Source of the DNA: Opitutia bacterium
GTDB lineage: Bacteria; Verrucomicrobiota; Verrucomicrobiia; Opitutales; Opitutaceae
DNA: 64,000 nt
Assembly (NCBI GenBank): GCA_003142955.1
Contig: PLOH01000142.1
Coordinates: 38,308-102,307 of the forward strand
Reading direction: 5' to 3'
The position numbers and the translations under genes were made by a program. Positions 1 to 64,000 of the stretch are shown in pieces (position 1 is the stretch's first letter; each line of letters starts with the position of its first letter). The notes under the pieces are model-generated. The model was not told where the DNA came from. It saw only the letters and a list, made by a program, of their open reading frames with translations, and searched no databases.

Positions 1-451
1 CGCCGGAACGGGTGAGCAGCTCCAGGATGCCGGCGGGGGTGCAGGGGACGAAACCGGATTCGTCCTCCTGGGCGATCTTGCCGAAATTGATGGTACCCAG
101 CCCATCGACGTCCTTGGCCGGGGCGATCCGGCGGAAGACGGCGAGTTCATCGAGGTGCGGTGGCAGCGGGGACTGAACAAGAATGCCGTCGATCGCGGGA
201 TCGGCGCTTAGCTGTTCGATCAGCCCGAACAACTCTGCCGGCGAAATCGTCGCGGGCGGCAGCAGCACGCGGCCAACGATGCCAATCTCCACGGCGGTCT
301 TCTCCTTCTGCCTGACGTAGGAGACCGACGCCGGGTCTTCGCCGACGCGCACGAGCGCGAGACACGGCTTCCGTCCGGGCAGCGCAGCCACTTCCGCCTT
401 GAGCTCGCTGATGATTTCCGCGGCGATCCGGTGCCCGTCGATGAGTTCCAT
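1..451 (-). CDS. folD: FolD, methylenetetrahydrofolate dehydrogenase/cyclohydrolase (3' end cut by window edge)
   Basis: Bifunctional enzyme that interconverts 5,10-methylene-, methenyl- and 10-formyl-tetrahydrofolate in cytosolic one-carbon metabolism. Translating the minus strand from the ATG at 451 gives about 150 residues that run off the left edge. The order matches the N-terminal half of FolD: start [13 protein letters not shown], then [20 protein letters not shown] with the catalytic-type Lys49 four residues after Tyr45, then [11 protein letters not shown], then [12 protein letters not shown] and [14 protein letters not shown]. The NADP-binding C-terminal part lies outside the window. 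No Shine-Dalgarno precedes the ATG. The SH3 protein gene lies 43 bp upstream on the same strand, so the two may be co-transcribed. The family call is secure. Confidence 0.93.
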
Positions 452-494
452 GAAGGAGGAAGAAGGCGGCCGCAATGAAGCCGCCGTTAGAAGA

Positions 495-1262
495 TCACCT
501 CGCTTCGATCGTTTGCACCTCGATGACGAGGTTCTTCCAGTCGCTCGTCGGTTTGATGACTCCCGAGATGGTTACCAATTGATCGACGTAGGCTTCGATT
601 CTTTGCAATGGCGCGACCCGGCTGACATCAAGGAAACCGACTCGTTTGCCCGCCGAATCATTGAGCTGATATTTGTAGTCCGGGCGGGGGCCAACGAAGA
701 GCACGCGTTTCGTCTCCACCAGCATGCCTTGCAGCACCCGTGGCAGGGCGGTGGCGGCCCCGGCGCTGACAGGCGGGACCGCGGCCGCCGGCGTCGCTGC
801 CGGCACGCTAATTACCGGCACGGGAGCAGGGGCGGGCAAGGAGGAGGAGGTCCCGCCGATCTGGATAAAACCGACAATGGTCTTATAGAGTTTGATCTGC
901 GTCCAGCCGCTGCGCAGGCCGGTGATCTCAGTCTTGTCGCCTTCCTGCATTGTGGCGAGAATGGGGGCATCGGCCTTGGGCTTCAGGCGGATCGCGGCGC
1001 CCGCGTGAACGTCGAGACTCTTGCTGAAGTCGTTGTTGTTGACGTAAGCCTCGTGTGGGCCGGGCAGGTCGACCGCCATCCACCCGGCGGGCGCGGTGGC
1101 ATTTGCGGCGGCGATAGGATCGGTGCCCGCCTTGAGATAACCGATGGCAGGAGAGCCGGCATCGGATTGGGAATGGATTGCGGTGGTTTCCATCAGGGGC
1201 GCCGCGGAGGAAGCTGCAGCGACCAGCAAACCGGCGAGGACAGCGGAGAACTTCGTCTTCAT
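495..1262 (-). CDS. Secreted SH3-like domain protein
   Basis: A 255-residue exported protein of unknown function. Residues 1-20 ([20 protein letters not shown]) form a typical signal peptide, and this decided the start; an upstream in-frame extension to 1415 has no signal-like character and runs into the divergent promoter region. Residues about 25-75 and 85-140 look like two bacterial SH3-type modules ([32 protein letters not shown] with [16 protein letters not shown]). A Pro/Ala/Val-rich linker (about 142-175) follows, then a C-terminal beta-rich part ending in [14 protein letters not shown]. Such modules usually bind peptidoglycan or protein in the periplasm, but no partner can be named. 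It is divergent from fabG and upstream of folD. Confidence 0.75.
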
Positions 1263-1432
1263 GATCGGTGTGATTTTGGAAACTGGGTGCGAAGAAAGAG
1301 CCTGACGATGGAACGGATTGGATGTCTTTGTTAGGCACTTGTTTCTCGTCGCGCAAAGGAAATCCTCGCTTTCTTGCGGGCTGGGGGAAAAATCGGCTCG
1401 CGCATTTCTGCGCAATTCGCGGTACTGATCCC

Positions 1433-2173
1433 ATGACCTTTAACAATCGCGTCGCGCTTGTCACTGGAGCCGGTCGGGGTATCGGCAAGGCCATTGCCGG
1501 AGTGCTCGCCCAATCCGGCGTCACAGTGATCTGCGTCAGCAAGAACGAGGCAAACTGTGGCGCCGTTGCCGGGGAGCTTCGGGCGGCCGGAGGGAAGGCT
1601 AAGGCAGTAGCCGTCGATGTGGCGGACGGAGCCGCCGTGGCAAAAGCAGCGGGCGATTTGCTGGCCGAATTCGGCAACATCGATATCCTCGTCAACAATG
1701 CCGGCATCACCCGCGATGGGTTGTTGTTCCGCATGTCGGAAGATGATTGGAATTCGGTACTTACCACGAATCTGACCAGCGCCTTTCATTGGACGAAACC
1801 CTTGGGCCGGGCGATGGCCCAGAAGCGCTGGGGCCGCATCATCAATATCTCCTCGGTGGCCGGTGTGGCCGGTAATGCCGGACAGGCCAACTACTCCGCA
1901 GCGAAAGCCGGATTGATTGGATTCACCAAGAGTATTGCCAAGGAATTTGCCCGTCGTTCGATTACGTGCAACGCGGTTGCTCCCGGCTTTATCAAGACCG
2001 ACATGACGGCCGTCCTCAGCGAGGACGTAACAAAGGCGGCTTTACAATATATTCCAATGCAGCGGTTGGGTGAGCCGGCGGACGTGGCTCATTTGGTGGC
2101 GTTTTTGTGTTCGGAGGAGGCCGGATATATCACGGGTCAAGTTTTTACCGTTGACGGCGGCATGGTGATGTGA
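1433..2173 (+). CDS. fabG: 3-oxoacyl-ACP reductase FabG
   Basis: NADPH-dependent reduction of beta-ketoacyl-ACP in type II fatty acid synthesis. It has 246 residues, the usual FabG length. The Rossmann motif TGAGRGIG lies at residues 11-18, followed by NNAGITRDGLLFRM and the catalytic Ser-Tyr-Lys set in INISSVAGVAGNAGQANYSAAKAG (quoted in part: NISSVAG and YSAAK). The C-terminus YITGQVFTVDGGMVM is typical of FabG. The ATG at 1433 was chosen because the FabG N-terminus (MTFNNRVALVTGAG) starts there; the open frame extends upstream to 1322 without family similarity. acpP follows 39 bp later and fabF after that, the classical fab order. Confidence 0.96.
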   Translation: MTFNNRVALVTGAGRGIGKAIAGVLAQSGVTVICVSKNEANCGAVAGELRAAGGKAKAVAVDVADGAAVAKAAGDLLAEFGNIDILVNNAGITRDGLLFRMSEDDWNSVLTTNLTSAFHWTKPLGRAMAQKRWGRIINISSVAGVAGNAGQANYSAAKAGLIGFTKSIAKEFARRSITCNAVAPGFIKTDMTAVLSEDVTKAALQYIPMQRLGEPADVAHLVAFLCSEEAGYITGQVFTVDGGMVM

Positions 2174-2212
2174 TCCCAAAGAGCAGCCCAAACCCTTGCC
2201 CATCTATACAAC

Positions 2213-2476
2213 ATGGCTGATCAGAAGACCATCGAACAACGCGTTAAAGAAATTATCGTTAACCAGTTGAACGTTAACGAGGAACAGATCACCCCGGAAG
2301 CTTCTTTCCTTGATGATCTGGGCGCCGATTCGCTCGATACCGTCGAGCTGATTATGGCTTTTGAGGAGGAATTCAAGGATGAGATCAAAGGCGAGATCCC
2401 GGAGTCTGACGCCGAAAAGCTTCAGACGGTCGGCGATGTAATCGCCTATATCGAAGAAAAGTCTTCTTCGAAGTAA
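2213..2476 (+). CDS. acpP: Acyl carrier protein
   Basis: An 87-residue acidic carrier protein that holds growing acyl chains on a 4'-phosphopantetheine arm. The attachment serine is Ser40 in the motif [12 protein letters not shown], preceded by DDLG as in all bacterial AcpP. It is slightly longer than E. coli AcpP because of a few C-terminal residues (YIEEKSSSK). It sits between fabG and fabF, so it is the housekeeping ACP of fatty acid synthesis. No Shine-Dalgarno is visible before the ATG. A terminator-like hairpin immediately after the gene (2494-2543) could raise the acpP level relative to fabF by stopping part of the transcripts. Confidence 0.97.
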
Positions 2477-2493
2477 TCATTTTTTCGGATTTT

Positions 2494-2543
2494 GGCGTCC
2501 TGCCGGGTGCCCCATCGGGACTTTTCGGTAGGGCGCCTTTTTT
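2494..2543 (+). terminator. Intrinsic terminator between acpP and fabF
   Basis: An 11-bp stem pairs GGCGTCCTGCC (2494-2504) with GGTAGGGCGCC (2527-2537), all Watson-Crick except two G-U pairs. It is followed directly by six T (2538-2543). The 22-nt loop is long but can fold a small inner CCC/GGG pair. It ends only 7 bases before the fabF start codon, so fabF must be read through or have a promoter inside acpP or the hairpin region. Confidence 0.7.
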
Positions 2544-2549
2544 GTACAC

Positions 2550-3803
2550 ATGGATTCTGCCCAGTCTGCTCCCCGGGTGGTCATCACCGGCCTCGGCGTT
2601 GTCAGCTCCCTCGGCCTGGACGTGGAAGATTTTTGGGCCAATATCCTGGCCGGCCGAAGCGGGATCAGTCGCCTGACGGGATTCGACGTAACGGATTATC
2701 CCTGCAAGATCGGGGCCGAGATTGTCGATTTCGACGCGGCGAAGCTCATGAATCCGAAGGAGGCGCGGCGGAACGACCGTTACACGCAGTTCGGTTTTGT
2801 GGCCGCCAAGGCGGCGGTGGCTGACGCTGGTCTGAATCCCGCGGCGGAAGACTCGGACCGCATGGGTGTGATCATTGGCTCGGGCATCGGCGGAATGCAC
2901 ACCTACGAGCAGCAACTCAGGGTGCTGTGGGAGCGCGGTCCGCGCAAAGTGTCGCCCTTTACGATCCCCTCTCTCATCAGCAACATGTGTTGCGGATTGG
3001 TTGCGATCGAACTGGGCGCGCGCGGTCCGAATTATGCGGTGGTGAGCGCTTGCGCGTCGGGCGCCCACGCGATTGGCGAAGCCTTCAACGCCATCCGGCG
3101 GGGCGAGACCGACGTCATGATTGCGGGCGGGAGCGAGGCGGCAATCACGCCTTTTTCCTACGCTTCGTTCTGCTCAATGAAGGCCATGAGCACGCGAAAC
3201 GAACAGCCGGAGAAGGCCTGCCGTCCGTTTGATCTCAACCGCGACGGTTTTATCATGGGAGAGGGTGCCGGCATCCTTGTGCTGGAGACGTTGGCCCATG
3301 CCCAGGCCCGCGGCGCCCGGATCTATTGCGAGCTGGCTGGCTACGGCGCCAGTTGCGATGCCTTTCACATCACTCAGCCCGACCCGGAGGGGCGTGGACT
3401 TTCGCTGGCGATGAAACGCGCAGTTGCGGTGGCCGGCGTGCACCCGGAGGAGATCGATTACATCAATGCGCATGGGACCTCGACACCGTACAACGACAAG
3501 TTCGAGACGCTGGCGATCAAACAGGTCTTCGGAGACCATGCGCGCAAGCTCATGGTGAGTTCGACCAAGTCGATGACGGGGCATCTGCTGGGCGCCGCCG
3601 GCGGGGTGGAGGCGCTCATCTGCGCCAAGGCGCTCCAGACGGGGGGAGTGCCGCCGACGATCAACTACGAGCAACCAGACCCCGAATGCGATCTTGACTA
3701 TGTGCCCAACGTCAAACGTTCGGCTCCGCTGCGCGTGGTGCTGAGCAACAATCTTGGTTTTGGCGGACAGAATGCGTCGCTCGTGCTCCGGCGGCTGGAA
3801 TAG
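2550..3803 (+). CDS. fabF: Beta-ketoacyl-ACP synthase II (FabF)
   Basis: Condensing enzyme that elongates acyl-ACP with malonyl-ACP. At 417 residues it is the usual FabF length. The thiolase-fold catalytic triad is complete: Cys168 in VVSACASGAHAIGEA, His308 in NAHGTSTPYND, and His345 in STKSMTGHLLGAAGG. The gatekeeper and C-terminal motif NNLGFGGQNASLVL are present. The ATG at 2550 starts just after the T-run of the acpP terminator, leaving no room for a Shine-Dalgarno. It completes the fabG-acpP-fabF cluster; the next gene, a sensor kinase, is 88 bp downstream and probably independent. Confidence 0.96.
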   Translation: MDSAQSAPRVVITGLGVVSSLGLDVEDFWANILAGRSGISRLTGFDVTDYPCKIGAEIVDFDAAKLMNPKEARRNDRYTQFGFVAAKAAVADAGLNPAAEDSDRMGVIIGSGIGGMHTYEQQLRVLWERGPRKVSPFTIPSLISNMCCGLVAIELGARGPNYAVVSACASGAHAIGEAFNAIRRGETDVMIAGGSEAAITPFSYASFCSMKAMSTRNEQPEKACRPFDLNRDGFIMGEGAGILVLETLAHAQARGARIYCELAGYGASCDAFHITQPDPEGRGLSLAMKRAVAVAGVHPEEIDYINAHGTSTPYNDKFETLAIKQVFGDHARKLMVSSTKSMTGHLLGAAGGVEALICAKALQTGGVPPTINYEQPDPECDLDYVPNVKRSAPLRVVLSNNLGFGGQNASLVLRRLE

Positions 3804-3891
3804 CCGGGATCGCGGGCAAGCAAGTGGGCGGATGGAGTAGTAAGGCTTGTGCTCTCGGCTGAAAGGCCGTCTTGTTGGCCGCCTGATTCCC

Positions 3892-6228
3892 ATGAGCCGA
3901 CCTGTGCGATTATTGCAGGTAAATCGCGCCGCAGATGAGGCGGACAATATCGTCCGCTTGCTGGCCGCTGACGGATGGGAGGTCCATGCATTACGGATCG
4001 CGACCGCCGACGAGTTGTCCGCCGCGCTCGCCGGCCAGAGCTGGGACGTGGTGATTGCTGATTACAGCACGCTGTGTTCCGAGGTCGGCAATGCCCTGTT
4101 GCCGGTTTTGCAGACGAACTGGAGCATCCCGCTGGTCGTGATTTCCGATCAGGACAGGGTGGACCGGGCGGTTGAAATGATGCGGGCGGGGGCGAGAGAT
4201 TTCCTGGGCAAGGACAGCCTTTCCCTCCTGCCGGCGATCGTGTCCCGGGAGTTGGCAGAGGCCGGTGCGGGTCGGATGCTCACCCACGCAAAAGACATCG
4301 GGCCCAAGGGCGCGGAAGAGGAATTGCGCCGGAGCGAAGGCCGATACCGCACGCTTTTCGAGAACATGCTGAATGGATTTGCGCACTGCCGGATGCTGTT
4401 CGAAAACGGTCAACCGCGGGACTTCCTCTATCTGCATGTCAACCGGGCCTTCGCCCGGCTGACTGGATTGCGGGATGTCGTCGGGAAGAAAGTGTCCGAA
4501 GTCCTTCCCGGCCTTCGAGAGTCGCACCCGGAACTGTTCGAGATTTATGGGAGGGTGGCACTGACCGGGCAACCGGAGACATTGGAGACCTATGGGGAGG
4601 CTTTTGGCGGCTGGCTTTTCGTGACTGTCTACAGCACGGAGAAGGAGCATTTCACGGCGATTTTCGAGAACATCACGGAACGAAAGCAGGCGGAGAACGC
4701 GATCCGTGAAAGCGAACTGCGATTGCGCATGGCCCTCGACTCGGGTGCCATGGGAATTTGGGATCGGGATCCGCGTTTGGGAAATCTGCATTTGACCGAA
4801 CAGCTCATCCGGCTCCTGGGGCTGAAGGCCGGGAAGTTCGATGGTCGGTACGAGACCTTCCGGCGCCTCGTGCATCCGCAGGATGTGGCCGGTCTCGAGG
4901 CGGCGATCGCGCGGTCCCGTGATGCTCGAATCCCTTATCGGTACGCGTTTCGGGCGGTCTGGCCGGACAGCTCGATTCACTGGTTGGAAGGACGGGGCCA
5001 GTTCTTTTATGACTCCGCCGGTGTGCCAGTCCGGATGATGGGGGTTGCCGTTGATATCACGGAAACGAGGCGCATGGAGGACCAATTGAGGCAGGCGCAG
5101 AAGATGGAAGCGGTGGGCCAGCTCGCCGGCGGCGTGGCGCACGACTACAACAACATTCTGACGTCGACGCTGATGCACCTCGAGTTGATGATGCACGATT
5201 CGGGCTTGACGGCGCCCCTGCGGAATTCGCTGCAGGAACTGGAGGTCGAGACCCAGCGCGCGGTGGGATTGACCCGGCAATTGCTCATGTTCAGTCGCCG
5301 GCAGATCATCCAGGTGAAGCCCGTGGACCTGAATGACGTCGTGCGCGATTTGTTGAAGATGCTGCGACGGCTGCTCGGAGAGCACATTAGCCTGGAACTC
5401 CACAACGAAGGCCGCCGTCTGCGGATCGAGGCGGATCCAGGAATGGTCGAGCAGGTTGTCATCAACCTCTGTGTGAATTCACGCGACGCGATGATGCCGA
5501 ACGGCGGGCCGCTGACAATCGCGACCCGGCTGGTGGCGTTGGATGCCGATGCTGCCGCCGCCAACCCGGATGCGCGCGCCGGGAAGTTTGTCTGTCTTTC
5601 CGTCGCGGATACCGGTTGTGGCATGAATGGGGAGGTGATGAAGCGAATCTTCGAGCCCTTTTTCACCACGAAGGAGTCAGGGAAAGGCACGGGGTTGGGT
5701 TTGGCCACGGTCTACGCGATCGCAAAACAACACTCGGGCTGGGTCGAGGTGTCGAGCAAGGTGGGCAGCGGCACCACCTTTCGCGTCTATTTTCCGGAAA
5801 TGATCAAGGCGTCGACCGGCGAAACCCAGATGATCGATCCGCAGCAACTTCGCGGTGATGAAACGATCCTGATCGTGGAAGACGAGGCGGCGGTCCGGCG
5901 GATGGCGGTGATGAGTTTGCAGTGGTTCGGGTATCACGTCCTGGAGGCGGCCAATGGACCGGAGGCGTTGCGTCAGTGGGAACAGCACCGCGCCGAGATC
6001 GCCCTGCTGTTCACCGACATGGTGATGCCAGAGGGGATGACGGGACTTGATTTGGCCAAACAATTGCGCGAGGCCAACGGCAGCCTGAAGGTCATCATTT
6101 CAAGCGGCTACAGTGTTGACATCGCGAACTCGGGAATTCCCGCCGGGTCGGGAATCGCCTACCTCTCCAAGCCCTATGAAGTGAAGTCTTTGGTCGCAAT
6201 GGTACGGAAGTGTCTCGATCAGACCTGA
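3892..6228 (+). CDS. Hybrid sensor histidine kinase (REC-like - PAS - PAS - HisKA - HATPase - REC)
   Basis: A 778-residue cytosolic hybrid kinase with no membrane segment. Residues about 4-125 form a receiver-like domain (VVIADYST with Asp57; LGKDS). Two PAS-type sensor domains lie at about 150-275 and 285-400. The HisKA box QLAGGVAHDYNN places the phospho-His at 417. The ATPase has NLCVNSRDAM (N box), VADTGCGM (G1) and GKGTGLGLATVYAIAKQH (G2). The C-terminal receiver (655-775) has TILIVEDEAAV, LLFTDMVMP with Asp709, and YLSKPY. The start at 3892 was preferred over 3847 because receiver homology begins there. The DNA-binding partner is not encoded nearby, so the signal output is unknown. Confidence 0.9.
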   Translation: MSRPVRLLQVNRAADEADNIVRLLAADGWEVHALRIATADELSAALAGQSWDVVIADYSTLCSEVGNALLPVLQTNWSIPLVVISDQDRVDRAVEMMRAGARDFLGKDSLSLLPAIVSRELAEAGAGRMLTHAKDIGPKGAEEELRRSEGRYRTLFENMLNGFAHCRMLFENGQPRDFLYLHVNRAFARLTGLRDVVGKKVSEVLPGLRESHPELFEIYGRVALTGQPETLETYGEAFGGWLFVTVYSTEKEHFTAIFENITERKQAENAIRESELRLRMALDSGAMGIWDRDPRLGNLHLTEQLIRLLGLKAGKFDGRYETFRRLVHPQDVAGLEAAIARSRDARIPYRYAFRAVWPDSSIHWLEGRGQFFYDSAGVPVRMMGVAVDITETRRMEDQLRQAQKMEAVGQLAGGVAHDYNNILTSTLMHLELMMHDSGLTAPLRNSLQELEVETQRAVGLTRQLLMFSRRQIIQVKPVDLNDVVRDLLKMLRRLLGEHISLELHNEGRRLRIEADPGMVEQVVINLCVNSRDAMMPNGGPLTIATRLVALDADAAAANPDARAGKFVCLSVADTGCGMNGEVMKRIFEPFFTTKESGKGTGLGLATVYAIAKQHSGWVEVSSKVGSGTTFRVYFPEMIKASTGETQMIDPQQLRGDETILIVEDEAAVRRMAVMSLQWFGYHVLEAANGPEALRQWEQHRAEIALLFTDMVMPEGMTGLDLAKQLREANGSLKVIISSGYSVDIANSGIPAGSGIAYLSKPYEVKSLVAMVRKCLDQT

Positions 6229-6273
6229 ACCGTAATGATGGTCCGGACCCGGGGTTGACCGGAGCACAACGTC

Positions 6274-7617
6274 ATGACCGCACCACCGCCCAACATTCTG
6301 TGGATTGTCACCACGCAATGGCGCGCCCAGGCCACGGGTTACGCCGGCGATCCCAATGCGCGCACGCCCCATCTCGATGCCTTGGCGGCGGAGTCCGTCA
6401 ACTATGCGCAGGCCGTGACGCCACATCCGTTCGGCCCCTTTGCCCGGGCTGCGATGTTGACCGCGGTCCCTTCGCCGGAGAATGGAGTGCGTGATTATTT
6501 CGATCCGCTCCCCGGAGAGGCGCGGACCATCGCGGATCAACTGCGGATGCGCGGGTATGCGACGGCCTTTTTTGGCAAATGGCATCTCTTTCAACGTGAT
6601 TCGCAGGCTGACCTGGTCGGGCCGGAGCATGCAAAGATCGTGGTTCCTCCCGAACGACGCGGCGGGTTCGGATTCTGGGAGGGATTTGAAAGCGGGTTTC
6701 TCCTGAATGATCCATGGCTGCACGGAACGCGGCTGCCCGAGCCGGCGCCGTTTGTGGGATACCAGTCTGACGTCATCTGCGACCGGGCGGCGGCGTGGAT
6801 GCGTGAGACCGGAGAGCGGAAACCGGAGACCGGGGAGTGGAGACCGGAAATCGGATACCGGATACCGGGGAGCGGAGAGCGGAAAGCGGATGCTGGGGAA
6901 GCGAAATCATCTCTCCGGTTTCCGGTCTCCGCTCTCCGAAATCGACCGTGGTTTTGTGTCGTAAGCCTCGAGCCGCCGCATCCGCCCTATGACGCGCCGG
7001 TCCCGGGTGGCGGAACCGAATGGAGACCGGAGGCGATCGTACTGTCGCAAAATGTCCCGCGTGGTGGTGACGTGGAAACAATCTCCCGGCGTGAACTGGC
7101 CGGCTACTACGCTCACGTGGAGGCGACTGACCGGGCGATCGGCCGATTGCTCGCCGCGGCGCCACGGGAAAACACGGTGGCGGTTTTTACGTCGGTCCAC
7201 GGCGACATGCATGGAGCCCACGGACTGTTCCGCAAGGGCTGGCCGCATGAGGAAAGCGTGCGCGTCCCCTTGCTCGTGCGTGTTCCGGGCGCCGCGGGTG
7301 GAAGGCGCGGGATGCGGGATCCGGCGCTGGTGTCGCTGGTCGACCTGTCCGATCTGACGTTGCGCTGGGCCGGAGGCGAAAGCCCGGCGGTTGAAGGGAA
7401 GTTCCAGAGGATCTCGATGCCCAGCGTGGTGCGGTTGCCCCGCCAATGCGACCGCGGGTGGCGCGGCGGCCGCACGCTCACCCGCAAACTCGTGCTGGCG
7501 GCGAACGGGGATCCGTGGCTCTACTTCGACCTGGAACGGGATCCCGGCGAGGAGATAAATCTCCGGGACGATCCGGCGCGGGCGGCGGAGATGGAGGCCT
7601 TTCGACGGCAGCTGTAA
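6274..7617 (+). CDS. Sulfatase-fold protein lacking catalytic and metal residues (probable pseudoenzyme)
   Basis: A 447-residue protein of the type I sulfatase/alkaline phosphatase-like fold: NILWIVTTQWRAQATGYAG, RTPHLDALAAESVNYAQAV, AFFGKWHLFQ, VVSLEPPHPPYD, and AVFTSVHGDMHGAHGLFRKG. Aligning by eye to active members, the Cys of the C-x-P-S-R formylglycine motif is Gly54 (PFGPFARAAMLT). The N-terminal metal-binding Asp pair is Thr13-Thr14, and the Asp of the D-H-G motif is Val308. It therefore cannot work as a normal sulfatase. No signal peptide is seen. Residues about 178-223 are an inserted low-complexity segment encoded by a palindromic repeat (6805-6942). It may be a dead gene kept open, or a binding protein. 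Confidence 0.8.
   Translation: MTAPPPNILWIVTTQWRAQATGYAGDPNARTPHLDALAAESVNYAQAVTPHPFGPFARAAMLTAVPSPENGVRDYFDPLPGEARTIADQLRMRGYATAFFGKWHLFQRDSQADLVGPEHAKIVVPPERRGGFGFWEGFESGFLLNDPWLHGTRLPEPAPFVGYQSDVICDRAAAWMRETGERKPETGEWRPEIGYRIPGSGERKADAGEAKSSLRFPVSALRNRPWFCVVSLEPPHPPYDAPVPGGGTEWRPEAIVLSQNVPRGGDVETISRRELAGYYAHVEATDRAIGRLLAAAPRENTVAVFTSVHGDMHGAHGLFRKGWPHEESVRVPLLVRVPGAAGGRRGMRDPALVSLVDLSDLTLRWAGGESPAVEGKFQRISMPSVVRLPRQCDRGWRGGRTLTRKLVLAANGDPWLYFDLERDPGEEINLRDDPARAAEMEAFRRQL
6805..6942. repeat. Purine-rich palindromic repeat inserted in frame in the sulfatase-like gene
   Basis: The plus strand shows degenerate tandem copies of a 7-10 nt unit (variants of GAGACCGGA, GAGAGCGGA, GATACCGGA) from 6805 to about 6895. 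The complementary run CTCTCCGGTTTCCGGTCTCC follows at 6911-6930 and continues to 6938. The right part can pair with the first tandem units to make a long imperfect hairpin. It interrupts the protein between AAAWMR and RPWFCVVSLEPPHPP, two stretches that are normally close in sulfatases, and its length keeps the frame. Confidence 0.7.
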
Positions 7618-7647
7618 ACGAGCGAGGCTGGTGGCCAAGCCGCAATG

Positions 7648-10600
7648 TCAGCGCGCCACCTTCGGCGCGCAATTGCGGCGGATGGCGGCGGCAAGGCCGT
7701 CGAGCTTCAGCGGCTTGGTGACGTAGTCATTCATGCCGGCCGCGAGGCATATCTCGCGGTCTCCGAGAAGGGCATTGGCCGTGACGGCGACGATGGCGGG
7801 CTGGCGATCGGCCGCGAGGCGCCGGCGCAGCTCGCGCGTGGCCTCCAGACCGTCCATGACCGGCATCTGCAGGTCCATCATGACCAGATCGTAACTGCGT
7901 TCAACAAACGCGTTGACTGCCTCCGCTCCGTTGGCCACCGAATCCGCTTTGTACCCCAGCCGGGCGAGCAGGCTCAAGGCGACGTTGCGATTCACCGGGT
8001 TGTCTTCAACGAGCAGAATCTTGAGCGGGATCTCATCGCTCAACATCCGCTGGGCGCTGGCTGCCGGATCGGGCCGGGCGGCTGGAGGGCTGAACAGCGA
8101 ACGGATGGTCAGCAATAATGGCGCCGCCTTTAGCGGTTTGAGCAGATGCGCCGCCGGAGCCAGTTCTTGCAGCCAGGTACGGGGCATGGGGTCGCCGGCC
8201 GGCAAGAGCAAGAGCACGGGCAACTGCGGTTGCTGCCAGGCCGTGCGAAGCTCTTGGGCCAAATGCCGGCCCTCACCGTCCGGGAGGAACTGGTCGACGA
8301 TCAACAATGCGGGCGGTTCGCCATGCAGCAACTGTGCCCGGGCCATGTGGGCCGACTCCATCACCACACACGAGAGTCCGGCCCCGGTCAGCGTAGAGGT
8401 TAGAAAATGTCGGTTGATGTCGTGGTTGTCGACCACCCACACCAGGCGGCCGCGCAGCGGAGGCGGAAGCTCTTCGCGTGCCAGTTCGGTCGGCGGAAAG
8501 GCGGGCTGGGTGGGAATCGCCACCGTGAAGACCGAGCCCAGCCCCGGCTCGCTTTGGACCCCGATCGTCCCACCCATGAGTTCGCTGAGCCGCCGGCTGA
8601 TGGCGAGCCCGAGGCCGGTGCCACCATATTTCCGGGTGGTCGAGGAGTCCACCTGCGAGAACGGCCGGAAGAGCCGGTGTCGCTTCTCCGTCGGGATGCC
8701 AACTCCACTGTCGCGCACCGCAATGGCCAGCCAGAAGGTTTCGCCGGCCGGGATCGGGGCACGCGAACCCGGAAATGGGGCCGGCGCAGGCGCGTCCCGC
8801 TTCTCCAGCTCGGGTGCGTTCGTCCGGCTCACCTCAACGGACACAGAACCTTTCGGGGTGAACTTAATGGCGTTGTTGACGAGGTTGACGATAATCTGCC
8901 GCAGGCGGGCGGCATCGCCGAGGATCCAGGCCGGCACATCGGCGTTGACGAAGTACGCCAGATCAATGCGTTTGACCGCTGCCGGAACGGCGAAAAGGTC
9001 CAATGCCTCCTCCAGGCAGATCGCCAGCTCGAACGGGTGTTGCTCGAGGTCCATCCGGCCAGATTCGATCTTTGAGAAATCGAGGATGTCATTGATGATG
9101 GACAGCAGCGAATCACCGCTTGCCCGGATGGTGTTCAAGCATTCGCGCTGGTCGGTCGTGAGCGGAGTATCAAGGAGCAGGCTGGTCATCCCGATCACGC
9201 CATTCATCGGCGTGCGGATCTCGTGGCTCATCGACGCCAGAAACTCCGATTTGGCGCGCGAAGCCGCATCGGCCTCTTCCTTGGCGTTGCGCAGATGCTG
9301 TTCCGTCTCCACCTGGGCGGTGATATCGACCATCATCGCGATAAAATTCTCGACGTCGCCGGCCTCGGCGCGCACGGGCTGCAGATCGAGGTGAAGATGG
9401 CAGTGCCGGCCGGCCCGCGTCTGGCAGCTGAGATCGGCGTTGAACGAAACCCCGCGCTGAAGGGCGTCGTGCAGACGGGAGGCGGTCGATGGATCGGTGT
9501 CCGGTCCCACCAGCAAAGCGGTGAGTTCGCGGCCAACGATTTCCGCGAGGCTGAAATTGAAGAGCCGCACGACGCTCTCGTTCACCCACTCGAGCCGGCC
9601 GGCGGCGTCGGTAATGGCCACCAGGTTGTCGGTGCTGCTCGCGACGAGCGAGAGCTTGCGCGTCGCAGCCTGGCTGGCCCGCAAAGCCTGTTCGGCCCGC
9701 CGGCGCTCCTCGTTTTCCGCCAGCAGTTGTGCGTTGGCCTGTTCGGCGGCGCGCCGCCGCATTCCCCCGATCCGGGCCAGATGAGTCACCGCACCAAGCA
9801 CCAGACTCAGCCCGAGGCCAAGGGTGGTGAACAGCTCGGGAAAGTAGCGGCGTCCCTGTTCCAGAGTGGCGGCCGCCGGGGAAAGACTGATGCGAATTCG
9901 CTGGTTGAACAGATTGAAGACCGACTCCTCGCGCAGGTCCTGGCGGACAGGGCCGGAGGGGAATTCTTCGGATATCCGCTGGCCGTCGACATCGATCGTG
10001 ATGGCATACAGAGCCGGCAGGTGAAGGCGGCTTTGAACCGCTTCAATCATGGCTGGGTAGGAAAACTCGCCCAGGAGCGCCTGCCGGTTTGATGCGTTGG
10101 GCGCAGGCAACGGCGCGCACATCAGGAAACCCTGGCCGGCGAGCGGCAGTTGGGTCAGGCCGGAGAACGCCGGTCGACCTGTCGCCCGCACCTGCTCGAT
10201 GAGCTTCCAATGCAGCGGATCGGTCCGGTGATCATAGCCGAGAAGGTATTCATTGCCGGCGCGGGGAAAGAACCAGGCGGACCGTCCGGATTCATCGACC
10301 CAGGTCAGCGAGCGAAGCGCAGGGAAATTCTCGCGATAGGCCGCGCCGTCCTGGTCGCGCAGGGCGTCCGTAACCTGGCCGGCCCGCGTCCAGCGCGCGG
10401 CCATGTGCTGAAGAGCCTGCGCCTCATTGTCCAGTTCGAGGTTCAGAACCGTGGCAACGTTGTTGATGGCAAGCTGGGTGGTCGACCGGATAAACCCCGC
10501 TTCGCGATCACGCAACGCGGCGGCGAATAGCAGCGTCAGGGTGGCGCCGATTGCCACCACTGGCACGGACAGCCAGCCCGGCACGCCTTCCGCACGATCA

Positions 10601-11232
10601 AACTCGCGACGCCAGTGACCGCTCAGGAGAAGGACTCCAAAAAGCGAGCAACACACGGCCGCCAGCGGACTGGGCCGCAGGACGGGATACAGGCCGGACC
10701 CTTCGGAGAGTCCGAGAATCCGACCGACCAATGGCGCCAGGCCGATCGAAATGGTCAGTGACGCGCCCAGTACGATACCCAAGGCACGCCATCGCGCCAG
10801 CTGGGGAAATTTGAACAACAAGACGCAGAGGCCGGCAGTCAGGAGCGCGAGTGCAGTGAGCCCTGGCATTCGGCTGGGTGGCGCGGAGTCGATCGCAGTT
10901 TGTAGCGGCGCGAACAACTCCTCCAGACGCAGATTCCGGCCGGTGGCGAGCTGGAAAAGCGTAATGAGACCAATCCCTGCCGGCACCACGGCCAGCCAGG
11001 CGAGCCGGCCGGTCTTCGATTCCAAGGCCAGCAACGAAACACCCAGCAGGCAGACGCTCAGCGCCGTGTCCAAAGGCATCGGCGGATCGCCGGCTGGAAG
11101 CTGCAGAACAGCATTGATCCATGGCTCCTGGCCTGCCAGCACAACCAGTCCGATCAGGACCAGCACGCTGCTGCCGAGGACGGAGGCGCGGTTCAGCCAG
11201 TCGCGGGCGGCAGTGGAGGAGGAGCGGAGCAT
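7648..11232 (-). CDS. Membrane hybrid sensor histidine kinase (multi-TM - CHASE - PAS - HisKA - HATPase - REC - REC)
   Basis: A 1194-residue kinase. Residues 1-260 hold about seven hydrophobic segments. Residues about 265-440 form an extracytoplasmic CHASE-type domain (AGFIRSTTQLAINN, LRSLTWVDESGRSAWFFP), closed by another TM near 465-490. A short coiled coil leads to a PAS domain (525-650). HisKA has SMSHEIRTPMNGVIGM with His670. The ATPase shows NLVNNAIKFTPKGS, VRDSGVGIP and YGGTGLGLAISRRL. Two receivers follow: the first is divergent (LLIVDQFLPDGEG), the second canonical (ILLVEDNPVNRNVA, MMDLQMPVMDG with Asp1120, VTKPLK). No HPt domain is seen, so phosphorelay must use a separate protein. 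It is convergent with the sulfatase-like gene. Confidence 0.92.
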   Translation of the reverse strand: MLRSSSTAARDWLNRASVLGSSVLVLIGLVVLAGQEPWINAVLQLPAGDPPMPLDTALSVCLLGVSLLALESKTGRLAWLAVVPAGIGLITLFQLATGRNLRLEELFAPLQTAIDSAPPSRMPGLTALALLTAGLCVLLFKFPQLARWRALGIVLGASLTISIGLAPLVGRILGLSEGSGLYPVLRPSPLAAVCCSLFGVLLLSGHWRREFDRAEGVPGWLSVPVVAIGATLTLLFAAALRDREAGFIRSTTQLAINNVATVLNLELDNEAQALQHMAARWTRAGQVTDALRDQDGAAYRENFPALRSLTWVDESGRSAWFFPRAGNEYLLGYDHRTDPLHWKLIEQVRATGRPAFSGLTQLPLAGQGFLMCAPLPAPNASNRQALLGEFSYPAMIEAVQSRLHLPALYAITIDVDGQRISEEFPSGPVRQDLREESVFNLFNQRIRISLSPAAATLEQGRRYFPELFTTLGLGLSLVLGAVTHLARIGGMRRRAAEQANAQLLAENEERRRAEQALRASQAATRKLSLVASSTDNLVAITDAAGRLEWVNESVVRLFNFSLAEIVGRELTALLVGPDTDPSTASRLHDALQRGVSFNADLSCQTRAGRHCHLHLDLQPVRAEAGDVENFIAMMVDITAQVETEQHLRNAKEEADAASRAKSEFLASMSHEIRTPMNGVIGMTSLLLDTPLTTDQRECLNTIRASGDSLLSIINDILDFSKIESGRMDLEQHPFELAICLEEALDLFAVPAAVKRIDLAYFVNADVPAWILGDAARLRQIIVNLVNNAIKFTPKGSVSVEVSRTNAPELEKRDAPAPAPFPGSRAPIPAGETFWLAIAVRDSGVGIPTEKRHRLFRPFSQVDSSTTRKYGGTGLGLAISRRLSELMGGTIGVQSEPGLGSVFTVAIPTQPAFPPTELAREELPPPLRGRLVWVVDNHDINRHFLTSTLTGAGLSCVVMESAHMARAQLLHGEPPALLIVDQFLPDGEGRHLAQELRTAWQQPQLPVLLLLPAGDPMPRTWLQELAPAAHLLKPLKAAPLLLTIRSLFSPPAARPDPAASAQRMLSDEIPLKILLVEDNPVNRNVALSLLARLGYKADSVANGAEAVNAFVERSYDLVMMDLQMPVMDGLEATRELRRRLAADRQPAIVAVTANALLGDREICLAAGMNDYVTKPLKLDGLAAAIRRNCAPKVAR

Positions 11233-11341
11233 GGCGGTGACCGGGAGGCTAGGCGTGGGAGCAAGGCCGGAGCAAAGGATTTTTCATCGCGAAGAACCGG
11301 CACGGGATTGGTAGCCGGAGTCGGCGATCCTGGCTTTGGAG

Positions 11342-14146
11342 CTACGGAGATTTTTCCGGCGCCGCCGGTGGCGGAGCGGGCGGCGGCGTTCCGTTTGGGG
11401 CGATTGGGCCGCTGTTGAGCGGGCGGGTGATGGCACGCAGGAGGCTGGTCGGCCCGAACGCAAAGGCCCACGATGGTTTTTCCAATGCTCCGGTGAGCTT
11501 CAGCTCAAGCACATTGGAAAGCGGCGTGAGCAGGGCGCCGAGCGCGTCGGCCACGACGAACTTGCTTTCCTGCAGGGGGTAGATGCGGGCGTTGAAGTCG
11601 AGCGTTTTGGTTTCGAGCAGATACTCGCCCTTGGCATCAATCGAAGCGCGCGGGCCCTGCAATTTGACCTGCGGAAAGACCAGCTTGCTGCCGTCGATCC
11701 GGAAACTCGCCTGGGCGCTGTCGAGGCGCAGCGAAGTGAAGCCGAGCAGGGTCTTGCTCAACAGTTCGGAGAGCTGTCCGAACAGATGGATTTTGCCGAG
11801 CTCCTGCCCGGCGACCGTCAACTGCCCGTCGCCATGGAAACTGAACGGCTCCCCGAGCCGGCCGGAAGCGGTCAGCCGGCCATCGAGGTGGCCGCTCGAG
11901 GCGCGGCGCAACAAATGCTCGGCGGGCCGGTCTGAGCCCGCTGGTTTCCCAGCGGATTGAAGCTCATCAATGAGAGTGATGACACGGCCCAGGTCGGCCC
12001 CGCCCAGCTTTGCGTCAAAGGCGACGGTGCGCGTGTCGCGCGGCCCCTCGATCCGCGCCCAGCCCGTGGCCGCGCCGCCGGCGAACCCCACCTCGATGTC
12101 CTGCAGATCCAGATCGCTGTCGTGGTAGTTCGCGGAGAACTTCATCGTGTCCAGGGGAAAACCGTGCAAGGTCACGCGGCGGTTTGCCGCCACCGTAAAA
12201 TGCATCTGCATGCGGGGTCCGCCGGGTGCGCCAGGGCCGTCAAAATGACCGGCCACGCGCACGGTGGGAGGGTCGGCAAACTGGAACGGAGCAGCCAGCG
12301 CGGTGCCGGCCGGACCATACAGCCGGGCGCACTCGGCCAGATCGAGGTCGGACACGGCTTCGAACTCCAGCGTGCGGTACGTCGAATTCGCGGAATCGAC
12401 GGTGACGGTGAACGAGCCTTGGCCGGAATGGCCTGCGCGTTCGGCCTTGAATTCGGACACCTCAAAGTAGTCAGGTCGGAAGAAGAGGGTTGTCCGCACC
12501 CGGTCGAATGGCACCCCGCGAATGCCCGGCTGGGCCGCATCGGCCTGGCAGAAGACGGCGGATTCCTGCGCCGTCCCCCATCGACCGGCGACATCAACGT
12601 CCGCAACCGGCGGCGCCGCTGCGAAGTCAAAGCCGCGCCAGAAACGCGGCCACCACCCGGTGAACCAGCCCGAGATGTCGAGCGGACGCAGATGACCGTG
12701 CAGCAGAAATCGGTACTCGTTGGTGGCCGTGTCCATCGCATAGGATCCGTAGGCCGCGTTGCCGCCCTGGAACAGCGTGAGGTCCGTGACGTTGAGGCCG
12801 TGGCCGTCGTAGACAATGTGTCCGCCCGCGGCGTCGATCGCGACGTCGTGGGCGATAGCGTGGCGAACGGAGATATCGCCCTCGGTGCGCGCCAGTTTCC
12901 AACCTCCCGCGAGATCGATCCAGGCTCGCAGCGACGCCGGCTCGCTCAGGGTCACCCATTTGGCCGCCTTCAGCCCGAACCGGGCGGCGGCGAGGCGCAG
13001 CAGTTCCGGCCCCAGCGACGCGGAGAGATCGATCCTCCCATCGCCCCGGCGGGTGTCCACGTCGGCGCGCGCCGTCAGAGGTGATCCACCGGCCTGCAGC
13101 ATGACATTGCCCTGGACTCGGGGCCACTCCGCCACCGTCAGTTCAGCAGCCGGGGCGGCAAAGGAGAGGCCCAAGACACTGCCTCCCGCTGCGGTCAGCC
13201 GCGCCAAAAGTGGCGTAAACACAAAACGGTCAGGGATGAGCAAACCTGAAAGAACGGCGTGCAGACGAGCCACCTGCGCCTGTTGTTTCCAATCCACCCG
13301 CTCGGCATCAATCATCACCTCGGTGGCCACCGGCGTGTCGCCCAACAACGGGAAAACCATCCTGGCCCGGCCTGACTGCACCGTGCAGGAAGCTTCGGGA
13401 TGGGAGGAGTCGACCAGGAGCTCGGCCTCGACGAGGGCGCCGGAATTCGGCGTCGGGGTGAGCGTCAACTGCAGGCGTGGGTCCTCCAGGGACTCGATTT
13501 GAGGCCGGAGCGCGATGAGCTTGCGGCCCGACCTGAGGCAGCGCTCGATCACCAGGTCAAGCAACTGCATTGAACCGGGCCGGGATTGGATCCCCGGGGG
13601 GAGGTGAAACCGACCGTGGCTCGTGACCGCCACCCCGGCGACGCGAAAGGTGCAGACTGCGATGTGATAGTCGGATCGTTGCGCCTGAAACACGCCATCG
13701 AGGTCGCTCACGACCGCTTCATCGGTGCCGGATGGCGACAACATCGCGGGCACCCGCAGGTCGACGCCGGTGAGGCGGATTTCATGCACCCGAACCTCAC
13801 CGACCAGCAGCGGCAGGAAATCCAGGCTGGCGTACGCAGCGCGGATCGTGACGAGCGGCACCGTCCGATCGGGACCGAAAAGCTGGACCTGCTCGAACAG
13901 CACCCGTCCGGTGGGATCAAAGATCGCGCGGCCGAAACGCGCCGTGATCTCAGAGGCCGCCAGTCGGCGTTCAATGGCGCGTAGGGCGAAGTCAGGCAGT
14001 TCCAGCTCGCGGCGCGTCACGACCCAGACCTGCAGTCCTAGTCCGGCGATCAACACCAGCCAGACTACCCAGCTAGCGACCAACAGCGCTGCGGAGGTGC
14101 ACCAGCGCAAACCAAACCATAGTGACCGCTTCAGGCTCATGGGCAT
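11342..14146 (-). CDS. AsmA/YhdP-like inner-membrane-anchored protein
   Basis: A 934-residue protein with one N-terminal membrane helix (about 15-38, SAALLVASWVVWLVLIAGLG) and a very long periplasmic beta-rich body made of repeating hydrophobic strands. The C-terminal part (about 790-905) matches the AsmA-like C-terminal domain pattern: DGQLTVAGQELGKIHLFGQL, FRIDGSKLVFPQVKLQGPRA, LLTPLSNVLELKLTGALEKP. Members of this family form bridge-like grooves thought to move phospholipid between membranes. The tail is Pro/Ala-rich. It lies 94 bp after the DUF4340 gene on the same strand, so it may belong to that operon. Two ATGs (14146, 14140) are possible. Confidence 0.75.
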   Translation of the reverse strand: MPMSLKRSLWFGLRWCTSAALLVASWVVWLVLIAGLGLQVWVVTRRELELPDFALRAIERRLAASEITARFGRAIFDPTGRVLFEQVQLFGPDRTVPLVTIRAAYASLDFLPLLVGEVRVHEIRLTGVDLRVPAMLSPSGTDEAVVSDLDGVFQAQRSDYHIAVCTFRVAGVAVTSHGRFHLPPGIQSRPGSMQLLDLVIERCLRSGRKLIALRPQIESLEDPRLQLTLTPTPNSGALVEAELLVDSSHPEASCTVQSGRARMVFPLLGDTPVATEVMIDAERVDWKQQAQVARLHAVLSGLLIPDRFVFTPLLARLTAAGGSVLGLSFAAPAAELTVAEWPRVQGNVMLQAGGSPLTARADVDTRRGDGRIDLSASLGPELLRLAAARFGLKAAKWVTLSEPASLRAWIDLAGGWKLARTEGDISVRHAIAHDVAIDAAGGHIVYDGHGLNVTDLTLFQGGNAAYGSYAMDTATNEYRFLLHGHLRPLDISGWFTGWWPRFWRGFDFAAAPPVADVDVAGRWGTAQESAVFCQADAAQPGIRGVPFDRVRTTLFFRPDYFEVSEFKAERAGHSGQGSFTVTVDSANSTYRTLEFEAVSDLDLAECARLYGPAGTALAAPFQFADPPTVRVAGHFDGPGAPGGPRMQMHFTVAANRRVTLHGFPLDTMKFSANYHDSDLDLQDIEVGFAGGAATGWARIEGPRDTRTVAFDAKLGGADLGRVITLIDELQSAGKPAGSDRPAEHLLRRASSGHLDGRLTASGRLGEPFSFHGDGQLTVAGQELGKIHLFGQLSELLSKTLLGFTSLRLDSAQASFRIDGSKLVFPQVKLQGPRASIDAKGEYLLETKTLDFNARIYPLQESKFVVADALGALLTPLSNVLELKLTGALEKPSWAFAFGPTSLLRAITRPLNSGPIAPNGTPPPAPPPAAPEKSP

Positions 14147-14240
14147 GGTTTTGGCGGCGGAAATTCCCTCGTGATGGTCAAAGGCTCCATTCCTTCCCTT
14201 AGTGGCGCCGGAGGGCGTCGCAACAGCGTCCGCATCCCCG

Positions 14241-16298
14241 TCAATGCCCGGCCGGTTTTGCGGCCTCGACGGCGGCCGGCGCGGGCGAGGGAGGCATCGG
14301 CTCCCTTGGGCCGTGAGTCAGCGTGAAAAGAGCGTCGAGCAGCTTCTGATCGGCTTCAAAAACCACGTTGAAACCGGGCGAGCCGGCAAACTGCGTGCCG
14401 CCGCCGGTGCGTTCGGTAAGAAACAAGGTGATCGCGTCGGTCTGGCCCCCGGTGCCTCCGACGAGGGAGATCGTCGCTTCGAGGGCATACTTCCACGGAC
14501 GCATTTCGCCGCCGATCTCCACCGCGGGCGGGAACGAGTCGAGGACGAAATCCTTGGCCCGCAGACTGCCCAGTTGGTCCAGCAGGACCAGCAGCGCGGT
14601 CCGCTTCGCTTCCGGTTCCTTGGCGAGGGCTTGATTCCAGGTTTCACCGTCGGCCAGCCGGCGGGCGAAGATCTCAGTCTTGGTCGTCGCGTCTTTGAGG
14701 GAGAGGGCGGTGATCCGGGCGCCGGCGGGGAGCTCGCGCAGCAGGCGGCTCCGATAATAGTTCACGGTCACCGGCGATTCTCGCAGGATATCAGGGTCGA
14801 CGAGATACACGAAGGGCTCATTGGCGAGTTTGGCCCGGGCGAGACCGTCGCGCTCATTGGCGACACCGATCAGCAGGGTGGCCGAGGAGGATAGTGCGGC
14901 GGCGGAGCCACCTTCGGCAAAGGCACCTTTCGTGGAGAAGTTGAGCGTAATCTCACGTTCGGGACGGTTGAAGCCCCAGTTCTCGAGTTCGATATTCTGG
15001 GGGGCGTCGCGGAGGAACTTGAGCGCCTGGAGCGAACTGAGCTTCTCGATGATCCGCTGGACCAGCGGGAGCTCAGCGGGCAGCGTTTGGGGCGCCTGAT
15101 TGGCCGCGTGGGTGACGATCTGCCACGGGTCGTTCTGTTGGGGCTGCCCGGGGTTTCCGAGTCGCTGGAGGGTCAGTTCGGGCCGGTTCGGCGCGACCAG
15201 CGTAAGGGAGGTGAGCGCGCGCGGATCGAAGCTGAGCAGGTGTTTGTCCCGCAGTTCCTCCTGGGAGTTGCGCAGCGTGGTAAAAAGCCTGTCGGGGAAC
15301 TGGACGGTGAAGACCGGCGCCCGGTCGTCCATCTTGGCATAATACTCAGTGGCCGGTTCGGACGGCGTCTCCTCCGTCGCCGATTTGACGGCGGCAGCCG
15401 CTTCACTGGCGGGCACCGGACTGCCCAGCAAGAGTGTCTCGCGGCGGCCGTTGCCCTCGAGCGTAAGACGGAACGCGGGATTGTTGAGTCCGGTCCGGTC
15501 GGGTGCAGGCACTGTCGCGGCGTCGAGAAAAGACCGGGTGTGAAGCCCGTTCAGGGCATTGATGGCGAGTTCCACTTGAATCCGGTCTGCCCGCGCGAGG
15601 ATGGGCGCTTCAAACAACCAGCGGGACCCGTCGCGGCGCAGGCGGCTCCGGAGGTTGGTGGGCGCGCCGGTCTGGAGATTGAACGAACGCACTTCGAAGA
15701 GCGGGATGCTGAATATTGTGTCGGCTTGCAACTGGCTCAGGGTCAGCGCGAGGCTGTCGGCCAGACTGCGACTCACGACATGGATGCGCTTGCCGTCGGG
15801 CGACAGCACATAGAGGCGGTTGCCCACCTTGGTCGCATCCCCGACGCGCAGCGTGACGGTCTTGAGCTGGACAGGGGCGGCATGCTCAACGGGGCCATTG
15901 TCCACGCCGGCGGTGAAGGTGAGTGTGATCTGGGGCTTGTCGAGGCCGTAATCGGCCAGCGAAAGGCCGCTCTTGGCAAGGTCTTTGACGAGGAAGCTCG
16001 TAAAGTGGTTGAGCAACATCAACTCATTGAGAATCCGGCTGACGGCATGCGGGTTGGCGGGCCACTCGGTGGGTTTGGTGATCATCCAACCGTCCGGTTT
16101 TTTCTCGAGCCGGACCGGTGCGGCGAAGTGGCCCCCGGTGATCTCCAAAGACTGGATCGTAGCGGCCTCCGGGCCGAGGACGCGGGTCCGGCTTTCTTCC
16201 CACAATGCGTCGGTTCGCCACCGGTGCACGAAGGTGAAGATGGAGAAAAAGAGAACAACATTCATCAACAACAGCACGAGAGTGACTTTGGTGCGCAT
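14241..16298 (-). CDS. DUF4340 domain protein of a Gld-type ABC system
   Basis: A 685-residue protein with one N-terminal membrane helix (TLVLLLMNVVLFFSIFTFVH) followed by an extracytoplasmic domain. The motif PVRLEKKPDGWMITKPTEWPANPHAVSRIL and repeats such as LADYGLDKPQITLTF are characteristic of DUF4340, whose members consistently follow GldG-like genes. The C-terminus ends in a Pro/Ala-rich stretch. The function is unknown; by context it is a periplasmic partner of the ABC transporter encoded upstream (16469-19797). The gap to the GldG-like gene (170 bp) is unusually large for this operon and holds an inverted repeat of the CTGAAGG type. Confidence 0.85.
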   Translation of the reverse strand: MRTKVTLVLLLMNVVLFFSIFTFVHRWRTDALWEESRTRVLGPEAATIQSLEITGGHFAAPVRLEKKPDGWMITKPTEWPANPHAVSRILNELMLLNHFTSFLVKDLAKSGLSLADYGLDKPQITLTFTAGVDNGPVEHAAPVQLKTVTLRVGDATKVGNRLYVLSPDGKRIHVVSRSLADSLALTLSQLQADTIFSIPLFEVRSFNLQTGAPTNLRSRLRRDGSRWLFEAPILARADRIQVELAINALNGLHTRSFLDAATVPAPDRTGLNNPAFRLTLEGNGRRETLLLGSPVPASEAAAAVKSATEETPSEPATEYYAKMDDRAPVFTVQFPDRLFTTLRNSQEELRDKHLLSFDPRALTSLTLVAPNRPELTLQRLGNPGQPQQNDPWQIVTHAANQAPQTLPAELPLVQRIIEKLSSLQALKFLRDAPQNIELENWGFNRPEREITLNFSTKGAFAEGGSAAALSSSATLLIGVANERDGLARAKLANEPFVYLVDPDILRESPVTVNYYRSRLLRELPAGARITALSLKDATTKTEIFARRLADGETWNQALAKEPEAKRTALLVLLDQLGSLRAKDFVLDSFPPAVEIGGEMRPWKYALEATISLVGGTGGQTDAITLFLTERTGGGTQFAGSPGFNVVFEADQKLLDALFTLTHGPREPMPPSPAPAAVEAAKPAGH

Positions 16299-16303
16299 GA
16301 AGA

Positions 16304-16468
16304 AAAGGGCTGAAAACCTGAAGGACTTAAGGCTGAAGAACGGAAGCGGGGAAAGTGGTGCGATTCGAGAAGCTGACCGTCAGGGGCGAAGGCAGATACC
16401 GGCTGGTCGATGTGGGTTAAGCGGTGACAGTGTTCAATCTTTCAGACCTTCAGCCTTTCAGTTTTTTC
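16304..16468. repeat. Inverted-repeat spacer with CTGAAGG-type units
   Basis: The intergenic gap between the GldG-like and DUF4340 genes begins with degenerate tandem units (GGGCTGAAAACCTGAAGGAC, then GGCTGAAG, about 16308-16339). It ends with complementary units (CTTTCAGACCTTCAGCC and TTTCAG, about 16440-16461). The arms can form an imperfect stem around about 100 nt of unrelated sequence. The layout resembles the ACCGGAGA element at 6805-6942, although the unit sequence differs. Its right arm abuts the stop codon of the GldG-like gene. Confidence 0.5.
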
Positions 16469-17959
16469 TCAGCGGCGGCGCGTCCAAAAGACCAGCAGGC
16501 CGAGCAGGCCGACCGCGCCCGGCAGGGCAAAGAGGAGACCCAGCCGGAGTTTGGCGAGCTGCTCCTGGGAAAGGGACAGCCGGAAATGTTCGATCGGTCG
16601 CGGCGGAAAATGAAGCTGGGTGTCGCGATCCACGGCCCAGTTGATGGCGTTGAGCGAGAGCGCCTGGCACCCGGTGTCCGCCAGGCGGCGGTTGGAGAAT
16701 ATGTCCCCGGTTCCAATCACGACCAAGCGCCCTCCCGGCACGCTGAGCGGCAGGGAGCCGGGGCTGACCCGTTCCGACGCCACCATTACTCCCAGCGGGC
16801 CGCGCAGATCAGATCCGGCGTCGAAAACGGGCGGCCGTTGCACGCGAAAACTGAATTCGCCCCAGGAACTGGCGGAGGAGGAGGCCAGGACGGAGACCCT
16901 GAGGGCGCGATCCGGCGGTCGGTCGGGATCGGGCCGGACCGAGCGGGGCAGGCTGATGCGCAACGGCAGATTATAGTCGACCAGGGATTTGGTGATGGGA
17001 TGGCTGGCATCGGGGCTGCGGATCATCAGGTCGCCGTTGTCGGCGACGAATTCGGGATTGGCGTCGCGGATCACATCGTCGTCGACGCGCACGCCCCAAT
17101 CCGAGAAGAGGTTGCCCAAGCCGCATTCGTGCCCGTAATCCAGTGTCAGAATGATGCGGCCGGCGCGGGTCGTTAGGTACTGCCGCAGCAACTCCTCTTC
17201 AAAGGGCTGGAAGCGTCCGGTCGGCGAACTGATCAAGATGAGATCCACGCCTTCCGGCACGCGGCGGGCAATGGAGAGATCGAGAGTCTCAAGGTCGAAA
17301 TTGCGGAGGCGGAGCTGCTCCCGTAACACTGACAGCCCGCGCACCGGACTCACGTCGGCCGTACTCATCTCGCCGTGGCCGGTCAGGAAGCAGATCTTGC
17401 TTCTTTCCGGTTTCGAGACGTCGAGGAGAGCGGCAGTGATGGTCTGTTCGCCCTTAAACGAGACCGGGCGGGCATGCTCGTATTCATAGAGCTCGCTGAG
17501 CGGCACGGTGCGGCGACTGCCGGGGGCACAGAGAAACAGGATCACGTCGGGTTGGTCGACCCCGAGAGCATCGGCCTCGCGCCGGTTCTTGTAGACGTCG
17601 AGGTAATCCACCTGGATGCGACCGTCGCGATCGACCTCGGAATCATGGTTGGTCGCGGTGATATAAACGTATTCACGGAGCAGATTCTGCACGTCCTGGT
17701 AGGCCTGGACCGCGAAGGCGTTGTCCGAATCCGGTGTTAGCGTGACGACAATGCGCACCGGGCGCTTGAGCTCCTGCAGATAGGAGACGGTTTCGGGCGA
17801 GAGCGAGTAGCGGCGGTGCTGGCTGAGGTCGAAGCGCCAGTGGTAATGGAGCGCCAGGAAGTTGAGTCCGCCAAAGAGCGTGAGAAAGAGGACCGCCTGC
17901 AGCACCAGGTTGGTGGTCCGAAGCCAGCGGGCGGCACGATAGCTCTCGATCGGCAGCAT
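16469..17959 (-). CDS. GldG-like ABC-type auxiliary protein
   Basis: A 496-residue membrane protein with an N-terminal helix (TTNLVLQAVLFLTLFGGLNF) and a C-terminal helix (LRLGLLFALPGAVGLLGLLVFW) ending in RRR, with a large extracytoplasmic domain between them. Sequence marks of the GldG/uncharacterised-transport family are FDLSQHRRYSLSPETVSYL, PVRIVVTLTP, VDYLDVYKNR, ICFLTGHGE and DLILISSPTGRF. In Bacteroidota GldG works with GldF and GldA in gliding and secretion. In Verrucomicrobiota the role is unproven. It follows the permease by 9 bp, so co-expression is very likely. Confidence 0.85.
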   Translation of the reverse strand: MLPIESYRAARWLRTTNLVLQAVLFLTLFGGLNFLALHYHWRFDLSQHRRYSLSPETVSYLQELKRPVRIVVTLTPDSDNAFAVQAYQDVQNLLREYVYITATNHDSEVDRDGRIQVDYLDVYKNRREADALGVDQPDVILFLCAPGSRRTVPLSELYEYEHARPVSFKGEQTITAALLDVSKPERSKICFLTGHGEMSTADVSPVRGLSVLREQLRLRNFDLETLDLSIARRVPEGVDLILISSPTGRFQPFEEELLRQYLTTRAGRIILTLDYGHECGLGNLFSDWGVRVDDDVIRDANPEFVADNGDLMIRSPDASHPITKSLVDYNLPLRISLPRSVRPDPDRPPDRALRVSVLASSSASSWGEFSFRVQRPPVFDAGSDLRGPLGVMVASERVSPGSLPLSVPGGRLVVIGTGDIFSNRRLADTGCQALSLNAINWAVDRDTQLHFPPRPIEHFRLSLSQEQLAKLRLGLLFALPGAVGLLGLLVFWTRRR

Positions 17960-17968
17960 AGGATCGCG

Positions 17969-18733
17969 TCAGTTGTGGAGCAGCTTCGCCTCGAGCCCCA
18001 GGACGGTGAGGATGAGCGTCAGCGCGGTGCCGGTGAAGTAAAAGAACAGGTGCCGGGTGTCGATGATGCCACGGCTGAAATCATCGAGGTGCTGGAAGAC
18101 CTGGGCGTAGTCGAGCGCGTCGCGCACGGGGCGCAAGGCCGCGAGTTGCATGAACTGGGTGCCGAGCGACAGCTTCGTGCCGAAGATCAGGAGGAAGAGC
18201 AGGGCCAGCGCGACGACTAGCGCCACGGCCTGGTTGCGCGCCAGCGCGCTCGCGAACACTCCGATGGCTACGAACAACAGGCCGGAGACGGCGATGTAAA
18301 CGTAGCCGCCGATCAGCGTGCCGCGGTCGAGCAGGCGTGGATCGGCGGCGAAGTGGTGCAGGAGATAGAATAACCCGGCGGTCGAGCCCCAGAGGAGCAG
18401 ATAAACGAGATAGGCGGCGCTGTATTTCCCCAGCACCACCTCGGTGGTGGAAACGGGCGTGGTCAGCAGGGTCTCCAGCGTGCCCGACCGCCGTTCCTCG
18501 GAGAAGCTTTTCATCGTCGTCAGCGGCACAATGATAAAGACCGCGAAACCCAGAAAGAGGCGGAAGAAATCGTAGGCCGGGGATGTTTCCTGCGCCGCCT
18601 CGCTGTACACTTCCAGCAGGAACGTGAAAATGAACCCCATGACAAAGAGGAAAACCACCGCCGCCAGGTAGGTGCTCGTGTTGACGAGCAGCATGCGGAT
18701 TTCGTGGTTGAGAATCGTGAAGAAATGGCGCAT
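17969..18733 (-). CDS. ABC-2 type permease (GldF-like)
   Basis: An integral membrane protein with six predicted helices and the ABC-2/GldF architecture: MRHFFTILNHEIRMLLVN, then FLFVMGFIFTFLLEVY, then IIVPLTTMKSFSEERRSGTLETLLTTPVS, the conserved cytosolic coupling region of this family. It should pair with the ATPase encoded just upstream and the GldG-like protein downstream. Two starts are possible: ATG at 18733 (chosen, 254 residues, matches the family N-terminus) or GTG at 18760, which overlaps the ATPase stop as GTGA and would add nine residues. Neither has a Shine-Dalgarno. Confidence 0.88.
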   Translation of the reverse strand: MRHFFTILNHEIRMLLVNTSTYLAAVVFLFVMGFIFTFLLEVYSEAAQETSPAYDFFRLFLGFAVFIIVPLTTMKSFSEERRSGTLETLLTTPVSTTEVVLGKYSAAYLVYLLLWGSTAGLFYLLHHFAADPRLLDRGTLIGGYVYIAVSGLLFVAIGVFASALARNQAVALVVALALLFLLIFGTKLSLGTQFMQLAALRPVRDALDYAQVFQHLDDFSRGIIDTRHLFFYFTGTALTLILTVLGLEAKLLHN

Positions 18734-18756
18734 GGAATCGGGTGAAGCAGGGCGGA

Positions 18757-19797
18757 TCACGTCGGCGGACCGGGGCGCGGGCGCTGGGCGATCGGGACTC
18801 TCGCTCCCGGCAGGTCGACCACATCCCAGCTGCGCTTGGTCGCGGCCAGGAACACATCTTCCAGGGTCGGCTCGGTGCGACTAAACGACCGGATGCGATA
18901 AGATCGGGCCATGAGCGCCCGGAGCAGCGGTTCGCCCAGCTCCTCGTCGCGGGTGGTGGTGAGCGTGGCGTGATGGAAGCCCGAGGCATCCGGGCCGCTG
19001 GCGGAGGCGATGACCAGGGTGGACTCGACCTGCGCGAGCACTGTGGGCAGCGCCGCGAGATCTCCGGCCAGGTGGACGTGATAGTGGGTGCGGCCCAGGA
19101 CCTCCCGCCGCAATTCGGCCGGCGTGCCTTGCGCCACGATCCGCCCGCCGTTGATGATCAGCACCCGGTCGCAGGTGACTTCGATTTCCGGGAGAATATG
19201 GCTGGAGATGATGACACTCATCCGTCCGCGCAGGCTGCCGATCAGATCGCGGACGATGAGGATCTGGTGGGGATCGAGACCGATGGTCGGTTCATCCATG
19301 ATAATCACGTCCGGCTCCCCGAGAATGGCTTCGGCAATCCCGACCCGCTGGCGCATACCCTTGGACAGCTTGCCGATGATGCGGTGCCGGATGCGTTTGA
19401 GGTCGCAGAGCTCGAGCACCGCGTCGAGCCGCGTCCGGAGCCTTTCCCGCCCGATTTCTTTCAGACGGCCGCGGTAGTAGAGGTATTCGTTAACCCGCAT
19501 GTCCTCCGGCAGAGGGTTGTTTTCGGGCATATAGCCGATGTGGCGTTTGGCGTCATCCGTCCGCGAGGCGACGGGGATGCCGCAAATCCGCACGACGCCG
19601 GAAGTGGCGGGCAGGAACCCGGTGAGGATGCGCAAAGTGGTGCTCTTCCCGGCGCCGTTGGGTCCGAGGAGCCCGACAATCTCGCCCCGGCGCACCGTGA
19701 AGTTGACATCATCGACCGCCACCATCCCGCCGTACGTCCTGACCAGGTGTTCAACCTCGATGGTCAGCGGTGGTGGGTTTGGGTCGGTCGTGGACAT
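18757..19797 (-). CDS. ABC transporter ATP-binding protein (GldA-like)
   Basis: A 346-residue ATPase. The nucleotide-binding domain has Walker A GPNGAGKST, signature LSKGMRQRVGIAEA, Walker B VIIMDEPTIGLDP and the switch SSHILPE. Residues about 225-346 form a C-terminal extension (SRTEPTLEDVFLAATKRSW) typical of ATPases paired with ABC-2 permeases. It is first in the order ATPase, permease, GldG-like, DUF4340. The substrate is unknown; related systems export or move envelope components. It starts 42 bp downstream of the coaX stop and may be transcribed with coaX. Confidence 0.92.
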   Translation of the reverse strand: MSTTDPNPPPLTIEVEHLVRTYGGMVAVDDVNFTVRRGEIVGLLGPNGAGKSTTLRILTGFLPATSGVVRICGIPVASRTDDAKRHIGYMPENNPLPEDMRVNEYLYYRGRLKEIGRERLRTRLDAVLELCDLKRIRHRIIGKLSKGMRQRVGIAEAILGEPDVIIMDEPTIGLDPHQILIVRDLIGSLRGRMSVIISSHILPEIEVTCDRVLIINGGRIVAQGTPAELRREVLGRTHYHVHLAGDLAALPTVLAQVESTLVIASASGPDASGFHHATLTTTRDEELGEPLLRALMARSYRIRSFSRTEPTLEDVFLAATKRSWDVVDLPGARVPIAQRPRPGPPT

Positions 19798-19839
19798 GCG
19801 ATCGGAGACAGACTGAGGGATAACGCGCCGCGAGCAAGG

Positions 19840-20619
19840 TTACACCGGCGCGTTAAGCCGCCAGGCAGCCGCGAGGCCGCGCAGCGTGAGATCGGGGACG
19901 ATGGTGGCCGGCGGTTGCAGGGTTTTCTCCAAGAGCGCCGCGGTGCCGCCGGTGACGAGCACCCGGGGCAGGGATTCGCCCCGGTGGCCCAGTTCGGCCA
20001 TCACGGCCGCCAGCAATGCCTGGATCATGCCGCCCATCCCGATGACGGTGCCGATGCGCATGGCCTCGATGGTGGATTGGCCGATGGCGCTTGGCACGTC
20101 CAGTGAGTCGTCCAGCAAGGGCAGCAGCGCCGTCTGTTCATGGAGGTAGCGGCGCATCACATCCAGTCCGGGCGCAATGATGCCGCCCTCATAACCGCGG
20201 GAGCGCGTGACAATGTCGAAAGTGACCGCCGTGCCCAAGTCGATGACGATGACCGGAGTGCCGCAGAACGCCTGGGCGCCGGCGGCGTTGGCGAGGCGAT
20301 CCTCGCCGATTTCCCACGGTTTGGGATAGCTGAGGGGCACCCCCAGCCGCTTGTCGGCGGTGAGCTCAAAAAGCGGCCGGGTGAATTCTTGGAGATCGAA
20401 CACCCGGCCCAGCAGGATCGCCGCCGCCGGAACCACGGAGCAGAAAGCTGCGCCCTCGAGAAAAGGATATTCAGCGGTCAGGCGGCCCAGGATCGGACCA
20501 AATCCCTCGGCGGGATGATCGATCGCGCGCGTGGGCAGTTCCCGCTGAAACAGGGCCTGCCCGTGAGCAACGATGCCGTAGTGGGTGTGCGTGTTGCCGA
20601 TGTCGATGCAAAGCAGCAT
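19840..20619 (-). CDS. coaX: Type III pantothenate kinase
   Basis: First step of CoA synthesis: ATP-dependent phosphorylation of pantothenate. It has 259 residues, the normal CoaX length. ASKHA-fold motifs are clear: CIDIGNTHTHYGI (phosphate 1), PWEIGEDRLANAAGA, VIDLGTAVTFDIV (phosphate 2), GGIIAPGLDVMRRYLHEQTA, and VTGGTAALL. Type III enzymes are not inhibited by CoA and require a monovalent cation. birA is the next intact gene upstream on this strand; a birA-coaX pair is common in bacteria, and here the two are separated by a kinase pseudogene. Confidence 0.95.
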   Translation of the reverse strand: MLLCIDIGNTHTHYGIVAHGQALFQRELPTRAIDHPAEGFGPILGRLTAEYPFLEGAAFCSVVPAAAILLGRVFDLQEFTRPLFELTADKRLGVPLSYPKPWEIGEDRLANAAGAQAFCGTPVIVIDLGTAVTFDIVTRSRGYEGGIIAPGLDVMRRYLHEQTALLPLLDDSLDVPSAIGQSTIEAMRIGTVIGMGGMIQALLAAVMAELGHRGESLPRVLVTGGTAALLEKTLQPPATIVPDLTLRGLAAAWRLNAPV

Positions 20620-20960
20620 GGAGACGCGACCGCGAAGGGAGAAGGAAGACGGAAACTGGAAAGGGGAGAGTCCAAGGCGAATTGGAGAATAAGTAAAGAG
20701 CCAGGGATGTGCTGGAGACTTCGGCGCCGGGGGCCTCAGCGAGCGCGACCAGCCGGGTGAATCACAGGGCGCTCAACGTGTTCCACCATCCGGGCTCGCG
20801 GTTTTTAAGCCGGCGCACGGCGGAAAATCCTCTTGCGGATCGGGTAGCCGAGCGGCCCGCCCCCGGCCGATCTGGCCGCGGCAAGAGCAGATACGTTTAT
20901 GAGAGAAAGACGATCTCTTCCGTTCGCCGGGCGGACATCCTGTGCGCCGAGGGTTCCGGG
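20620..20960. other. Intergenic stretch upstream of coaX, no gene recognised
   Basis: These 341 bases lie between the coaX start and the 3' end of the kinase pseudogene. The part next to coaX (about 20630-20710) is purine-rich on the plus strand (runs such as GGGAGAAGGAAGACGGAAAC). The rest is GC-rich without a coding frame of good composition. I found no tRNA-like T-loop, no terminator and no convincing -35/-10 pair. It must hold the coaX promoter if coaX is not read from upstream. Confidence 0.5.
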
Positions 20961-21770
20961 CTAGGCGAGCTTGGGAGCGAATTCTCCCACTGGAGCGCCA
21001 CTGTCCTCTGGCAGGGGAGGTGGTTCAGCGGGCAGAATGATCCAGAACGCGGAGCCCGCGTCGATCTTGGGTGACGCGCTGGGGATCCCAGTGGACGGTC
21101 TCCGGCAGCGGGTCGGTGTATTCAAGCCTGACCTCCGTCCCCTTGCCGTGGGCGAGCGAGGCATTGAGGGCAACGACCTTGTCTAGATACGGTTTCAGCA
21201 AGACCGCGGTGATCTTCAGCCGGAGCGTGCCGGCCTCAATGGCCGAGAGGTCGAGCAGATCCTCGATCATCGGGACCATGCCCTCGCAGGCTTCGATCAT
21301 CACGCTCACGAATTCGCGGTGCCGTTCCTGCGGCATATCCGGTTCGTCCCGCAGGAGCTGAAGGAGGCCATAAATCGCGGTGAGCGGGTTGCGCAAATCG
21401 TGGGCGGCCATCCCGAGAAAGCGGTTTTTCTCGGCGTTGAGCCGCAGCAGTTGTTCGTACCGCCTGGCTTTTTCAGCGATGTGGGAAAGATGGCCGGCGA
21501 TCTCACGGCAGATGTTCGTATGAAGATCGCGATAAGTGTTGGGTGCCCGGTTGGAGAAGAAGAGGAACCCCACGGGTTTGCCGTCCGCCACCAGCGGATA
21601 GGTCAGGCCCGCCCGGATCCCTTCCTGGAGCATTCGGCTGGTCGACGCCGAAGCGGGATGAGTGCGGGCGTACTCCTCTCGAGATCGTTGATGATGCGCG
21701 GCTCGCGCGTTGCCATGATGCGTTCCAGGCTCGTCGCACCGATCGGCACTATAACCCTTGTAGACGTTGG
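20961..21770 (-). pseudogene. Degraded GAF-domain sensor histidine kinase
   Basis: Three frames must be joined to recover one kinase. From about 21770 one frame reads RVIVPIGATSLERIMATREPRIINDLE, the middle of a GAF domain with no start codon or N-terminus. At about 21685 two extra bases (GAGAGGAG where GAGGAG is expected) shift the frame. The next frame continues EYARTHPASASTSRMLQEGIRAGL through the GAF end and HisKA (GMAAHDLRNPLTAIYGLLQL) to HWDPQRVTQ near 21075. There nearly the whole ATPase domain is missing, and a third frame gives only its last strand, KIDAGSAFWIILPAE, and a tail ending at 20961. Loss of ATP-binding boxes plus a frameshift makes it non-functional. Confidence 0.8.
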
Positions 21771-21917
21771 TCGGTCATGGAACGATGAGCGATGCAGGCA
21801 TGGATACCTGGTTGATCGGCAATCTGGGGCCCCGGCTTAGGGGTTCCCTTATTTGGACCGAGTGGAGCCGCCCGTCTCGCCGCTTGGAGATCCACCGGAT
21901 CTCCGGGGCCAGAAGGA

Positions 21918-22910
21918 TCAGGGCTCGGTCCGCTCCAACGTTACCTCTCCGGCCGAAAAGCGCTGCGGACGGCCGTTCCCGCTGCGGATAAGCAGGGAAC
22001 CTTCGTCGTCGATCCCGCCGGCAATTCCGGTCACCTGGCGCGGGCCGTGCAGAAGGGTCACGGCCTGGCCGCGCAGCAGATCGTAGCGGTTCCAAAGATC
22101 GGCGAACGTGTCCCGGAAACTGCCCTCGACGAACTGTTCGTAGGCGGAGTACACGCAGCCCACGATCGCGGCGGTGAGGCGGTTGAGATCGACCGGCTCG
22201 CCGGTGCAGGCAGAGAGGCTGGTGGCCTGCCGGGCGAGGGCCGGTGGCAGCGAATCGGCCGGAGAGTTGACGTTCAGGCCGAGTCCGAAAACAAGATCGC
22301 GGATCTGGTCGGCGTCGACCCGCGCCTCGGTCAGCATGCCGCCAAATTTCCGCCCCTGAAAATAGAGGTCATTCGGCCACTTCAGACCGGGCTGGATGCG
22401 GCAGAACTTGGCCACGAGATCGCACAGACTGGCGCCCATCCACAGGGTAAAGGTGGTCATGCGGCCCGGCTCCAGGCGCGGGCGGAAGACGAAGCTGGCG
22501 TAGAGATCACCGGGTCCCGCGCTGTGCCAGACGCGGCCGAAACGACCGCGGCCACGGCTCTGCCGCTGCGCCAGCACGACAAACGGCGTGGGCCGGGCGG
22601 CCGCCAGCTGCCGCTCGGCCTCGGCGTTGGTGCTGTCGATGTCCGGCAACCAAAGCAGGTCGACCGGCTGACGGCGCGGTCTCAGGTACGCCTGCACCAG
22701 CAATGGATTGAGCGCCCCCGGAGGGCGACGGATGCGGTAGCCATGATTGCGCACGGCCTCGAATTCGAAACCCTGCGCACGCAGCTTTCCCATGTGCATC
22801 CAGACCGCGACGCGGCTCAGGCCCAGCTTGCGGGCCAGGGTCGTCCCTGAGACGAAGGCGGGATCGCGATCCAGCAGCTCGCAGAGGATGATGAATTCAG
22901 GGGAATTCAC
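21918..22910 (-). CDS. birA: Bifunctional biotin-[acetyl-CoA-carboxylase] ligase/repressor BirA
   Basis: Attaches biotin to the carrier protein of acetyl-CoA carboxylase. The 330-residue protein has an N-terminal winged helix-turn-helix (VSGTTLARKLGLSRVAVWMHMGKLRAQGF in residues about 19-47), so it probably also represses biotin genes. The catalytic domain has STNAEAERQL, the biotinoyl-AMP loop QSRGRGRFGRVWHS, LKWPNDLYFQGRKFGGMLTE and GLGLNVNSP. The C-terminal SH3-like part has GQAVTLLHG, GIDDEGSLLIR. It starts with GTG overlapping the nadC stop (GTGA at 22907-22910), so translation of the two is probably coupled. Confidence 0.94.
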   Translation of the reverse strand: MNSPEFIILCELLDRDPAFVSGTTLARKLGLSRVAVWMHMGKLRAQGFEFEAVRNHGYRIRRPPGALNPLLVQAYLRPRRQPVDLLWLPDIDSTNAEAERQLAAARPTPFVVLAQRQSRGRGRFGRVWHSAGPGDLYASFVFRPRLEPGRMTTFTLWMGASLCDLVAKFCRIQPGLKWPNDLYFQGRKFGGMLTEARVDADQIRDLVFGLGLNVNSPADSLPPALARQATSLSACTGEPVDLNRLTAAIVGCVYSAYEQFVEGSFRDTFADLWNRYDLLRGQAVTLLHGPRQVTGIAGGIDDEGSLLIRSGNGRPQRFSAGEVTLERTEP

Positions 22911-23884
22911 GGTCGCCAGTCGAGGCCGATGTCCGCCCAGACGCTGTGATGCACCAGGGCGCCGGAAGACACAAAATCGAGCCCGAGACCGCGCAGGTGG
23001 CGCAGCCGCCGCAGGGTGACGCCGCCGCTGGCCTCCGTGAAGGCCCGGGCGCCGATCCGGGCCACGGCCCGCCGGAGCTGCGGCACCGTGAAATTGTCGA
23101 GCAGGATCACGTCGGCGCCGGCGGAGAGCGCCGCGGGGATCTGGTCGAGGCGGTCCACCTCGATCTCCACGGGCGAGCCGGGGGCGGTCCGCCGGGCCGC
23201 GATCACCGCCGCCGCCAGCCGGCCGGCATTCGCTGAGGCCGGGGAGGCATCCGCCTGGTCGTTCTTGCCGGAGAAGCCCAGCAGCGCGAGATGGTTGTCC
23301 TTCAACATCACCCGGTCAAACAAGCCGAGGCGATGGTTCCAACCGCCGCCGCAAGCCACGGCGTATTTCTCCAGCATCCGGTAGCCGGGAGTGGTCTTGC
23401 GGGTGTCGAGCAGCCGCGTGCGGCCGGAACCGAGCGCAACCGCGTGGCGCCGGGTCTGCGTGGCGATTCCGCTGAGCCGCTGGAGGAAGTTCAGCAGGAT
23501 GCGCTCGGCGGCCAGCAGCACGCGGGGATCGCCCTGGAGGGTGGCGAGCACGCCACCCGGCGAAACCGCCGCGCCATCGCGCACCCGGAACTGCGCCGCC
23601 ACCCGGCCGCCGTAAACGGACAAAACCAGCGGCACCAACCCCAGTCCGCAGGCCACCAGCGACTCCCGGGCGACGAGGGCGGCGGCGCTATGTCGTGGAG
23701 GACCGGATACGCACGCGGTGGACAGATCGCCGGTGCGCGCCGGCCGGCGGCGGAGGCCGAGGCCGGCGAGATCCTCGTCGCGCGCGATCTCCACCAGACG
23801 GCGCAGATAGGCGACATCCAGGTCGTCCCATTGGAGGCGTTGGATGAGTCTTTCGGCGGAGGGAGGTCGCGAGGCGGACGGCAT
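22907..23884 (-). CDS. nadC: Nicotinate-nucleotide pyrophosphorylase (carboxylating)
   Basis: Converts quinolinate and PRPP to nicotinate mononucleotide in NAD synthesis. It has 325 residues, slightly longer than usual because of an N-terminal arm. Diagnostic segments are LLNFLQRLSGIATQTRRHA, LLDTRKTTPGYRMLEKYAV, ACGGGWNHRLGLFDRVMLKD NH (read without the gap), VEIEVDRLDQIPAAL, DVILLDNFTVPQL and ASGGVTLRRL. An Ala/Ser-rich insert after KDNHLALLG is unusual but short. It lies upstream of and overlaps birA, a cofactor-synthesis arrangement. About 150 bp without a recognisable gene separate it from the MidA-like gene upstream. Confidence 0.95.
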   Translation of the reverse strand: MPSASRPPSAERLIQRLQWDDLDVAYLRRLVEIARDEDLAGLGLRRRPARTGDLSTACVSGPPRHSAAALVARESLVACGLGLVPLVLSVYGGRVAAQFRVRDGAAVSPGGVLATLQGDPRVLLAAERILLNFLQRLSGIATQTRRHAVALGSGRTRLLDTRKTTPGYRMLEKYAVACGGGWNHRLGLFDRVMLKDNHLALLGFSGKNDQADASPASANAGRLAAAVIAARRTAPGSPVEIEVDRLDQIPAALSAGADVILLDNFTVPQLRRAVARIGARAFTEASGGVTLRRLRHLRGLGLDFVSSGALVHHSVWADIGLDWRP

Positions 23885-24034
23885 GAAGAGGAAAGGGCGC
23901 GGGAGCGACGGGACTGTGAACCAAAGTCGCGCGGTTCGGCAAATGCCATTTCACGGCGGTCCGCCGGCTCAGACGGAACGAGGCCCTGGATTTGGGAGCG
24001 TGGAACCAGGACACAGAAAACAAAGGCCGGGGAA

Positions 24035-25081
24035 CTAAGGACCGCGGGTCCGCCGCGCCCACAGCACCTGGAATTGGCGGCCCATGTTGCCGGGATGGAT
24101 CAGTTGCATCACGCCGAGCTTGCGCGAGCTGAGGCGGCCGGCTTCGGCGACCGTCAGCCGGCTCAGGGCCGGCGCCGCATGGTGCACGAAAAACGCCTCC
24201 TGGGATTCGACGACCGGCGGATCAAAACCGTGGGCGGAGAGTGCGTCACCGAGCCAGTCCCAACAGACGTGGCAGGTCAGATCCTGTTCGCCGGGTTGGG
24301 CGAGCAAGGCGTTGCTCTGGCGGTGACGGAAATAGGCGCGCACCGTGCCGGCCGGGGTTTCCTCGGCGAGTTCCCGCCAGGATTTTCCGTAGTCAAAGGC
24401 GACGAACAATCCCGACCAGGGCAGCAGCGCGATTTTCTCGGCGAGGCGTGATGCGGCCAGAGGCAAATCGATCTGGTAGCCGTCCGGCGCAGCCGGCGGC
24501 AGGCGATCCCGCGCGGCCCGGACTTCCGGGGAGAGCTCCGGCAGCAGGACTTCCTCCAGCGCCCCGGACCGGAGGGCGACACCGAACTCGCGCCAGCGAC
24601 CGGAGCGGCGGACCAGCCGGTGGCAGGGTTGGGCGTCGAACAACTCATTGGAAAACACGATGGCCTGCGGCGGGATCGCCAGTGGCCCCCCAAGGGGAAT
24701 GTTCAAGGTCCCGGCGAACGGATGCGCCACCGAGGACATTCCCGGTGAGGAGGGGGCCAGCACCCCGGATGGTTCGCCTCCGGCTCGCTCGGTTCCAATC
24801 TCGACAAAGACGGAGGCGGCGGCCAATGGCGGGCCGAGCAAGCCGGTGCAGGCCGCGATCACCAGTTCGCCGAACACCGGTCCGAGTGAACTGGCGGTGA
24901 AGAAATCGGCCTCGGGGTCGCGTCCGATGCGCCGGCGCGGTCGGACGTAGTAGCCGGTCTTCTCATGGTACAGTGCCAGCTCCATGAAGCGCGCAAAGGA
25001 CAGTGCGCCATCGGCGCCGGCTTGCTCCCGGAAAACGGCGATGAATTCGGGCGAAGCCGCGGGTAGGGTTCGTTCGGTCAC
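24035..25081 (-). CDS. MidA-type SAM-dependent methyltransferase (DUF185/NDUFAF7 family)
   Basis: A 348-residue protein of the MidA family, whose mitochondrial member methylates an arginine of complex I subunit NDUFS2. Family marks are SFARFMELALYHEKTGYY, DFFTASSLGPVFGELV, FSNELFDAQPCHRLV (the family's N-E-x-x-D-A motif), FVAFDYGKSWREL and DLTCHVCWDWL. The glycine motif I is weak: VFVEIGTERAGG instead of E-x-G-x-G-x-G, and the segment between it and SNELFDA is short. SAM binding is therefore uncertain. Start is ambiguous: GTG at 25081 chosen; a TTG at 25099 would leave almost no space to the divergent protease gene. Confidence 0.8.
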   Translation of the reverse strand: MTERTLPAASPEFIAVFREQAGADGALSFARFMELALYHEKTGYYVRPRRRIGRDPEADFFTASSLGPVFGELVIAACTGLLGPPLAAASVFVEIGTERAGGEPSGVLAPSSPGMSSVAHPFAGTLNIPLGGPLAIPPQAIVFSNELFDAQPCHRLVRRSGRWREFGVALRSGALEEVLLPELSPEVRAARDRLPPAAPDGYQIDLPLAASRLAEKIALLPWSGLFVAFDYGKSWRELAEETPAGTVRAYFRHRQSNALLAQPGEQDLTCHVCWDWLGDALSAHGFDPPVVESQEAFFVHHAAPALSRLTVAEAGRLSSRKLGVMQLIHPGNMGRQFQVLWARRTRGP

Positions 25082-25163
25082 AGCGGGATCACGAGCCAAG
25101 ATGGCAACTCTGTCGGACGCGGAAGCGATTTACAAGCACCCGCGGATGCCCACAGTAGGGGGA

Positions 25164-26462
25164 ATGTTCAAACGCGTTCTGGTCATCGTCGGTGGCGCGG
25201 CGGGCGGTATCCTCCTCGCCACGGCCCTGACGCAGCTCCATCCGGTGTGGAACTGGTGGCCCCACCGCGATCTTAATCGCAACGAGGTTTATTTCCGCAC
25301 GGTGCTCGATCTGGTGACGACGAACTATGTCGATGCCAAGGAGGCCGACCCGGACCGGCTGACCCGCGCCGCCCTGGACGGCATGATCAAGTCGCTGGAC
25401 CCGCATTCCGAGTTTATGCGGGCCGACGCCTACCGGGAACTGCGGGAAGAGATGGACGGGCGGTTCGGCGGGATCGGCATCCAGGTGGAGCAGCGGGACG
25501 GCAAGGTCGTGGTGGTGGCTCCGATTGCGGACACGCCGGCCGATCGGGCGGGCATTCGGCGGGCGGACGAGATCGTGAAGATCGACGGACAAGTCACGGA
25601 GAAACTGGGCATGGACAAAATCGTCGCACAATTGCGCGGCGAACCGGGATCGAAGGTGACCGTGACGCTGTTCCGACCGTCGACCAAGGCGACCCTTGAG
25701 CGCACGTTGAAGCGGGAAATCATCCGGGTGGAAAGTGTGCGCGATGTGCGGATGGTCGGAGACGGGATTGGCTACATTCAGTTGACGCAATTCAGCGATC
25801 GCACCGGGGCGGAGTTCCAACCGGCGTTGAAGCAATTGCAGAACCAGGGGGCGCAAGCGCTGATCCTCGACCTGCGCAACAACCCGGGTGGCTTGCTCGA
25901 CGCGGCGGTCGCGGTGGCGGAGTCGTTTTTCCAGCCGGGCGAACTCATTGTGTCTACCCAGGGGCGTTCGGCCGGGAGCCGGGAAGAGCTGCGCGCGGGG
26001 CGATCGGCCGGAGGGGTGAACCTGCCGATCGCGGTGCTCGTAAACTCCGGCACGGCGAGCGCCGCGGAGATCGTGGCGGGCGCGCTCAAGGATACTGCGC
26101 GCGCGGTGGTGGTAGGCGAGACGACGTTTGGCAAGGGATCGGTGCAGACGCTGTTCCGCTTGCGGGACGGCGAGGCGCTCCGCCTGACCATCGCCCATTA
26201 TTACACGCCGAGCGGCGTGATTATTCAGGGCAAGGGCATCGAACCGCAGGTGAAGGTCACGGTTTCGCCGGACGATGAGGCCAACGTGCACTTGCAGCGT
26301 CTGCGGCAGGACCTGGCCGAGCCGAAGGAGTTCGCCGCGCGTTTCGGGTTTGAGCCGGTCGCGGATCGCCCGCTGCAGGCGGCGATCGACGTGTTGAAGG
26401 GCGTGGATCTGTTTGTCGCGCGGAGCCGGGCGGAGGACGCCGGCGCGATCCCGTCCCGATGA
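25164..26462 (+). CDS. S41 family C-terminal processing peptidase (CtpA-like)
   Basis: Periplasmic serine protease, 432 residues from the chosen start. An N-terminal membrane anchor (VLVIVGGAAGGILLATAL) is followed by RTVLDLVTTNYVDAKEAD and LDPHSEFM, a PDZ domain (about 85-170: GGIGIQVEQRDGKVVVVAPI, GIRRADEIVKIDGQ), and the protease core with IGYIQLTQFS, LILDLRNNPGGLL, the catalytic Ser in NSGTASAAEIVAGAL and the Lys in GETTFGKGSVQT. The ATG at 25164 puts the anchor at the N-terminus and leaves a divergent promoter region; ATGs at 25101 and 25146 are also possible. Its stop overlaps the tsaD start (ATGA). Confidence 0.92.
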   Translation: MFKRVLVIVGGAAGGILLATALTQLHPVWNWWPHRDLNRNEVYFRTVLDLVTTNYVDAKEADPDRLTRAALDGMIKSLDPHSEFMRADAYRELREEMDGRFGGIGIQVEQRDGKVVVVAPIADTPADRAGIRRADEIVKIDGQVTEKLGMDKIVAQLRGEPGSKVTVTLFRPSTKATLERTLKREIIRVESVRDVRMVGDGIGYIQLTQFSDRTGAEFQPALKQLQNQGAQALILDLRNNPGGLLDAAVAVAESFFQPGELIVSTQGRSAGSREELRAGRSAGGVNLPIAVLVNSGTASAAEIVAGALKDTARAVVVGETTFGKGSVQTLFRLRDGEALRLTIAHYYTPSGVIIQGKGIEPQVKVTVSPDDEANVHLQRLRQDLAEPKEFAARFGFEPVADRPLQAAIDVLKGVDLFVARSRAEDAGAIPSR

Positions 26463-27490
26463 TCCTCGCCCTCGAAAGCTCGTGTGACGAGACCGCGCTG
26501 GCGCTTTTCGATCCGGCGCGCGGCCTGACGCGCGAACTGGTGCACAGCCAGGTCGCCCTCCATGGGCGCTATGGAGGGGTGGTGCCCGATCTGGCAACGC
26601 GTGAACACCTGCGGAATTTTCCGCCGCTGCTCGAGCGGCTCCGGGAGGAAGGTGAACTCGCCGCGGTCACCGCGGTGGCCGTGACTCACGGGCCGGGGCT
26701 GGCCGGTTGCCTGGCGATCGGCCTGGCCGCGGCCAAGGCGCTGGCGCTCGAGCGGCGCGTGCCGTTGTGGGGCGTGAATCACCTGCGCGGCCACGCTTGG
26801 TCGTCCTTCATCGCGCTCCAGGCGGCGGATCCGCCGGCGTTTGATGAACGGATCGAGCGGTGGCTGCCCCATCTCGGACTAATCGTATCGGGCGGCAACA
26901 CCTTGCTGTTCGCCATCGATCATGGGCGGCGGATCGCAGTGCAGTCGGCGACCCGGGATGACGCGGCGGGCGAGGCACTGGACAAGGGCGCGAAGTTGCT
27001 CGGGCTTGGTTATCCCGGTGGTCCGCTGATCGAGCAGCGCGCGTTGGCGGGCCGGACCGATGCCTACGATTTTCCGCGGGGCATCCAGCCGAGCGGCGAC
27101 CTATCCTTCAGTTTCTCCGGTCTCAAAACCAGCCTGCGTTACCTGGTGGAAAAACTTGGCCCGGCGGAGGTGACGGCGCGGCTCGACGACTTGTGCGCGA
27201 GCTACCAGCAGGCGGTGATCGACGCGTTGGTGAGGAAAACGGCGGCGGCGCTCGACCGCGGCGGTTACACGAGCCTGGGATTATCCGGAGGGGTTTCCCA
27301 TAACCGGAAGCTGCGGGCGGCGCTGGAAAAGACGGCGCAGAGGAGGGGCGTGACCTTTCTCGCCGCGCAGCCGCAGCATACCGGAGACAACGCGGGAATG
27401 ATCGCCTTTGCGGCCTGGTGCGATCCCGCGGGCTGTGTGCGCGACGACCATTCGGGGCTCAGCATCCAGCCTGATCTCGCGCTCGGGTGA
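26459..27490 (+). CDS. tsaD: tRNA N6-adenosine threonylcarbamoyltransferase TsaD
   Basis: Catalytic subunit that transfers threonylcarbamoyl to A37 of ANN-decoding tRNAs, working with TsaB and TsaE. 343 residues, normal length. Motifs: ILALESSCDETALALF, VTHGPGLAGCLAIGLAAAKAL, the metal-binding His pair in GVNHLRGHAWSS, IVSGGNTLLF, and GGVSHNRKLR near the C-terminus. It overlaps the S41 protease stop by four bases, so the two are translationally coupled. tsaB and tsaE are not in this window. Confidence 0.96.
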   Translation: MILALESSCDETALALFDPARGLTRELVHSQVALHGRYGGVVPDLATREHLRNFPPLLERLREEGELAAVTAVAVTHGPGLAGCLAIGLAAAKALALERRVPLWGVNHLRGHAWSSFIALQAADPPAFDERIERWLPHLGLIVSGGNTLLFAIDHGRRIAVQSATRDDAAGEALDKGAKLLGLGYPGGPLIEQRALAGRTDAYDFPRGIQPSGDLSFSFSGLKTSLRYLVEKLGPAEVTARLDDLCASYQQAVIDALVRKTAAALDRGGYTSLGLSGGVSHNRKLRAALEKTAQRRGVTFLAAQPQHTGDNAGMIAFAAWCDPAGCVRDDHSGLSIQPDLALG

Positions 27491-27541
27491 TGGGCGGGGC
27501 TGGATCCAGCCGACCGGGAAACGGTCGAGCAAGAGTCCGGC

Positions 27542-29005
27542 TCAGGAATATTCCCGACGAAGATTGCTGGGCAGGAGGCCGAGTTCCTCGCGATATTTTG
27601 CGACCGTCCGGCGGGCGATGTTGATGCCCTTGCCCTGGAGCCTGGCCACCAGTTCCTGGTCGCTGAGGGGGTGGGCGCGGTCCTCCCCGGCGATGAGATC
27701 GTTGATCATCTCCTTGACGCTGGTATTGGACACCGAGTCGCCGCTGTCCGCCTGGTAGCCGGGCGTAAAGAAATATTTGAAATCGAACACCCCGTGCGGG
27801 GTCTTGATGTATTTGTTCGCGATGGCGCGGCTGACCGTGGTCTCGTGCACCCCGACGACGTCGGCGATCTGAGTCATCGTCAGCGGTTTCAGGCGGGCGA
27901 CTCCGTGCTCGAAGAATTCCTCCTGCACCTTGATGATCTCCCGGGTGATGCGCTCGATCGTCTGCTGGCGCTGCTCGATCGAGTTGATGAGAAAACGTCC
28001 CGACCGCATCCGTTCGCGCAAATAATCCCGTTCCTCTTTGGACAGCTGACCTTTGGCGATGAGTTCCCGGTAGGTCTGGCTGATGCGGAGGCGGGGAATG
28101 TAGTCGTTGTTGAGGAGAATGCGCCACTGGCCGTTGTCTTTCTCCACGGTGACGTCCGGAACGACCACGCGGTTGTTGTCGTCCGCAAAGCGTCGGCCGG
28201 GCGAGGGGTCCAGGGTGCCGATTTCCTCGATCGCGATCTGAATTTCATCCAGAGAGACTCCGAGGCGGCGGGCGAGATCAGGAATGCGGCGGCGGGTGAG
28301 CAGCTCAAAATGGTCCCGCACGATCCGGGCGGCGATGCAGCCGCCGCGGCCCTTGGCCTCGAGCTGGAAAAACAGGCAGTCCTTCAAATCCTGGGCGCCG
28401 ATGCCGGGCGGATCGAAGGACTTCAACAATTTCTGGGCGGCCTGGACGTCTTCCAGCGCCAGCCCGGACATCAACGCAATGTCGGCGGGACTGGCGGTGA
28501 GGAAACCGCGGTCGTCGATGCTGCCGACCAGGTAGCGGATCGCCTGCAGAACCCGCGGCGCGCAATCCGAGAGCTCGGCCTGCCGCATCAGGTGTTCCTG
28601 CAGCGAGGTTTCGGTGACGAGAGAATCGAAGAAATGCTGCCGCCTCTCCGCGGCCTCGGAGGTGTAAGTCTGGCCGGCGCCGGCCTGCGCGTGGTCGTCG
28701 CGCCAGTCGTCGTCGATCTTGGTCAGGATTTCGAAGCTCTTGGAGAAATCAAGTTCCTCGCGGGACGCCACCTCCTCCGCGGGTGCGGTCTCCCCGGGAG
28801 CCTCAGAGCCGTTCTGGTCCAGGCTCACGCCGTCCATCGGCATCTCCTCAAGGGTGGGATTGTTCTGTAATTCCTCCTGAATGACGGAACGCAGGTCCAA
28901 GGCGGCCACCTGGAGGATTTTCAGCGACTGCCGCAGCTGAGGCGCCAGCACCATCTGCTGGGTCTGGCGCTGGCTGAGGTGTTGATGAAAACCCGGTCCG
29001 TTCAT
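27542..29005 (-). CDS. rpoN: RNA polymerase sigma-54 factor
   Basis: Sigma factor for -24/-12 promoters, dependent on AAA+ activators. The 487 residues show region I (QRQTQQMVLAPQLRQSLKILQ), an acidic region II (about 60-115), the core-binding domain with DDRGFLTASPADIA and FDPPGIGAQDLKDCLFFQ, the HTH with LTMTQIADVVGVHETTVSRAIANKYI, and the RpoN box ARRTVAKYREEL near the C-terminus. It ends a minus-strand run and starts 28 bp after the Ser/Thr kinase gene, so the two are probably co-transcribed. No modulation protein or PTS-Ntr gene is adjacent. Confidence 0.97.
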   Translation of the reverse strand: MNGPGFHQHLSQRQTQQMVLAPQLRQSLKILQVAALDLRSVIQEELQNNPTLEEMPMDGVSLDQNGSEAPGETAPAEEVASREELDFSKSFEILTKIDDDWRDDHAQAGAGQTYTSEAAERRQHFFDSLVTETSLQEHLMRQAELSDCAPRVLQAIRYLVGSIDDRGFLTASPADIALMSGLALEDVQAAQKLLKSFDPPGIGAQDLKDCLFFQLEAKGRGGCIAARIVRDHFELLTRRRIPDLARRLGVSLDEIQIAIEEIGTLDPSPGRRFADDNNRVVVPDVTVEKDNGQWRILLNNDYIPRLRISQTYRELIAKGQLSKEERDYLRERMRSGRFLINSIEQRQQTIERITREIIKVQEEFFEHGVARLKPLTMTQIADVVGVHETTVSRAIANKYIKTPHGVFDFKYFFTPGYQADSGDSVSNTSVKEMINDLIAGEDRAHPLSDQELVARLQGKGINIARRTVAKYREELGLLPSNLRREYS

Positions 29006-29033
29006 GAATCAGAATGGACGAGCGGTGACTCGT

Positions 29034-30014
29034 TCATACCACCGGAGATGGCTCCGAGGTAAGCTGAGCGCAGGCGGGCTCGGGCAGATCGAACAGATCG
29101 CGCAGATAAGCCCCCAACTTCTCATTCGTAGGCCCGTAGCGGTCGCTGTACAGGTAGAGTTCCAGATCGGTCAGCAGTTCCGAGGCGGACTGATACCGGC
29201 GGTTCCGATCCCGTTCGAGCACCTTGTGCAGGATGGCCTCCATTTTTCCGTCGATGTCGGCGCGCAGATTCCCAAAACATGGGATGGGCATGGTCAGGAC
29301 ATTTCGCCGCGATTGCAGCCGGTCATCGGCGCGAAAGACGTTCTGACACAGGAGCAGTTCGGAGAGTACGATACCGAGAGAGAAGAGATCGGCCCGCGCA
29401 TCAGTCACCGCGTAGCTTGCCTGTTCGGGCGAACAGTATTCGTCCTTCCCCGGGATCACCTTGCCTTCCTCATTGTACATGAGGTTGAAGGCCTTCGCGA
29501 TGCCGAAGTCCGTCAGCTTCACGTCCCCTTCATAGGCCAGCATCACGTTCTTCGGATTTACATCGCGATGGACAATATTGAGGTGATGGCCCAAGCGGTC
29601 GGTCTTCTGATGGGCGTAGGCGAGGCCGCGGGCGACGCGCGAAGCGATGAACGCGGCAAACTCCACGGGAATGGAACGGCGCAGGACGCGGTGGCGCTCG
29701 ATAAACTGCTCGAGGTTTACGCCATTGACGAATTCCATCACCATGAAGTGCTGGCCACCGACCAGACCGAGATGATAGGTCTGAACAATATTCGTGTGAA
29801 TCAGGTCGGCGACGAGACGGGCCTCCCCAATGAAATTCTTCTGGAACTCCTGAATGCTCGAATACTCTTCACGGATAACCTTGATGGCTACTAGCTTAAG
29901 GAAGTTTCCTGCGCCATATTGGTGGGCTTCGTAAACAATGCCCATCCCGCCTTCGGAGATCTTCCGGAGCAGCTCGTAATGGAGCTCATTGATGATGAGT
30001 TTGAGGGCGGCCAC
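29034..30014 (-). CDS. Hanks-type serine/threonine protein kinase
   Basis: A 326-residue soluble kinase with no membrane segment or sensor domain. Kinase subdomains are all present: glycine loop [26 protein letters not shown] (ATP Lys), [12 protein letters not shown], the catalytic loop [21 protein letters not shown] (Mg-binding Asp), the P+1 region [10 protein letters not shown], and [18 protein letters not shown] short tail follows residue 290. The start is GTG at 30014; no ATG lies upstream in frame. It sits directly before rpoN, which makes the sigma-54 system a possible but unproven target. Confidence 0.92.
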
Positions 30015-30065
30015 GCGGATATGGAAGCGCAGTCAACGGCCGCTGGCAAGTGCGCAGATGTTAAT

Positions 30066-30275
30066 CTAGCATAGAAATTGCTTCAGTGATGATTTGTTCT
30101 TGCTTTTCCAAATCCCCAGGGCTTTTCCGCTGCCGTCGGACAGTGGAGGCGCTTTCTCCTGAGCACTGGTGAATTGGTTGACGGCGAGCAGTGGGCCGCC
30201 CGTCAGGTTCCAGCCGTTTCGGATGGCTTGGCTGGCGTCGGAAGGACGCAAGATCTTGGAAGCGACCCAAATCAA
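30066..30275 (-). CDS. Possible small hypothetical protein after ubiE
   Basis: I do not recognise this frame. From a TTG four bases after the ubiE stop it reads about 69 codons: LIWVASKILRPSDASQAIRN, then GWNLTGGPLLAVNQF. The first two thirds have GC-rich third codon positions like real genes here; the last third (KSKNKSSLKQFLC) does not. It could be a short co-translated protein, a decayed fragment, or chance. It fills most of the 265-base gap between ubiE and the kinase gene. The rest of that gap, next to the kinase, is AT-richer and probably regulatory. Confidence 0.28.
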   Translation of the reverse strand: MIWVASKILRPSDASQAIRNGWNLTGGPLLAVNQFTSAQEKAPPLSDGSGKALGIWKSKNKSSLKQFLC

Positions 30276-30279
30276 GCTG

Positions 30280-30978
30280 TCACACGGCAGCGGTATGCAG
30301 GGCGACAATGCCCAGGCTCATTTTGGTCGCGGTGACGGCGGAGAACCCGCAGCCGCGGATCTCGGCGCTTAAGCCGGCGCGGTCGGGAAATTCGCCGATC
30401 GTCCGTCCGAGGTACTCGTAGGCGGCGCGGTCGCCGGTGACGAGCCCTGCCAGTCGCGGCAGCACCCGTTGGATGTAGAAATAGTACACCGGACGAAACC
30501 ACGAAGCCGGCTGGGAAAATTCGAGGACGAACAGCCGGCCGTGCGGGCGGCGAAGCACGCGCCGTATTTCGCTCAACGCTCGCCGGCGGTCCGCCATGTT
30601 GCGCAGGCCAAAGGCAATCGTTACGGCATCGACGGAGCCGTCTCCGAGCGGCAGAGAAAGCCCGTCGCCCGGACGAAAACTCACGTTGGCAAACCCGCCG
30701 GAACGGCGTTTTTTTGCTTCGGCCTCCTCTAGCATGGGCCGGCAGAAATCCAGTCCGATGATGGCAACGTCCGATGGCAGGCTGCGGCCCAGCGCGAAGG
30801 CGACGTCGCCGCTGCCGGTCGCAAGGTCCAGGACGGTTTGAGGATGGATCTCGCGCACCGCCGCGACCAGCCGGCGGCGCCACCAGCGGTCAACTCCGCC
30901 GCTCAGCAGACGGTTGGCGAGATCGTAGCGGCGCGCGATCCGCGCAAACATGGTGTTGACGGCCGTGGAGTCGGGCAT
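30280..30978 (-). CDS. ubiE: Ubiquinone/menaquinone biosynthesis C-methyltransferase UbiE/MenG
   Basis: SAM-dependent methylation of demethylmenaquinone or the demethoxy-ubiquinone precursor. The 232 residues start MFARIARRYDLANRLLSGGVDRWWR, then motif I VLDLATGSGDVAFAL, IGLDFCRPMLEEA, VDAVTIAFGLRNMADR, LFVLEFSQP and YEYLGRTIGEFPDR, all diagnostic for UbiE. Verrucomicrobiota usually use menaquinone, so MenG is the more likely role. It lies 39 bp after the ClpX-like gene on the same strand. Confidence 0.94.
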   Translation of the reverse strand: MPDSTAVNTMFARIARRYDLANRLLSGGVDRWWRRRLVAAVREIHPQTVLDLATGSGDVAFALGRSLPSDVAIIGLDFCRPMLEEAEAKKRRSGGFANVSFRPGDGLSLPLGDGSVDAVTIAFGLRNMADRRRALSEIRRVLRRPHGRLFVLEFSQPASWFRPVYYFYIQRVLPRLAGLVTGDRAAYEYLGRTIGEFPDRAGLSAEIRGCGFSAVTATKMSLGIVALHTAAV

Positions 30979-31017
30979 GGAGGGTTCAGGCGACCGGCAA
31001 TGCGGGCCGGAGGCAAG

Positions 31018-32619
31018 TCAACGTTGAGAGGGAGGATCACCCTGCGCGCGAAACCGGGCCACCACCCAGCGCGAAAGGACCTGGTCGGGAGCATCGACGA
31101 CTTCGCGAGAGATTTCAAAACGGCGCAGTTCACCGTCGCGGGCGATGAGCTTGAGGCCGTGATGGAAATCGCGAAACTTGTCTTCGCAAAGGGCGCGGAT
31201 CGTCTTGTCGGCGGCCAGGCTGAGTTCGATGAGCCGCTCGATCGCCGATTCATCAAAGACGAGCTCAAAGCCATAGTCCTTCTGAAACCTTGCGGCGAAT
31301 GCGGCGACGTCGGCTTTGAGGACATCGCGCTGCTGGGCGGCATTTTGTTTCAACAGGAACTGGAGGGTCTCGGACGGCGCGGCGACGGTCGCGCGGTCGA
31401 TCTTGAACGTCTTCACCGCCGTGGAGGGCAGTTCGAATTTGAAGTCGCGCAGGACGCGCTCCAGCACCGTCATGAGCCCGCGGGCGCCGGTGTGCTCGGC
31501 GTGGGCCTGCGTCGCGATCTCGCGCACGGCGTCCAGGGTGATTTCGAAATCGATGCCGTACCCGGAGAAATCCGCGCGGTACTGCTGGAGGATGCTGCCT
31601 TCGGAAGTCAGCAGGATTTTTTCCAGGTCAGCCGGGGTGAGTATCTGGCAGGCGACGCGCACCGGCAGGCGGCCCACGAATTCGGGTTCCATTCCGTATT
31701 CAATGAAATCGCGGCTTTGGGCCAGGCCGAGAAAGTCGTCGTCATCGCTGGCACGCTCGCGGCTGGCGGAAGCGAAGCCGATCTGGCCGCTTCGCACGCG
31801 TCGTTTTACCTGGTCGGAGAGCTTGTCGAAGGCGCCGCTCACAATGAAAAGAACGTGCCGGGTGTTGATCGTGCGTCGCCGGGGACCGGATCGCCGCTGA
31901 AGGTCCATCATCGCTTGAATCTGGCCGGCGATGTCATTCTGGCTTTGCAGATTCACCTCGGTATCTTCCATGAGCTTGAGCAGATTGATCTGCACCCCGC
32001 GCCCCGAGACATCGCGACCGACCGTGTTGCCGGCAGCCGAGGCGATTTTGTCGATCTCGTCGACGTAGATGATGCCATATTGGGCCAGTTCGACATCACC
32101 ATTGGCGGCTTTCACGAGGTCGCGCACCAAATCTTCGACATCGCCGCCCACATATCCTGTTTCCGAAAACTTCGTGGCGTCCGCCTTTACGAAGGGAACG
32201 CCTATAAGTTTGGCGATGCAGCGCATTAGATATGTCTTCCCAACGCCCGTCGGACCCAACAGGAGGATGTTCTGTTTGGCATAGTCGCGCTCCTGTAAAC
32301 CCGGGTTTTCGAGACACTGGCGCACATGATTATAGTGATCGCAGATGGCGACTGAGAGCACCTTCTTGGCTTCGGCCTGCTGAATGACGAAGCGGTCGAG
32401 GTAATCGCGGATTTCGCGCGGTTTGAGATTGAACTCGCGGATGAGGCGAAGGGTGGCCTCGTGTTCCTTATTTGTTTCGTCTTCAGCAGCTTCAGAATTG
32501 CCCCCCGAGGCGCCAGCTTCCGGGCGGGAGAAAACTGTCTTAACATTCGAACCTCGAAGGAGTTCCTGAATTTGTCGTGGCAGTTGCTCGAACGGAGTGG
32601 ATGGGGGTTTGTCGCTCAT
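31018..32619 (-). CDS. ClpX-like AAA+ ATPase without zinc-binding domain
   Basis: A 533-residue hexameric unfoldase-type ATPase. It has Walker A GPTGVGKT (122-129), pore loop GYVG (155-158), Walker B IIYVDEID (183-190), arginine-finger region EPEFVGRLPV, and sensor-2 HTGARGLM (376-383). A SGQIGFASAS loop (IGF 280-282) is at the place where ClpX docks on ClpP. The N-terminal Cys4 zinc domain of true ClpX is absent, replaced by about 60 unrelated residues. After the normal end (about 400) come 130 extra residues that seem to repeat the small subdomain. Substrates and ClpP pairing are unknown. It is divergent from the HU gene and heads the ubiE, kinase, rpoN run. Confidence 0.88.
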   Translation of the reverse strand: MSDKPPSTPFEQLPRQIQELLRGSNVKTVFSRPEAGASGGNSEAAEDETNKEHEATLRLIREFNLKPREIRDYLDRFVIQQAEAKKVLSVAICDHYNHVRQCLENPGLQERDYAKQNILLLGPTGVGKTYLMRCIAKLIGVPFVKADATKFSETGYVGGDVEDLVRDLVKAANGDVELAQYGIIYVDEIDKIASAAGNTVGRDVSGRGVQINLLKLMEDTEVNLQSQNDIAGQIQAMMDLQRRSGPRRRTINTRHVLFIVSGAFDKLSDQVKRRVRSGQIGFASASRERASDDDDFLGLAQSRDFIEYGMEPEFVGRLPVRVACQILTPADLEKILLTSEGSILQQYRADFSGYGIDFEITLDAVREIATQAHAEHTGARGLMTVLERVLRDFKFELPSTAVKTFKIDRATVAAPSETLQFLLKQNAAQQRDVLKADVAAFAARFQKDYGFELVFDESAIERLIELSLAADKTIRALCEDKFRDFHHGLKLIARDGELRRFEISREVVDAPDQVLSRWVVARFRAQGDPPSQR

Positions 32620-32645
32620 TTTATTGGAATTGTAAGCCTTTGCTG

Positions 32646-32673
32646 TTGACGGAGTTCAATCTTCGAATAGGTT
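32646..32673 (+). promoter_or_regulatory. Candidate sigma-70-type promoter for the HU/IHF gene
   Basis: TTGACG (32646-32651), 16-base spacer, TAGGTT (32668-32673), 38 bases before the HU start codon at 32712. The region is more AT-rich than its surroundings and is shared with the divergent ClpX-like gene. The -10 is weak. Confidence 0.35.
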
Positions 32674-32711
32674 GGCTGTCTTCAATTTGCATGTTACCAA
32701 AAGGAATCACC

Positions 32712-33059
32712 ATGTCGACTAACCTGACAAAACGCGAGATAGTGCTACAGATCTACGAGAAGACTGGATTTCCCCAAAAGGAGGTTCAGACAACCGTGCA
32801 GATGACCTTGGACATTATCATGAATGCTTTGGCTGCGGGCCGGAACGTGGAATTGCGCAACTTCGGAGTCTTGGAAGTGCAGGTGCGCAAAGCACGCGTG
32901 GGCCGCAATCCCAACAAACCGGAGACCGAAGTCATCATTCCGCAACGAGCTGTGGTCAAATTCAAGTCTGGAAAGATCCTGAAGGCAAAGCTCAAGAAGA
33001 TTGATCTGGTTCCGCTGCAAAATAAGGGTGGCGAAGCTCCGCCGCCGGCTGCAACCTGA
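32712..33059 (+). CDS. HU/IHF family DNA-binding protein
   Basis: Small nucleoid protein that bends DNA, 115 residues. It has the HU/IHF pattern: MSTNLTKREIVLQIYEKTGF, VQTTVQMTLDIIMNALAAGR, VELRNFGVLEVQVRKAR, the DNA-intercalating arm GRNPNKPE, and VVKFKSGKILKAKL. A short tail rich in Lys, Glu and Pro (NKGGEAPPPAAT) extends the usual 90-95 residues. The ATG at 32712 was chosen because homology starts there and AAGGAA lies upstream, one of the few Shine-Dalgarno-like sites in the window. hisS follows eight bases later and is probably co-transcribed. Confidence 0.93.
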   Translation: MSTNLTKREIVLQIYEKTGFPQKEVQTTVQMTLDIIMNALAAGRNVELRNFGVLEVQVRKARVGRNPNKPETEVIIPQRAVVKFKSGKILKAKLKKIDLVPLQNKGGEAPPPAAT

Positions 33060-33067
33060 GTGGTTGC

Positions 33068-34381
33068 ATGGCTTTATTTCAGTCTCTGCCCGGATTCCGG
33101 GAGTTTCCTCCGGCTGCGTTCGCCCGCCGAAATCATGTGTTTCGGGTTTGGCGACAGGTAGCGTCGGCATTCGGCTTTTCCGAATACGATGCCCCGGTGC
33201 TGGAACCGCTCGACCTGTATAAGACCAAATCGGGCGAAGAGATTGAGCAGCAACTGTTCAGCTTTGTTGACAAAGGAGGACGGGAGGTAGCGCTCCGGCC
33301 GGAAATGACGCCGACGGTCTGCCGGATGGTGGGCGCGCAGGCTGGCAGCCTGAAACGTCCGATCAAATGGTTCAGCATTGCTGAGTTTTACCGCTACGAA
33401 CGCGCGCAAAAGGGCAGGGAGCGCGCGTTTTTTCAGCTCAATGCAGACATTTTTGGTGAGGAAGGCGTTGCAGCCGAAATCGAATTGATTTCGTTGCTGG
33501 TGCAATGTCTCGCCGGTTTCGGGCTGACGGAGCAGGACTTCTACGTGCGGCTGAGCGACCGCGATTTATGGTTCTACTATCTGGAGGCGTTGGGTTTGGA
33601 CGAAACGCGGATCCGCGCGCTGCTCGTCGCCATCGACAAATACGAGAAGCTCGGTGACGGGGCATTCAAAACCTATGCCGATCAATTCGGATCGTTGGAT
33701 CCTGCGGTGAAAGAGAAGGTTCTCGCGTTCCTCGCGATCAAGAGCTTGGAGCAGCTTGAACAGATCCTGATCCCGGTGGGCGGCGAAAAGCTTGCGGCGA
33801 GGGTCGCCGATTGGCGCCGGTTGCTCGAGGGGTTGTCGGCGATGGGACTGGCGCGTTTCGTCGCGGTCGACCTCGGCGTCGTGCGCGGTCTGGCCTACTA
33901 TACGGGCTTTGTCTTTGAGGCGTTTGACCGGAAGGGAGAGTTGCGGGCCATCGCGGGCGGCGGGCGCTATAACAATCTGGTGGCCAAGCTCGGCGGACCC
34001 GATCTGCCGGCCGTTGGCTTTGCCATTGGCGATGTGACCATGGGTTTGCTGCTCGATGCGCGTGGAATGATGCCCGGGTACGTCAGCGCTGCGGACGTTT
34101 ATGCGGTGCTGGGTGGGGAGGCGGAGCGAAAAGCGGCCTTTGGAGACATCCATGCGCTACGGGCGGCGGGATATCGGGTGGAGTATCCATTGAAACCGCT
34201 GGCCTTCGGCAAGCAGTTCAAGGCCGCGCTGGAATCCGGGGCCAAGCTCGCGCTGATCTATGGGAGTGATGAGTTGGCGCGTGACGTCGTCAAGCTGCGC
34301 GACTTAGGCGGGCGGACGGAGCGAGACGTGCCGCGCGACCAAGTGCTTGCCGCGGTGCGCGGCTTTCTTGCCGGACCCTGA
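33068..34381 (+). CDS. hisS: Histidyl-tRNA synthetase
   Basis: Class II synthetase that charges tRNA-His. 437 residues. Motif 2 region FYRYERAQKGRERAFFQLNADIFG (in part), the histidine-binding segment VVRGLAYYTGFVFEAFD, the GGGRYNNL loop and motif 3 (AVGFAIGDVTMGLLL) are clear. The C-terminal anticodon-binding domain (about 345-437) includes LRAAGYRVEYPL and ALIYGSDELARDVVKLRDL. The presence of that domain and catalytic residues argues against the paralogue HisZ. It lies eight bases after the HU gene and is convergent with the hemerythrin gene. Confidence 0.94.
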   Translation: MALFQSLPGFREFPPAAFARRNHVFRVWRQVASAFGFSEYDAPVLEPLDLYKTKSGEEIEQQLFSFVDKGGREVALRPEMTPTVCRMVGAQAGSLKRPIKWFSIAEFYRYERAQKGRERAFFQLNADIFGEEGVAAEIELISLLVQCLAGFGLTEQDFYVRLSDRDLWFYYLEALGLDETRIRALLVAIDKYEKLGDGAFKTYADQFGSLDPAVKEKVLAFLAIKSLEQLEQILIPVGGEKLAARVADWRRLLEGLSAMGLARFVAVDLGVVRGLAYYTGFVFEAFDRKGELRAIAGGGRYNNLVAKLGGPDLPAVGFAIGDVTMGLLLDARGMMPGYVSAADVYAVLGGEAERKAAFGDIHALRAAGYRVEYPLKPLAFGKQFKAALESGAKLALIYGSDELARDVVKLRDLGGRTERDVPRDQVLAAVRGFLAGP

Positions 34382-34466
34382 ACTTTCCGTCGCGGCCGGT
34401 CGCATGGAGGAGGCCTGGCCGTCGAATCTCGGCTAACCGGGCGATGCTTCGATCCGGCTTCCTGCG

Positions 34467-34859
34467 TCAGGCCAGCCGGCAACCGCGGAGCTTGCAGTCC
34501 ACGTTTACGATATGCGCGCCGATCCACCGGGAGGTTTCCCGGTGAACCTCCAGGACGAGCGAAAGTGAGGCGCCCGTCTGCAGTGTGGCGAGCCAACCGT
34601 CGAGCTTGGCCGCAAAATCCAGGTGGGCCTGCTTGTTGGCGACGGCCGACGGACAATTCACCCGCGTCATGTGCGCCTCTTCGCGTGCGAAGTGTTCGCG
34701 CGAATAACGATTGAGGAAGGAGACGAGCGGAATCACCTGCTCCTTGCCCACGCCTTTTTTCAGGGCGGAGTCGAGTTCGTTCAGACTCGCGATCAATTTT
34801 CGATGATCGTCATCAATGGTCGGATGGCCGGTTTCGAGGGCGGGAGTCCAGGGAATCAT
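34467..34859 (-). CDS. Bacteriohemerythrin
   Basis: A 130-residue four-helix-bundle protein that binds O2 at a di-iron centre. The pattern is complete: TGHPTIDDDHRKLIASLNEL (first His ligands), SREHFAREEAHM (His and Glu), KQAHLDFAAKLDGW (His) and IGAHIVNVDCKL (His and Asp). The start at 34859 was chosen because the family N-terminus (MIPWTPALETGH) begins there; the open frame upstream overlaps the cdd stop. The role may be oxygen sensing or delivery to a chemotaxis or respiratory partner, but none is adjacent. It lies 62 bp after cdd on the same strand. Confidence 0.93.
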   Translation of the reverse strand: MIPWTPALETGHPTIDDDHRKLIASLNELDSALKKGVGKEQVIPLVSFLNRYSREHFAREEAHMTRVNCPSAVANKQAHLDFAAKLDGWLATLQTGASLSLVLEVHRETSRWIGAHIVNVDCKLRGCRLA

Positions 34860-34921
34860 GCGTGCCTCATCGGCACAGAAAAAGGAGAACTTGAGACTGC
34901 CAGCCGGTCCACCGTTTCGCG

Positions 34922-35329
34922 TTAACGGAGATCTTTCGGCCCAAAAGCCTTCGGGAGCAGTTGATCGAGCGAAATCTCGATCCGGTCCGGCGAATCGCAC
35001 ACGCACAGGACGGTGGCGGTTGGGCCGAATTCGTGAATGACCTGCCGGCAGGCGCCGCAGGGCGCGGTCGGCCGGGGTGTTGGCGTGTAGACGGCCACCG
35101 CCACGAGTCGGCGCTGGCCCGCCGCCACCGCGGTGAAAACGGCGGTGCGCTCAGCGCAGATCGTGAGACCAGAGGAGGCGTTCTCGACGTTGCAGCCGGA
35201 GAAGATTTTTCCCGACGCAGTCAAGACGGCAGCGCCGACGCGGAATTCCGAATAGGGGGCGTAGGATGATCGGGCCGCGCGACGCGCGGCCGCGGCGAGA
35301 CGGCGGATTTGCGAAGGGGAGAGGCTCAT
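34922..35329 (-). CDS. cdd: Cytidine deaminase
   Basis: Hydrolytic deamination of cytidine and deoxycytidine in pyrimidine salvage. 135 residues, the size of the tetrameric class. Zinc site CAERTAVFTAV (Cys ligand and catalytic Glu) and PCGACRQVIHEF (two Cys ligands); substrate loop FRVGAAVLTASGKIFSGCNVEN. The ATG at 35329 was preferred to 35365 because the family start is MSLSPSQIRRLAAAA. The gene follows kbl by 42 bp. Confidence 0.95.
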   Translation of the reverse strand: MSLSPSQIRRLAAAARRAARSSYAPYSEFRVGAAVLTASGKIFSGCNVENASSGLTICAERTAVFTAVAAGQRRLVAVAVYTPTPRPTAPCGACRQVIHEFGPTATVLCVCDSPDRIEISLDQLLPKAFGPKDLR

Positions 35330-35371
35330 GGTGGACGACAGGCTGACGTTTTCCGGGCGATTCACCGAGGT

Positions 35372-36565
35372 TCAGATCCCGAATTCCCTCTTGACGGTGG
35401 CAAACTGCTCGACCGCGAACGCCAGGTCCGCCGGACGGTGCGCGGCCGACACCTGGGTGCGGATCCGGGCGGCGCCCTGCGGCACGACCGGATAAAAAAA
35501 GCCGATCGCGTAGATGCCGAGCTCGAGCAAACGGGTCGAAACCCGCTGCGCCAGCGCGGCATCGCCGATCATCACCGGCACGATGGGATGGATGCCGGGC
35601 CGGATGGTGAGTCCGGCGTCTTCGAGCCCGGCGCGGAAGAGGCGCGTGTTCGCCTCCAGTCGATCGCGCAATTCCGTCGAGCGCGTGAGGATTTCGAGTG
35701 CCTTGATCGAGGCGGCGGCGATCGCTGGAGCGAGGGCGTTGGAGAAGAGGTAGGGGCGGGAGCGCTGGCGGAGCAGGGCAATCAGATCGCGGCGGCCGCT
35801 GGCATAGCCGCCACTGGCGCCGCCGAGCGCCTTGCCGAGCGTGCCGGTGATGAGGTCGACCCGACCCCGAACTCCGCAGTGCTCGGCCGTGCCGCGGCCG
35901 CTCCGGCCCAGGAAGCCGACGGCATGACTGTCGTCGACCATCACCAGCGCGCCATGACGATCGGCGAGGTCGCAGATCCCGCGCAGGTTGGCGATCGTGC
36001 CCTCCATCGAAAACACGCCATCGGTGGCGATGAGCTTGAACCGGGCGCCGGCCGTCTCAGCTTCTTGGAGACGGGATGCAAGATCGGCGAGATCGTTGTT
36101 GCGATAGCGGTAGCGCCGGGCTTTGCCGAGGCGGATGCCGTCAATGATCGAGGCATGGTTCAGCTCGTCGCTGATCACGGCGTCCTCCGCCGAGAGCAGC
36201 GTCTCGAACAGGCCGGCGTTCGCATCGAAGCAGGAGGAGTACAGCAGCGTGTCGTCGGTGCCGAGAAACGCGCTGATCCCCGCTTCGAGTTGCAGATGAA
36301 CTTCCTGGGTGCCGCAGATGAAGCGCACCGAGGAAAGGCCATAACCCCAGCGATCGAGGCCCGCGTGCGCCGCCGCGATTACTTCGGGGTGGGCGGCGAG
36401 GCCCAGGTAGTTGTTGGCGCAGAGATTGAGGACCGGTTGTCCGGTGGCGACGGCGATCCGGCCGCCTTGGGGCGTCGTGAGGACGCGTTCTCGTTTGTAA
36501 AGTCCGGACCGTTCAATCTGGTCGAGCAGTGCGCTAACGTGGTCGGCGAACCGTGGGTCAATCAT
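35372..36565 (-). CDS. kbl: Glycine C-acetyltransferase (2-amino-3-ketobutyrate CoA ligase)
   Basis: PLP enzyme that splits 2-amino-3-oxobutyrate with CoA to glycine and acetyl-CoA, the second step of threonine breakdown after Tdh. 397 residues, the normal length. [74 protein letters not shown] and the PLP lysine in [15 protein letters not shown] fit Kbl rather than BioF or HemA. tdh is on the same strand 900 bp upstream, but a plus-strand membrane protein gene lies between them. The upstream frame to 36703 is not homologous, so the ATG at 36565 was chosen. Confidence 0.93.
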
Positions 36566-36722
36566 GTTGGAACTATGACGCGGGGCCGGGGCGAGGGGAA
36601 GAGCGGTGTGATCCCCGCCGGTCGCTCCATTGGGGATCGGCATCATGCCAAGGCTGGACGTGAGCACGAGTTTCTGTGATGAACTGGCGGATCGATCGAT
36701 CAACTCTCAACCCGGGTGTCCC

Positions 36723-37469
36723 ATGAGTCTTGTGTTTCTGGTCTTCACCAACCTTGTCCTGATCACGCGGCTGTGGCACCAGGTGAGCGAGGGCGGGGTG
36801 AACTGGCGGCTGTGGGGGACGAAGATGGCCATCGAGCTTGCCGGCCTGGCGCTCTTTGAATGGCACTCCTGGCTGTTGGCGGCGGCCGCCACGGTCATCA
36901 CCATGAATCTGGCGGGCGTGCTCTGGCAGGCGTTGGGCTGGCGGCGCAATGCCGGGCATTTCATGTTGGGGCTGGTGTACCTGCTGGCGTTGAGCGTGTG
37001 GTTCTCGCCGGCGTTCGGACTGAGATTCTGGCCGCCGATTGGAGCGTTTTTTTCGGCCCTGAGCCAGCTGACGGCCTTCGACGCAATCTTTCAAAGCTCG
37101 TTTTCGACCTCGGCCATGCTCGTGCTCTTCGGATTGCTCGTGGCGATGAGCGAGATGAACCTCGCGGTGCGGGCCGTCTTCGACTATTTGAACCTCAAAC
37201 CGCGGGCTGCCACCGATGCCGACGAGGTGGACGTGGTGGCCTACGATCGGGGCCGGGTGATCGGTTTCCTCGAACGGGCGCTCATCTACGCGTTTGTGCT
37301 GGGTGGCCATTACGATGTGGTGGGCTTCATGCTCGTGGCGAAAGCGTTCGCCAATTTCCGTCACATCGAAGATCGGGCCTCGCTGGAATACGTGCTTATT
37401 GGCACCCTCATGTCGACCGGCCTCGCGATTGCGGTGGGCGAACTGGTCAATCATCTGATGGTGAGTTAG
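36723..37469 (+). CDS. Integral membrane protein of unknown function
   Basis: A 248-residue protein with six to seven hydrophobic helices (VFLVFTNLVLITRLWHQVS, WLLAAAATVITMNLAGVLW, MLGLVYLLALSVWF, MLVLFGLLVAMSEM). The C-terminal part, RVIGFLERALIYAFVLGGHY, then FMLVAKAFANFRHIEDRASL, resembles the C-terminal region that I know from DUF3307-type membrane proteins, but the N-terminal domain of those is not evident. The ATG at 36723 was chosen as the first that leads into the helix. It is nested between kbl and tdh on the opposite strand; its stop is 2 bp from the tdh stop. Confidence 0.75.
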   Translation: MSLVFLVFTNLVLITRLWHQVSEGGVNWRLWGTKMAIELAGLALFEWHSWLLAAAATVITMNLAGVLWQALGWRRNAGHFMLGLVYLLALSVWFSPAFGLRFWPPIGAFFSALSQLTAFDAIFQSSFSTSAMLVLFGLLVAMSEMNLAVRAVFDYLNLKPRAATDADEVDVVAYDRGRVIGFLERALIYAFVLGGHYDVVGFMLVAKAFANFRHIEDRASLEYVLIGTLMSTGLAIAVGELVNHLMVS

Positions 37470-37471
37470 CC

Positions 37472-38527
37472 TCAAGCCGGCGCCCCGCCTTCCCAGTCGA
37501 GGATGACCTTGCCCGACTGCCCCGAACGCATGAGGCGGAAAGCCTCTTGGAACTCGGTGAAGGGAAACCGGTGGGTGATGACCGGGGTGATATCGAGCCC
37601 GCTCTGGATGAGCGCTGTCATCTTGTACCAGGTCTCATACATCTCGCGGCCGTAGATTCCGCGGATCGTGAGCATGTTGAAGACCACCTTGTTCCAGTCG
37701 ACCGCGGCCTTTTCCGGCATGATCCCAAGCAGGGCGATGCGCCCTCCATGGTACATATTGTCGATCATGTCGTTGAGCGCCCGGGGACTGCCGGACATTT
37801 CTAGCCCGACGTCGAACCCTTCTTTCATGCCGATCTCACGCTGCACGTCCTGGAGGTTTTCCGCGGACACATCGACTACGCGCGTGGCGCCCATTTTTTG
37901 CGCCAGGGCGAGCCGCCGGGGATTGACGTCGGTGACCACAATCTTGCGCGCTCCCGACTTCTTGGCGATCGCCGCGGCCATGCAGCCGATGGGGCCGGCG
38001 CCGGTGATGAGCACGTCTTCGCCGACGAGGTCCCATTGCAGCGCCGTGTGCGTGGCGTTGCCGAGCGGATCAAAGCAGGCCAGGACCTCCAGCGGGATTC
38101 CGGGGTCCACGTGGACCGCGTTGCTGGCGGGAAGGCACAAGAACTCCGCAAAGGCTCCTTCGCGGTTGACCCCGACGCCCTTCGTATTCTTGCAGAGATG
38201 CCGCCGTCCGGCGAGGCAGTTGCGGCACTGGCCGCAGACAATATGACCCTCGCCGTCTACCAGATCGCCCCGCTGGAAGCCCTGAACATTGCTGCCGACC
38301 TCAACAATCTCTCCGACGAACTCGTGGCCGATGACCATCGGAGGCTTGATGGTCTGCTGGGCCCAGGCGTCCCAGTTGTAGATATGGACATCGGTGCCGC
38401 AGATCGCGGACCGCTTGATCTTGATGAGGACATCGTTGACACCGGGAATCGGCACCGGCACCTCGGTGAGTTCGAGGCCCGGCCCGGATTGGAGCTTGGC
38501 AATGGCGCGCATGGTTTTGGTGGCCAT
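37472..38527 (-). CDS. tdh: L-threonine 3-dehydrogenase
   Basis: Zinc-dependent NAD oxidation of threonine to 2-amino-3-ketobutyrate. 351 residues. Medium-chain dehydrogenase features: catalytic zinc [19 protein letters not shown] (typical of Tdh), [12 protein letters not shown], structural zinc cysteines in [15 protein letters not shown], the NAD site [16 protein letters not shown] and [30 protein letters not shown] is also specific to Tdh. The ATG at 38527 matches the family start. It forms the threonine-to-glycine pathway with kbl; ogt is 70 bp upstream. Confidence 0.95.
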
Positions 38528-38597
38528 GAAGGGGAGTGGTTTTTGCCTGCGCACGTTAGTGATCTCCGGCGCGGAGACAAACACCAAGGCGGCCGTC

Positions 38598-39098
38598 CTA
38601 TTCCGCCAGCAACTGTGCCCCCTCAATCACCAGCAGACGCGCCTTGGTCCGCACACCGCCTGCGGCGGAAAATCCCGTGAGGCGGTCCCCGGCGCCGACA
38701 ATGCGGTGGCAGGGCACGATCAAGGACCACGGGTTGGCGCCCAGGGCTGCGCCGATGGCGCGGCTCGTGGTGGGAAGCTCACCGAGGTTCGTGGCGAGGT
38801 CGCCGTAAGTCCGCGTCTGGCCCGCCGGCACCTTCCGGGTGGCCTCATAGACCCGCCGGGCAAATGGCGGTACGCCGGCAAGATCGAGTGGCACGTCGGC
38901 GAAGTCCTGGAGCTCGCCTGCGAGGTGCCGCTGCACCCGCGCCACCAGTTCGCGAATCCATGGCGGAGCCTCGTCGGGCGACGCGTCGGCCGGGCGGGCC
39001 GCGGGGGCGTCCCCGGGCAGATGGAAGGCCGTCAGGGTCGAACCGGTCCAGGCGAGGCCGCAGGGACCGATCGCAGTGGGAAAAGAAATCCGGGGCAT
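38598..39098 (-). CDS. ogt: Methylated-DNA-[protein]-cysteine S-methyltransferase (Ogt type)
   Basis: Suicide repair of O6-alkylguanine in DNA. 166 residues from the ATG at 39098. The C-terminal domain has [48 protein letters not shown] with the acceptor Cys in PCHRI, and [15 protein letters not shown]. The N-terminal domain is short and Ala/Pro-rich. The open frame extends to 39374 without homology, overlapping the dgt promoter region. It is followed by tdh on the same strand; the association seems incidental. Confidence 0.92.
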
Positions 39099-39372
39099 GG
39101 CGGGCAAACCGCAGTCGACGCCGGGCCGGCCCGGGGCACAAGCGGAAATTCGGTTGCCCAGTTCCCGCGGCACCCCTAGCCTGCCTGCTCCCAGTTTCGG
39201 TCGTTGCCACGGTCGACCTTTTGCTTTCGACCACTGGGCCATCGAGAATCGCAGAATATGCAGGCTACCAATAACCGGAGGTGCCGGCCAGCGGGCTCGA
39301 CCCGCGGATCGCCGACAGTCTTTACGCCACCGGTCGAGTGGGGTGTGAACTGTTTGGGCTAAGCCCTCCGTC

Positions 39373-40641
39373 ATGCAGAATGCCTTCTACACCGCCTTCG
39401 ACGAGGAGACGCTGGGCGGACGGCGCAAGACCGACTACCGCAGCGCGTTCCAGATCGACCGGGACCGCGTCATCCACGCGCCTGCCTTCCGCAAGCTGCA
39501 GTCGAAAACGCAGGTGTTTCTGTCCGGCGAGTATGACTTTTATCGCACCCGCCTCACCCACTCGATGGAAGTTGCGCAGATTGGGCGCTCGATCTGCCGC
39601 TATCTGGAGAGCCGCGGCCAGCCGCTGCGGGACAATTTCCATCTCGATTCCGACCTGGTCGAATGCGCCTGCCTGGCGCACGACCTCGGGCATCCGCCGT
39701 TCGGCCACTCCGGCGAACGCACGCTGCAGGAATTGATGCAGCCTTACGGCGGTTTCGAGGGCAACGCCCAGACGCTGCATCTCGTGACGGAGACGCTTTA
39801 CCAGAACGAAAGCGGCGTACGCGGTATGCAGCCGACCCGGGCGCTGCTCGACGGCGTGTTGAAGTACAAGAAGCTGCACGGCGAGTTCCCGGTGCCTCCG
39901 TCGCAGCATTTCCTCTACGATCCGCAGCACGTTTATCGCGACTTCGTCTTTGGCGGGGCGGAGATTCCCGCCGCGCTGCAGGGCGGCCTGGCGCTCAACG
40001 CATTGAAGAGCGTGGAATGCCAGATCATGGACTGGGCGGACGACGCGGCGTATTCGCTCAACGACATCGTGGACGGCGTGAAAGCCGGGTTTCTGACCAT
40101 CGAGCGCATTGAACGCTGGGCGGGCGGCCAGGCCGTTGACTCCCGGCAGCAGCAGTGGATTGACACGCTGTTCGACGCCATCCGCGGCGACCGGCTCGAG
40201 GGCGTTTTTTCCACGAAGATCGGCCGGTTCATCCAGGCGTGCCGGCTGCACGAGCGCGACAATTTCATGGCCGCGAAGACCAACCGGTATCGCTTTGAAC
40301 TGGTGGTGGCGCCGGACGCTGAACAAGAGGCGCGCTTCTTCAAGCGACTGGCCAATGACATCATCTTCGAGAGTCCGCAGTTGCAGCAGGTGGAGCACAA
40401 GGCGCGACTGGTGCTGTCGAGCCTGTGGAATTCGGCCTGGCGCAACTACGTGGAGCCGGGGTCGCGGGTGATCCGCATCTTGCCGCCGAATGTCGGGGCG
40501 CTGATCGCCGCGGAGGGGGCCCTCGCGGGCAAGGCGCGCCGGGTCTGCGACTGGCTGGCCGGTCTGACCGATGGCATGATCGTCCGCACCTACCGGCGGC
40601 TGTTCGATCCGGAGTTCGGCTCGATTCGCGATTTGAGCTGA
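39373..40641 (+). CDS. dgt: Deoxyguanosinetriphosphate triphosphohydrolase (dGTPase)
   Basis: HD-superfamily enzyme that removes tripolyphosphate from dNTPs and so lowers dNTP pools. 422 residues. Key segments: DYRSAFQIDRDRVIHAPAFRKLQSKTQVF, TRLTHSMEVAQIGRSI (first His), CLAHDLGHPPFGHSGE (HD metal ligands), and DWADDAAYSLNDIVDG (last Asp ligand), each quoted in part. The ATG at 39373 agrees with the family N-terminus. The 274 bp between it and ogt form the divergent promoter region; I see no clear -35/-10 pair there. Confidence 0.9.
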   Translation: MQNAFYTAFDEETLGGRRKTDYRSAFQIDRDRVIHAPAFRKLQSKTQVFLSGEYDFYRTRLTHSMEVAQIGRSICRYLESRGQPLRDNFHLDSDLVECACLAHDLGHPPFGHSGERTLQELMQPYGGFEGNAQTLHLVTETLYQNESGVRGMQPTRALLDGVLKYKKLHGEFPVPPSQHFLYDPQHVYRDFVFGGAEIPAALQGGLALNALKSVECQIMDWADDAAYSLNDIVDGVKAGFLTIERIERWAGGQAVDSRQQQWIDTLFDAIRGDRLEGVFSTKIGRFIQACRLHERDNFMAAKTNRYRFELVVAPDAEQEARFFKRLANDIIFESPQLQQVEHKARLVLSSLWNSAWRNYVEPGSRVIRILPPNVGALIAAEGALAGKARRVCDWLAGLTDGMIVRTYRRLFDPEFGSIRDLS

Positions 40642-40646
40642 GAGCC

Positions 40647-41090
40647 TCAGGGCTGCTTTTTGCCAAGCCTCACCGCGGTGCAGGGCAGGCCGCCGTTCTC
40701 GGTCAGCCGCTCCTCCAGGATGGTGAATCCATTCTTCTGATACAGCGCCAGCGCCGGGTGATTCTCCTTCATCGCCCAGAGCCACGGGTCCCCGGCAATG
40801 CGCCCCAGCACGTGACTCAACAAGGCCTGGGCAATGCCCCGGCGAAAGGCCGCGGGTTCGACGAAAAGCCAACCGATGAAACGGCCCTGATGTCCCACCA
40901 GGCCTCTCAGGTGGCCGGCTTCTTCCCAAACGTACACCGCGCTCTTCTTGAAGCCTTCGATCCTCGCGGTGTCGGAGGCGAGCGGGACGAAGGATGCCGC
41001 CACGGCCGCGGTCTGCAGTTCGTAAGGCTTGGACAGGTCAACGACTCGACAAGCCTCTTCCCAGTCCGAATCCTGATAGCGGCGGATCAT
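40647..41090 (-). CDS. GNAT family N-acetyltransferase
   Basis: A 147-residue acetyltransferase. The acetyl-CoA site is at LFVEPAAFRRGIAQALLSHV (the R/Q-x-x-G-x-G/A loop as RRGIAQ), followed by DPWLWAMKENHPALALYQKNGFTILEER, the usual beta5-alpha4 and the N-x-x-A-x-x-x-Y-x-K-x-G-F motif. The N-terminus MIRRYQDSDWEEA is typical. The substrate is unknown. It is convergent with dgt (5 bp between stops). The frame extends upstream to 41249 without homology. Confidence 0.88.
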   Translation of the reverse strand: MIRRYQDSDWEEACRVVDLSKPYELQTAAVAASFVPLASDTARIEGFKKSAVYVWEEAGHLRGLVGHQGRFIGWLFVEPAAFRRGIAQALLSHVLGRIAGDPWLWAMKENHPALALYQKNGFTILEERLTENGGLPCTAVRLGKKQP

Positions 41091-41425
41091 GGGAGGTGAA
41101 GGGCGGGTTTGGGGAGTTTCCGATGGCAGGCCAAACTTGGATGATTGAATCGCCCTTCGCCCCACCTGTCTAGACTCCGAATAGACGGTCGCCGTCGGCA
41201 GCACGAATCTCGCCGCTGCCGGACGGTGGCGTTCGCTGGGCGAGGACAACGTGCACGGTTTTCATTTCTGGAGCTGTTTCGCAAAAAGAGTGGGCGAAAG
41301 TATAAGAACCGCTTGCACGCAGAAAAGAACGGCTTATGGTCATTCCGTGTTCATCGGAATGTTCTGCGTGTCCATCAATGGATGCGCAGGCGCCCATAAC
41401 TAAACCTCGCCACTACGATTCAATT
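41091..41425. other. Intergenic promoter region between GNAT and cytochrome genes
   Basis: These 335 bases separate two divergent genes. No coding frame of good quality is seen. A possible plus-strand promoter is TTGCAC (41313-41318), 16-base spacer, TATGGT (41335-41340), about 85 bases before the cytochrome gene; it is weak. CATTCCG and CGGAATG (41341-41361) form a 7-bp hairpin with a 7-nt loop just after it, a possible operator or 5'-UTR structure. Confidence 0.4.
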
Positions 41426-42100
41426 ATGAAGATTAAATGGCCGCTGATTTGCGGAATTTATGGCGCGTTGACCCTGTCAGCGCTTGGCACGGGAGTCGAC
41501 GCTGATGTCCCCTTTTCCTTTCGGATCGGCGAACGCAACTTGCCGGCGGGAAAATATTCGTTCGCTTACAACGAACTGGAGAATGCCGTGCAAGTCCGCG
41601 GCGGTGGAACGGAGGTCAATCTTCCTGTAAAGACACGATTGCATGGACCGACTGCCACGATGGATTTCGAGGGCACGCTCGTATTCGACCGGAAGGACGA
41701 GGTCCGCCTCCTTTCCGAAGTTTGGTTGCCCCAAAAGGACGGCTTTCAGGTTGGCTCCCTGCCCGATGCCCATACCCATATGGTTTTGAATATTGTGCAG
41801 CGACCGACGGAGGCGTTATCCGGTCCAAAGATTTTCCAGCAAACCTGCCAGGTTTGCCACGGTCCCGACGGAAAGGGCAATCCCACGGCCGACGAATTCT
41901 TTCACTATAAACTGCCACGTCTGAACTCGACCTATGTCCAAGGAAAGTCCGACGATGAGCTGCGCCAGATCATCTCCCACGGCAAGGGGCGGATGGATCC
42001 GGTTCGCCTGCAAGAAAACACGGGGGTCAGGCACTCGTTGCCCGCTTACGCAGTGGATCCGCTGATCGCCTACGTTCGGACTCTCGGGACCGCGCCTTGA
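41426..42100 (+). CDS. Exported beta-domain protein fused to a class I cytochrome c
   Basis: A 224-residue exported protein. Residues 1-26 are a signal peptide (MKIKWPLICGIYGALTLSAL). Residues about 27-130 (VPFSFRIGERNLPAGKYSF, LVFDRKDEVRLLSEVWLP, THMVLNIVQRP) match a small beta-sandwich family common as stand-alone secreted proteins of Acidobacteria and relatives. Residues 130-224 are a cytochrome c: heme motif CQVCHGPDGKGN (Cys141, Cys144, His145), LSGPKIFQQT before it, possible axial Met190, and a final helix ending in VRTL. The fusion implies an electron-carrier domain tethered to an envelope protein. No redox partner is adjacent. Confidence 0.82.
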   Translation: MKIKWPLICGIYGALTLSALGTGVDADVPFSFRIGERNLPAGKYSFAYNELENAVQVRGGGTEVNLPVKTRLHGPTATMDFEGTLVFDRKDEVRLLSEVWLPQKDGFQVGSLPDAHTHMVLNIVQRPTEALSGPKIFQQTCQVCHGPDGKGNPTADEFFHYKLPRLNSTYVQGKSDDELRQIISHGKGRMDPVRLQENTGVRHSLPAYAVDPLIAYVRTLGTAP

Positions 42101-42229
42101 GGTCCGGGTTTTCAAGCCCCTGAGAAATCTGCGGGGAGCGGGCAGAGGGGACGACAACTTTGCCTTTATCGTCCCCTGAGCCTGGAAGTCTGCCGCCTTG
42201 GGGCGATCCGCGCCGGTGCGCCGGATTGA

Positions 42230-42348
42230 CTAGAGCGGTTTCAGAAAAAGTGTAGCTGCGAGCGCCAGCGAGTGGACGAACCATCCGCTCGCTGGCGCTC
42301 GCAGCTACTTTCGCGTTCTCGGCCACATTTCAATTTAAACCACTCTAG
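42230..42348. repeat. Nested palindromic REP/MITE-like element
   Basis: Outer inverted ends CTAGAGCGGTTT (42230-42241) and AAACCACTCTAG (42337-42348) enclose a near-perfect hairpin. The left arm starts GTAGCTGCGAGCGCC at 42252 and the right arm ends in the complement at 42308. The stem is 25 bp (21 perfect pairs, then TGGA/TCCG with one wobble) with a 7-nt loop. The GTAG foot is typical of REP sequences. A single-arm relative lies at 63917-63941. Confidence 0.75.
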
Positions 42349-42358
42349 AACGGGCCGG

Positions 42359-42856
42359 TTATTCGGTCTCCGCGAGCAGCGCGTCGAGATCGAGCGGTTG
42401 CGTACCCATCGCCACGCCGCCGTCGGCGGCACGCGGCCATTCCTCGCGGGGTCGGTCTCGGTAGAGTTCGACGCCGTTGCCGTCCGGGTCGTGCAGGTAG
42501 AGCGCCTCGCTTACGCCGTGATCAGCTGCACCGTCCAGCGGGACCTTGGCCCGCCGCAGGCGGCGCAAGGCATCGGCGAGCGTGGCGCGCGTCGGATAGA
42601 GGATGGCCACATGGTAGAGCCCGGTGGTGCCGGGCGCTGGAGGTTTTCCGCCGAGGCTCTCCCACGTGTTCAGGCCGATATGGTGATGGTAGCCTCCGGC
42701 CGAGATAAACGCGGCCTGCGGACCGAAGCGCTGCGTGAGTTCGAAGCCGAGCACGCCACAGTAGAAGTCGAGCGAGCGCTGGAGGTCAGCGACCTTCAGG
42801 TGGACATGTCCGATGCGGACCGCGGGATCGATGACGGGGGAATTGGACTGAACCAT
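42359..42856 (-). CDS. VOC family dioxygenase-like protein (catechol-2,3-dioxygenase type)
   Basis: From the ATG at 42856 this is a 165-residue vicinal-oxygen-chelate protein. Metal ligands are visible: His in RIGHVHLKVADLQRSLDFY, HHHIGLNTWES, His in GLYHVAILYPT, and Glu in HDPDGNGVELYRDRPR. The family includes CatE-like extradiol dioxygenases and glyoxalase relatives; the true substrate is unknown. The frame stays open upstream to 43213 and there encodes a signal peptide and a glycosidase fragment (see next entry), so the alternative product is a 284-residue fusion. The internal ATG was chosen because it matches stand-alone VOC proteins. Confidence 0.8.
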   Translation of the reverse strand: MVQSNSPVIDPAVRIGHVHLKVADLQRSLDFYCGVLGFELTQRFGPQAAFISAGGYHHHIGLNTWESLGGKPPAPGTTGLYHVAILYPTRATLADALRRLRRAKVPLDGAADHGVSEALYLHDPDGNGVELYRDRPREEWPRAADGGVAMGTQPLDLDALLAETE

Positions 42857-43213
42857 GGACGGCAGGATGTCCGCTTGCCCGCGAAAGGCAAAAGCTCCGG
42901 TCAAGTGCGAGGCGGGAAAACGAGGTTCCGCTCCGGGTATCTGGTGCAGTGCCCCCAAGACGTCGCGGATCTCGAAGTCATCCGGGAAGCGGTTGCTGAA
43001 GTCCGGCATCAGTTGGCCTTCGTTCTGATGCAGATTGGACGCGGCCAGACCCAGGAACCGGAACGGGCGGGCGCCTTCATAGAGAGCGCCATCGCGCCGG
43101 ACAATGATAGGCCACGCATCTTGGTTTACCGTCGGCATCGCTCTGGAGCTGGAAGGCAGGGCGCCGATAACCGACACGACACTGAGGAGAAGAGGGCAAA
43201 GGGTTCGAGCCAT
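42857..43213 (-). pseudogene. N-terminal remnant of a secreted glycoside hydrolase (GH5/mannanase-like)
   Basis: In frame with the VOC gene. Residues 1-25 form a signal peptide (MARTLCPLLLSVVSVIGALP). Then come AWPIIVRRDGALYEGARPF and RFLGLAASNLHQNEGQLMP, DFSNRFPDDFEIRDVLGAL, which resemble the start of GH5-type glycosidases in which the substrate strand is followed by a barrel. After GALHQ the similarity stops, and about 30 unrelated residues lead into the VOC start. The rest of the barrel is missing. A REP-like element (43285-43342) lies just upstream. It may be a remnant, or a live 5' end of a chimeric gene. Confidence 0.5.
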
Positions 43214-43284
43214 GACCGCAGGCGAACATGGTGGTCGGGTCGCGGCTGGCGAACCGGATTTTCCGGGGCGGTGATCATCCAATT

Positions 43285-43342
43285 GTGGGAGCGAGTTTAC
43301 CCGCGATTTCCTGGGGGAATTCGCCTGCCTGCAGGCTCCTCC
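43285..43342. repeat. Degenerate REP pair (GTGGGAGCGAG family)
   Basis: GTGGGAGCGAGTTTACCCGC at 43285 is followed by TTCGCCTGCCTGCAGGCTCC (43320-43339). It is the same family and arrangement as the element at 49594-49651, with more mismatches. It sits just upstream of the glycosidase remnant. Confidence 0.55.
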
Positions 43343-43372
43343 TCGATTTTTCGAGCCCGGGTTTGTCCTGAC

Positions 43373-45724
43373 CTAGGATCCGGGCCCGCTCAGGAAGCGC
43401 TCCAACGCCTCATCGACGCTAAGGTCGGTGTACTGGTAATTGCGCGGCGCAATTTTCGCCGTCTGGCTGAAGCGCCACAACAAAGCGGAGGGGAAGGCCA
43501 CGCGATAGATGCAGTCCGCCTGGAGCTCTGAGGCCTTGATCTCGGAGGTCGTGCAGAGCATCAGGGGAGACCCTCCGCTCACGGCAAAACTCCGGGCGGC
43601 ATCCGCCAACTCAGCGCCCGACATATCGGCGACTCCGATCGGACTGAAATAATACAGCAGGGTGATGTCGGCCACGCGGGTCTGGCCCGAGAGGGCGAAG
43701 GCTCCCGCGGGGGGTTCAAGAGCTCCGATCGTCCCCAGATCCGCGCCGGCGGCCTGGCGGAGCGCGCCGCCCATCGCGACCGCAAAGTCCGTCTGCGTCT
43801 TGATCGAAGAGGGAAGCAGCGGCGATCGGGCGCGATCGGGCGCCCAGCGCCAGCGGCTGTCGAAGCTGCGCGCGGCCACAATGGTGGAACCCGTGGCATC
43901 CATCACGAGCAGGTCGGCGGCGCAAGTGCCGCCGTTGATGTCTTCGTTGCCGCCACCCAACAGGGTCGGAATCGCGGACTTGGCGGCGTAGGTCCCTGGG
44001 TCGTGCGATGCGACCCAGAATACCAGGCGCTCCGGAGCGAGCGGATTGTAGTATAACAGGCCCAGGGCGAGATGCGTTCCCGGAAACTCCACGCCATCGT
44101 TGCAGGTGACGGCCTGGTTGGCGAACCGCACCGGCAGGCGCCCGGCGAGGCGGGCCACCACGGTGTTCTGCTCGGCCGTACCGATGAGCACGAGGTGACA
44201 GCGCGCGAGGTCGGCTTCGGTGACCGCGGTGTCTGCCCTGGTATTCAACTGGCCGTAAAGATTCTGAGTGTGCGGCACGCCATCGGTGCCCTTGTCGTCG
44301 CTGTCATCCGCCCAGGCGGGATTCGCGCTCTTGCTCGCCGCTTCGGCGGCGGCTCGCATCGCTTCGCGTTCGGCGGGGCTGCCTTGGGTGCCGTAAACGA
44401 TCAGCAGCGGCTCGCCCTCGTAGAGAAGGAGGGCGCTGCCGGGGGTATGCAGGCAGAACGGCGCCGGCTCGGTCTTCGGCTCGAAGCCCCAGCCCCTCTC
44501 GTCGCGGGCCAGAACCACGGTGTCGGGCAGCGGCGCCGGCAGCGTGATCGGTACCGACCCGTTCACGGCCACGTGCAAGGGTTGGGCGGGATCGAAGGGC
44601 GATTCCACCAGGCGGAGGCGCAGGCTGGTGACATTCGTCAACTCAGCGAAGAGAGAATTGCGGTCGCCGGCGGTGAGAACGAACCGGGCCGGCTTGGGGG
44701 CCGCGCCCCACTCAACAATCTCGCCCCACCAGCCGCGCACGGCCCCTCCATCGACGGCCGTGTAGTCGATGCGCCGCACTGTGCGCGAGGCGGGCCGCAC
44801 CTGGAGCAACTCCCAGGCGGCGCCCCGCTCATTGCCTTCTTTGTAGTCCCAGGCCGCGTGACCATAGCCGTTGGTCTCGTCGAGAATCGCCTGGCCGCCG
44901 AGTTCGCGCAGGCGGGCGAGCGGCCCCCGATCGTGGAGGACGGACACGATCCAGTCGTCGGCGCTGTGGGTGGCATAGATCGGGAGGGTGATGAGATTGG
45001 CCACCGGCAGGTTGCTGGCATAGCCGCAGGTCGGTCGACCGGAGGCGAAGCGGTGCGGATAGCGCGCGCCCAGCCGATAGGTGCCGCCGCCGCCCATGCT
45101 GCCTCCGTTGAGGTGGACGCGGTCGGGGTCGATGGCCCAGTGCGCCTGCACATATTCAATGACGTCCATCACGTCTGCCTCGGATAAGGCCCAATAATCG
45201 CCGCCACGTCCCCGCCCGAGGACTGAAAGATCAAACGATCCCGGGTAAGATGCCATCTCGGTTGCATGTTCGAGATGGTTGCCGGAGTAGCCGTGCAGGT
45301 AGACGGAAAGCGCTGCGGGATGGGCCGGGTCGTAATCCGTCGGGATCGCCATCTTGAACGGCTGGCCGGAATCGTCGACGCGGGATTCGTAGGCCCATTC
45401 CTGGACTCCCCGCAGCTTGGCCAGCAGATCGGAATCAGCCGTGATCTGCCGTACCCAATCGTCCAGCCGGCGGGCCTTCTCCATTGCTTCCGTGCTGGCC
45501 GCGCCATGGCGCCCCACCGCCGTCTCGGCCTCAAACCGCAGATACTTGATCCAACCGCGATAGGGGGCGAGATCCGCCCGGGCGAGGGCCGCGTCCGCGC
45601 GCGCACCGGCTTCGGCGAAGACGGCGGGGATTGGATTGGGGGCGCCGGGGTGGTCAGCGACAGCCGCGTCGGTGGCGGTAAGTCGGGAATTCACAAGCAA
45701 CAGGTTGGCGGCAGCGTCAGGCAA
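43373..45724 (-). CDS. Alpha/beta-hydrolase (prolyl oligopeptidase/PHB-depolymerase-like), N-terminus probably lost
   Basis: A 783-residue hydrolase. Core: LSVYLHGYSGNHLEH (oxyanion region), the nucleophile in VHLNGGSMGGGGTYRLG, the acid in YATHSADDWIVSV, and the base in ETNGYGHAAWDY. The C-terminal 400 residues, with LLIVYGTQG and AVTCNDGVEFPG, look like the peptidase-S9-associated beta and flavodoxin-like tails of large secreted esterases. No signal peptide is present. The only start is a TTG at 45724, and an in-frame TAG within the repeat at 45746-45878 closes the frame 24 bases upstream. The usual exported N-terminus was probably deleted when the repeat arrived. Function may be impaired. 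Confidence 0.7.
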   Translation of the reverse strand: MPDAAANLLLVNSRLTATDAAVADHPGAPNPIPAVFAEAGARADAALARADLAPYRGWIKYLRFEAETAVGRHGAASTEAMEKARRLDDWVRQITADSDLLAKLRGVQEWAYESRVDDSGQPFKMAIPTDYDPAHPAALSVYLHGYSGNHLEHATEMASYPGSFDLSVLGRGRGGDYWALSEADVMDVIEYVQAHWAIDPDRVHLNGGSMGGGGTYRLGARYPHRFASGRPTCGYASNLPVANLITLPIYATHSADDWIVSVLHDRGPLARLRELGGQAILDETNGYGHAAWDYKEGNERGAAWELLQVRPASRTVRRIDYTAVDGGAVRGWWGEIVEWGAAPKPARFVLTAGDRNSLFAELTNVTSLRLRLVESPFDPAQPLHVAVNGSVPITLPAPLPDTVVLARDERGWGFEPKTEPAPFCLHTPGSALLLYEGEPLLIVYGTQGSPAEREAMRAAAEAASKSANPAWADDSDDKGTDGVPHTQNLYGQLNTRADTAVTEADLARCHLVLIGTAEQNTVVARLAGRLPVRFANQAVTCNDGVEFPGTHLALGLLYYNPLAPERLVFWVASHDPGTYAAKSAIPTLLGGGNEDINGGTCAADLLVMDATGSTIVAARSFDSRWRWAPDRARSPLLPSSIKTQTDFAVAMGGALRQAAGADLGTIGALEPPAGAFALSGQTRVADITLLYYFSPIGVADMSGAELADAARSFAVSGGSPLMLCTTSEIKASELQADCIYRVAFPSALLWRFSQTAKIAPRNYQYTDLSVDEALERFLSGPGS

Positions 45725-45745
45725 GGAAGCGGTTAGACGTGAAAA

Positions 45746-45878
45746 TGCCTAGAGGCTGTCCGAAAACTGCCAGGATTTGGAGGGCGGCGCGCCGTCGCCG
45801 CCAATTTTCTGAGGTGCGCTGACAGCGCAGCGCCCTCCACCGGAAAGCGCAACGGAGTTTGCGGACAGCTTCTAGGCA
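45746..45878. repeat. 133-bp palindromic element with 17-bp terminal inverted repeats
   Basis: Ends TGCCTAGAGGCTGTCCG (45746-45762) and CGGACAGCTTCTAGGCA (45862-45878) match at 16 of 17 positions. Inside, GGAGGGCGGCGCGCC (45779-45793) faces GCGCAGCGCCCTCC (45824-45837), and GCGCTGACAGCGC (45813-45825) is a small hairpin. GGAG feet are a known REP variant. A sequence close to the right inner arm recurs at 53964-53986. Confidence 0.7.
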
Positions 45879-45928
45879 GGACGCAGGGGTGACAAAGCGA
45901 GCCATGGCGATGGGGCAATGGCCGTGGA

Positions 45929-47725
45929 TCATTCCCAGCCGATCGGGCGTCCCTTGTTCTGCTCTTCGAGCCAGGACTGCAGCGGCCGGAAGTACTCGAC
46001 CATGGCGCGGGTGGAAATGTCTTCGCCGGTGGCATCGCGCAGCACTTTGCGCCAGTCCTGGGTGGCGCCCTTTTCCATGATGCTCTTTAGAAATGCCCCG
46101 ACCTGCGGATTGCCGGTGTAATTGCAGCGTTGCGGCGGCTGGTGCAGGATCCGGCGGGCGATGTAATCGTGCAGCTGAAAGCGGACGACCGTGGCAAAGG
46201 CATAGTTCGGGTAGTAGCAGGGAGTGTCGTTGATGTGCGTCTTGGTCGCGGCGTCACACCATTTCTCGCCGCGCGGCGAGGGTGGCTCGATGCCCTGGAA
46301 GTCACGAACGTATTTCCACCAGCGGGCGTTCCACTGATCGGTGGGCAGATTGCCAGCGTAGATATCGGATTCCCAGTGGGTCATCGTGCCCGAAGCCCAG
46401 TACATGAAGGGGATCGAGCTGGACAACGCGTCGTTGAGCAAAAACGCGATTTCGTCGGCCTTGAAGTCGGCGGGCAGCACGCCGACTTGCTGGAGATAGG
46501 GCACCTGGGCGGCGGCCAGCTCGCCGAGCTCGGCCATGCCTTCATGGAAACCGGGATTGGCCGAGTCGCGCAGCAGCGGCGGCACGCCGGGGCGCGTGTA
46601 GGACATGAAGTAATGGCCGTGGCCGAGCTCGTGATGCGCGGTGCTGAACCACTCCTGGTTGGGCTCGACGCTCATCAGTGCGCGGATGTCGGTGTTGAGG
46701 TCGATGTGCCAGCAAGAACCGTGGGTGTTCTTCTTGCGGGTGCTGTTGACCGGCAGCGCGTACAGGTCGGAGTTCTGCCAGAAACCCGGAGGCAGCGGCG
46801 CAAACCCGATGCTGGTCCAAAAGCGTTCGGCGCTCTGCACGACCCACTCGGCGGAACGGCCCTTGAAATAGGGGCTGAGGTCGGCCGCTTCGACCAACCC
46901 CGTCCATTCCTGGCCCCAACGGTTGTTGATCCAATGCGCCGGAATGAACTTCGGCACCGGTTGTCCGTATTTCTTGGCGAGCGCGTATTTCGTCCAGGTG
47001 TGCAGCTGCAGATAAAGCGGACGCAGCTCGCGCATGAAGTCGTCGTTCATTTTCACCATGTCCTCCGCCGTCATGCCATAGGCGGCCATCTGTAAGGTGA
47101 AATAATCGGCGTGGCCCAGCTCATGGGCGACGCCGTTGCGGAGGTCGCGCAACTTGATCAAGCCCGGCTTGAGGGCGGGCCCCGATTCCTTCGAAGCTTC
47201 CCAGACGGCCCGGCGCTCGGCCAGGTCGCCGGTCGTTTCAAGAAGATCGTCAATCTGATTCGCGGTGACCGGCTTGCCGTGCAGTTTGAATTCAAAGCTG
47301 TTGAGGACGGACGCCTGCTGCGTCTCGGCGGCGACGCGCGCGGCGACGAGGCCGGGGTTGGTCATCGGCCCCTCGGCCGCATTACGGAGCGCCCGTTCCA
47401 ACTCGCGCACCGTGAGTGGGTCGAGCTCGGAGCGGAAAGCGAGAAGGGCGCGGGCTTCGTCGATGAGCGCCGGGTTGCCGTTGAACGCGGCGTAGGCTTT
47501 GCCGGCGACCTCGGACGCGGCGTCATGGGCCGGCGTGACGTCGGTGGAGGCGGTCCATTGTGCTTCTTGCTCAACGCGGTAGAGCGCCTGGTAGCCCGCG
47601 TTGACGAGTGCAAGGAAACGGTCGGCCCGCTCCTGGGCGGGCGTGGCGGCCTGGGCCAGACCGGCCGCCAGACTGACAGCAGCGCCGGTCAAAAAGAAAC
47701 CGGCCAGGGAAACGATGTTACGCAT
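45929..47725 (-). CDS. M2 family peptidyl-dipeptidase (ACE-like)
   Basis: Exported zinc dipeptidyl carboxypeptidase, 598 residues. Signal peptide at 1-26 (NIVSLAGFFLTGAAVSLAAG, then LAQA). Zinc motif HELGH in WFSTAHHELGHGHYFM with the third ligand Glu in GFHEGMAELGEL. Other family marks: KGRSAEWVVQSAERFW, CWHIDLNTDIRALM and SIPFMYWASGTMTHWE. It probably trims dipeptides from peptides in the periplasm. The start at 47725 was chosen because it gives a signal peptide; the frame continues to 47869 without one. Confidence 0.93.
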   Translation of the reverse strand: MRNIVSLAGFFLTGAAVSLAAGLAQAATPAQERADRFLALVNAGYQALYRVEQEAQWTASTDVTPAHDAASEVAGKAYAAFNGNPALIDEARALLAFRSELDPLTVRELERALRNAAEGPMTNPGLVAARVAAETQQASVLNSFEFKLHGKPVTANQIDDLLETTGDLAERRAVWEASKESGPALKPGLIKLRDLRNGVAHELGHADYFTLQMAAYGMTAEDMVKMNDDFMRELRPLYLQLHTWTKYALAKKYGQPVPKFIPAHWINNRWGQEWTGLVEAADLSPYFKGRSAEWVVQSAERFWTSIGFAPLPPGFWQNSDLYALPVNSTRKKNTHGSCWHIDLNTDIRALMSVEPNQEWFSTAHHELGHGHYFMSYTRPGVPPLLRDSANPGFHEGMAELGELAAAQVPYLQQVGVLPADFKADEIAFLLNDALSSSIPFMYWASGTMTHWESDIYAGNLPTDQWNARWWKYVRDFQGIEPPSPRGEKWCDAATKTHINDTPCYYPNYAFATVVRFQLHDYIARRILHQPPQRCNYTGNPQVGAFLKSIMEKGATQDWRKVLRDATGEDISTRAMVEYFRPLQSWLEEQNKGRPIGWE

Positions 47726-47772
47726 GCGCCCATCGTGGCCCGTTCGGGGTGGCGGACAAGAAAAAGACCGCA

Positions 47773-47809
47773 AAGGATTCTGGCGGACCTGCGTCCTGCC
47801 AGAATCCTT
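47773..47809. promoter_or_regulatory. Perfect 12-bp hairpin between divergent genes
   Basis: AAGGATTCTGGC (47773-47784) and GCCAGAATCCTT (47798-47809) pair perfectly around 13 nt; GGA/TCC inside can extend the stem past a one-base bulge. No T-run follows. It lies in the 246-base divergent region of the M2 dipeptidase and chemoreceptor genes, so it may be an operator or a REP-like unit without a GTAG foot. Confidence 0.4.
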
Positions 47810-47971
47810 ACGGGAGGGGATTCGCCTTAGGAAATGCCGACGGCAACCGATTGATTGAAGACATAACATGCAGACTGCGCTCGAGTCGCATGGCTGGAGA
47901 CCCGGGCTTCGGGCCCCCTCCTCCGTGTCGTTTCAGGGCGGGCCGGACCTATTTATCAATCCATTCCTGTC

Positions 47972-49564
47972 ATGAAAAACTGGACCATCGCCCGAAGGAT
48001 CATCGTTGGTGGTGCGAGCATTATCGTCCTGCTGATCGTGGTGGCGGTCACCGCGGTCGTCAGCCTGCGGCAGATCACCAAGGAGGCCGTATCGATCAAG
48101 GAGAACTCCATACCGGGCCTGAGCGAGAGCAGCACGATGAACATCGTTCTCGCGGAGGGCGTTATCTGCGCCATCCTCGCCGGCGAGGCGCCCAATAACG
48201 AGGAGCGCGAGACCTTCCTGAAGCAACTGGATGACCTGACGGCAACCAGCAACGTGGCGTTCGATGCCTATGCCAAGCGGATCATCGATTCGGAGGACCG
48301 GGAGAATTTCCGCATCCTGACCGAGAAGCGCGCAGCTTTCCGCAAGATCCGGGCCGATTTCGTCGCCCTCGTCCGCGCCGACAAGGACGCGGAGGCAAAC
48401 AAGCTCCTCCACGACGTCCTGGTCCCGGCCCAGATGGAGTATTCCAAGGCCGGGGACGTTCTGGTCAATTACAACCTGCGCCTGGCCAAACAGTCGTCGG
48501 AGGAAATCGTCAACAACACGGCTGCCACGATCTGGACGGTTGCGACCGTTGCCGTGTTGGCGTTGCTGGCCGGTGTCGCTTTTGGCGTCGTGGTCATCCG
48601 TAGCGTGAGCAAGAAACTGCGTTCGCTCGGCCGGGCGCTGGGCAGCGGCGCGGATCAGGTGACCTGTGCCGCCTCGCAGGTTTCCACATCCAGCCAGTCG
48701 CTCGCGCAGGGCGCCAGCGAACAGGCCGCCTCGCTCGAGGAAACCAGCGCTTCGCTTGAAGAAATGTCCGGCATGACCAACCGAAACGCCGAAAACGCCA
48801 CCAAGGCCAATGAACTTGCCCGGCAGGCCCGCCAGGCGGCTGATGCCGGCGCCGGCGACATGCAGGCCATGAGCGCCGCGATGAATGATATCAAGATGTC
48901 CAGCGACGACATTGCCAAGATCATCAAGACCATCGACGAGATCGCATTCCAGACCAACATTCTGGCCCTCAATGCGGCGGTCGAGGCCGCCCGGGCCGGC
49001 GAGGCGGCCATGGGCTTCGCGGTCGTGGCCGAAGAGGTGCGCAGCCTCGCCCAGCGCAGCGCCCAGGCCGCGCGCGAAACCGCCGACAAAATCGAAGGGG
49101 CCATCACCAAGACCGGGCAGGGAGTGCAGATCACGGAAAAGGTGGCGAAAAGCCTGAGCGAGATTGTGGACAAGGCCCGGCAGGTTGATCAATTGGTGGC
49201 GGAGGTCTGCACGGCCAGCCGCGAGCAAAGCCAAGGCGTGCGTCAGATCACGGCAGCGGTCACGCAAATGGACAAGGTTGTCCAATCCAATGCCGCGAGC
49301 GCGGAGGAAAGCGCCAGTGCCGCCGAGGAACTCAATGCCCAGTCTCACGCGTTGCGGGAAGCCGTGGGCGAGTTGCTCGGACTGGTCGGTGGGCGTGATT
49401 CCGGCGAGGCTGGCGAGCAAAGCGGGGGCCGTGGAGGGAAGACCGCCAGAACCCCGTTGATCGCGCAGGCGTCGTCGCAACGCCGTGGACCGGCCGGGGA
49501 GAAAAGAGCCTCGACCTTTACGATGTCCGAAGCCGGCCATGGCAGCAATGGCGACGCCGGATAA
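47972..49564 (+). CDS. Methyl-accepting chemotaxis protein
   Basis: A 530-residue chemoreceptor. TM1 at about 8-30 (IIVGGASIIVLLIVVAVTAV), a periplasmic four-helix sensor (about 31-185), TM2 at about 186-208 (TVATVAVLALLAGVAFGVVV). The cytoplasmic coiled coil contains the conserved hairpin tip DEIAFQTNILALNAAVEAAR, then GMAVVAEEVR-type sequence as GFAVVAEEVRSLAQRSAQAA. There is no recognisable HAMP domain; after TM2 only a short basic linker (IRSVSKKLRSLGRAL) leads into the signalling helix. The tail (about 470-530) is Gly/Ser/Arg-rich and lacks a CheR-tethering pentapeptide. No other chemotaxis gene is nearby. Confidence 0.92.
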   Translation: MKNWTIARRIIVGGASIIVLLIVVAVTAVVSLRQITKEAVSIKENSIPGLSESSTMNIVLAEGVICAILAGEAPNNEERETFLKQLDDLTATSNVAFDAYAKRIIDSEDRENFRILTEKRAAFRKIRADFVALVRADKDAEANKLLHDVLVPAQMEYSKAGDVLVNYNLRLAKQSSEEIVNNTAATIWTVATVAVLALLAGVAFGVVVIRSVSKKLRSLGRALGSGADQVTCAASQVSTSSQSLAQGASEQAASLEETSASLEEMSGMTNRNAENATKANELARQARQAADAGAGDMQAMSAAMNDIKMSSDDIAKIIKTIDEIAFQTNILALNAAVEAARAGEAAMGFAVVAEEVRSLAQRSAQAARETADKIEGAITKTGQGVQITEKVAKSLSEIVDKARQVDQLVAEVCTASREQSQGVRQITAAVTQMDKVVQSNAASAEESASAAEELNAQSHALREAVGELLGLVGGRDSGEAGEQSGGRGGKTARTPLIAQASSQRRGPAGEKRASTFTMSEAGHGSNGDAG

Positions 49565-49593
49565 AGCGGGCCGATGCCGCATTTGTGCAAATT

Positions 49594-49651
49594 GTAGGAG
49601 CGAGCTTGCTCGCGATTCCGAATGAAAAGTCGCCTGTAAGCAGGCTCCTAC
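49594..49651. repeat. REP pair (GTAGGAGCGAG family)
   Basis: GTAGGAGCGAGCTTGCTCGC (from 49594) with its own hairpin (GCGAGC/GCTCGC) faces TCGCCTGTAAGCAGGCTCCT, ending in CTAC at 49651. The outer GTAGGAGC/GCTCCTAC pairs close the structure. It follows the chemoreceptor gene. Confidence 0.75.
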
Positions 49652-49706
49652 ACCGGTCACCCGATTGCCTCATTGTCCGGCACCCGTTCGACGCACGGAT
49701 TCCAAC

Positions 49707-49742
49707 AAAAAAAGCCCCGCGCCGGTGAGGGCGCAGGGCTTT
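49707..49742 (-). terminator. Intrinsic terminator of ppdK
   Basis: Read on the minus strand, AGCCCTGCGCC pairs with GGCGCGGGGCT with one A-C mismatch around a 6-nt loop, followed by seven T (A at 49707-49713 on the plus strand). It lies about 42 bases past the ppdK stop codon. It may also slow transcripts from the chemoreceptor gene, though only a few T follow on that strand. Confidence 0.75.
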
Positions 49743-49748
49743 GTAATG

Positions 49749-49773
49749 GGTCGCCTGCCAGCAGGCTTCCTAC
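49749..49773 (-). repeat. Single REP unit (GTAGGAAGCCTGC)
   Basis: Read on the minus strand, GTAGGAAGCCTGCTGGCAGG followed by CGA is a hairpin with a GTAG foot. It closely matches the right half of the element at 49594-49651. It lies between the ppdK stop and its terminator. Confidence 0.6.
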
Positions 49774-49783
49774 AAGAGCGTGA

Positions 49784-52564
<2,781 letters not shown>

Positions 52565-52627
52565 TTTGGATTGAGTAAGTTGTGTGCCTCAAACGAGCAC
52601 GGTTCTCACACGCATGAAGCACGCATC

Positions 52628-52654
52628 GGAATACCGAGGAGGGATGTGTGTCAA
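52628..52654 (-). promoter_or_regulatory. Candidate promoter of ppdK
   Basis: On the minus strand TTGACA (52654-52649) is a consensus -35; TATTCC (52633-52628) follows after a 15-base spacer. It lies about 65 bases before the ppdK ATG. The short spacer makes it tentative. The rest of the 280-base gap to the beta-propeller gene shows no gene. Confidence 0.35.
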
Positions 52655-52844
52655 CGTCGGAGAGGGGAAGAGTCTGAAATGGGCGGCCATCCCGACGACC
52701 AGCCGCCGGTTTGGCTGGATTTGCCGGTCGGGTGAAATATCTTCCAAATCCAGATTGAATAAGCAGATCCGTCGATTTGATACCGCTGAAGACACTGTAA
52801 CCGGCCCATAGATCGCCCGTCATGTATCGAACTACCTAAGTCCT

Positions 52845-53888
52845 ATGAGAATTAAAAGCTGCTGGCTTGTTGTTTGCCTCGCACTGTCGCTGTCTGGCTT
52901 TGGATCCGGCGTATTGGCCGGTGCGCCAGGTCCTTACCACTTTCTGAAAAAGATTCCGGTGGGCGGCGACGAGTGGTGGGATTATCTATCGGTCGACGCA
53001 GCAGGGCGCCGGCTGTACGTAAGCCACGGCACCGAAGTGGTTGTGATCGACATCGACAAGGATGCGGTGGTCGGCGCGATCGCTGACACGCCGGGCGTCC
53101 ATGGGCTCGCGGTGGCCTCCGAACTCAAGCGCGGTTTTTCGAGCAATGGTCGCGAGAACAAGGCCAGCATTGTCGACCTCGAGAATCTAAAAACCCTATC
53201 GAAAGTGGACACCGGCCAGAATCCGGACGGGATGCTTTATGAACCGGGCCGGCAGGAGGTCTATATGTTCAACGGACGAGGCAAGTCAGCCACGGTATTC
53301 GAGGCAGTGTCCGGCAAGGTCGTGGCGACGATTCCGCTCTCTGGGAAGCCGGAATTTCCGGCCTCCGATCCGCTGGCCCGCCGGGTCTACGACAACATTG
53401 AGGACAAGAGCGAGGTTGCCGTAATCGACACGGGGACGCACGAGGTTGTGGCCGCCTGGCCAATTGCGCCGGGCGAGGAGGCATCGGGCATGGCCATCGA
53501 CTTGGCGCATCACCGGCTTTTCCTCGGCTGCGGCAACAAGATGATGGTCATGATGGACAGTAGCAATGGCAAGGTCGTCGCCTCGCTGCCCATCGGCGAG
53601 GGAGTTGACGCCACTGCCTTCGATCCCGGCACCCAGCTCGCGTTCGCTTCCTGCGGTAGCGGCACCGTGACAATTGCCAAGGAAGAATCCCCGGACAAAC
53701 TCACCGTGGTGCAGATCCTGGCGACCGAGCCCCGGGCGCGCACGATGACGCTCGACCCTCAGACCCACAAAATCTACCTGGCCACGGCGAAGTTTGAAGC
53801 GCAGCGCGAGCCGACGGCGGGCGCTCCCCGCCAACGCCCCAAGGCGATTCCGGGCAGCTTCAAGATCCTCGTTTACGGCATGGATTGA
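52845..53888 (+). CDS. Exported YncE-like beta-propeller protein
   Basis: A 347-residue secreted protein. The signal peptide is at 1-26 (MRIKSCWLVVCLALSLSGFG). The body consists of seven-bladed-propeller repeats, each near 40 residues with a pattern such as DAAGRRLYVSHGTEVVVIDI, LEPGRQEVYMFNGRG-type blades, DPLARRVYDNIEDKSEVAVI and DPGTQLAFASCGSGTVTIA. Such YVTN/YncE proteins bind DNA or protein partners or are surface scaffolds; no enzyme motif is seen. It stands alone, divergent from ppdK. Confidence 0.8.
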   Translation: MRIKSCWLVVCLALSLSGFGSGVLAGAPGPYHFLKKIPVGGDEWWDYLSVDAAGRRLYVSHGTEVVVIDIDKDAVVGAIADTPGVHGLAVASELKRGFSSNGRENKASIVDLENLKTLSKVDTGQNPDGMLYEPGRQEVYMFNGRGKSATVFEAVSGKVVATIPLSGKPEFPASDPLARRVYDNIEDKSEVAVIDTGTHEVVAAWPIAPGEEASGMAIDLAHHRLFLGCGNKMMVMMDSSNGKVVASLPIGEGVDATAFDPGTQLAFASCGSGTVTIAKEESPDKLTVVQILATEPRARTMTLDPQTHKIYLATAKFEAQREPTAGAPRQRPKAIPGSFKILVYGMD

Positions 53889-53963
53889 TTCGAGGGCTGA
53901 AACTGCTGACGTCGCCGTTTCGACAGGCTTCATGGACTTGAGCGGAGTCGGAGGGCAACCGAA

Positions 53964-54053
53964 GGTGGAGGGCGCTGCGCCGTCAGAGGCCGTCCGGCCC
54001 CATGGCGGTGACAGCCCACCGCCCGCCAACTGAATAATCGCGCACCGCCCTCC
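53964..54053. repeat. REP pair (GGAGGGCGCTGCGC family)
   Basis: GGTGGAGGGCGCTGCGCCGT (53964-53983) faces GCGCACCGCCCTCC (54040-54053). The left arm nearly repeats the minus-strand sequence of the element at 45746-45878 (GGTGGAGGGCGCTGCGCTGT). It ends 27 bases before the TolC-family gene. Confidence 0.6.
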
Positions 54054-54080
54054 AAGAAAATCGTCGCGTGCCGCGACCGA

Positions 54081-55517
54081 ATGAACAGACAATCCCGTCG
54101 GGTGAACAAGCCTGATTCCCAGAATGGATGTTTTTGGCCGGTTCTGCGCCTGACGATGTTGGCGGCCGGCTGGAGCCTGCTGACCGGCTGTTCGACGTAT
54201 CATGCGCAACCGCTTGATCGGGCCGCGGTTGATGCCGCGCTTCAGCCGCCGAAAATCGAGGCAGTGCGAATTGCGGCGGAGAAACTCTATCATCCGCTGC
54301 TGAAGCCGATGGCCATCGATGGCCGGGACGGGTTCACGCCCGATGAGCTCGCGGTCATGGCGGTCATTGTCAGCCCGGGCCTGCGCGCACTGCGGGATCA
54401 GCTCGGCGTGGCTCAGGCGCAGGTCCTGCAGGCTGGCCTGCTGCCCAATCCGCAGCTCGGCTACACCTACGATCAGCAACACGGCAACCATGATCCAACG
54501 TTGGTGAACGGCAACAGTCTCGGCCTTGATTGGGAGGTCACCGCGCTCCTCGGCTACCGCGATCGCGTCGCGAGTGCGAAATCCACGGCGGCAGCGCTGG
54601 ATCTGGGCATCGCATGGCGGGAATGGCAGGTGGCTCAGGAGGCACGGCTTAGCGCCTTTCGCCTTCTTTCGCTCGAAGGGCGCCTGACGTTCGCCCGGGA
54701 AACGGAGCGCGAACGCGCGGACGTCCTCGCGCTGGCGAAAAAGGCCTTTGCGCTCGGTGCCATGACCACGTCCGATCTCGCGGCGGCGACCGAAGCGTGG
54801 AGCACGACGCAGGACGCCCGGTTCGCGCTGGAACAGGAGCTGACGGCACAGCGGCTGGCCCTCAATCTCGCGCTCGGTCAGCCGGCGGACCAGCCGGTCA
54901 TGCTCAAAGCCGGGGCGGGCTTCCCCGAGTTGCCGCCGGGCTCCGACAATGCCGCGAGTCTCCTCGATGGATTGGAACAACGGCGGCTCGATCTCGTCGC
55001 CCTGGCCATCGGCTACCAAAGTGCGGAAGCATCGCTGCGCGCGGCGGTGAAGGCGCAATTTCCGCGGATCGGCCTCAGCTTTGGAAAGGCGCGCGACACG
55101 TCCGATGTGCACATGCGCAGCTTCGGCTTGACCGTCGACCTGCCGTTCTTCGATCGCAACCAGGGCCAGATCGCCCTTGGTTCGGCGACCCGCCAGCAAC
55201 TATTTGACGAATACGTGGCACGGGTGGCGGAAGCGCGCGCCGACGTGATGAGGATTCTGTCCGACCTCGCGATTCTCCGCACCCAGCTTCAGACGATCGA
55301 CGCCGGGCTGCCGGAACTCGATCGGCTCGGTGCCGCGCTTGACCAGGCGATGCAATCGCGCAACGCCGACGCGGCGGCCTGGCGCGACGCCCACGGCACG
55401 CTGCTCACGCGCCGGGCCGAACGGGCGAAAATGCAGGAGGACATCCTTGAACTCGGTGTTGCCCTGGAAATCGCCACCGGCCGGCCGCTGCTGGCGACCG
55501 CGGTCGGAGATCATTGA
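54081..55517 (+). CDS. TolC-family outer membrane efflux lipoprotein
   Basis: A 478-residue outer-membrane channel for the RND pump encoded downstream. A lipobox LLTGCS (Cys about 46) ends a long N-terminal signal region, so it is probably lipid-anchored like OprM or CusC. Two copies of the alpha-helical repeat follow: PGLRALRDQLGVAQAQVLQA, LLPNPQLGYTYD and later KAQFPRIGLSFGKARD. Coiled-coil segments (AWREWQVAQEARLSAFRLLS, AEASLRAA) fit TolC. MFP (55730) and RND (56827) genes follow on the same strand. A REP pair lies 27 bases upstream. Confidence 0.88.
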   Translation: MNRQSRRVNKPDSQNGCFWPVLRLTMLAAGWSLLTGCSTYHAQPLDRAAVDAALQPPKIEAVRIAAEKLYHPLLKPMAIDGRDGFTPDELAVMAVIVSPGLRALRDQLGVAQAQVLQAGLLPNPQLGYTYDQQHGNHDPTLVNGNSLGLDWEVTALLGYRDRVASAKSTAAALDLGIAWREWQVAQEARLSAFRLLSLEGRLTFARETERERADVLALAKKAFALGAMTTSDLAAATEAWSTTQDARFALEQELTAQRLALNLALGQPADQPVMLKAGAGFPELPPGSDNAASLLDGLEQRRLDLVALAIGYQSAEASLRAAVKAQFPRIGLSFGKARDTSDVHMRSFGLTVDLPFFDRNQGQIALGSATRQQLFDEYVARVAEARADVMRILSDLAILRTQLQTIDAGLPELDRLGAALDQAMQSRNADAAAWRDAHGTLLTRRAERAKMQEDILELGVALEIATGRPLLATAVGDH

Positions 55518-55595
55518 GCGTTGCATAACGAAGTGACAAACAAAGGTGACGCGCGTTGTCCCCAACGCGCCCTGATCTGCATCGATTCCGTTGAT

Positions 55596-55697
55596 GTAGG
55601 GTCGCCGCTCGTCGGCGGACCTGATCCCCCTGGACGATTGGCCCGGCGACCCAGCCTTCGCCAAGGCTACGGCGGGCAGGCCAAGCGCCGGCCCTAC
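55596..55697. repeat. REP pair (GTAGGGYCGSCGCTC family)
   Basis: GTAGGGTCGCCGCTCGTCGG (from 55596) with its own hairpin (CGCCG/CGGCG) faces AAGCGCCGGCCCTAC ending at 55697; the outer GTAGGG and CCCTAC close the pair. It lies inside the 212-base gap between the TolC-type and adaptor genes of one operon. A single relative is at 63791. Confidence 0.65.
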
Positions 55698-55729
55698 GCC
55701 CCAAGATTCACTAGTCTCCGTTCCCCGTC

Positions 55730-56830
55730 ATGAAGAAAATCGTCATCGTCATCGCCGTTCTTGTGCTCGTCGCGATCGGGTGGTTTTTGCTGAAGCACCG
55801 CGGCGCTCCCGACACGGAGGAAGGCGCAGCGCCTGTCGCCACGGTCGAGACCGCGCGGTTAGAACAGCAGGACATCGTCCGAACGATCGAGGCATTTGGC
55901 GTGGTGGCGGCCGCGCCGTCCGGCGAACACGTGATTTCCGCGCCTTACGATTGCGTGATCCGGCAGGTTTTCGTTGGAACGGGCACGCCCGTCGCTGCCG
56001 GCGACGTGCTGATGGAGATCGCGTCGAGCGACGATGCCAGACTCGCCCTGGACTCCGCGCGCGGCGCGCTCGGGCTCGCGACCAAGACGCTCGCGGCAAC
56101 GCAGCAGCGCTACGACTTGAAACTGGCCACGAATCAGGACCTGCTCATGGCGCAGCAGACGGAGCAGGACGCGCGCCTGAAGGCCGCGAGCTACGAAGCG
56201 CGCGGAATCGGCGGGGAGGGCCGGATCACCGCGCCGGTGGCAGGCATCATCAGCAAACTGGAACTTACCGCGGGTGCGCTCGCCCCGCTTGGAACACCGT
56301 TGGTTTCGGTCGCCAACGGCGAGAAGCTGGAGGCGCGTCTCGGCATTGAACCCGCGAATTTGTCCTCGGTCGACGTGGGACGGCCGGTGGTGCTGATCTC
56401 GGCCAACCGGTCGGGGTCCACGCCGGTCTCTTCGACGGTGCGGAGTGTCGGCAAAGGCCTTGATCCCATGACGGGCGCCGCGGAAGTGCGCGTGCCAGTG
56501 CCCATGGGGGCTCCGTTGCTCCTGGGCGAACATGTGCAGGCGTCGGTCGAAGTGGAGAAAAAGGTGAAGGCGCTGGTGGCGCCGCGAAGCGCCGTGCTGC
56601 CCGACGGTGACATCCAAGTGCTCTTCATCGTCAAGAATGGCAAAGCCGTGCGGCATGAGGTGACACTCGGGATCGCGTCGGGCGACCGGGTGGAAGTGAC
56701 CGGCGCCGACCTCCACGCCGGGGACCTGGTGGTGACGCTCGGCAACTACGAACTGACCGATGGCATGGCGGTCCAACCGCAGGGGAAGAACGTGAAGGAA
56801 CCGCGAGGTTCCAGGGAGGGGAAGCCGTGA
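55730..56830 (+). CDS. RND efflux periplasmic adaptor (membrane fusion protein)
   Basis: A 366-residue adaptor that joins the inner-membrane pump to the TolC-type channel. N-terminal anchor IVIVIAVLVLVAIGWFLL; lipoyl-type halves SGEHVISAPYDCVIRQVFVG and EGRITAPVAGIISKLELTAG flank a short coiled coil (SARGALGLATKTLAATQQRY); a beta-barrel domain with RLGIEPANLSSVDVGRPVVL and a C-terminal membrane-proximal domain (HEVTLGIASGDRVEVTG). The stop overlaps the GTG start of the pump gene (GTGA), showing translational coupling. Confidence 0.9.
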   Translation: MKKIVIVIAVLVLVAIGWFLLKHRGAPDTEEGAAPVATVETARLEQQDIVRTIEAFGVVAAAPSGEHVISAPYDCVIRQVFVGTGTPVAAGDVLMEIASSDDARLALDSARGALGLATKTLAATQQRYDLKLATNQDLLMAQQTEQDARLKAASYEARGIGGEGRITAPVAGIISKLELTAGALAPLGTPLVSVANGEKLEARLGIEPANLSSVDVGRPVVLISANRSGSTPVSSTVRSVGKGLDPMTGAAEVRVPVPMGAPLLLGEHVQASVEVEKKVKALVAPRSAVLPDGDIQVLFIVKNGKAVRHEVTLGIASGDRVEVTGADLHAGDLVVTLGNYELTDGMAVQPQGKNVKEPRGSREGKP

Positions 56831-59800
56831 ATTCCGTGGTCTGGGTTCAGGCTCACCGCCGGTCGGTCCTGTTCCTGCTGGCCTTGCTGGTGCTGGGCGG
56901 GATCGTTTCGACCTGGACTTTGCCGGTGGCATTGTTTCCTCAGGTCGATTTTCCACGGGTGGTGATCAGCGTCGATGCCGGCGACCGGCCGGCGGAGCGC
57001 ATGACCACCGAGGTCACGATGCCGGTCGAGGAAGCGGTGCGCGCGGTGCCGGGGTTGCGCAGCATCCGCTCCACGTCGAGTCGTGGCTCCGCGGACATCT
57101 CGGTGAATTTCGACTGGGGGCAGGACATGATTTCCGCGATGCTCCAGGTCGAGTCGGCAATCAACCAGGTGCTGCCCGCGCTGCCGGCCGGCACCACCTT
57201 TGACGTGCGCCGGATGGACCCCACGGTCTTTCCCACGATTGGCTATACGCTGACATCCTCCCAGCAGTCGCTCGTCGAGCTGCGCGACATTGCTTACTAT
57301 CAGCTGCGGCCGCTGCTCTCGACGGTTCCCGGAGTCGCCAAGGTAGCAGTGCTCGGCGGCGCCGAGGCGGAATACCGCGTCACGATCGATCCGGCGCGGC
57401 TCGAAGCTCACGGTCTCACCCTGGCCGATGTATCGAAGGCGCTGTCCGCGGCGAATTCCATCAGCGCGGTGGGCCGGCTCGAAGATCACTACAAACTCTA
57501 CCTTGCGCTCGTGGACAATCGCGTGGCGGATGCCGGGCAGCTCGGCGCCACCATCCTCCAGAAAGGACCGGCGGGCCTGGTGCGCGTCTCCGACATCGCC
57601 ACCGTGGCGCTCGACACCGCGCCCCAATGGATCCGCGTCAACGCCGACGGGAGGGACGCGGTGATCTTCCAGGTTTACCAGCAGCCCGATGCGAACACGG
57701 TGCAGATCGCCCGCGATGTGCAGGCGAAGCTGAAGGCCTACACGCCGCAGCTCCCCCGCGGCGTGACGATTGCGAACTGGTATGACCAGAGTGAGCTGAT
57801 TCTCGCCTCGGCGCGCAGTGTGCGCGACGCCGTTTTCGTCGGCGTGATCCTCGCCGGCGCGGTGCTGCTCCTGTTCCTGCGCAACGGCAAGATCACGCTC
57901 ATCGCGATGGCGTGCGTGCCGGCCACGCTTGCGGCGACGGTCCTGCTGCTCCGGTTGCTGAACAGCAGTTTCAACATCATGACGCTCGGCGGCATGGCGG
58001 CCGCGGTCGGCCTGATCATCGATGACGCGATCGTCATGGTGGAGCACGTGGTCCGCCGGTTGCGCGGCCGGTTGGGCGCAACTCACGGACTCGTCTGGGC
58101 CGCCGCCGCTGAATTCACGCGGCCGCTCATCGGGTCGTCGCTCTCCACGGTCATCGTCTTCGCGCCGCTGGCGTTTCTTTCCGGCGTGACCGGGGCGTTT
58201 TTCAAGGCGCTGTCGCTCACGATGGCGGCGGGCCTGGTGATTTCGTTTCTGATCGCGTGGCTCGCGGTGCCGATTCTTGCCGATCATTTCCTGGACGAGC
58301 AGGACGCCAATCAAAAGGAAGGCGGCCGATTCACCGCACGCGTCCACGGTGGCTACACCCGTCTGCTGCATCGCCTGCTCGCCCGTCCGTCGCTGGTGCT
58401 GTTCGGCGTGGTGCCCCTGCTGCTGGTCGCCTGGCTGTGTTACCGGAACGTCGGCTCCGGTTTCATGCCCTCGATGGATGAAGGCGGATTCATCCTCGAC
58501 TATCGCTCTGCGTCCGGCACCTCGCTGAGCGAGACGGACCGGCTCCTCCGGCAGGTCGAAGCGATCCTGCAGGCGACGCCCGAGGTCGAGACGTACTCGC
58601 GGCGGACCGGCCTGCAGCTTGGCGGCGCCGTGACCGAGGCGAATGAGGGCGACTATTTCATCCGGTTGAAGGCGCCGCCGCGCCGCCCGATCGACGAAGT
58701 CATCGACGATGTGCGCCGCCAGGTGGAGAACCGGGTGCCCGGACTCGAAATCGAGATGGCGCAGTTGATGGAGGACCTGATCGGCGACCTCACGGCCGTA
58801 CCGCAGCCGATCGAAGTGAAGCTCTTCTCGGATGACAGCGCGTTGTTGTCCTCGGTCGCGCCGGCGGTCGCCAAGGCCATCGGCCGGATTCCGGGCGTCG
58901 TGGATGTCAAGGACGGGATTGTTCTCGCCGGGGATGCGCTCATGATCGAGGTGGATCGGGCGAAAGCTGCGCTGGAGGGAATGGACCCCGACGCCGTCAC
59001 CGGGGCCGTTGATGCGTTGTTGAGCGGCGCCACCGCGACGACCAAAATCGAAAGCGGGCCGAAACTGATCGGCATCCGCGCCTGGATTCCCGGACGCGCA
59101 CGGCGCACCGCGGAGGACGCCGCGGCGCTGCGGCTGCGCGCGCCCGACGGACACTTCTTTCCGCTGCAACGCGTCGCCACGCTGGCGACCGTCACCGGCC
59201 AGCCGCAGATCGATCGGGACGACTTGAAACGGATGCTCGCCGTGACCGGCCGCATCAGTGGCCGCGATCTCGGCTCCACGATTCGCGACGTGCAGGCCGT
59301 GCTGAATCAACCCGGCCTCGTGCCGCGCGGGGTCTATTTCACGCTCGGGGGCACCTATGCGGAGCAACAAAAGGCGTTTACGGGCCTGATCGCGGTCTTC
59401 GCCGCGGCGGTGGCGCTCGTTTTCCTGCTCCTCCTGTTTCTCTACGAACGTTTCCGGACGGCGACGGCCATGCTCGCCACCACGCTGCTCGCGCTCTCCG
59501 CCGTGACGATCGGTCTGTGGCTCACGCACACCGAGCTGAACATCTCGTCGATGATGGGCATGACGATGATCGTCGGCATCGCGACGGAGGTGGCGATCTT
59601 CTACGTCTCCGAACTGGTTTCCCTGCCCGACGAGATCGCGCCGCACGAAGCGCTAGTGCAGGCCGGCATCAACCGCATGCGCCCGATTGCGATGACCACT
59701 TTTGCCGCCATTCTCGCCTTGCTTCCGTTGGCTCTGGGCATCGGCGCGGGCTCGGCGATGCAGCAGCCGCTCGCCATCGCGATCATTTCCGGGCTGATTC

Positions 59801-59898
59801 TGCAGATGCCGCTCGTCCTGGTTGTTCTGCCGGTGCTGCTGTCGCGGCGGTCCGGGCGCTTCGGCGGCGCTGCAACCCAAGGTGGCGCCGGTCTGTGA
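56827..59898 (+). CDS. RND efflux permease (HAE/HME-like)
   Basis: Proton-driven inner-membrane pump, 1023 residues, twelve TM segments, two large periplasmic loops. N-terminus RRSVLFLLALLVLGGIVSTW then LPVALFPQVDFPRVVIS is typical. TM4 has the proton-relay Asp pair in AVGLIIDDAIVMVEHVVRR. TM10-12 include MMGMTMIVGIATEVAIFYVS (the usual Lys of this region is replaced by Glu) and AILALLPLALGIGAGSAMQQ. Substrate cannot be named; a small-molecule or metal pump is possible. Starts with GTG. The last codons (GGAGL, stop) lie in a REP unit, so the C-terminal tail was altered by that insertion. Confidence 0.92.
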   Translation: MNSVVWVQAHRRSVLFLLALLVLGGIVSTWTLPVALFPQVDFPRVVISVDAGDRPAERMTTEVTMPVEEAVRAVPGLRSIRSTSSRGSADISVNFDWGQDMISAMLQVESAINQVLPALPAGTTFDVRRMDPTVFPTIGYTLTSSQQSLVELRDIAYYQLRPLLSTVPGVAKVAVLGGAEAEYRVTIDPARLEAHGLTLADVSKALSAANSISAVGRLEDHYKLYLALVDNRVADAGQLGATILQKGPAGLVRVSDIATVALDTAPQWIRVNADGRDAVIFQVYQQPDANTVQIARDVQAKLKAYTPQLPRGVTIANWYDQSELILASARSVRDAVFVGVILAGAVLLLFLRNGKITLIAMACVPATLAATVLLLRLLNSSFNIMTLGGMAAAVGLIIDDAIVMVEHVVRRLRGRLGATHGLVWAAAAEFTRPLIGSSLSTVIVFAPLAFLSGVTGAFFKALSLTMAAGLVISFLIAWLAVPILADHFLDEQDANQKEGGRFTARVHGGYTRLLHRLLARPSLVLFGVVPLLLVAWLCYRNVGSGFMPSMDEGGFILDYRSASGTSLSETDRLLRQVEAILQATPEVETYSRRTGLQLGGAVTEANEGDYFIRLKAPPRRPIDEVIDDVRRQVENRVPGLEIEMAQLMEDLIGDLTAVPQPIEVKLFSDDSALLSSVAPAVAKAIGRIPGVVDVKDGIVLAGDALMIEVDRAKAALEGMDPDAVTGAVDALLSGATATTKIESGPKLIGIRAWIPGRARRTAEDAAALRLRAPDGHFFPLQRVATLATVTGQPQIDRDDLKRMLAVTGRISGRDLGSTIRDVQAVLNQPGLVPRGVYFTLGGTYAEQQKAFTGLIAVFAAAVALVFLLLLFLYERFRTATAMLATTLLALSAVTIGLWLTHTELNISSMMGMTMIVGIATEVAIFYVSELVSLPDEIAPHEALVQAGINRMRPIAMTTFAAILALLPLALGIGAGSAMQQPLAIAIISGLILQMPLVLVVLPVLLSRRSGRFGGAATQGGAGL

Positions 59899-59932
59899 CC
59901 GGCGATTTCGCCAGTCGAAGACTGGCGCTACC
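59882..59932. repeat. REP pair at the 3' end of the RND pump gene
   Basis: GTGGCGCCGGTCTGTGACCG (from 59882) is a hairpin; the second unit, read on the minus strand from 59932, is GGTAGCGCCAGTCTTCGACT, also a hairpin. Each carries the same loop-closing pattern, and the GTAG/GTGG feet point outward. The pump stop codon (TGA 59896-59898) lies inside the first hairpin. Confidence 0.75.
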
Positions 59933-60185
59933 GGGGGCCGGCCCGCTCCCTGGCTTTCGCCTCGAGTTGGGCCCGCAGCACCACCCGGAACATCTGGAGC
60001 GCGAGCCAGAACAACGCCGCCAGGCACGACGCGGTGATGGCGGCCCAGAGCCAGATGAAGAACGGATCGTTCGAAGGCACGTGGGAGCGGAGAATCCAGG
60101 TGAAAAACACGAACACCGCCACAGTCAGGAGGGCGTCGAGCGCGAGCGGCGCGCGTCCAGCGGGCTTTTCTTTGGGCAGGTCCAT
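59928..60185 (-). CDS. Small two-helix membrane protein
   Basis: An 85-residue protein with two hydrophobic segments, LALDALLTVAVFVFFTWILR (about 14-33) and FFIWLWAAITASCLAALFWL (about 42-61), and a basic C-terminal tail (LRAQLEAKARERAGPR). No domain is recognised. Good codon composition and clear TM pattern support a real gene. It is convergent with the RND pump gene and partly overlaps its REP pair. Size and position suggest an accessory or orphan membrane protein. Confidence 0.6.
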   Translation of the reverse strand: MDLPKEKPAGRAPLALDALLTVAVFVFFTWILRSHVPSNDPFFIWLWAAITASCLAALFWLALQMFRVVLRAQLEAKARERAGPR

Positions 60186-60261
60186 GCTGTCGATAAGAGA
60201 ATCAGGGCGGCCGCGTTGTCCAATCGTTTCCGCGGTTCCGAAAAACGGCGGGGCCGTTTTT

Positions 60262-60987
60262 CTACGGCAGGCCGGAGGACCCAGAGCCCGACGGAATGCT
60301 GGTTGGCACGAAGGCCTCCGTGGCGTCGGCGCCGGGGATCGGCCGCATCCGGCCGCCGTGGCGCCGGAAAGCCGCGAGCATGGGGGTGTTGTCGGCTTGG
60401 ACCTGCGCGAAAAGATAGCTCATCCCGCGGGCGCGCGCGATGAGCAGAAGCCGGCGTACCAGCGCCGTGCAGATGCCCAGCCCACGCTTGGTTTCGCGGA
60501 CGACGAATGCCATCTCGGCCGACCGACCGGTGGCATCGAGCAGATAACGGCCGACCGCGTGCAGCACTTCCTCACCGTCGGTCGCCCGCTCAAACACCCC
60601 GAGCGCCACATCGCGCGACTGGTCCACCCCCACTAGACGTTGCGCCCGTTCGTGCGTCATTTCCGAGATCCGGTAGCCATAGCGCTGATGGATGGTCTCA
60701 CCGGTGTGGGAATTGAAGAAGGAGATCAGCCGGCCTTCATCGGCCGGTCCGAGGAGCCGGATGACATGAGAATGCCCGCCGAACTGCACCGCGCGCGGTT
60801 CGAGCAAGGGTGCGTCATCTTGCGGTGGCGGTGCGGGCGGGAAGGCGGTAAGCGGATTGAAACCGGCCGGGGATGCCGCCGCGGAAGCCGCGGCAACGCG
60901 GGCGCGGCGCGCCGATCGGGGAGGCGGGCGGCGTTTTCTGACCACGCGCCGGGCCAGTGGTTCAGGGTCCGGATTTTTATTAGCCAT
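60262..60987 (-). CDS. GNAT acetyltransferase with disordered basic N-terminus
   Basis: A 241-residue protein. Residues 1-65 are low-complexity, first Arg-rich (RRVVRKRRPPPRSARRARV) then Ala/Pro-rich. The rest is a GNAT domain: RLLGPADEGRLISFFNSHTG, HQRYGYRISEMTHERAQRLV, FVVRETKRGLGICTALVRRL (acetyl-CoA loop RETKRGLG) and MLAAFRRHGGRM. The pattern DEGRLISFFNSHT...RY is like the acetyltransferase part of Pat/YfiQ protein lysine acetyltransferases. The substrate is unknown. It is divergent from the AraC gene. Confidence 0.8.
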   Translation of the reverse strand: MANKNPDPEPLARRVVRKRRPPPRSARRARVAAASAAASPAGFNPLTAFPPAPPPQDDAPLLEPRAVQFGGHSHVIRLLGPADEGRLISFFNSHTGETIHQRYGYRISEMTHERAQRLVGVDQSRDVALGVFERATDGEEVLHAVGRYLLDATGRSAEMAFVVRETKRGLGICTALVRRLLLIARARGMSYLFAQVQADNTPMLAAFRRHGGRMRPIPGADATEAFVPTSIPSGSGSSGLP

Positions 60988-61160
60988 TTACCGCGTCCGC
61001 TTAACGAAATCTAAGGCAAGTTAACGCGCTGCAGCGCAATCGTCTGCGCACGCTTTGCGCAAGACTGTGCGGATTCTGGCCGGAGCCCGGGCAATCTTCG
61101 AGCTAAAAACATGATTGGACGTTGCGCGGCGCCGGTGGGTGGAGTTCACTATCCAACGCA

Positions 61161-62075
61161 ATGTCGGATCCTGCTGAAAGTCCCTCCAGACGCAGCCGCG
61201 CGATTGTCGGTCAATTGGCGAGGTCGGAGATTTACCGCGATTACGAGCACGCGTTTCGGGATGCCACGGGTCTCCCGTTGAGCCTGCGGGCGGTGGAGGC
61301 ATTCGATCTGCCGCATCAGGGGGAGCAAAATGAGAATCCGTTTTGCGCGCTGATGGCGACGACCAACCAGAGTTGCGCCGCCTGCCTGCAGTTGCAGCGG
61401 AAGGTCGAGGAGTCCGCCGGACTGGAGCCCGAGACGCTCAAGTGTTTTGCCGGCCTGTGCGACTCCGCGGTGCCGATTCGGGTTGGTGAAGACTTGATCG
61501 CTTTCCTGCAGACTGGGCAGATTTTACTGCATCGGCCCTCGCGGCGGGAGTTTTCCCGCCTGGCGCGGCAGTTGGTCAAATGGGGCGTCGACACGGATTT
61601 GAAGCAGGTGGAGGAGGCGTATTTCCAGACCCGCGTGCTGACCAAAGCCCAGTACGATTCCATCCTTCGTCTCCTGGGTATTTTCGCGCAGCATCTGGCG
61701 GCGCTTAGCAACCAGCTCATCGTGCAGGAAGAGAAATCGGAGTCACCGCAGATTGCGCGGGCCCGGGCTTTCATCGCTGAGCACCAGGAGGATGATCTAT
61801 CGCTGAACGAGGTGGCGAAGGCGGTCAACATGAGCGCGTTCTATTTCTGCAAGATGTTCAAGCAGGCGACCGGACTGACGTTCACGGATTACCTTGCCCG
61901 GATCCGGGTGGAGAAAGTGAAGAACATGTTGCTCGACCCGCACAAACGGATCAGCGAAGTGGCCTTTGCGGCGGGCTTCCAGTCCCTCTCGCAGTTCAAC
62001 CGTGTTTTTCGCAAGGTGGCCGGCGAGGCGCCAACCACCTACCGGGAGCGGATTCACAAGACCGCGGCGGCTTAG
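61161..62075 (+). CDS. AraC-family regulator with PocR sensory domain
   Basis: A 304-residue activator. The N-terminal half has a Cys-rich PocR ligand-binding domain: FCALMATTNQSCAACLQLQR, TLKCFAGLCDSAVPI and FLQTGQILLH. The C-terminal AraC DNA-binding domain (about 205-300) has LSLNEVAKAVNMSAFYFCKM, FKQATGLTFTDYLARIRVEK and ISEVAFAAGFQSLSQFNRVF. PocR controls propanediol use in Salmonella; such domains are widespread with sugar genes in Verrucomicrobiota. The ATG at 61161 was chosen because homology begins there. A GH27 alpha-galactosidase follows on the same strand, the likely target. Confidence 0.92.
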   Translation: MSDPAESPSRRSRAIVGQLARSEIYRDYEHAFRDATGLPLSLRAVEAFDLPHQGEQNENPFCALMATTNQSCAACLQLQRKVEESAGLEPETLKCFAGLCDSAVPIRVGEDLIAFLQTGQILLHRPSRREFSRLARQLVKWGVDTDLKQVEEAYFQTRVLTKAQYDSILRLLGIFAQHLAALSNQLIVQEEKSESPQIARARAFIAEHQEDDLSLNEVAKAVNMSAFYFCKMFKQATGLTFTDYLARIRVEKVKNMLLDPHKRISEVAFAAGFQSLSQFNRVFRKVAGEAPTTYRERIHKTAAA

Positions 62076-62120
62076 CAGCATGGCGGCTTGTCGGACTGTG
62101 GGTCCTCCAAGCTGCCATTT

Positions 62121-62142
62121 GAAAATGGCGTTCGCCATTTTC
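62121..62142. promoter_or_regulatory. Perfect 10-bp palindrome before the alpha-galactosidase gene
   Basis: GAAAATGGCG, two bases TT, CGCCATTTTC. A partly overlapping palindrome CCATTTGAAAATGG precedes it (62116-62129), so two alternative stems share one arm. No T-run follows. It lies between the AraC regulator gene and its presumed target, so it may be an operator or an mRNA switch. Confidence 0.4.
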
Positions 62143-62254
62143 CCGAACCGACTGAAAAACGGCCAGAACCGCGTTGCATGAGGGGCGGGCTTGCGTTCTG
62201 CTCCGGTGGTCCGTCGCGCTTTCCCACAATTCCCAAACCTTGGCGAAATCCCCG

Positions 62255-63754
62255 ATGAAAAAACGTTGCGGCGCCGTTCTGCTGCTCGCGCTCTTGTGCC
62301 CCCTTTTCCACGCTGCCGATCTTACCGGCACGTGGCGCATGGATCTTGCCCGGCGCGGTGGCGTCACCCTGCAAACCTATTTCGTGCTCAGCCAGCACGG
62401 CACGCGACTCGACGGCAAGGTCGTCATCAACAACTGCGTCGATTTACCCCTGCGCAAGGCGCACGTCGAAGGATCCGACGGCGTTTTCAGCAACGACTGG
62501 AACACCGACTACCGCCTTCACCCCGAAGGCGACCACCTGCGCGTGACGCTAACCTACGGCGGCCATGACTCGGAGGAGGCCACGGCCGTCCGGGCGCCGG
62601 AGGCCGAGGCGCATCCGCCGGCCGTCATCCCGTTGCCCGCGATCGATCCCGTTCCGGCGAACGGCCTGGCCCGGACCCCGCCCATGGGCTGGAACAGCTG
62701 GAATCATTTCGGCGACAAGGTGGACGACCAAACTGTGCGTGAAACCGCCGACGCCATGGTGAGCAGCGGCATGGCCGCCGCCGGCTACGTCTTTGTCAAT
62801 ATCGACGATTGCTGGGAAGGCAGCCGCGATGCCCAGGGCAATATCGTCCCGAACACCAAATTCCCCGACATGAAGGCGCTCGCGGATTACGTCCATCAGC
62901 GCGGACTCAAGTTGGGCATTTATTCCTCGCCTGGTCCGCGGACCTGCGGCGGCTATTTGGGCAGCTATGGCCACGAGGAGCAGGATGCGAAGACGTATGT
63001 CGCCTGGGGCATCGATTACCTCAAGTACGACTGGTGCAGCGCTGGCCGCGTCTATACCGATTCGAGCCTCCAAGCGGGCTACCAGAAGATGGGTCGCGCT
63101 CTTGCCCGGTCCGGCCGTCCCATCGTCTTCAGTCTGTGCGAGTATGGCATGGGCGACGTCTGGAAATGGGGCCCGCAAGTCGGCGCCAACCTCTGGCGCA
63201 CCACCGGCGACATTCAGGATAATTGGAAATCGATGTCTGAAATCGGCTTCAACCAGGGCCGCCTCGCGCCCTATGCCGCCCCCGGCCACTGGAACGATCC
63301 GGACATGCTCGAAATCGGCAATGGCGGCATGTCCGCGACGGAGTACCGGACGCACTTCAGCCTGTGGTGCCTGCTCGCGGCGCCGCTCATGGCTGGCAAC
63401 GATCTGCGCACGATGACGGCCGAAACGCGCGAGATCCTGGTCAACCGCGAAGTCATCGCCATCGACCAGGACGTCCTGGGGCGGCAGGGTGAACGTCTCG
63501 CGAGCCGTGACGGCATCGAGATCTGGGCCAAGCCGCTGCACGATGGCAGCCGCGCGATCGGGGTGTTCAACCGCAACGAAACGGAGAAGGCCGTGCAACT
63601 CACTTGGAAGGAGATCGGCCTGGCGACCAAGCCAACGGCGCTGCGCGATCTTTGGCAGCACTGCGACCTGGCGCCGGCAGCGGATGCCTATTCCGCGCCT
63701 GTCCCGGCCCACGGGGTCCTACTGCTGCGCGTGAAGCCTCAGCCGAAAGGATAA
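62255..63754 (+). CDS. Secreted alpha-galactosidase (GH27)
   Basis: Cleaves terminal alpha-D-galactosyl residues. It has 499 residues. Signal peptide 1-20 (MKKRCGAVLLLALLCPLFHA). A 120-residue N-terminal beta domain (DLTGTWRMDLARRGGVTLQT) precedes the GH27 barrel: LARTPPMGWNSWNHFGD, AGYVFVNIDDCWEG, LKLGIYSSPGPRTCGGYLGS, nucleophile Asp in GIDYLKYDWCSAG, IVFSLCEYGMGDVWKWGPQV, acid/base Asp in WRTTGDIQDNW, and PGHWNDPDMLEIGNGGMS. The C-terminal beta-sandwich has EIWAKPLHDGSRAIGVFNRN. Start chosen for the signal peptide. The PocR-AraC gene upstream probably controls it. Confidence 0.94.
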   Translation: MKKRCGAVLLLALLCPLFHAADLTGTWRMDLARRGGVTLQTYFVLSQHGTRLDGKVVINNCVDLPLRKAHVEGSDGVFSNDWNTDYRLHPEGDHLRVTLTYGGHDSEEATAVRAPEAEAHPPAVIPLPAIDPVPANGLARTPPMGWNSWNHFGDKVDDQTVRETADAMVSSGMAAAGYVFVNIDDCWEGSRDAQGNIVPNTKFPDMKALADYVHQRGLKLGIYSSPGPRTCGGYLGSYGHEEQDAKTYVAWGIDYLKYDWCSAGRVYTDSSLQAGYQKMGRALARSGRPIVFSLCEYGMGDVWKWGPQVGANLWRTTGDIQDNWKSMSEIGFNQGRLAPYAAPGHWNDPDMLEIGNGGMSATEYRTHFSLWCLLAAPLMAGNDLRTMTAETREILVNREVIAIDQDVLGRQGERLASRDGIEIWAKPLHDGSRAIGVFNRNETEKAVQLTWKEIGLATKPTALRDLWQHCDLAPAADAYSAPVPAHGVLLLRVKPQPKG

Positions 63755-63790
63755 GATCTTCCCGTCCCGGCAGGATTCGCCGTCCGGCTT

Positions 63791-63816
63791 GTAGGGCCGG
63801 CGCTCGTCGCCGGGCC
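63791..63816 (+). repeat. Single REP unit (GTAGGGCCGGCGCTC)
   Basis: GTAGGGCCGGCGCTCGTCGC followed by CGGGCC folds as a hairpin (GGCCGGCG with CGCCGGGCC region) and has a GTAG foot. Same family as 55596-55697. It lies 37 bases after the alpha-galactosidase stop. Confidence 0.6.
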
Positions 63817-63916
63817 AAAATCCGATCGGGAAACGGTCGGCCGGTCCTCTCTGGCCAGGCCTGCGGTGGACTGGCAGGTGGTCGCCCGCTATTCGATCCC
63901 GGGGAGCGAGTGCCAA

Positions 63917-63941
63917 GTGGCCGCGAGCGCCAGCGAGTGGA
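63917..63941 (+). repeat. Single REP unit (GTGGCCGCGAGCGCC)
   Basis: GTGGCCGCGAGCGCCAGCGA followed by GTGGA matches the left arm of the element at 42252 (GTAGCTGCGAGCGCCAGCGA) at all but three positions. No paired right arm is seen before the window ends. No gene was found after 63754. Confidence 0.55.
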
Positions 63942-64000
63942 TCTGTCGGCGGTCATCCCCAAATCACCGATGTCATCTCACTAGTGTCCAAAACAGCGCG

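Follow-up and report, generated by a model that had tools for sequence, protein, structure and literature searches.

The window, i.e. the whole 64,000-nt stretch of DNA analysed here, lies on a contig of 102 kb; the draft genome comprises 4.29 Mb in 158 contigs. In this window, a gene for a sulfatase-fold protein reads through a repeat in which degenerate tandem heptamers are followed by their reverse complement. The features of the locus are as follows.

6274-7617, plus strand: host gene for a sulfatase-fold protein of 447 aa (Pfam PF00884), an ORF reading through the repeat
6797-6899, plus strand: purine-rich arm of about 13 degenerate heptamers (GGANASC), from Tandem Repeats Finder (TRF; periods 7 and 35), a profile scan (106 bits) and the unit layout
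6805-6939, plus strand: coding span of added residues 178-222 (the family's variable loop), from orthologue alignments and AlphaFold2 pLDDT
6900-6911, no strand: spacer of 12 nt between the arms
6912-6938, minus strand: pyrimidine-rich arm of four heptamers, the reverse complement of the purine-rich type, from TRF, the inverted repeat, the profile scan (38 bits) and the unit layout

Host gene and layout of the repeat

The host protein matches PF00884 across residues 6-367 of its 447 aa (E 1e-30), and those of its orthologues that carry names belong to Opitutia/Opitutaceae MAGs of the Verrucomicrobiota. Residues T13, T14, G54 and V308 are invariant across 31 orthologues. We take TT at positions 13-14 to replace the DD usual in sulfatases; G54 presumably stands at the place expected for the nucleophile Cys/Ser (GPFAR versus C/S-x-P-x-R), and V308 presumably replaces the Asp of DHG. 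Judged from these residues, the protein looks like a pseudo-sulfatase.

TRF found a period of 7 (11.3 copies) at 6805-6883, a period of 35 at 6805-6891 and another period-7 run at 6912-6938. The purine-rich arm is in 7-nt register with the host gene's own TGGATG codons at 6796, and the units of the other arm, read on the minus strand, are GGAGAGC GGAGACC GGAAACC GGAGAG. The two-unit pattern GGADASSGGADASS occurs six times in the window against 0.07 expected, always inside 6811-6937. The ORF has no stop within the repeat and the frame is kept. TRF, the inverted repeat and the ORF thus confirm an earlier note on this DNA, which described degenerate tandem units and then their complement, in frame in a sulfatase-fold gene. 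The extent given there, 6805-6942 with about 46 added residues, was right as to the in-frame gain but has to be redrawn: the array spans roughly 6797-6899 with the second arm reaching 6938, and the net gain is about 40-44 residues (a segment of 64 residues here versus 20-26 in orthologues without the insert).

The purine-left, pyrimidine-right asymmetry and the potential to form a hairpin, both pointed out earlier, were borne out. The inverted arms at 6810-6837 and 6911-6938 (28 nt) show 89% complementarity. The RNA fold of the segment has a z-score of -4.0, with an equally stable fold in 0/200 shuffles, and its DNA fold is also far more stable than those of shuffles. A search of Rfam gave no match above the curated gathering score, only sub-threshold look-alikes of miRNA hairpins, and a reading of the segment as a structured RNA was rejected as no Rfam family was found. 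Elsewhere in the window, a short and weak GGA-periodic run at 20644-20669 (profile score 25.5) is possibly a decayed array of the same heptamer family.

The same loop in orthologous proteins

The loop was compared in 100 orthologue segments, defined between the conserved GYQ and PHPP motifs; the comparison genomes are draft MAGs. Most segments without an insert have 20-26 residues and others reach 94. Distant orthologues do not have residues 178-222 or thereabouts, so the segment is not native to the protein family, as had been proposed. AlphaFold2 gave residues 181-220 a pLDDT of 41-56; the helix before them (164-180) and the strand after them (226-232) are well modelled. Disorder is predicted for the insert.

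An insert at this site was found in 6/6 genomes of the genus (the window genome and five congeners) and in many other Opitutaceae genera. Its presence throughout the genus is what would be expected if the segment were a native functional part of the protein there. We regard this as very improbable, because most orthologues lack the segment, its peptide sequence and length (49-73 residues) are not conserved even among the congeners, the model confidence is low at the insert, and the same DNA repeats stand in unrelated genes and frames. Since all congeners have an insert at the same position, a clean insertion event with its target duplication could not be delimited. The proposed comparison with orthologues therefore gave the length difference and not the exact ends: the orthologues without the insert are too divergent, and no empty site is close enough, for defining a target duplication.

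What recurs at the site is the period and not the sequence. Among 30 distinct inserts of at least 28 residues, lag 7 was the strongest in 22 (p 3e-14 against 1 in 8), and the loop is occupied again and again by differing units: GGAATGC in L051, GGAAGGC in L199, an AAATCTG-like unit in L221, GAGGGGC in L046 and a CCAAACG-like unit in L048. On a tree of 82 orthologues, computed with the loop segment left out, the heptamer label switches at least 14 times (three of these changes are imposed by strong branches) and the six congeners group as a single clade; the change counts alone do not separate gain from loss. From these label changes and this clade, the insert is old within the genus and recurrent elsewhere in the family.

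In one orthologue (L045, in G020), the sulfatase loop holds a TCGGG..CCCGA palindrome, which reads RSGFSPD, and not heptamers. The same palindrome replaces a heptamer array at two loci (L138 and L140) in G002 and G005. On these sequences, different repeat families occupy the same permissive sites.

Dispersed heptamer arrays in the genome and its genes

The repeat is dispersed across its own genome. BLAST with the segment gave 37 matches, and a three-unit pattern with up to two mismatches gave 208, compared with three for a reversed-pattern control. The pattern matches group into about 34 elements, a count based on the pattern and BLAST searches together with 20-kb samples. The earlier idea of a single inserted palindrome therefore gives way to one of about 34 dispersed heptamer copies, whose arms are independent and whose spacer can be native coding DNA. 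Extending the search to relatives, as had been suggested, found arrays in congeners and other genera, often made of other units.

The unit consensus is GGANASC, with A, G or T (seldom C) at position 4 and C or G at position 6. Arms typically follow the scheme nGANACC (GGANASC)n GGANAG with four to five units (28/52 arms; range 3-15). The outer unit often lacks the first G, as in CGAAACC and TGATACC. The loop-side unit is typically GGANAG: G stands at position 6 in 32/51 arms compared with 14/102 interior units (p 1e-9). The arm order is fixed, with the purine arm first in 14/14 two-armed elements. The same architecture is seen in genomes of two other genera (G080 and G088), with further close opposite-arm pairs convergent in 6/6.

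Arms are not better matched to their own partners than to arms of other elements (21.5 versus 21.1 of 26; permutation p 0.14). Selection for pairing inside an element was rejected on this ground, and as far as their sequences go the two arms behave as independent arrays. Different elements have unrelated spacers. One of these spacers consists of native DNA that can be aligned in congeners and encodes a hydrophobic stretch, with arrays on either side. Unit strings of 3-4 were not common to different loci above chance, so recent copying of whole arrays was also rejected; unit pairs were mildly in excess (p 0.02).

These properties bear on the possibility of a mobile palindrome of the RPE, MITE or REPIN type, moved in trans by a transposase, which landed in the sulfatase gene. 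Such an element would be dispersed and palindromic, would lie between genes as well as in frame within them, and would have a patchy distribution over genera, consensus and architecture staying the same, all of which was observed; Y1 transposases are present in nearly all Opitutaceae searched. However, no full-length element is conserved, given arms of 3-15 units and unrelated spacers, one of them native, and single-arm elements are common. A terminal signal such as GTAG is absent and no target duplication was found. Genomes that lack GGA arrays (G009, G012, G013, G017 and G023) have Y1 genes too. We consider this origin unlikely. A GTAG-REP/RAYT system was rejected outright, as the units have no GTAG and Y1 genes do not track the presence of arrays, in agreement with the earlier remark that the repeat does not look like a normal IS or a GTAG-type REP. 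Heptamer arrays at two loci (L088:3000-3058 and L090:2989-3047), one of them at a contig end, are flanked by some 50 nt of almost identical sequence, which may be the end of an IS next to the arrays.

Long ORFs contain about half of the elements in frame, and several arrays fall between Pfam domains. The residue positions below were computed from element and ORF coordinates.

E2 acyltransferase, first: array at residues 149-205, between the E3-binding and catalytic domains
E2 acyltransferase, second: array at residues 145-212, between the lipoyl and E3-binding domains
PutA: array at residues 468-488, between Pfam domains
E1 dehydrogenase: array at residues 367-392, between Pfam domains
ABC transporter: array at residues 311-323, between Pfam domains

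A few arrays are inside a Pfam domain match (SNF2, ProA-like and MOSC_N). The five main units are stop-free in all six frames, which would allow arrays to persist in genes, and the stop-bearing unit GGATAGC is depleted (p 0.02). A single ORF of 744 aa for IspG (GcpE), at L077:8163-10397, has two separate in-frame heptamer elements.

Turnover, related repeats and origin of the arrays

At the GspE-GspF junction (L292 and its orthologues), every congener assembled there has a heptamer array with a unit of its own, e.g. CTGCCTC, GGAGTCA or AGAATCC. Lengths differ by whole units: the GspF linker of G002 is longer than that of G004 by 21 nt (three units), and other arrays differ between these two genomes by 7 and 35 nt. 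In G000, G001 and G003, the GspF linker has no repeat and is about as long as in G002. Within the family, the exact GGANASC pattern is unevenly distributed, being abundant in G000, G002, G005, G015, G080, G083 and G136 and absent from the congeners G001 and G003. G004 and G088 also count among the rich genomes, and G020, G025 and G059 among the poor ones. In random samples of G024 (400 kb), lag 7 clearly leads with 10 arrays of many unit types and none at lags 5, 10, 11 and 13. In those of G000 (502 kb), lag 7 ties with lags 6 and 12 at four arrays each, with one in a Markov control.

It is possible, though we hold it to be rather unlikely, that the arrays are binding sites of a DNA- or RNA-binding protein that touches GGA every 7 nt, and that selection maintains convergent pairs at any site where the host can bear them. 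The unit has fixed and free positions, the loop-side unit and arm order are defined, and arrays are retained at the same loci in congeners; long unit strings in common would not be expected under site-by-site selection, and none are seen. Substitutions between G002 and G004 gather at positions 4 and 6 of the unit (24/174 versus 22/450, p 5e-4), a suggestive result that is biased because the arrays of both genomes were found by the pattern. On the other hand, the unit consensus at one locus differs between species, the exact pattern is wholly absent from some congeners, and many arrays lie in coding linkers of unrelated housekeeping genes. We know of no protein that binds GGA-periodic arrays.

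Dispersed heptamers have been described in other phyla, and our literature search found no paper on heptamers in Verrucomicrobiota. The GGGAATC heptamers of Xanthomonas (Rehm et al. 2015, PMC4692102) are genome-dispersed and degenerate, form 70-75 convergent pairs with one array per strand and prefer four units. In a sister species, 83% of the repeats are found at the corresponding position, usually with the single or paired type preserved; they are mostly intergenic and have G-quadruplex-forming GGG tracts. The repeats studied here share with them the dispersal, degeneracy, convergent pairs, about four units and conservation of position. They differ in that GGANASC has GG but no GGG tract, about half are in frame in ORFs, a loop-side end unit is typical, and units turn over between species. 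Geobacter metallireducens has 49 copies of four-heptamer elements with the consensus GGGACCG, between and within genes, and in the same genome short tandem repeats also form pairs of sites on opposite strands, a variable distance apart; the heptamer elements were proposed to be regulatory RNA elements or regulator sites (PMC2700814). Tandem heptamers in genes and between them are common to both systems, but the unit and the phylum are different, and the in-frame Geobacter copies come without an orthologue comparison.

The TAACTGA direct repeats of Beggiatoaceae are near-perfect and mostly intergenic (PMC4679880). Period 7, many loci and a patchy distribution are shared with them, whereas the present units are degenerate at fixed positions, form inverted pairs and are often coding. 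As far as can be taken from the citation in that paper, heptamers are the most abundant class of long SSR in most genomes, and 7-nt polymerase slippage has been proposed (Mrazek 2007, cited in PMC4679880). Rickettsia palindromic elements (RPE), of 105-146 nt with conserved sequence and terminal inverted repeats, are tolerated in frame in conserved protein genes (PMC2229807). The present repeats likewise lie in frame in such genes (sulfatase, E2, PutA, E1 and IspG), but they have no conserved full-length element and vary in length by 7-nt units. By these analogies, the segment is best read as a variant of the known, poorly understood dispersed heptamer repeats of the Xanthomonas and Geobacter kind.

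We consider it probable that the segment represents one of the copies of a dispersed heptamer-array element that expands by whole units, is tolerated in linkers and is a near-neutral passenger in the sulfatase. Arrays would arise and grow in 7-nt steps via slippage or unequal exchange, perhaps seeded by codons such as TGGA, and would spread to other loci by a copying step. The arms often stand as convergent pairs around an arbitrary spacer, purine arm first. With main units open in six frames, arrays that keep the frame (21-nt steps) might be tolerated as disordered linkers, and the hairpin would be a by-product of the paired arms. Several findings do not fit this easily. Slippage alone does not account for a single consensus and a single arm order across some 34 loci, and copying is not seen directly, as strings of 3-4 units common to loci are not above chance. 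No target duplication, donor copy or trans-acting gene was found. The GspF linker arrays stand in for repeat-free native sequence rather than being added to it, and a few arrays are within Pfam domain matches. A more distant prospect, to which we give little weight, is a dedicated Opitutaceae process, either an enzyme or a mode of replication, that writes or reshapes arrays of 7-nt period; it would set the period and paired polarity and not the unit sequence, so that units turn over at fixed loci and disordered linkers keep being seeded into proteins.

Among long simple repeats, heptamer arrays have been described as the most common in many bacteria. One protein loop, followed over 100 orthologue segments and repeatedly occupied by period-7 arrays of differing sequence, and one genome with dozens of same-consensus arrays that have a polarity and typical ends and often lie in protein linkers, make the origin of arrays by slippage, copying or selection testable in close strains. 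They also point to a route by which DNA repeats could supply disordered linkers to conserved proteins.

Two further repeats were observed in the genus. A separate repeat of about 111 nt (L086:11085-11195, contig C58 of the window genome) has at least 40 copies in that genome and some in G003, and is unrelated to the heptamers. A stretch of about 55 nt (L086:14438-14493) has more than 10 dispersed matches in the congener G001 and is apparently a repeat amplified there.
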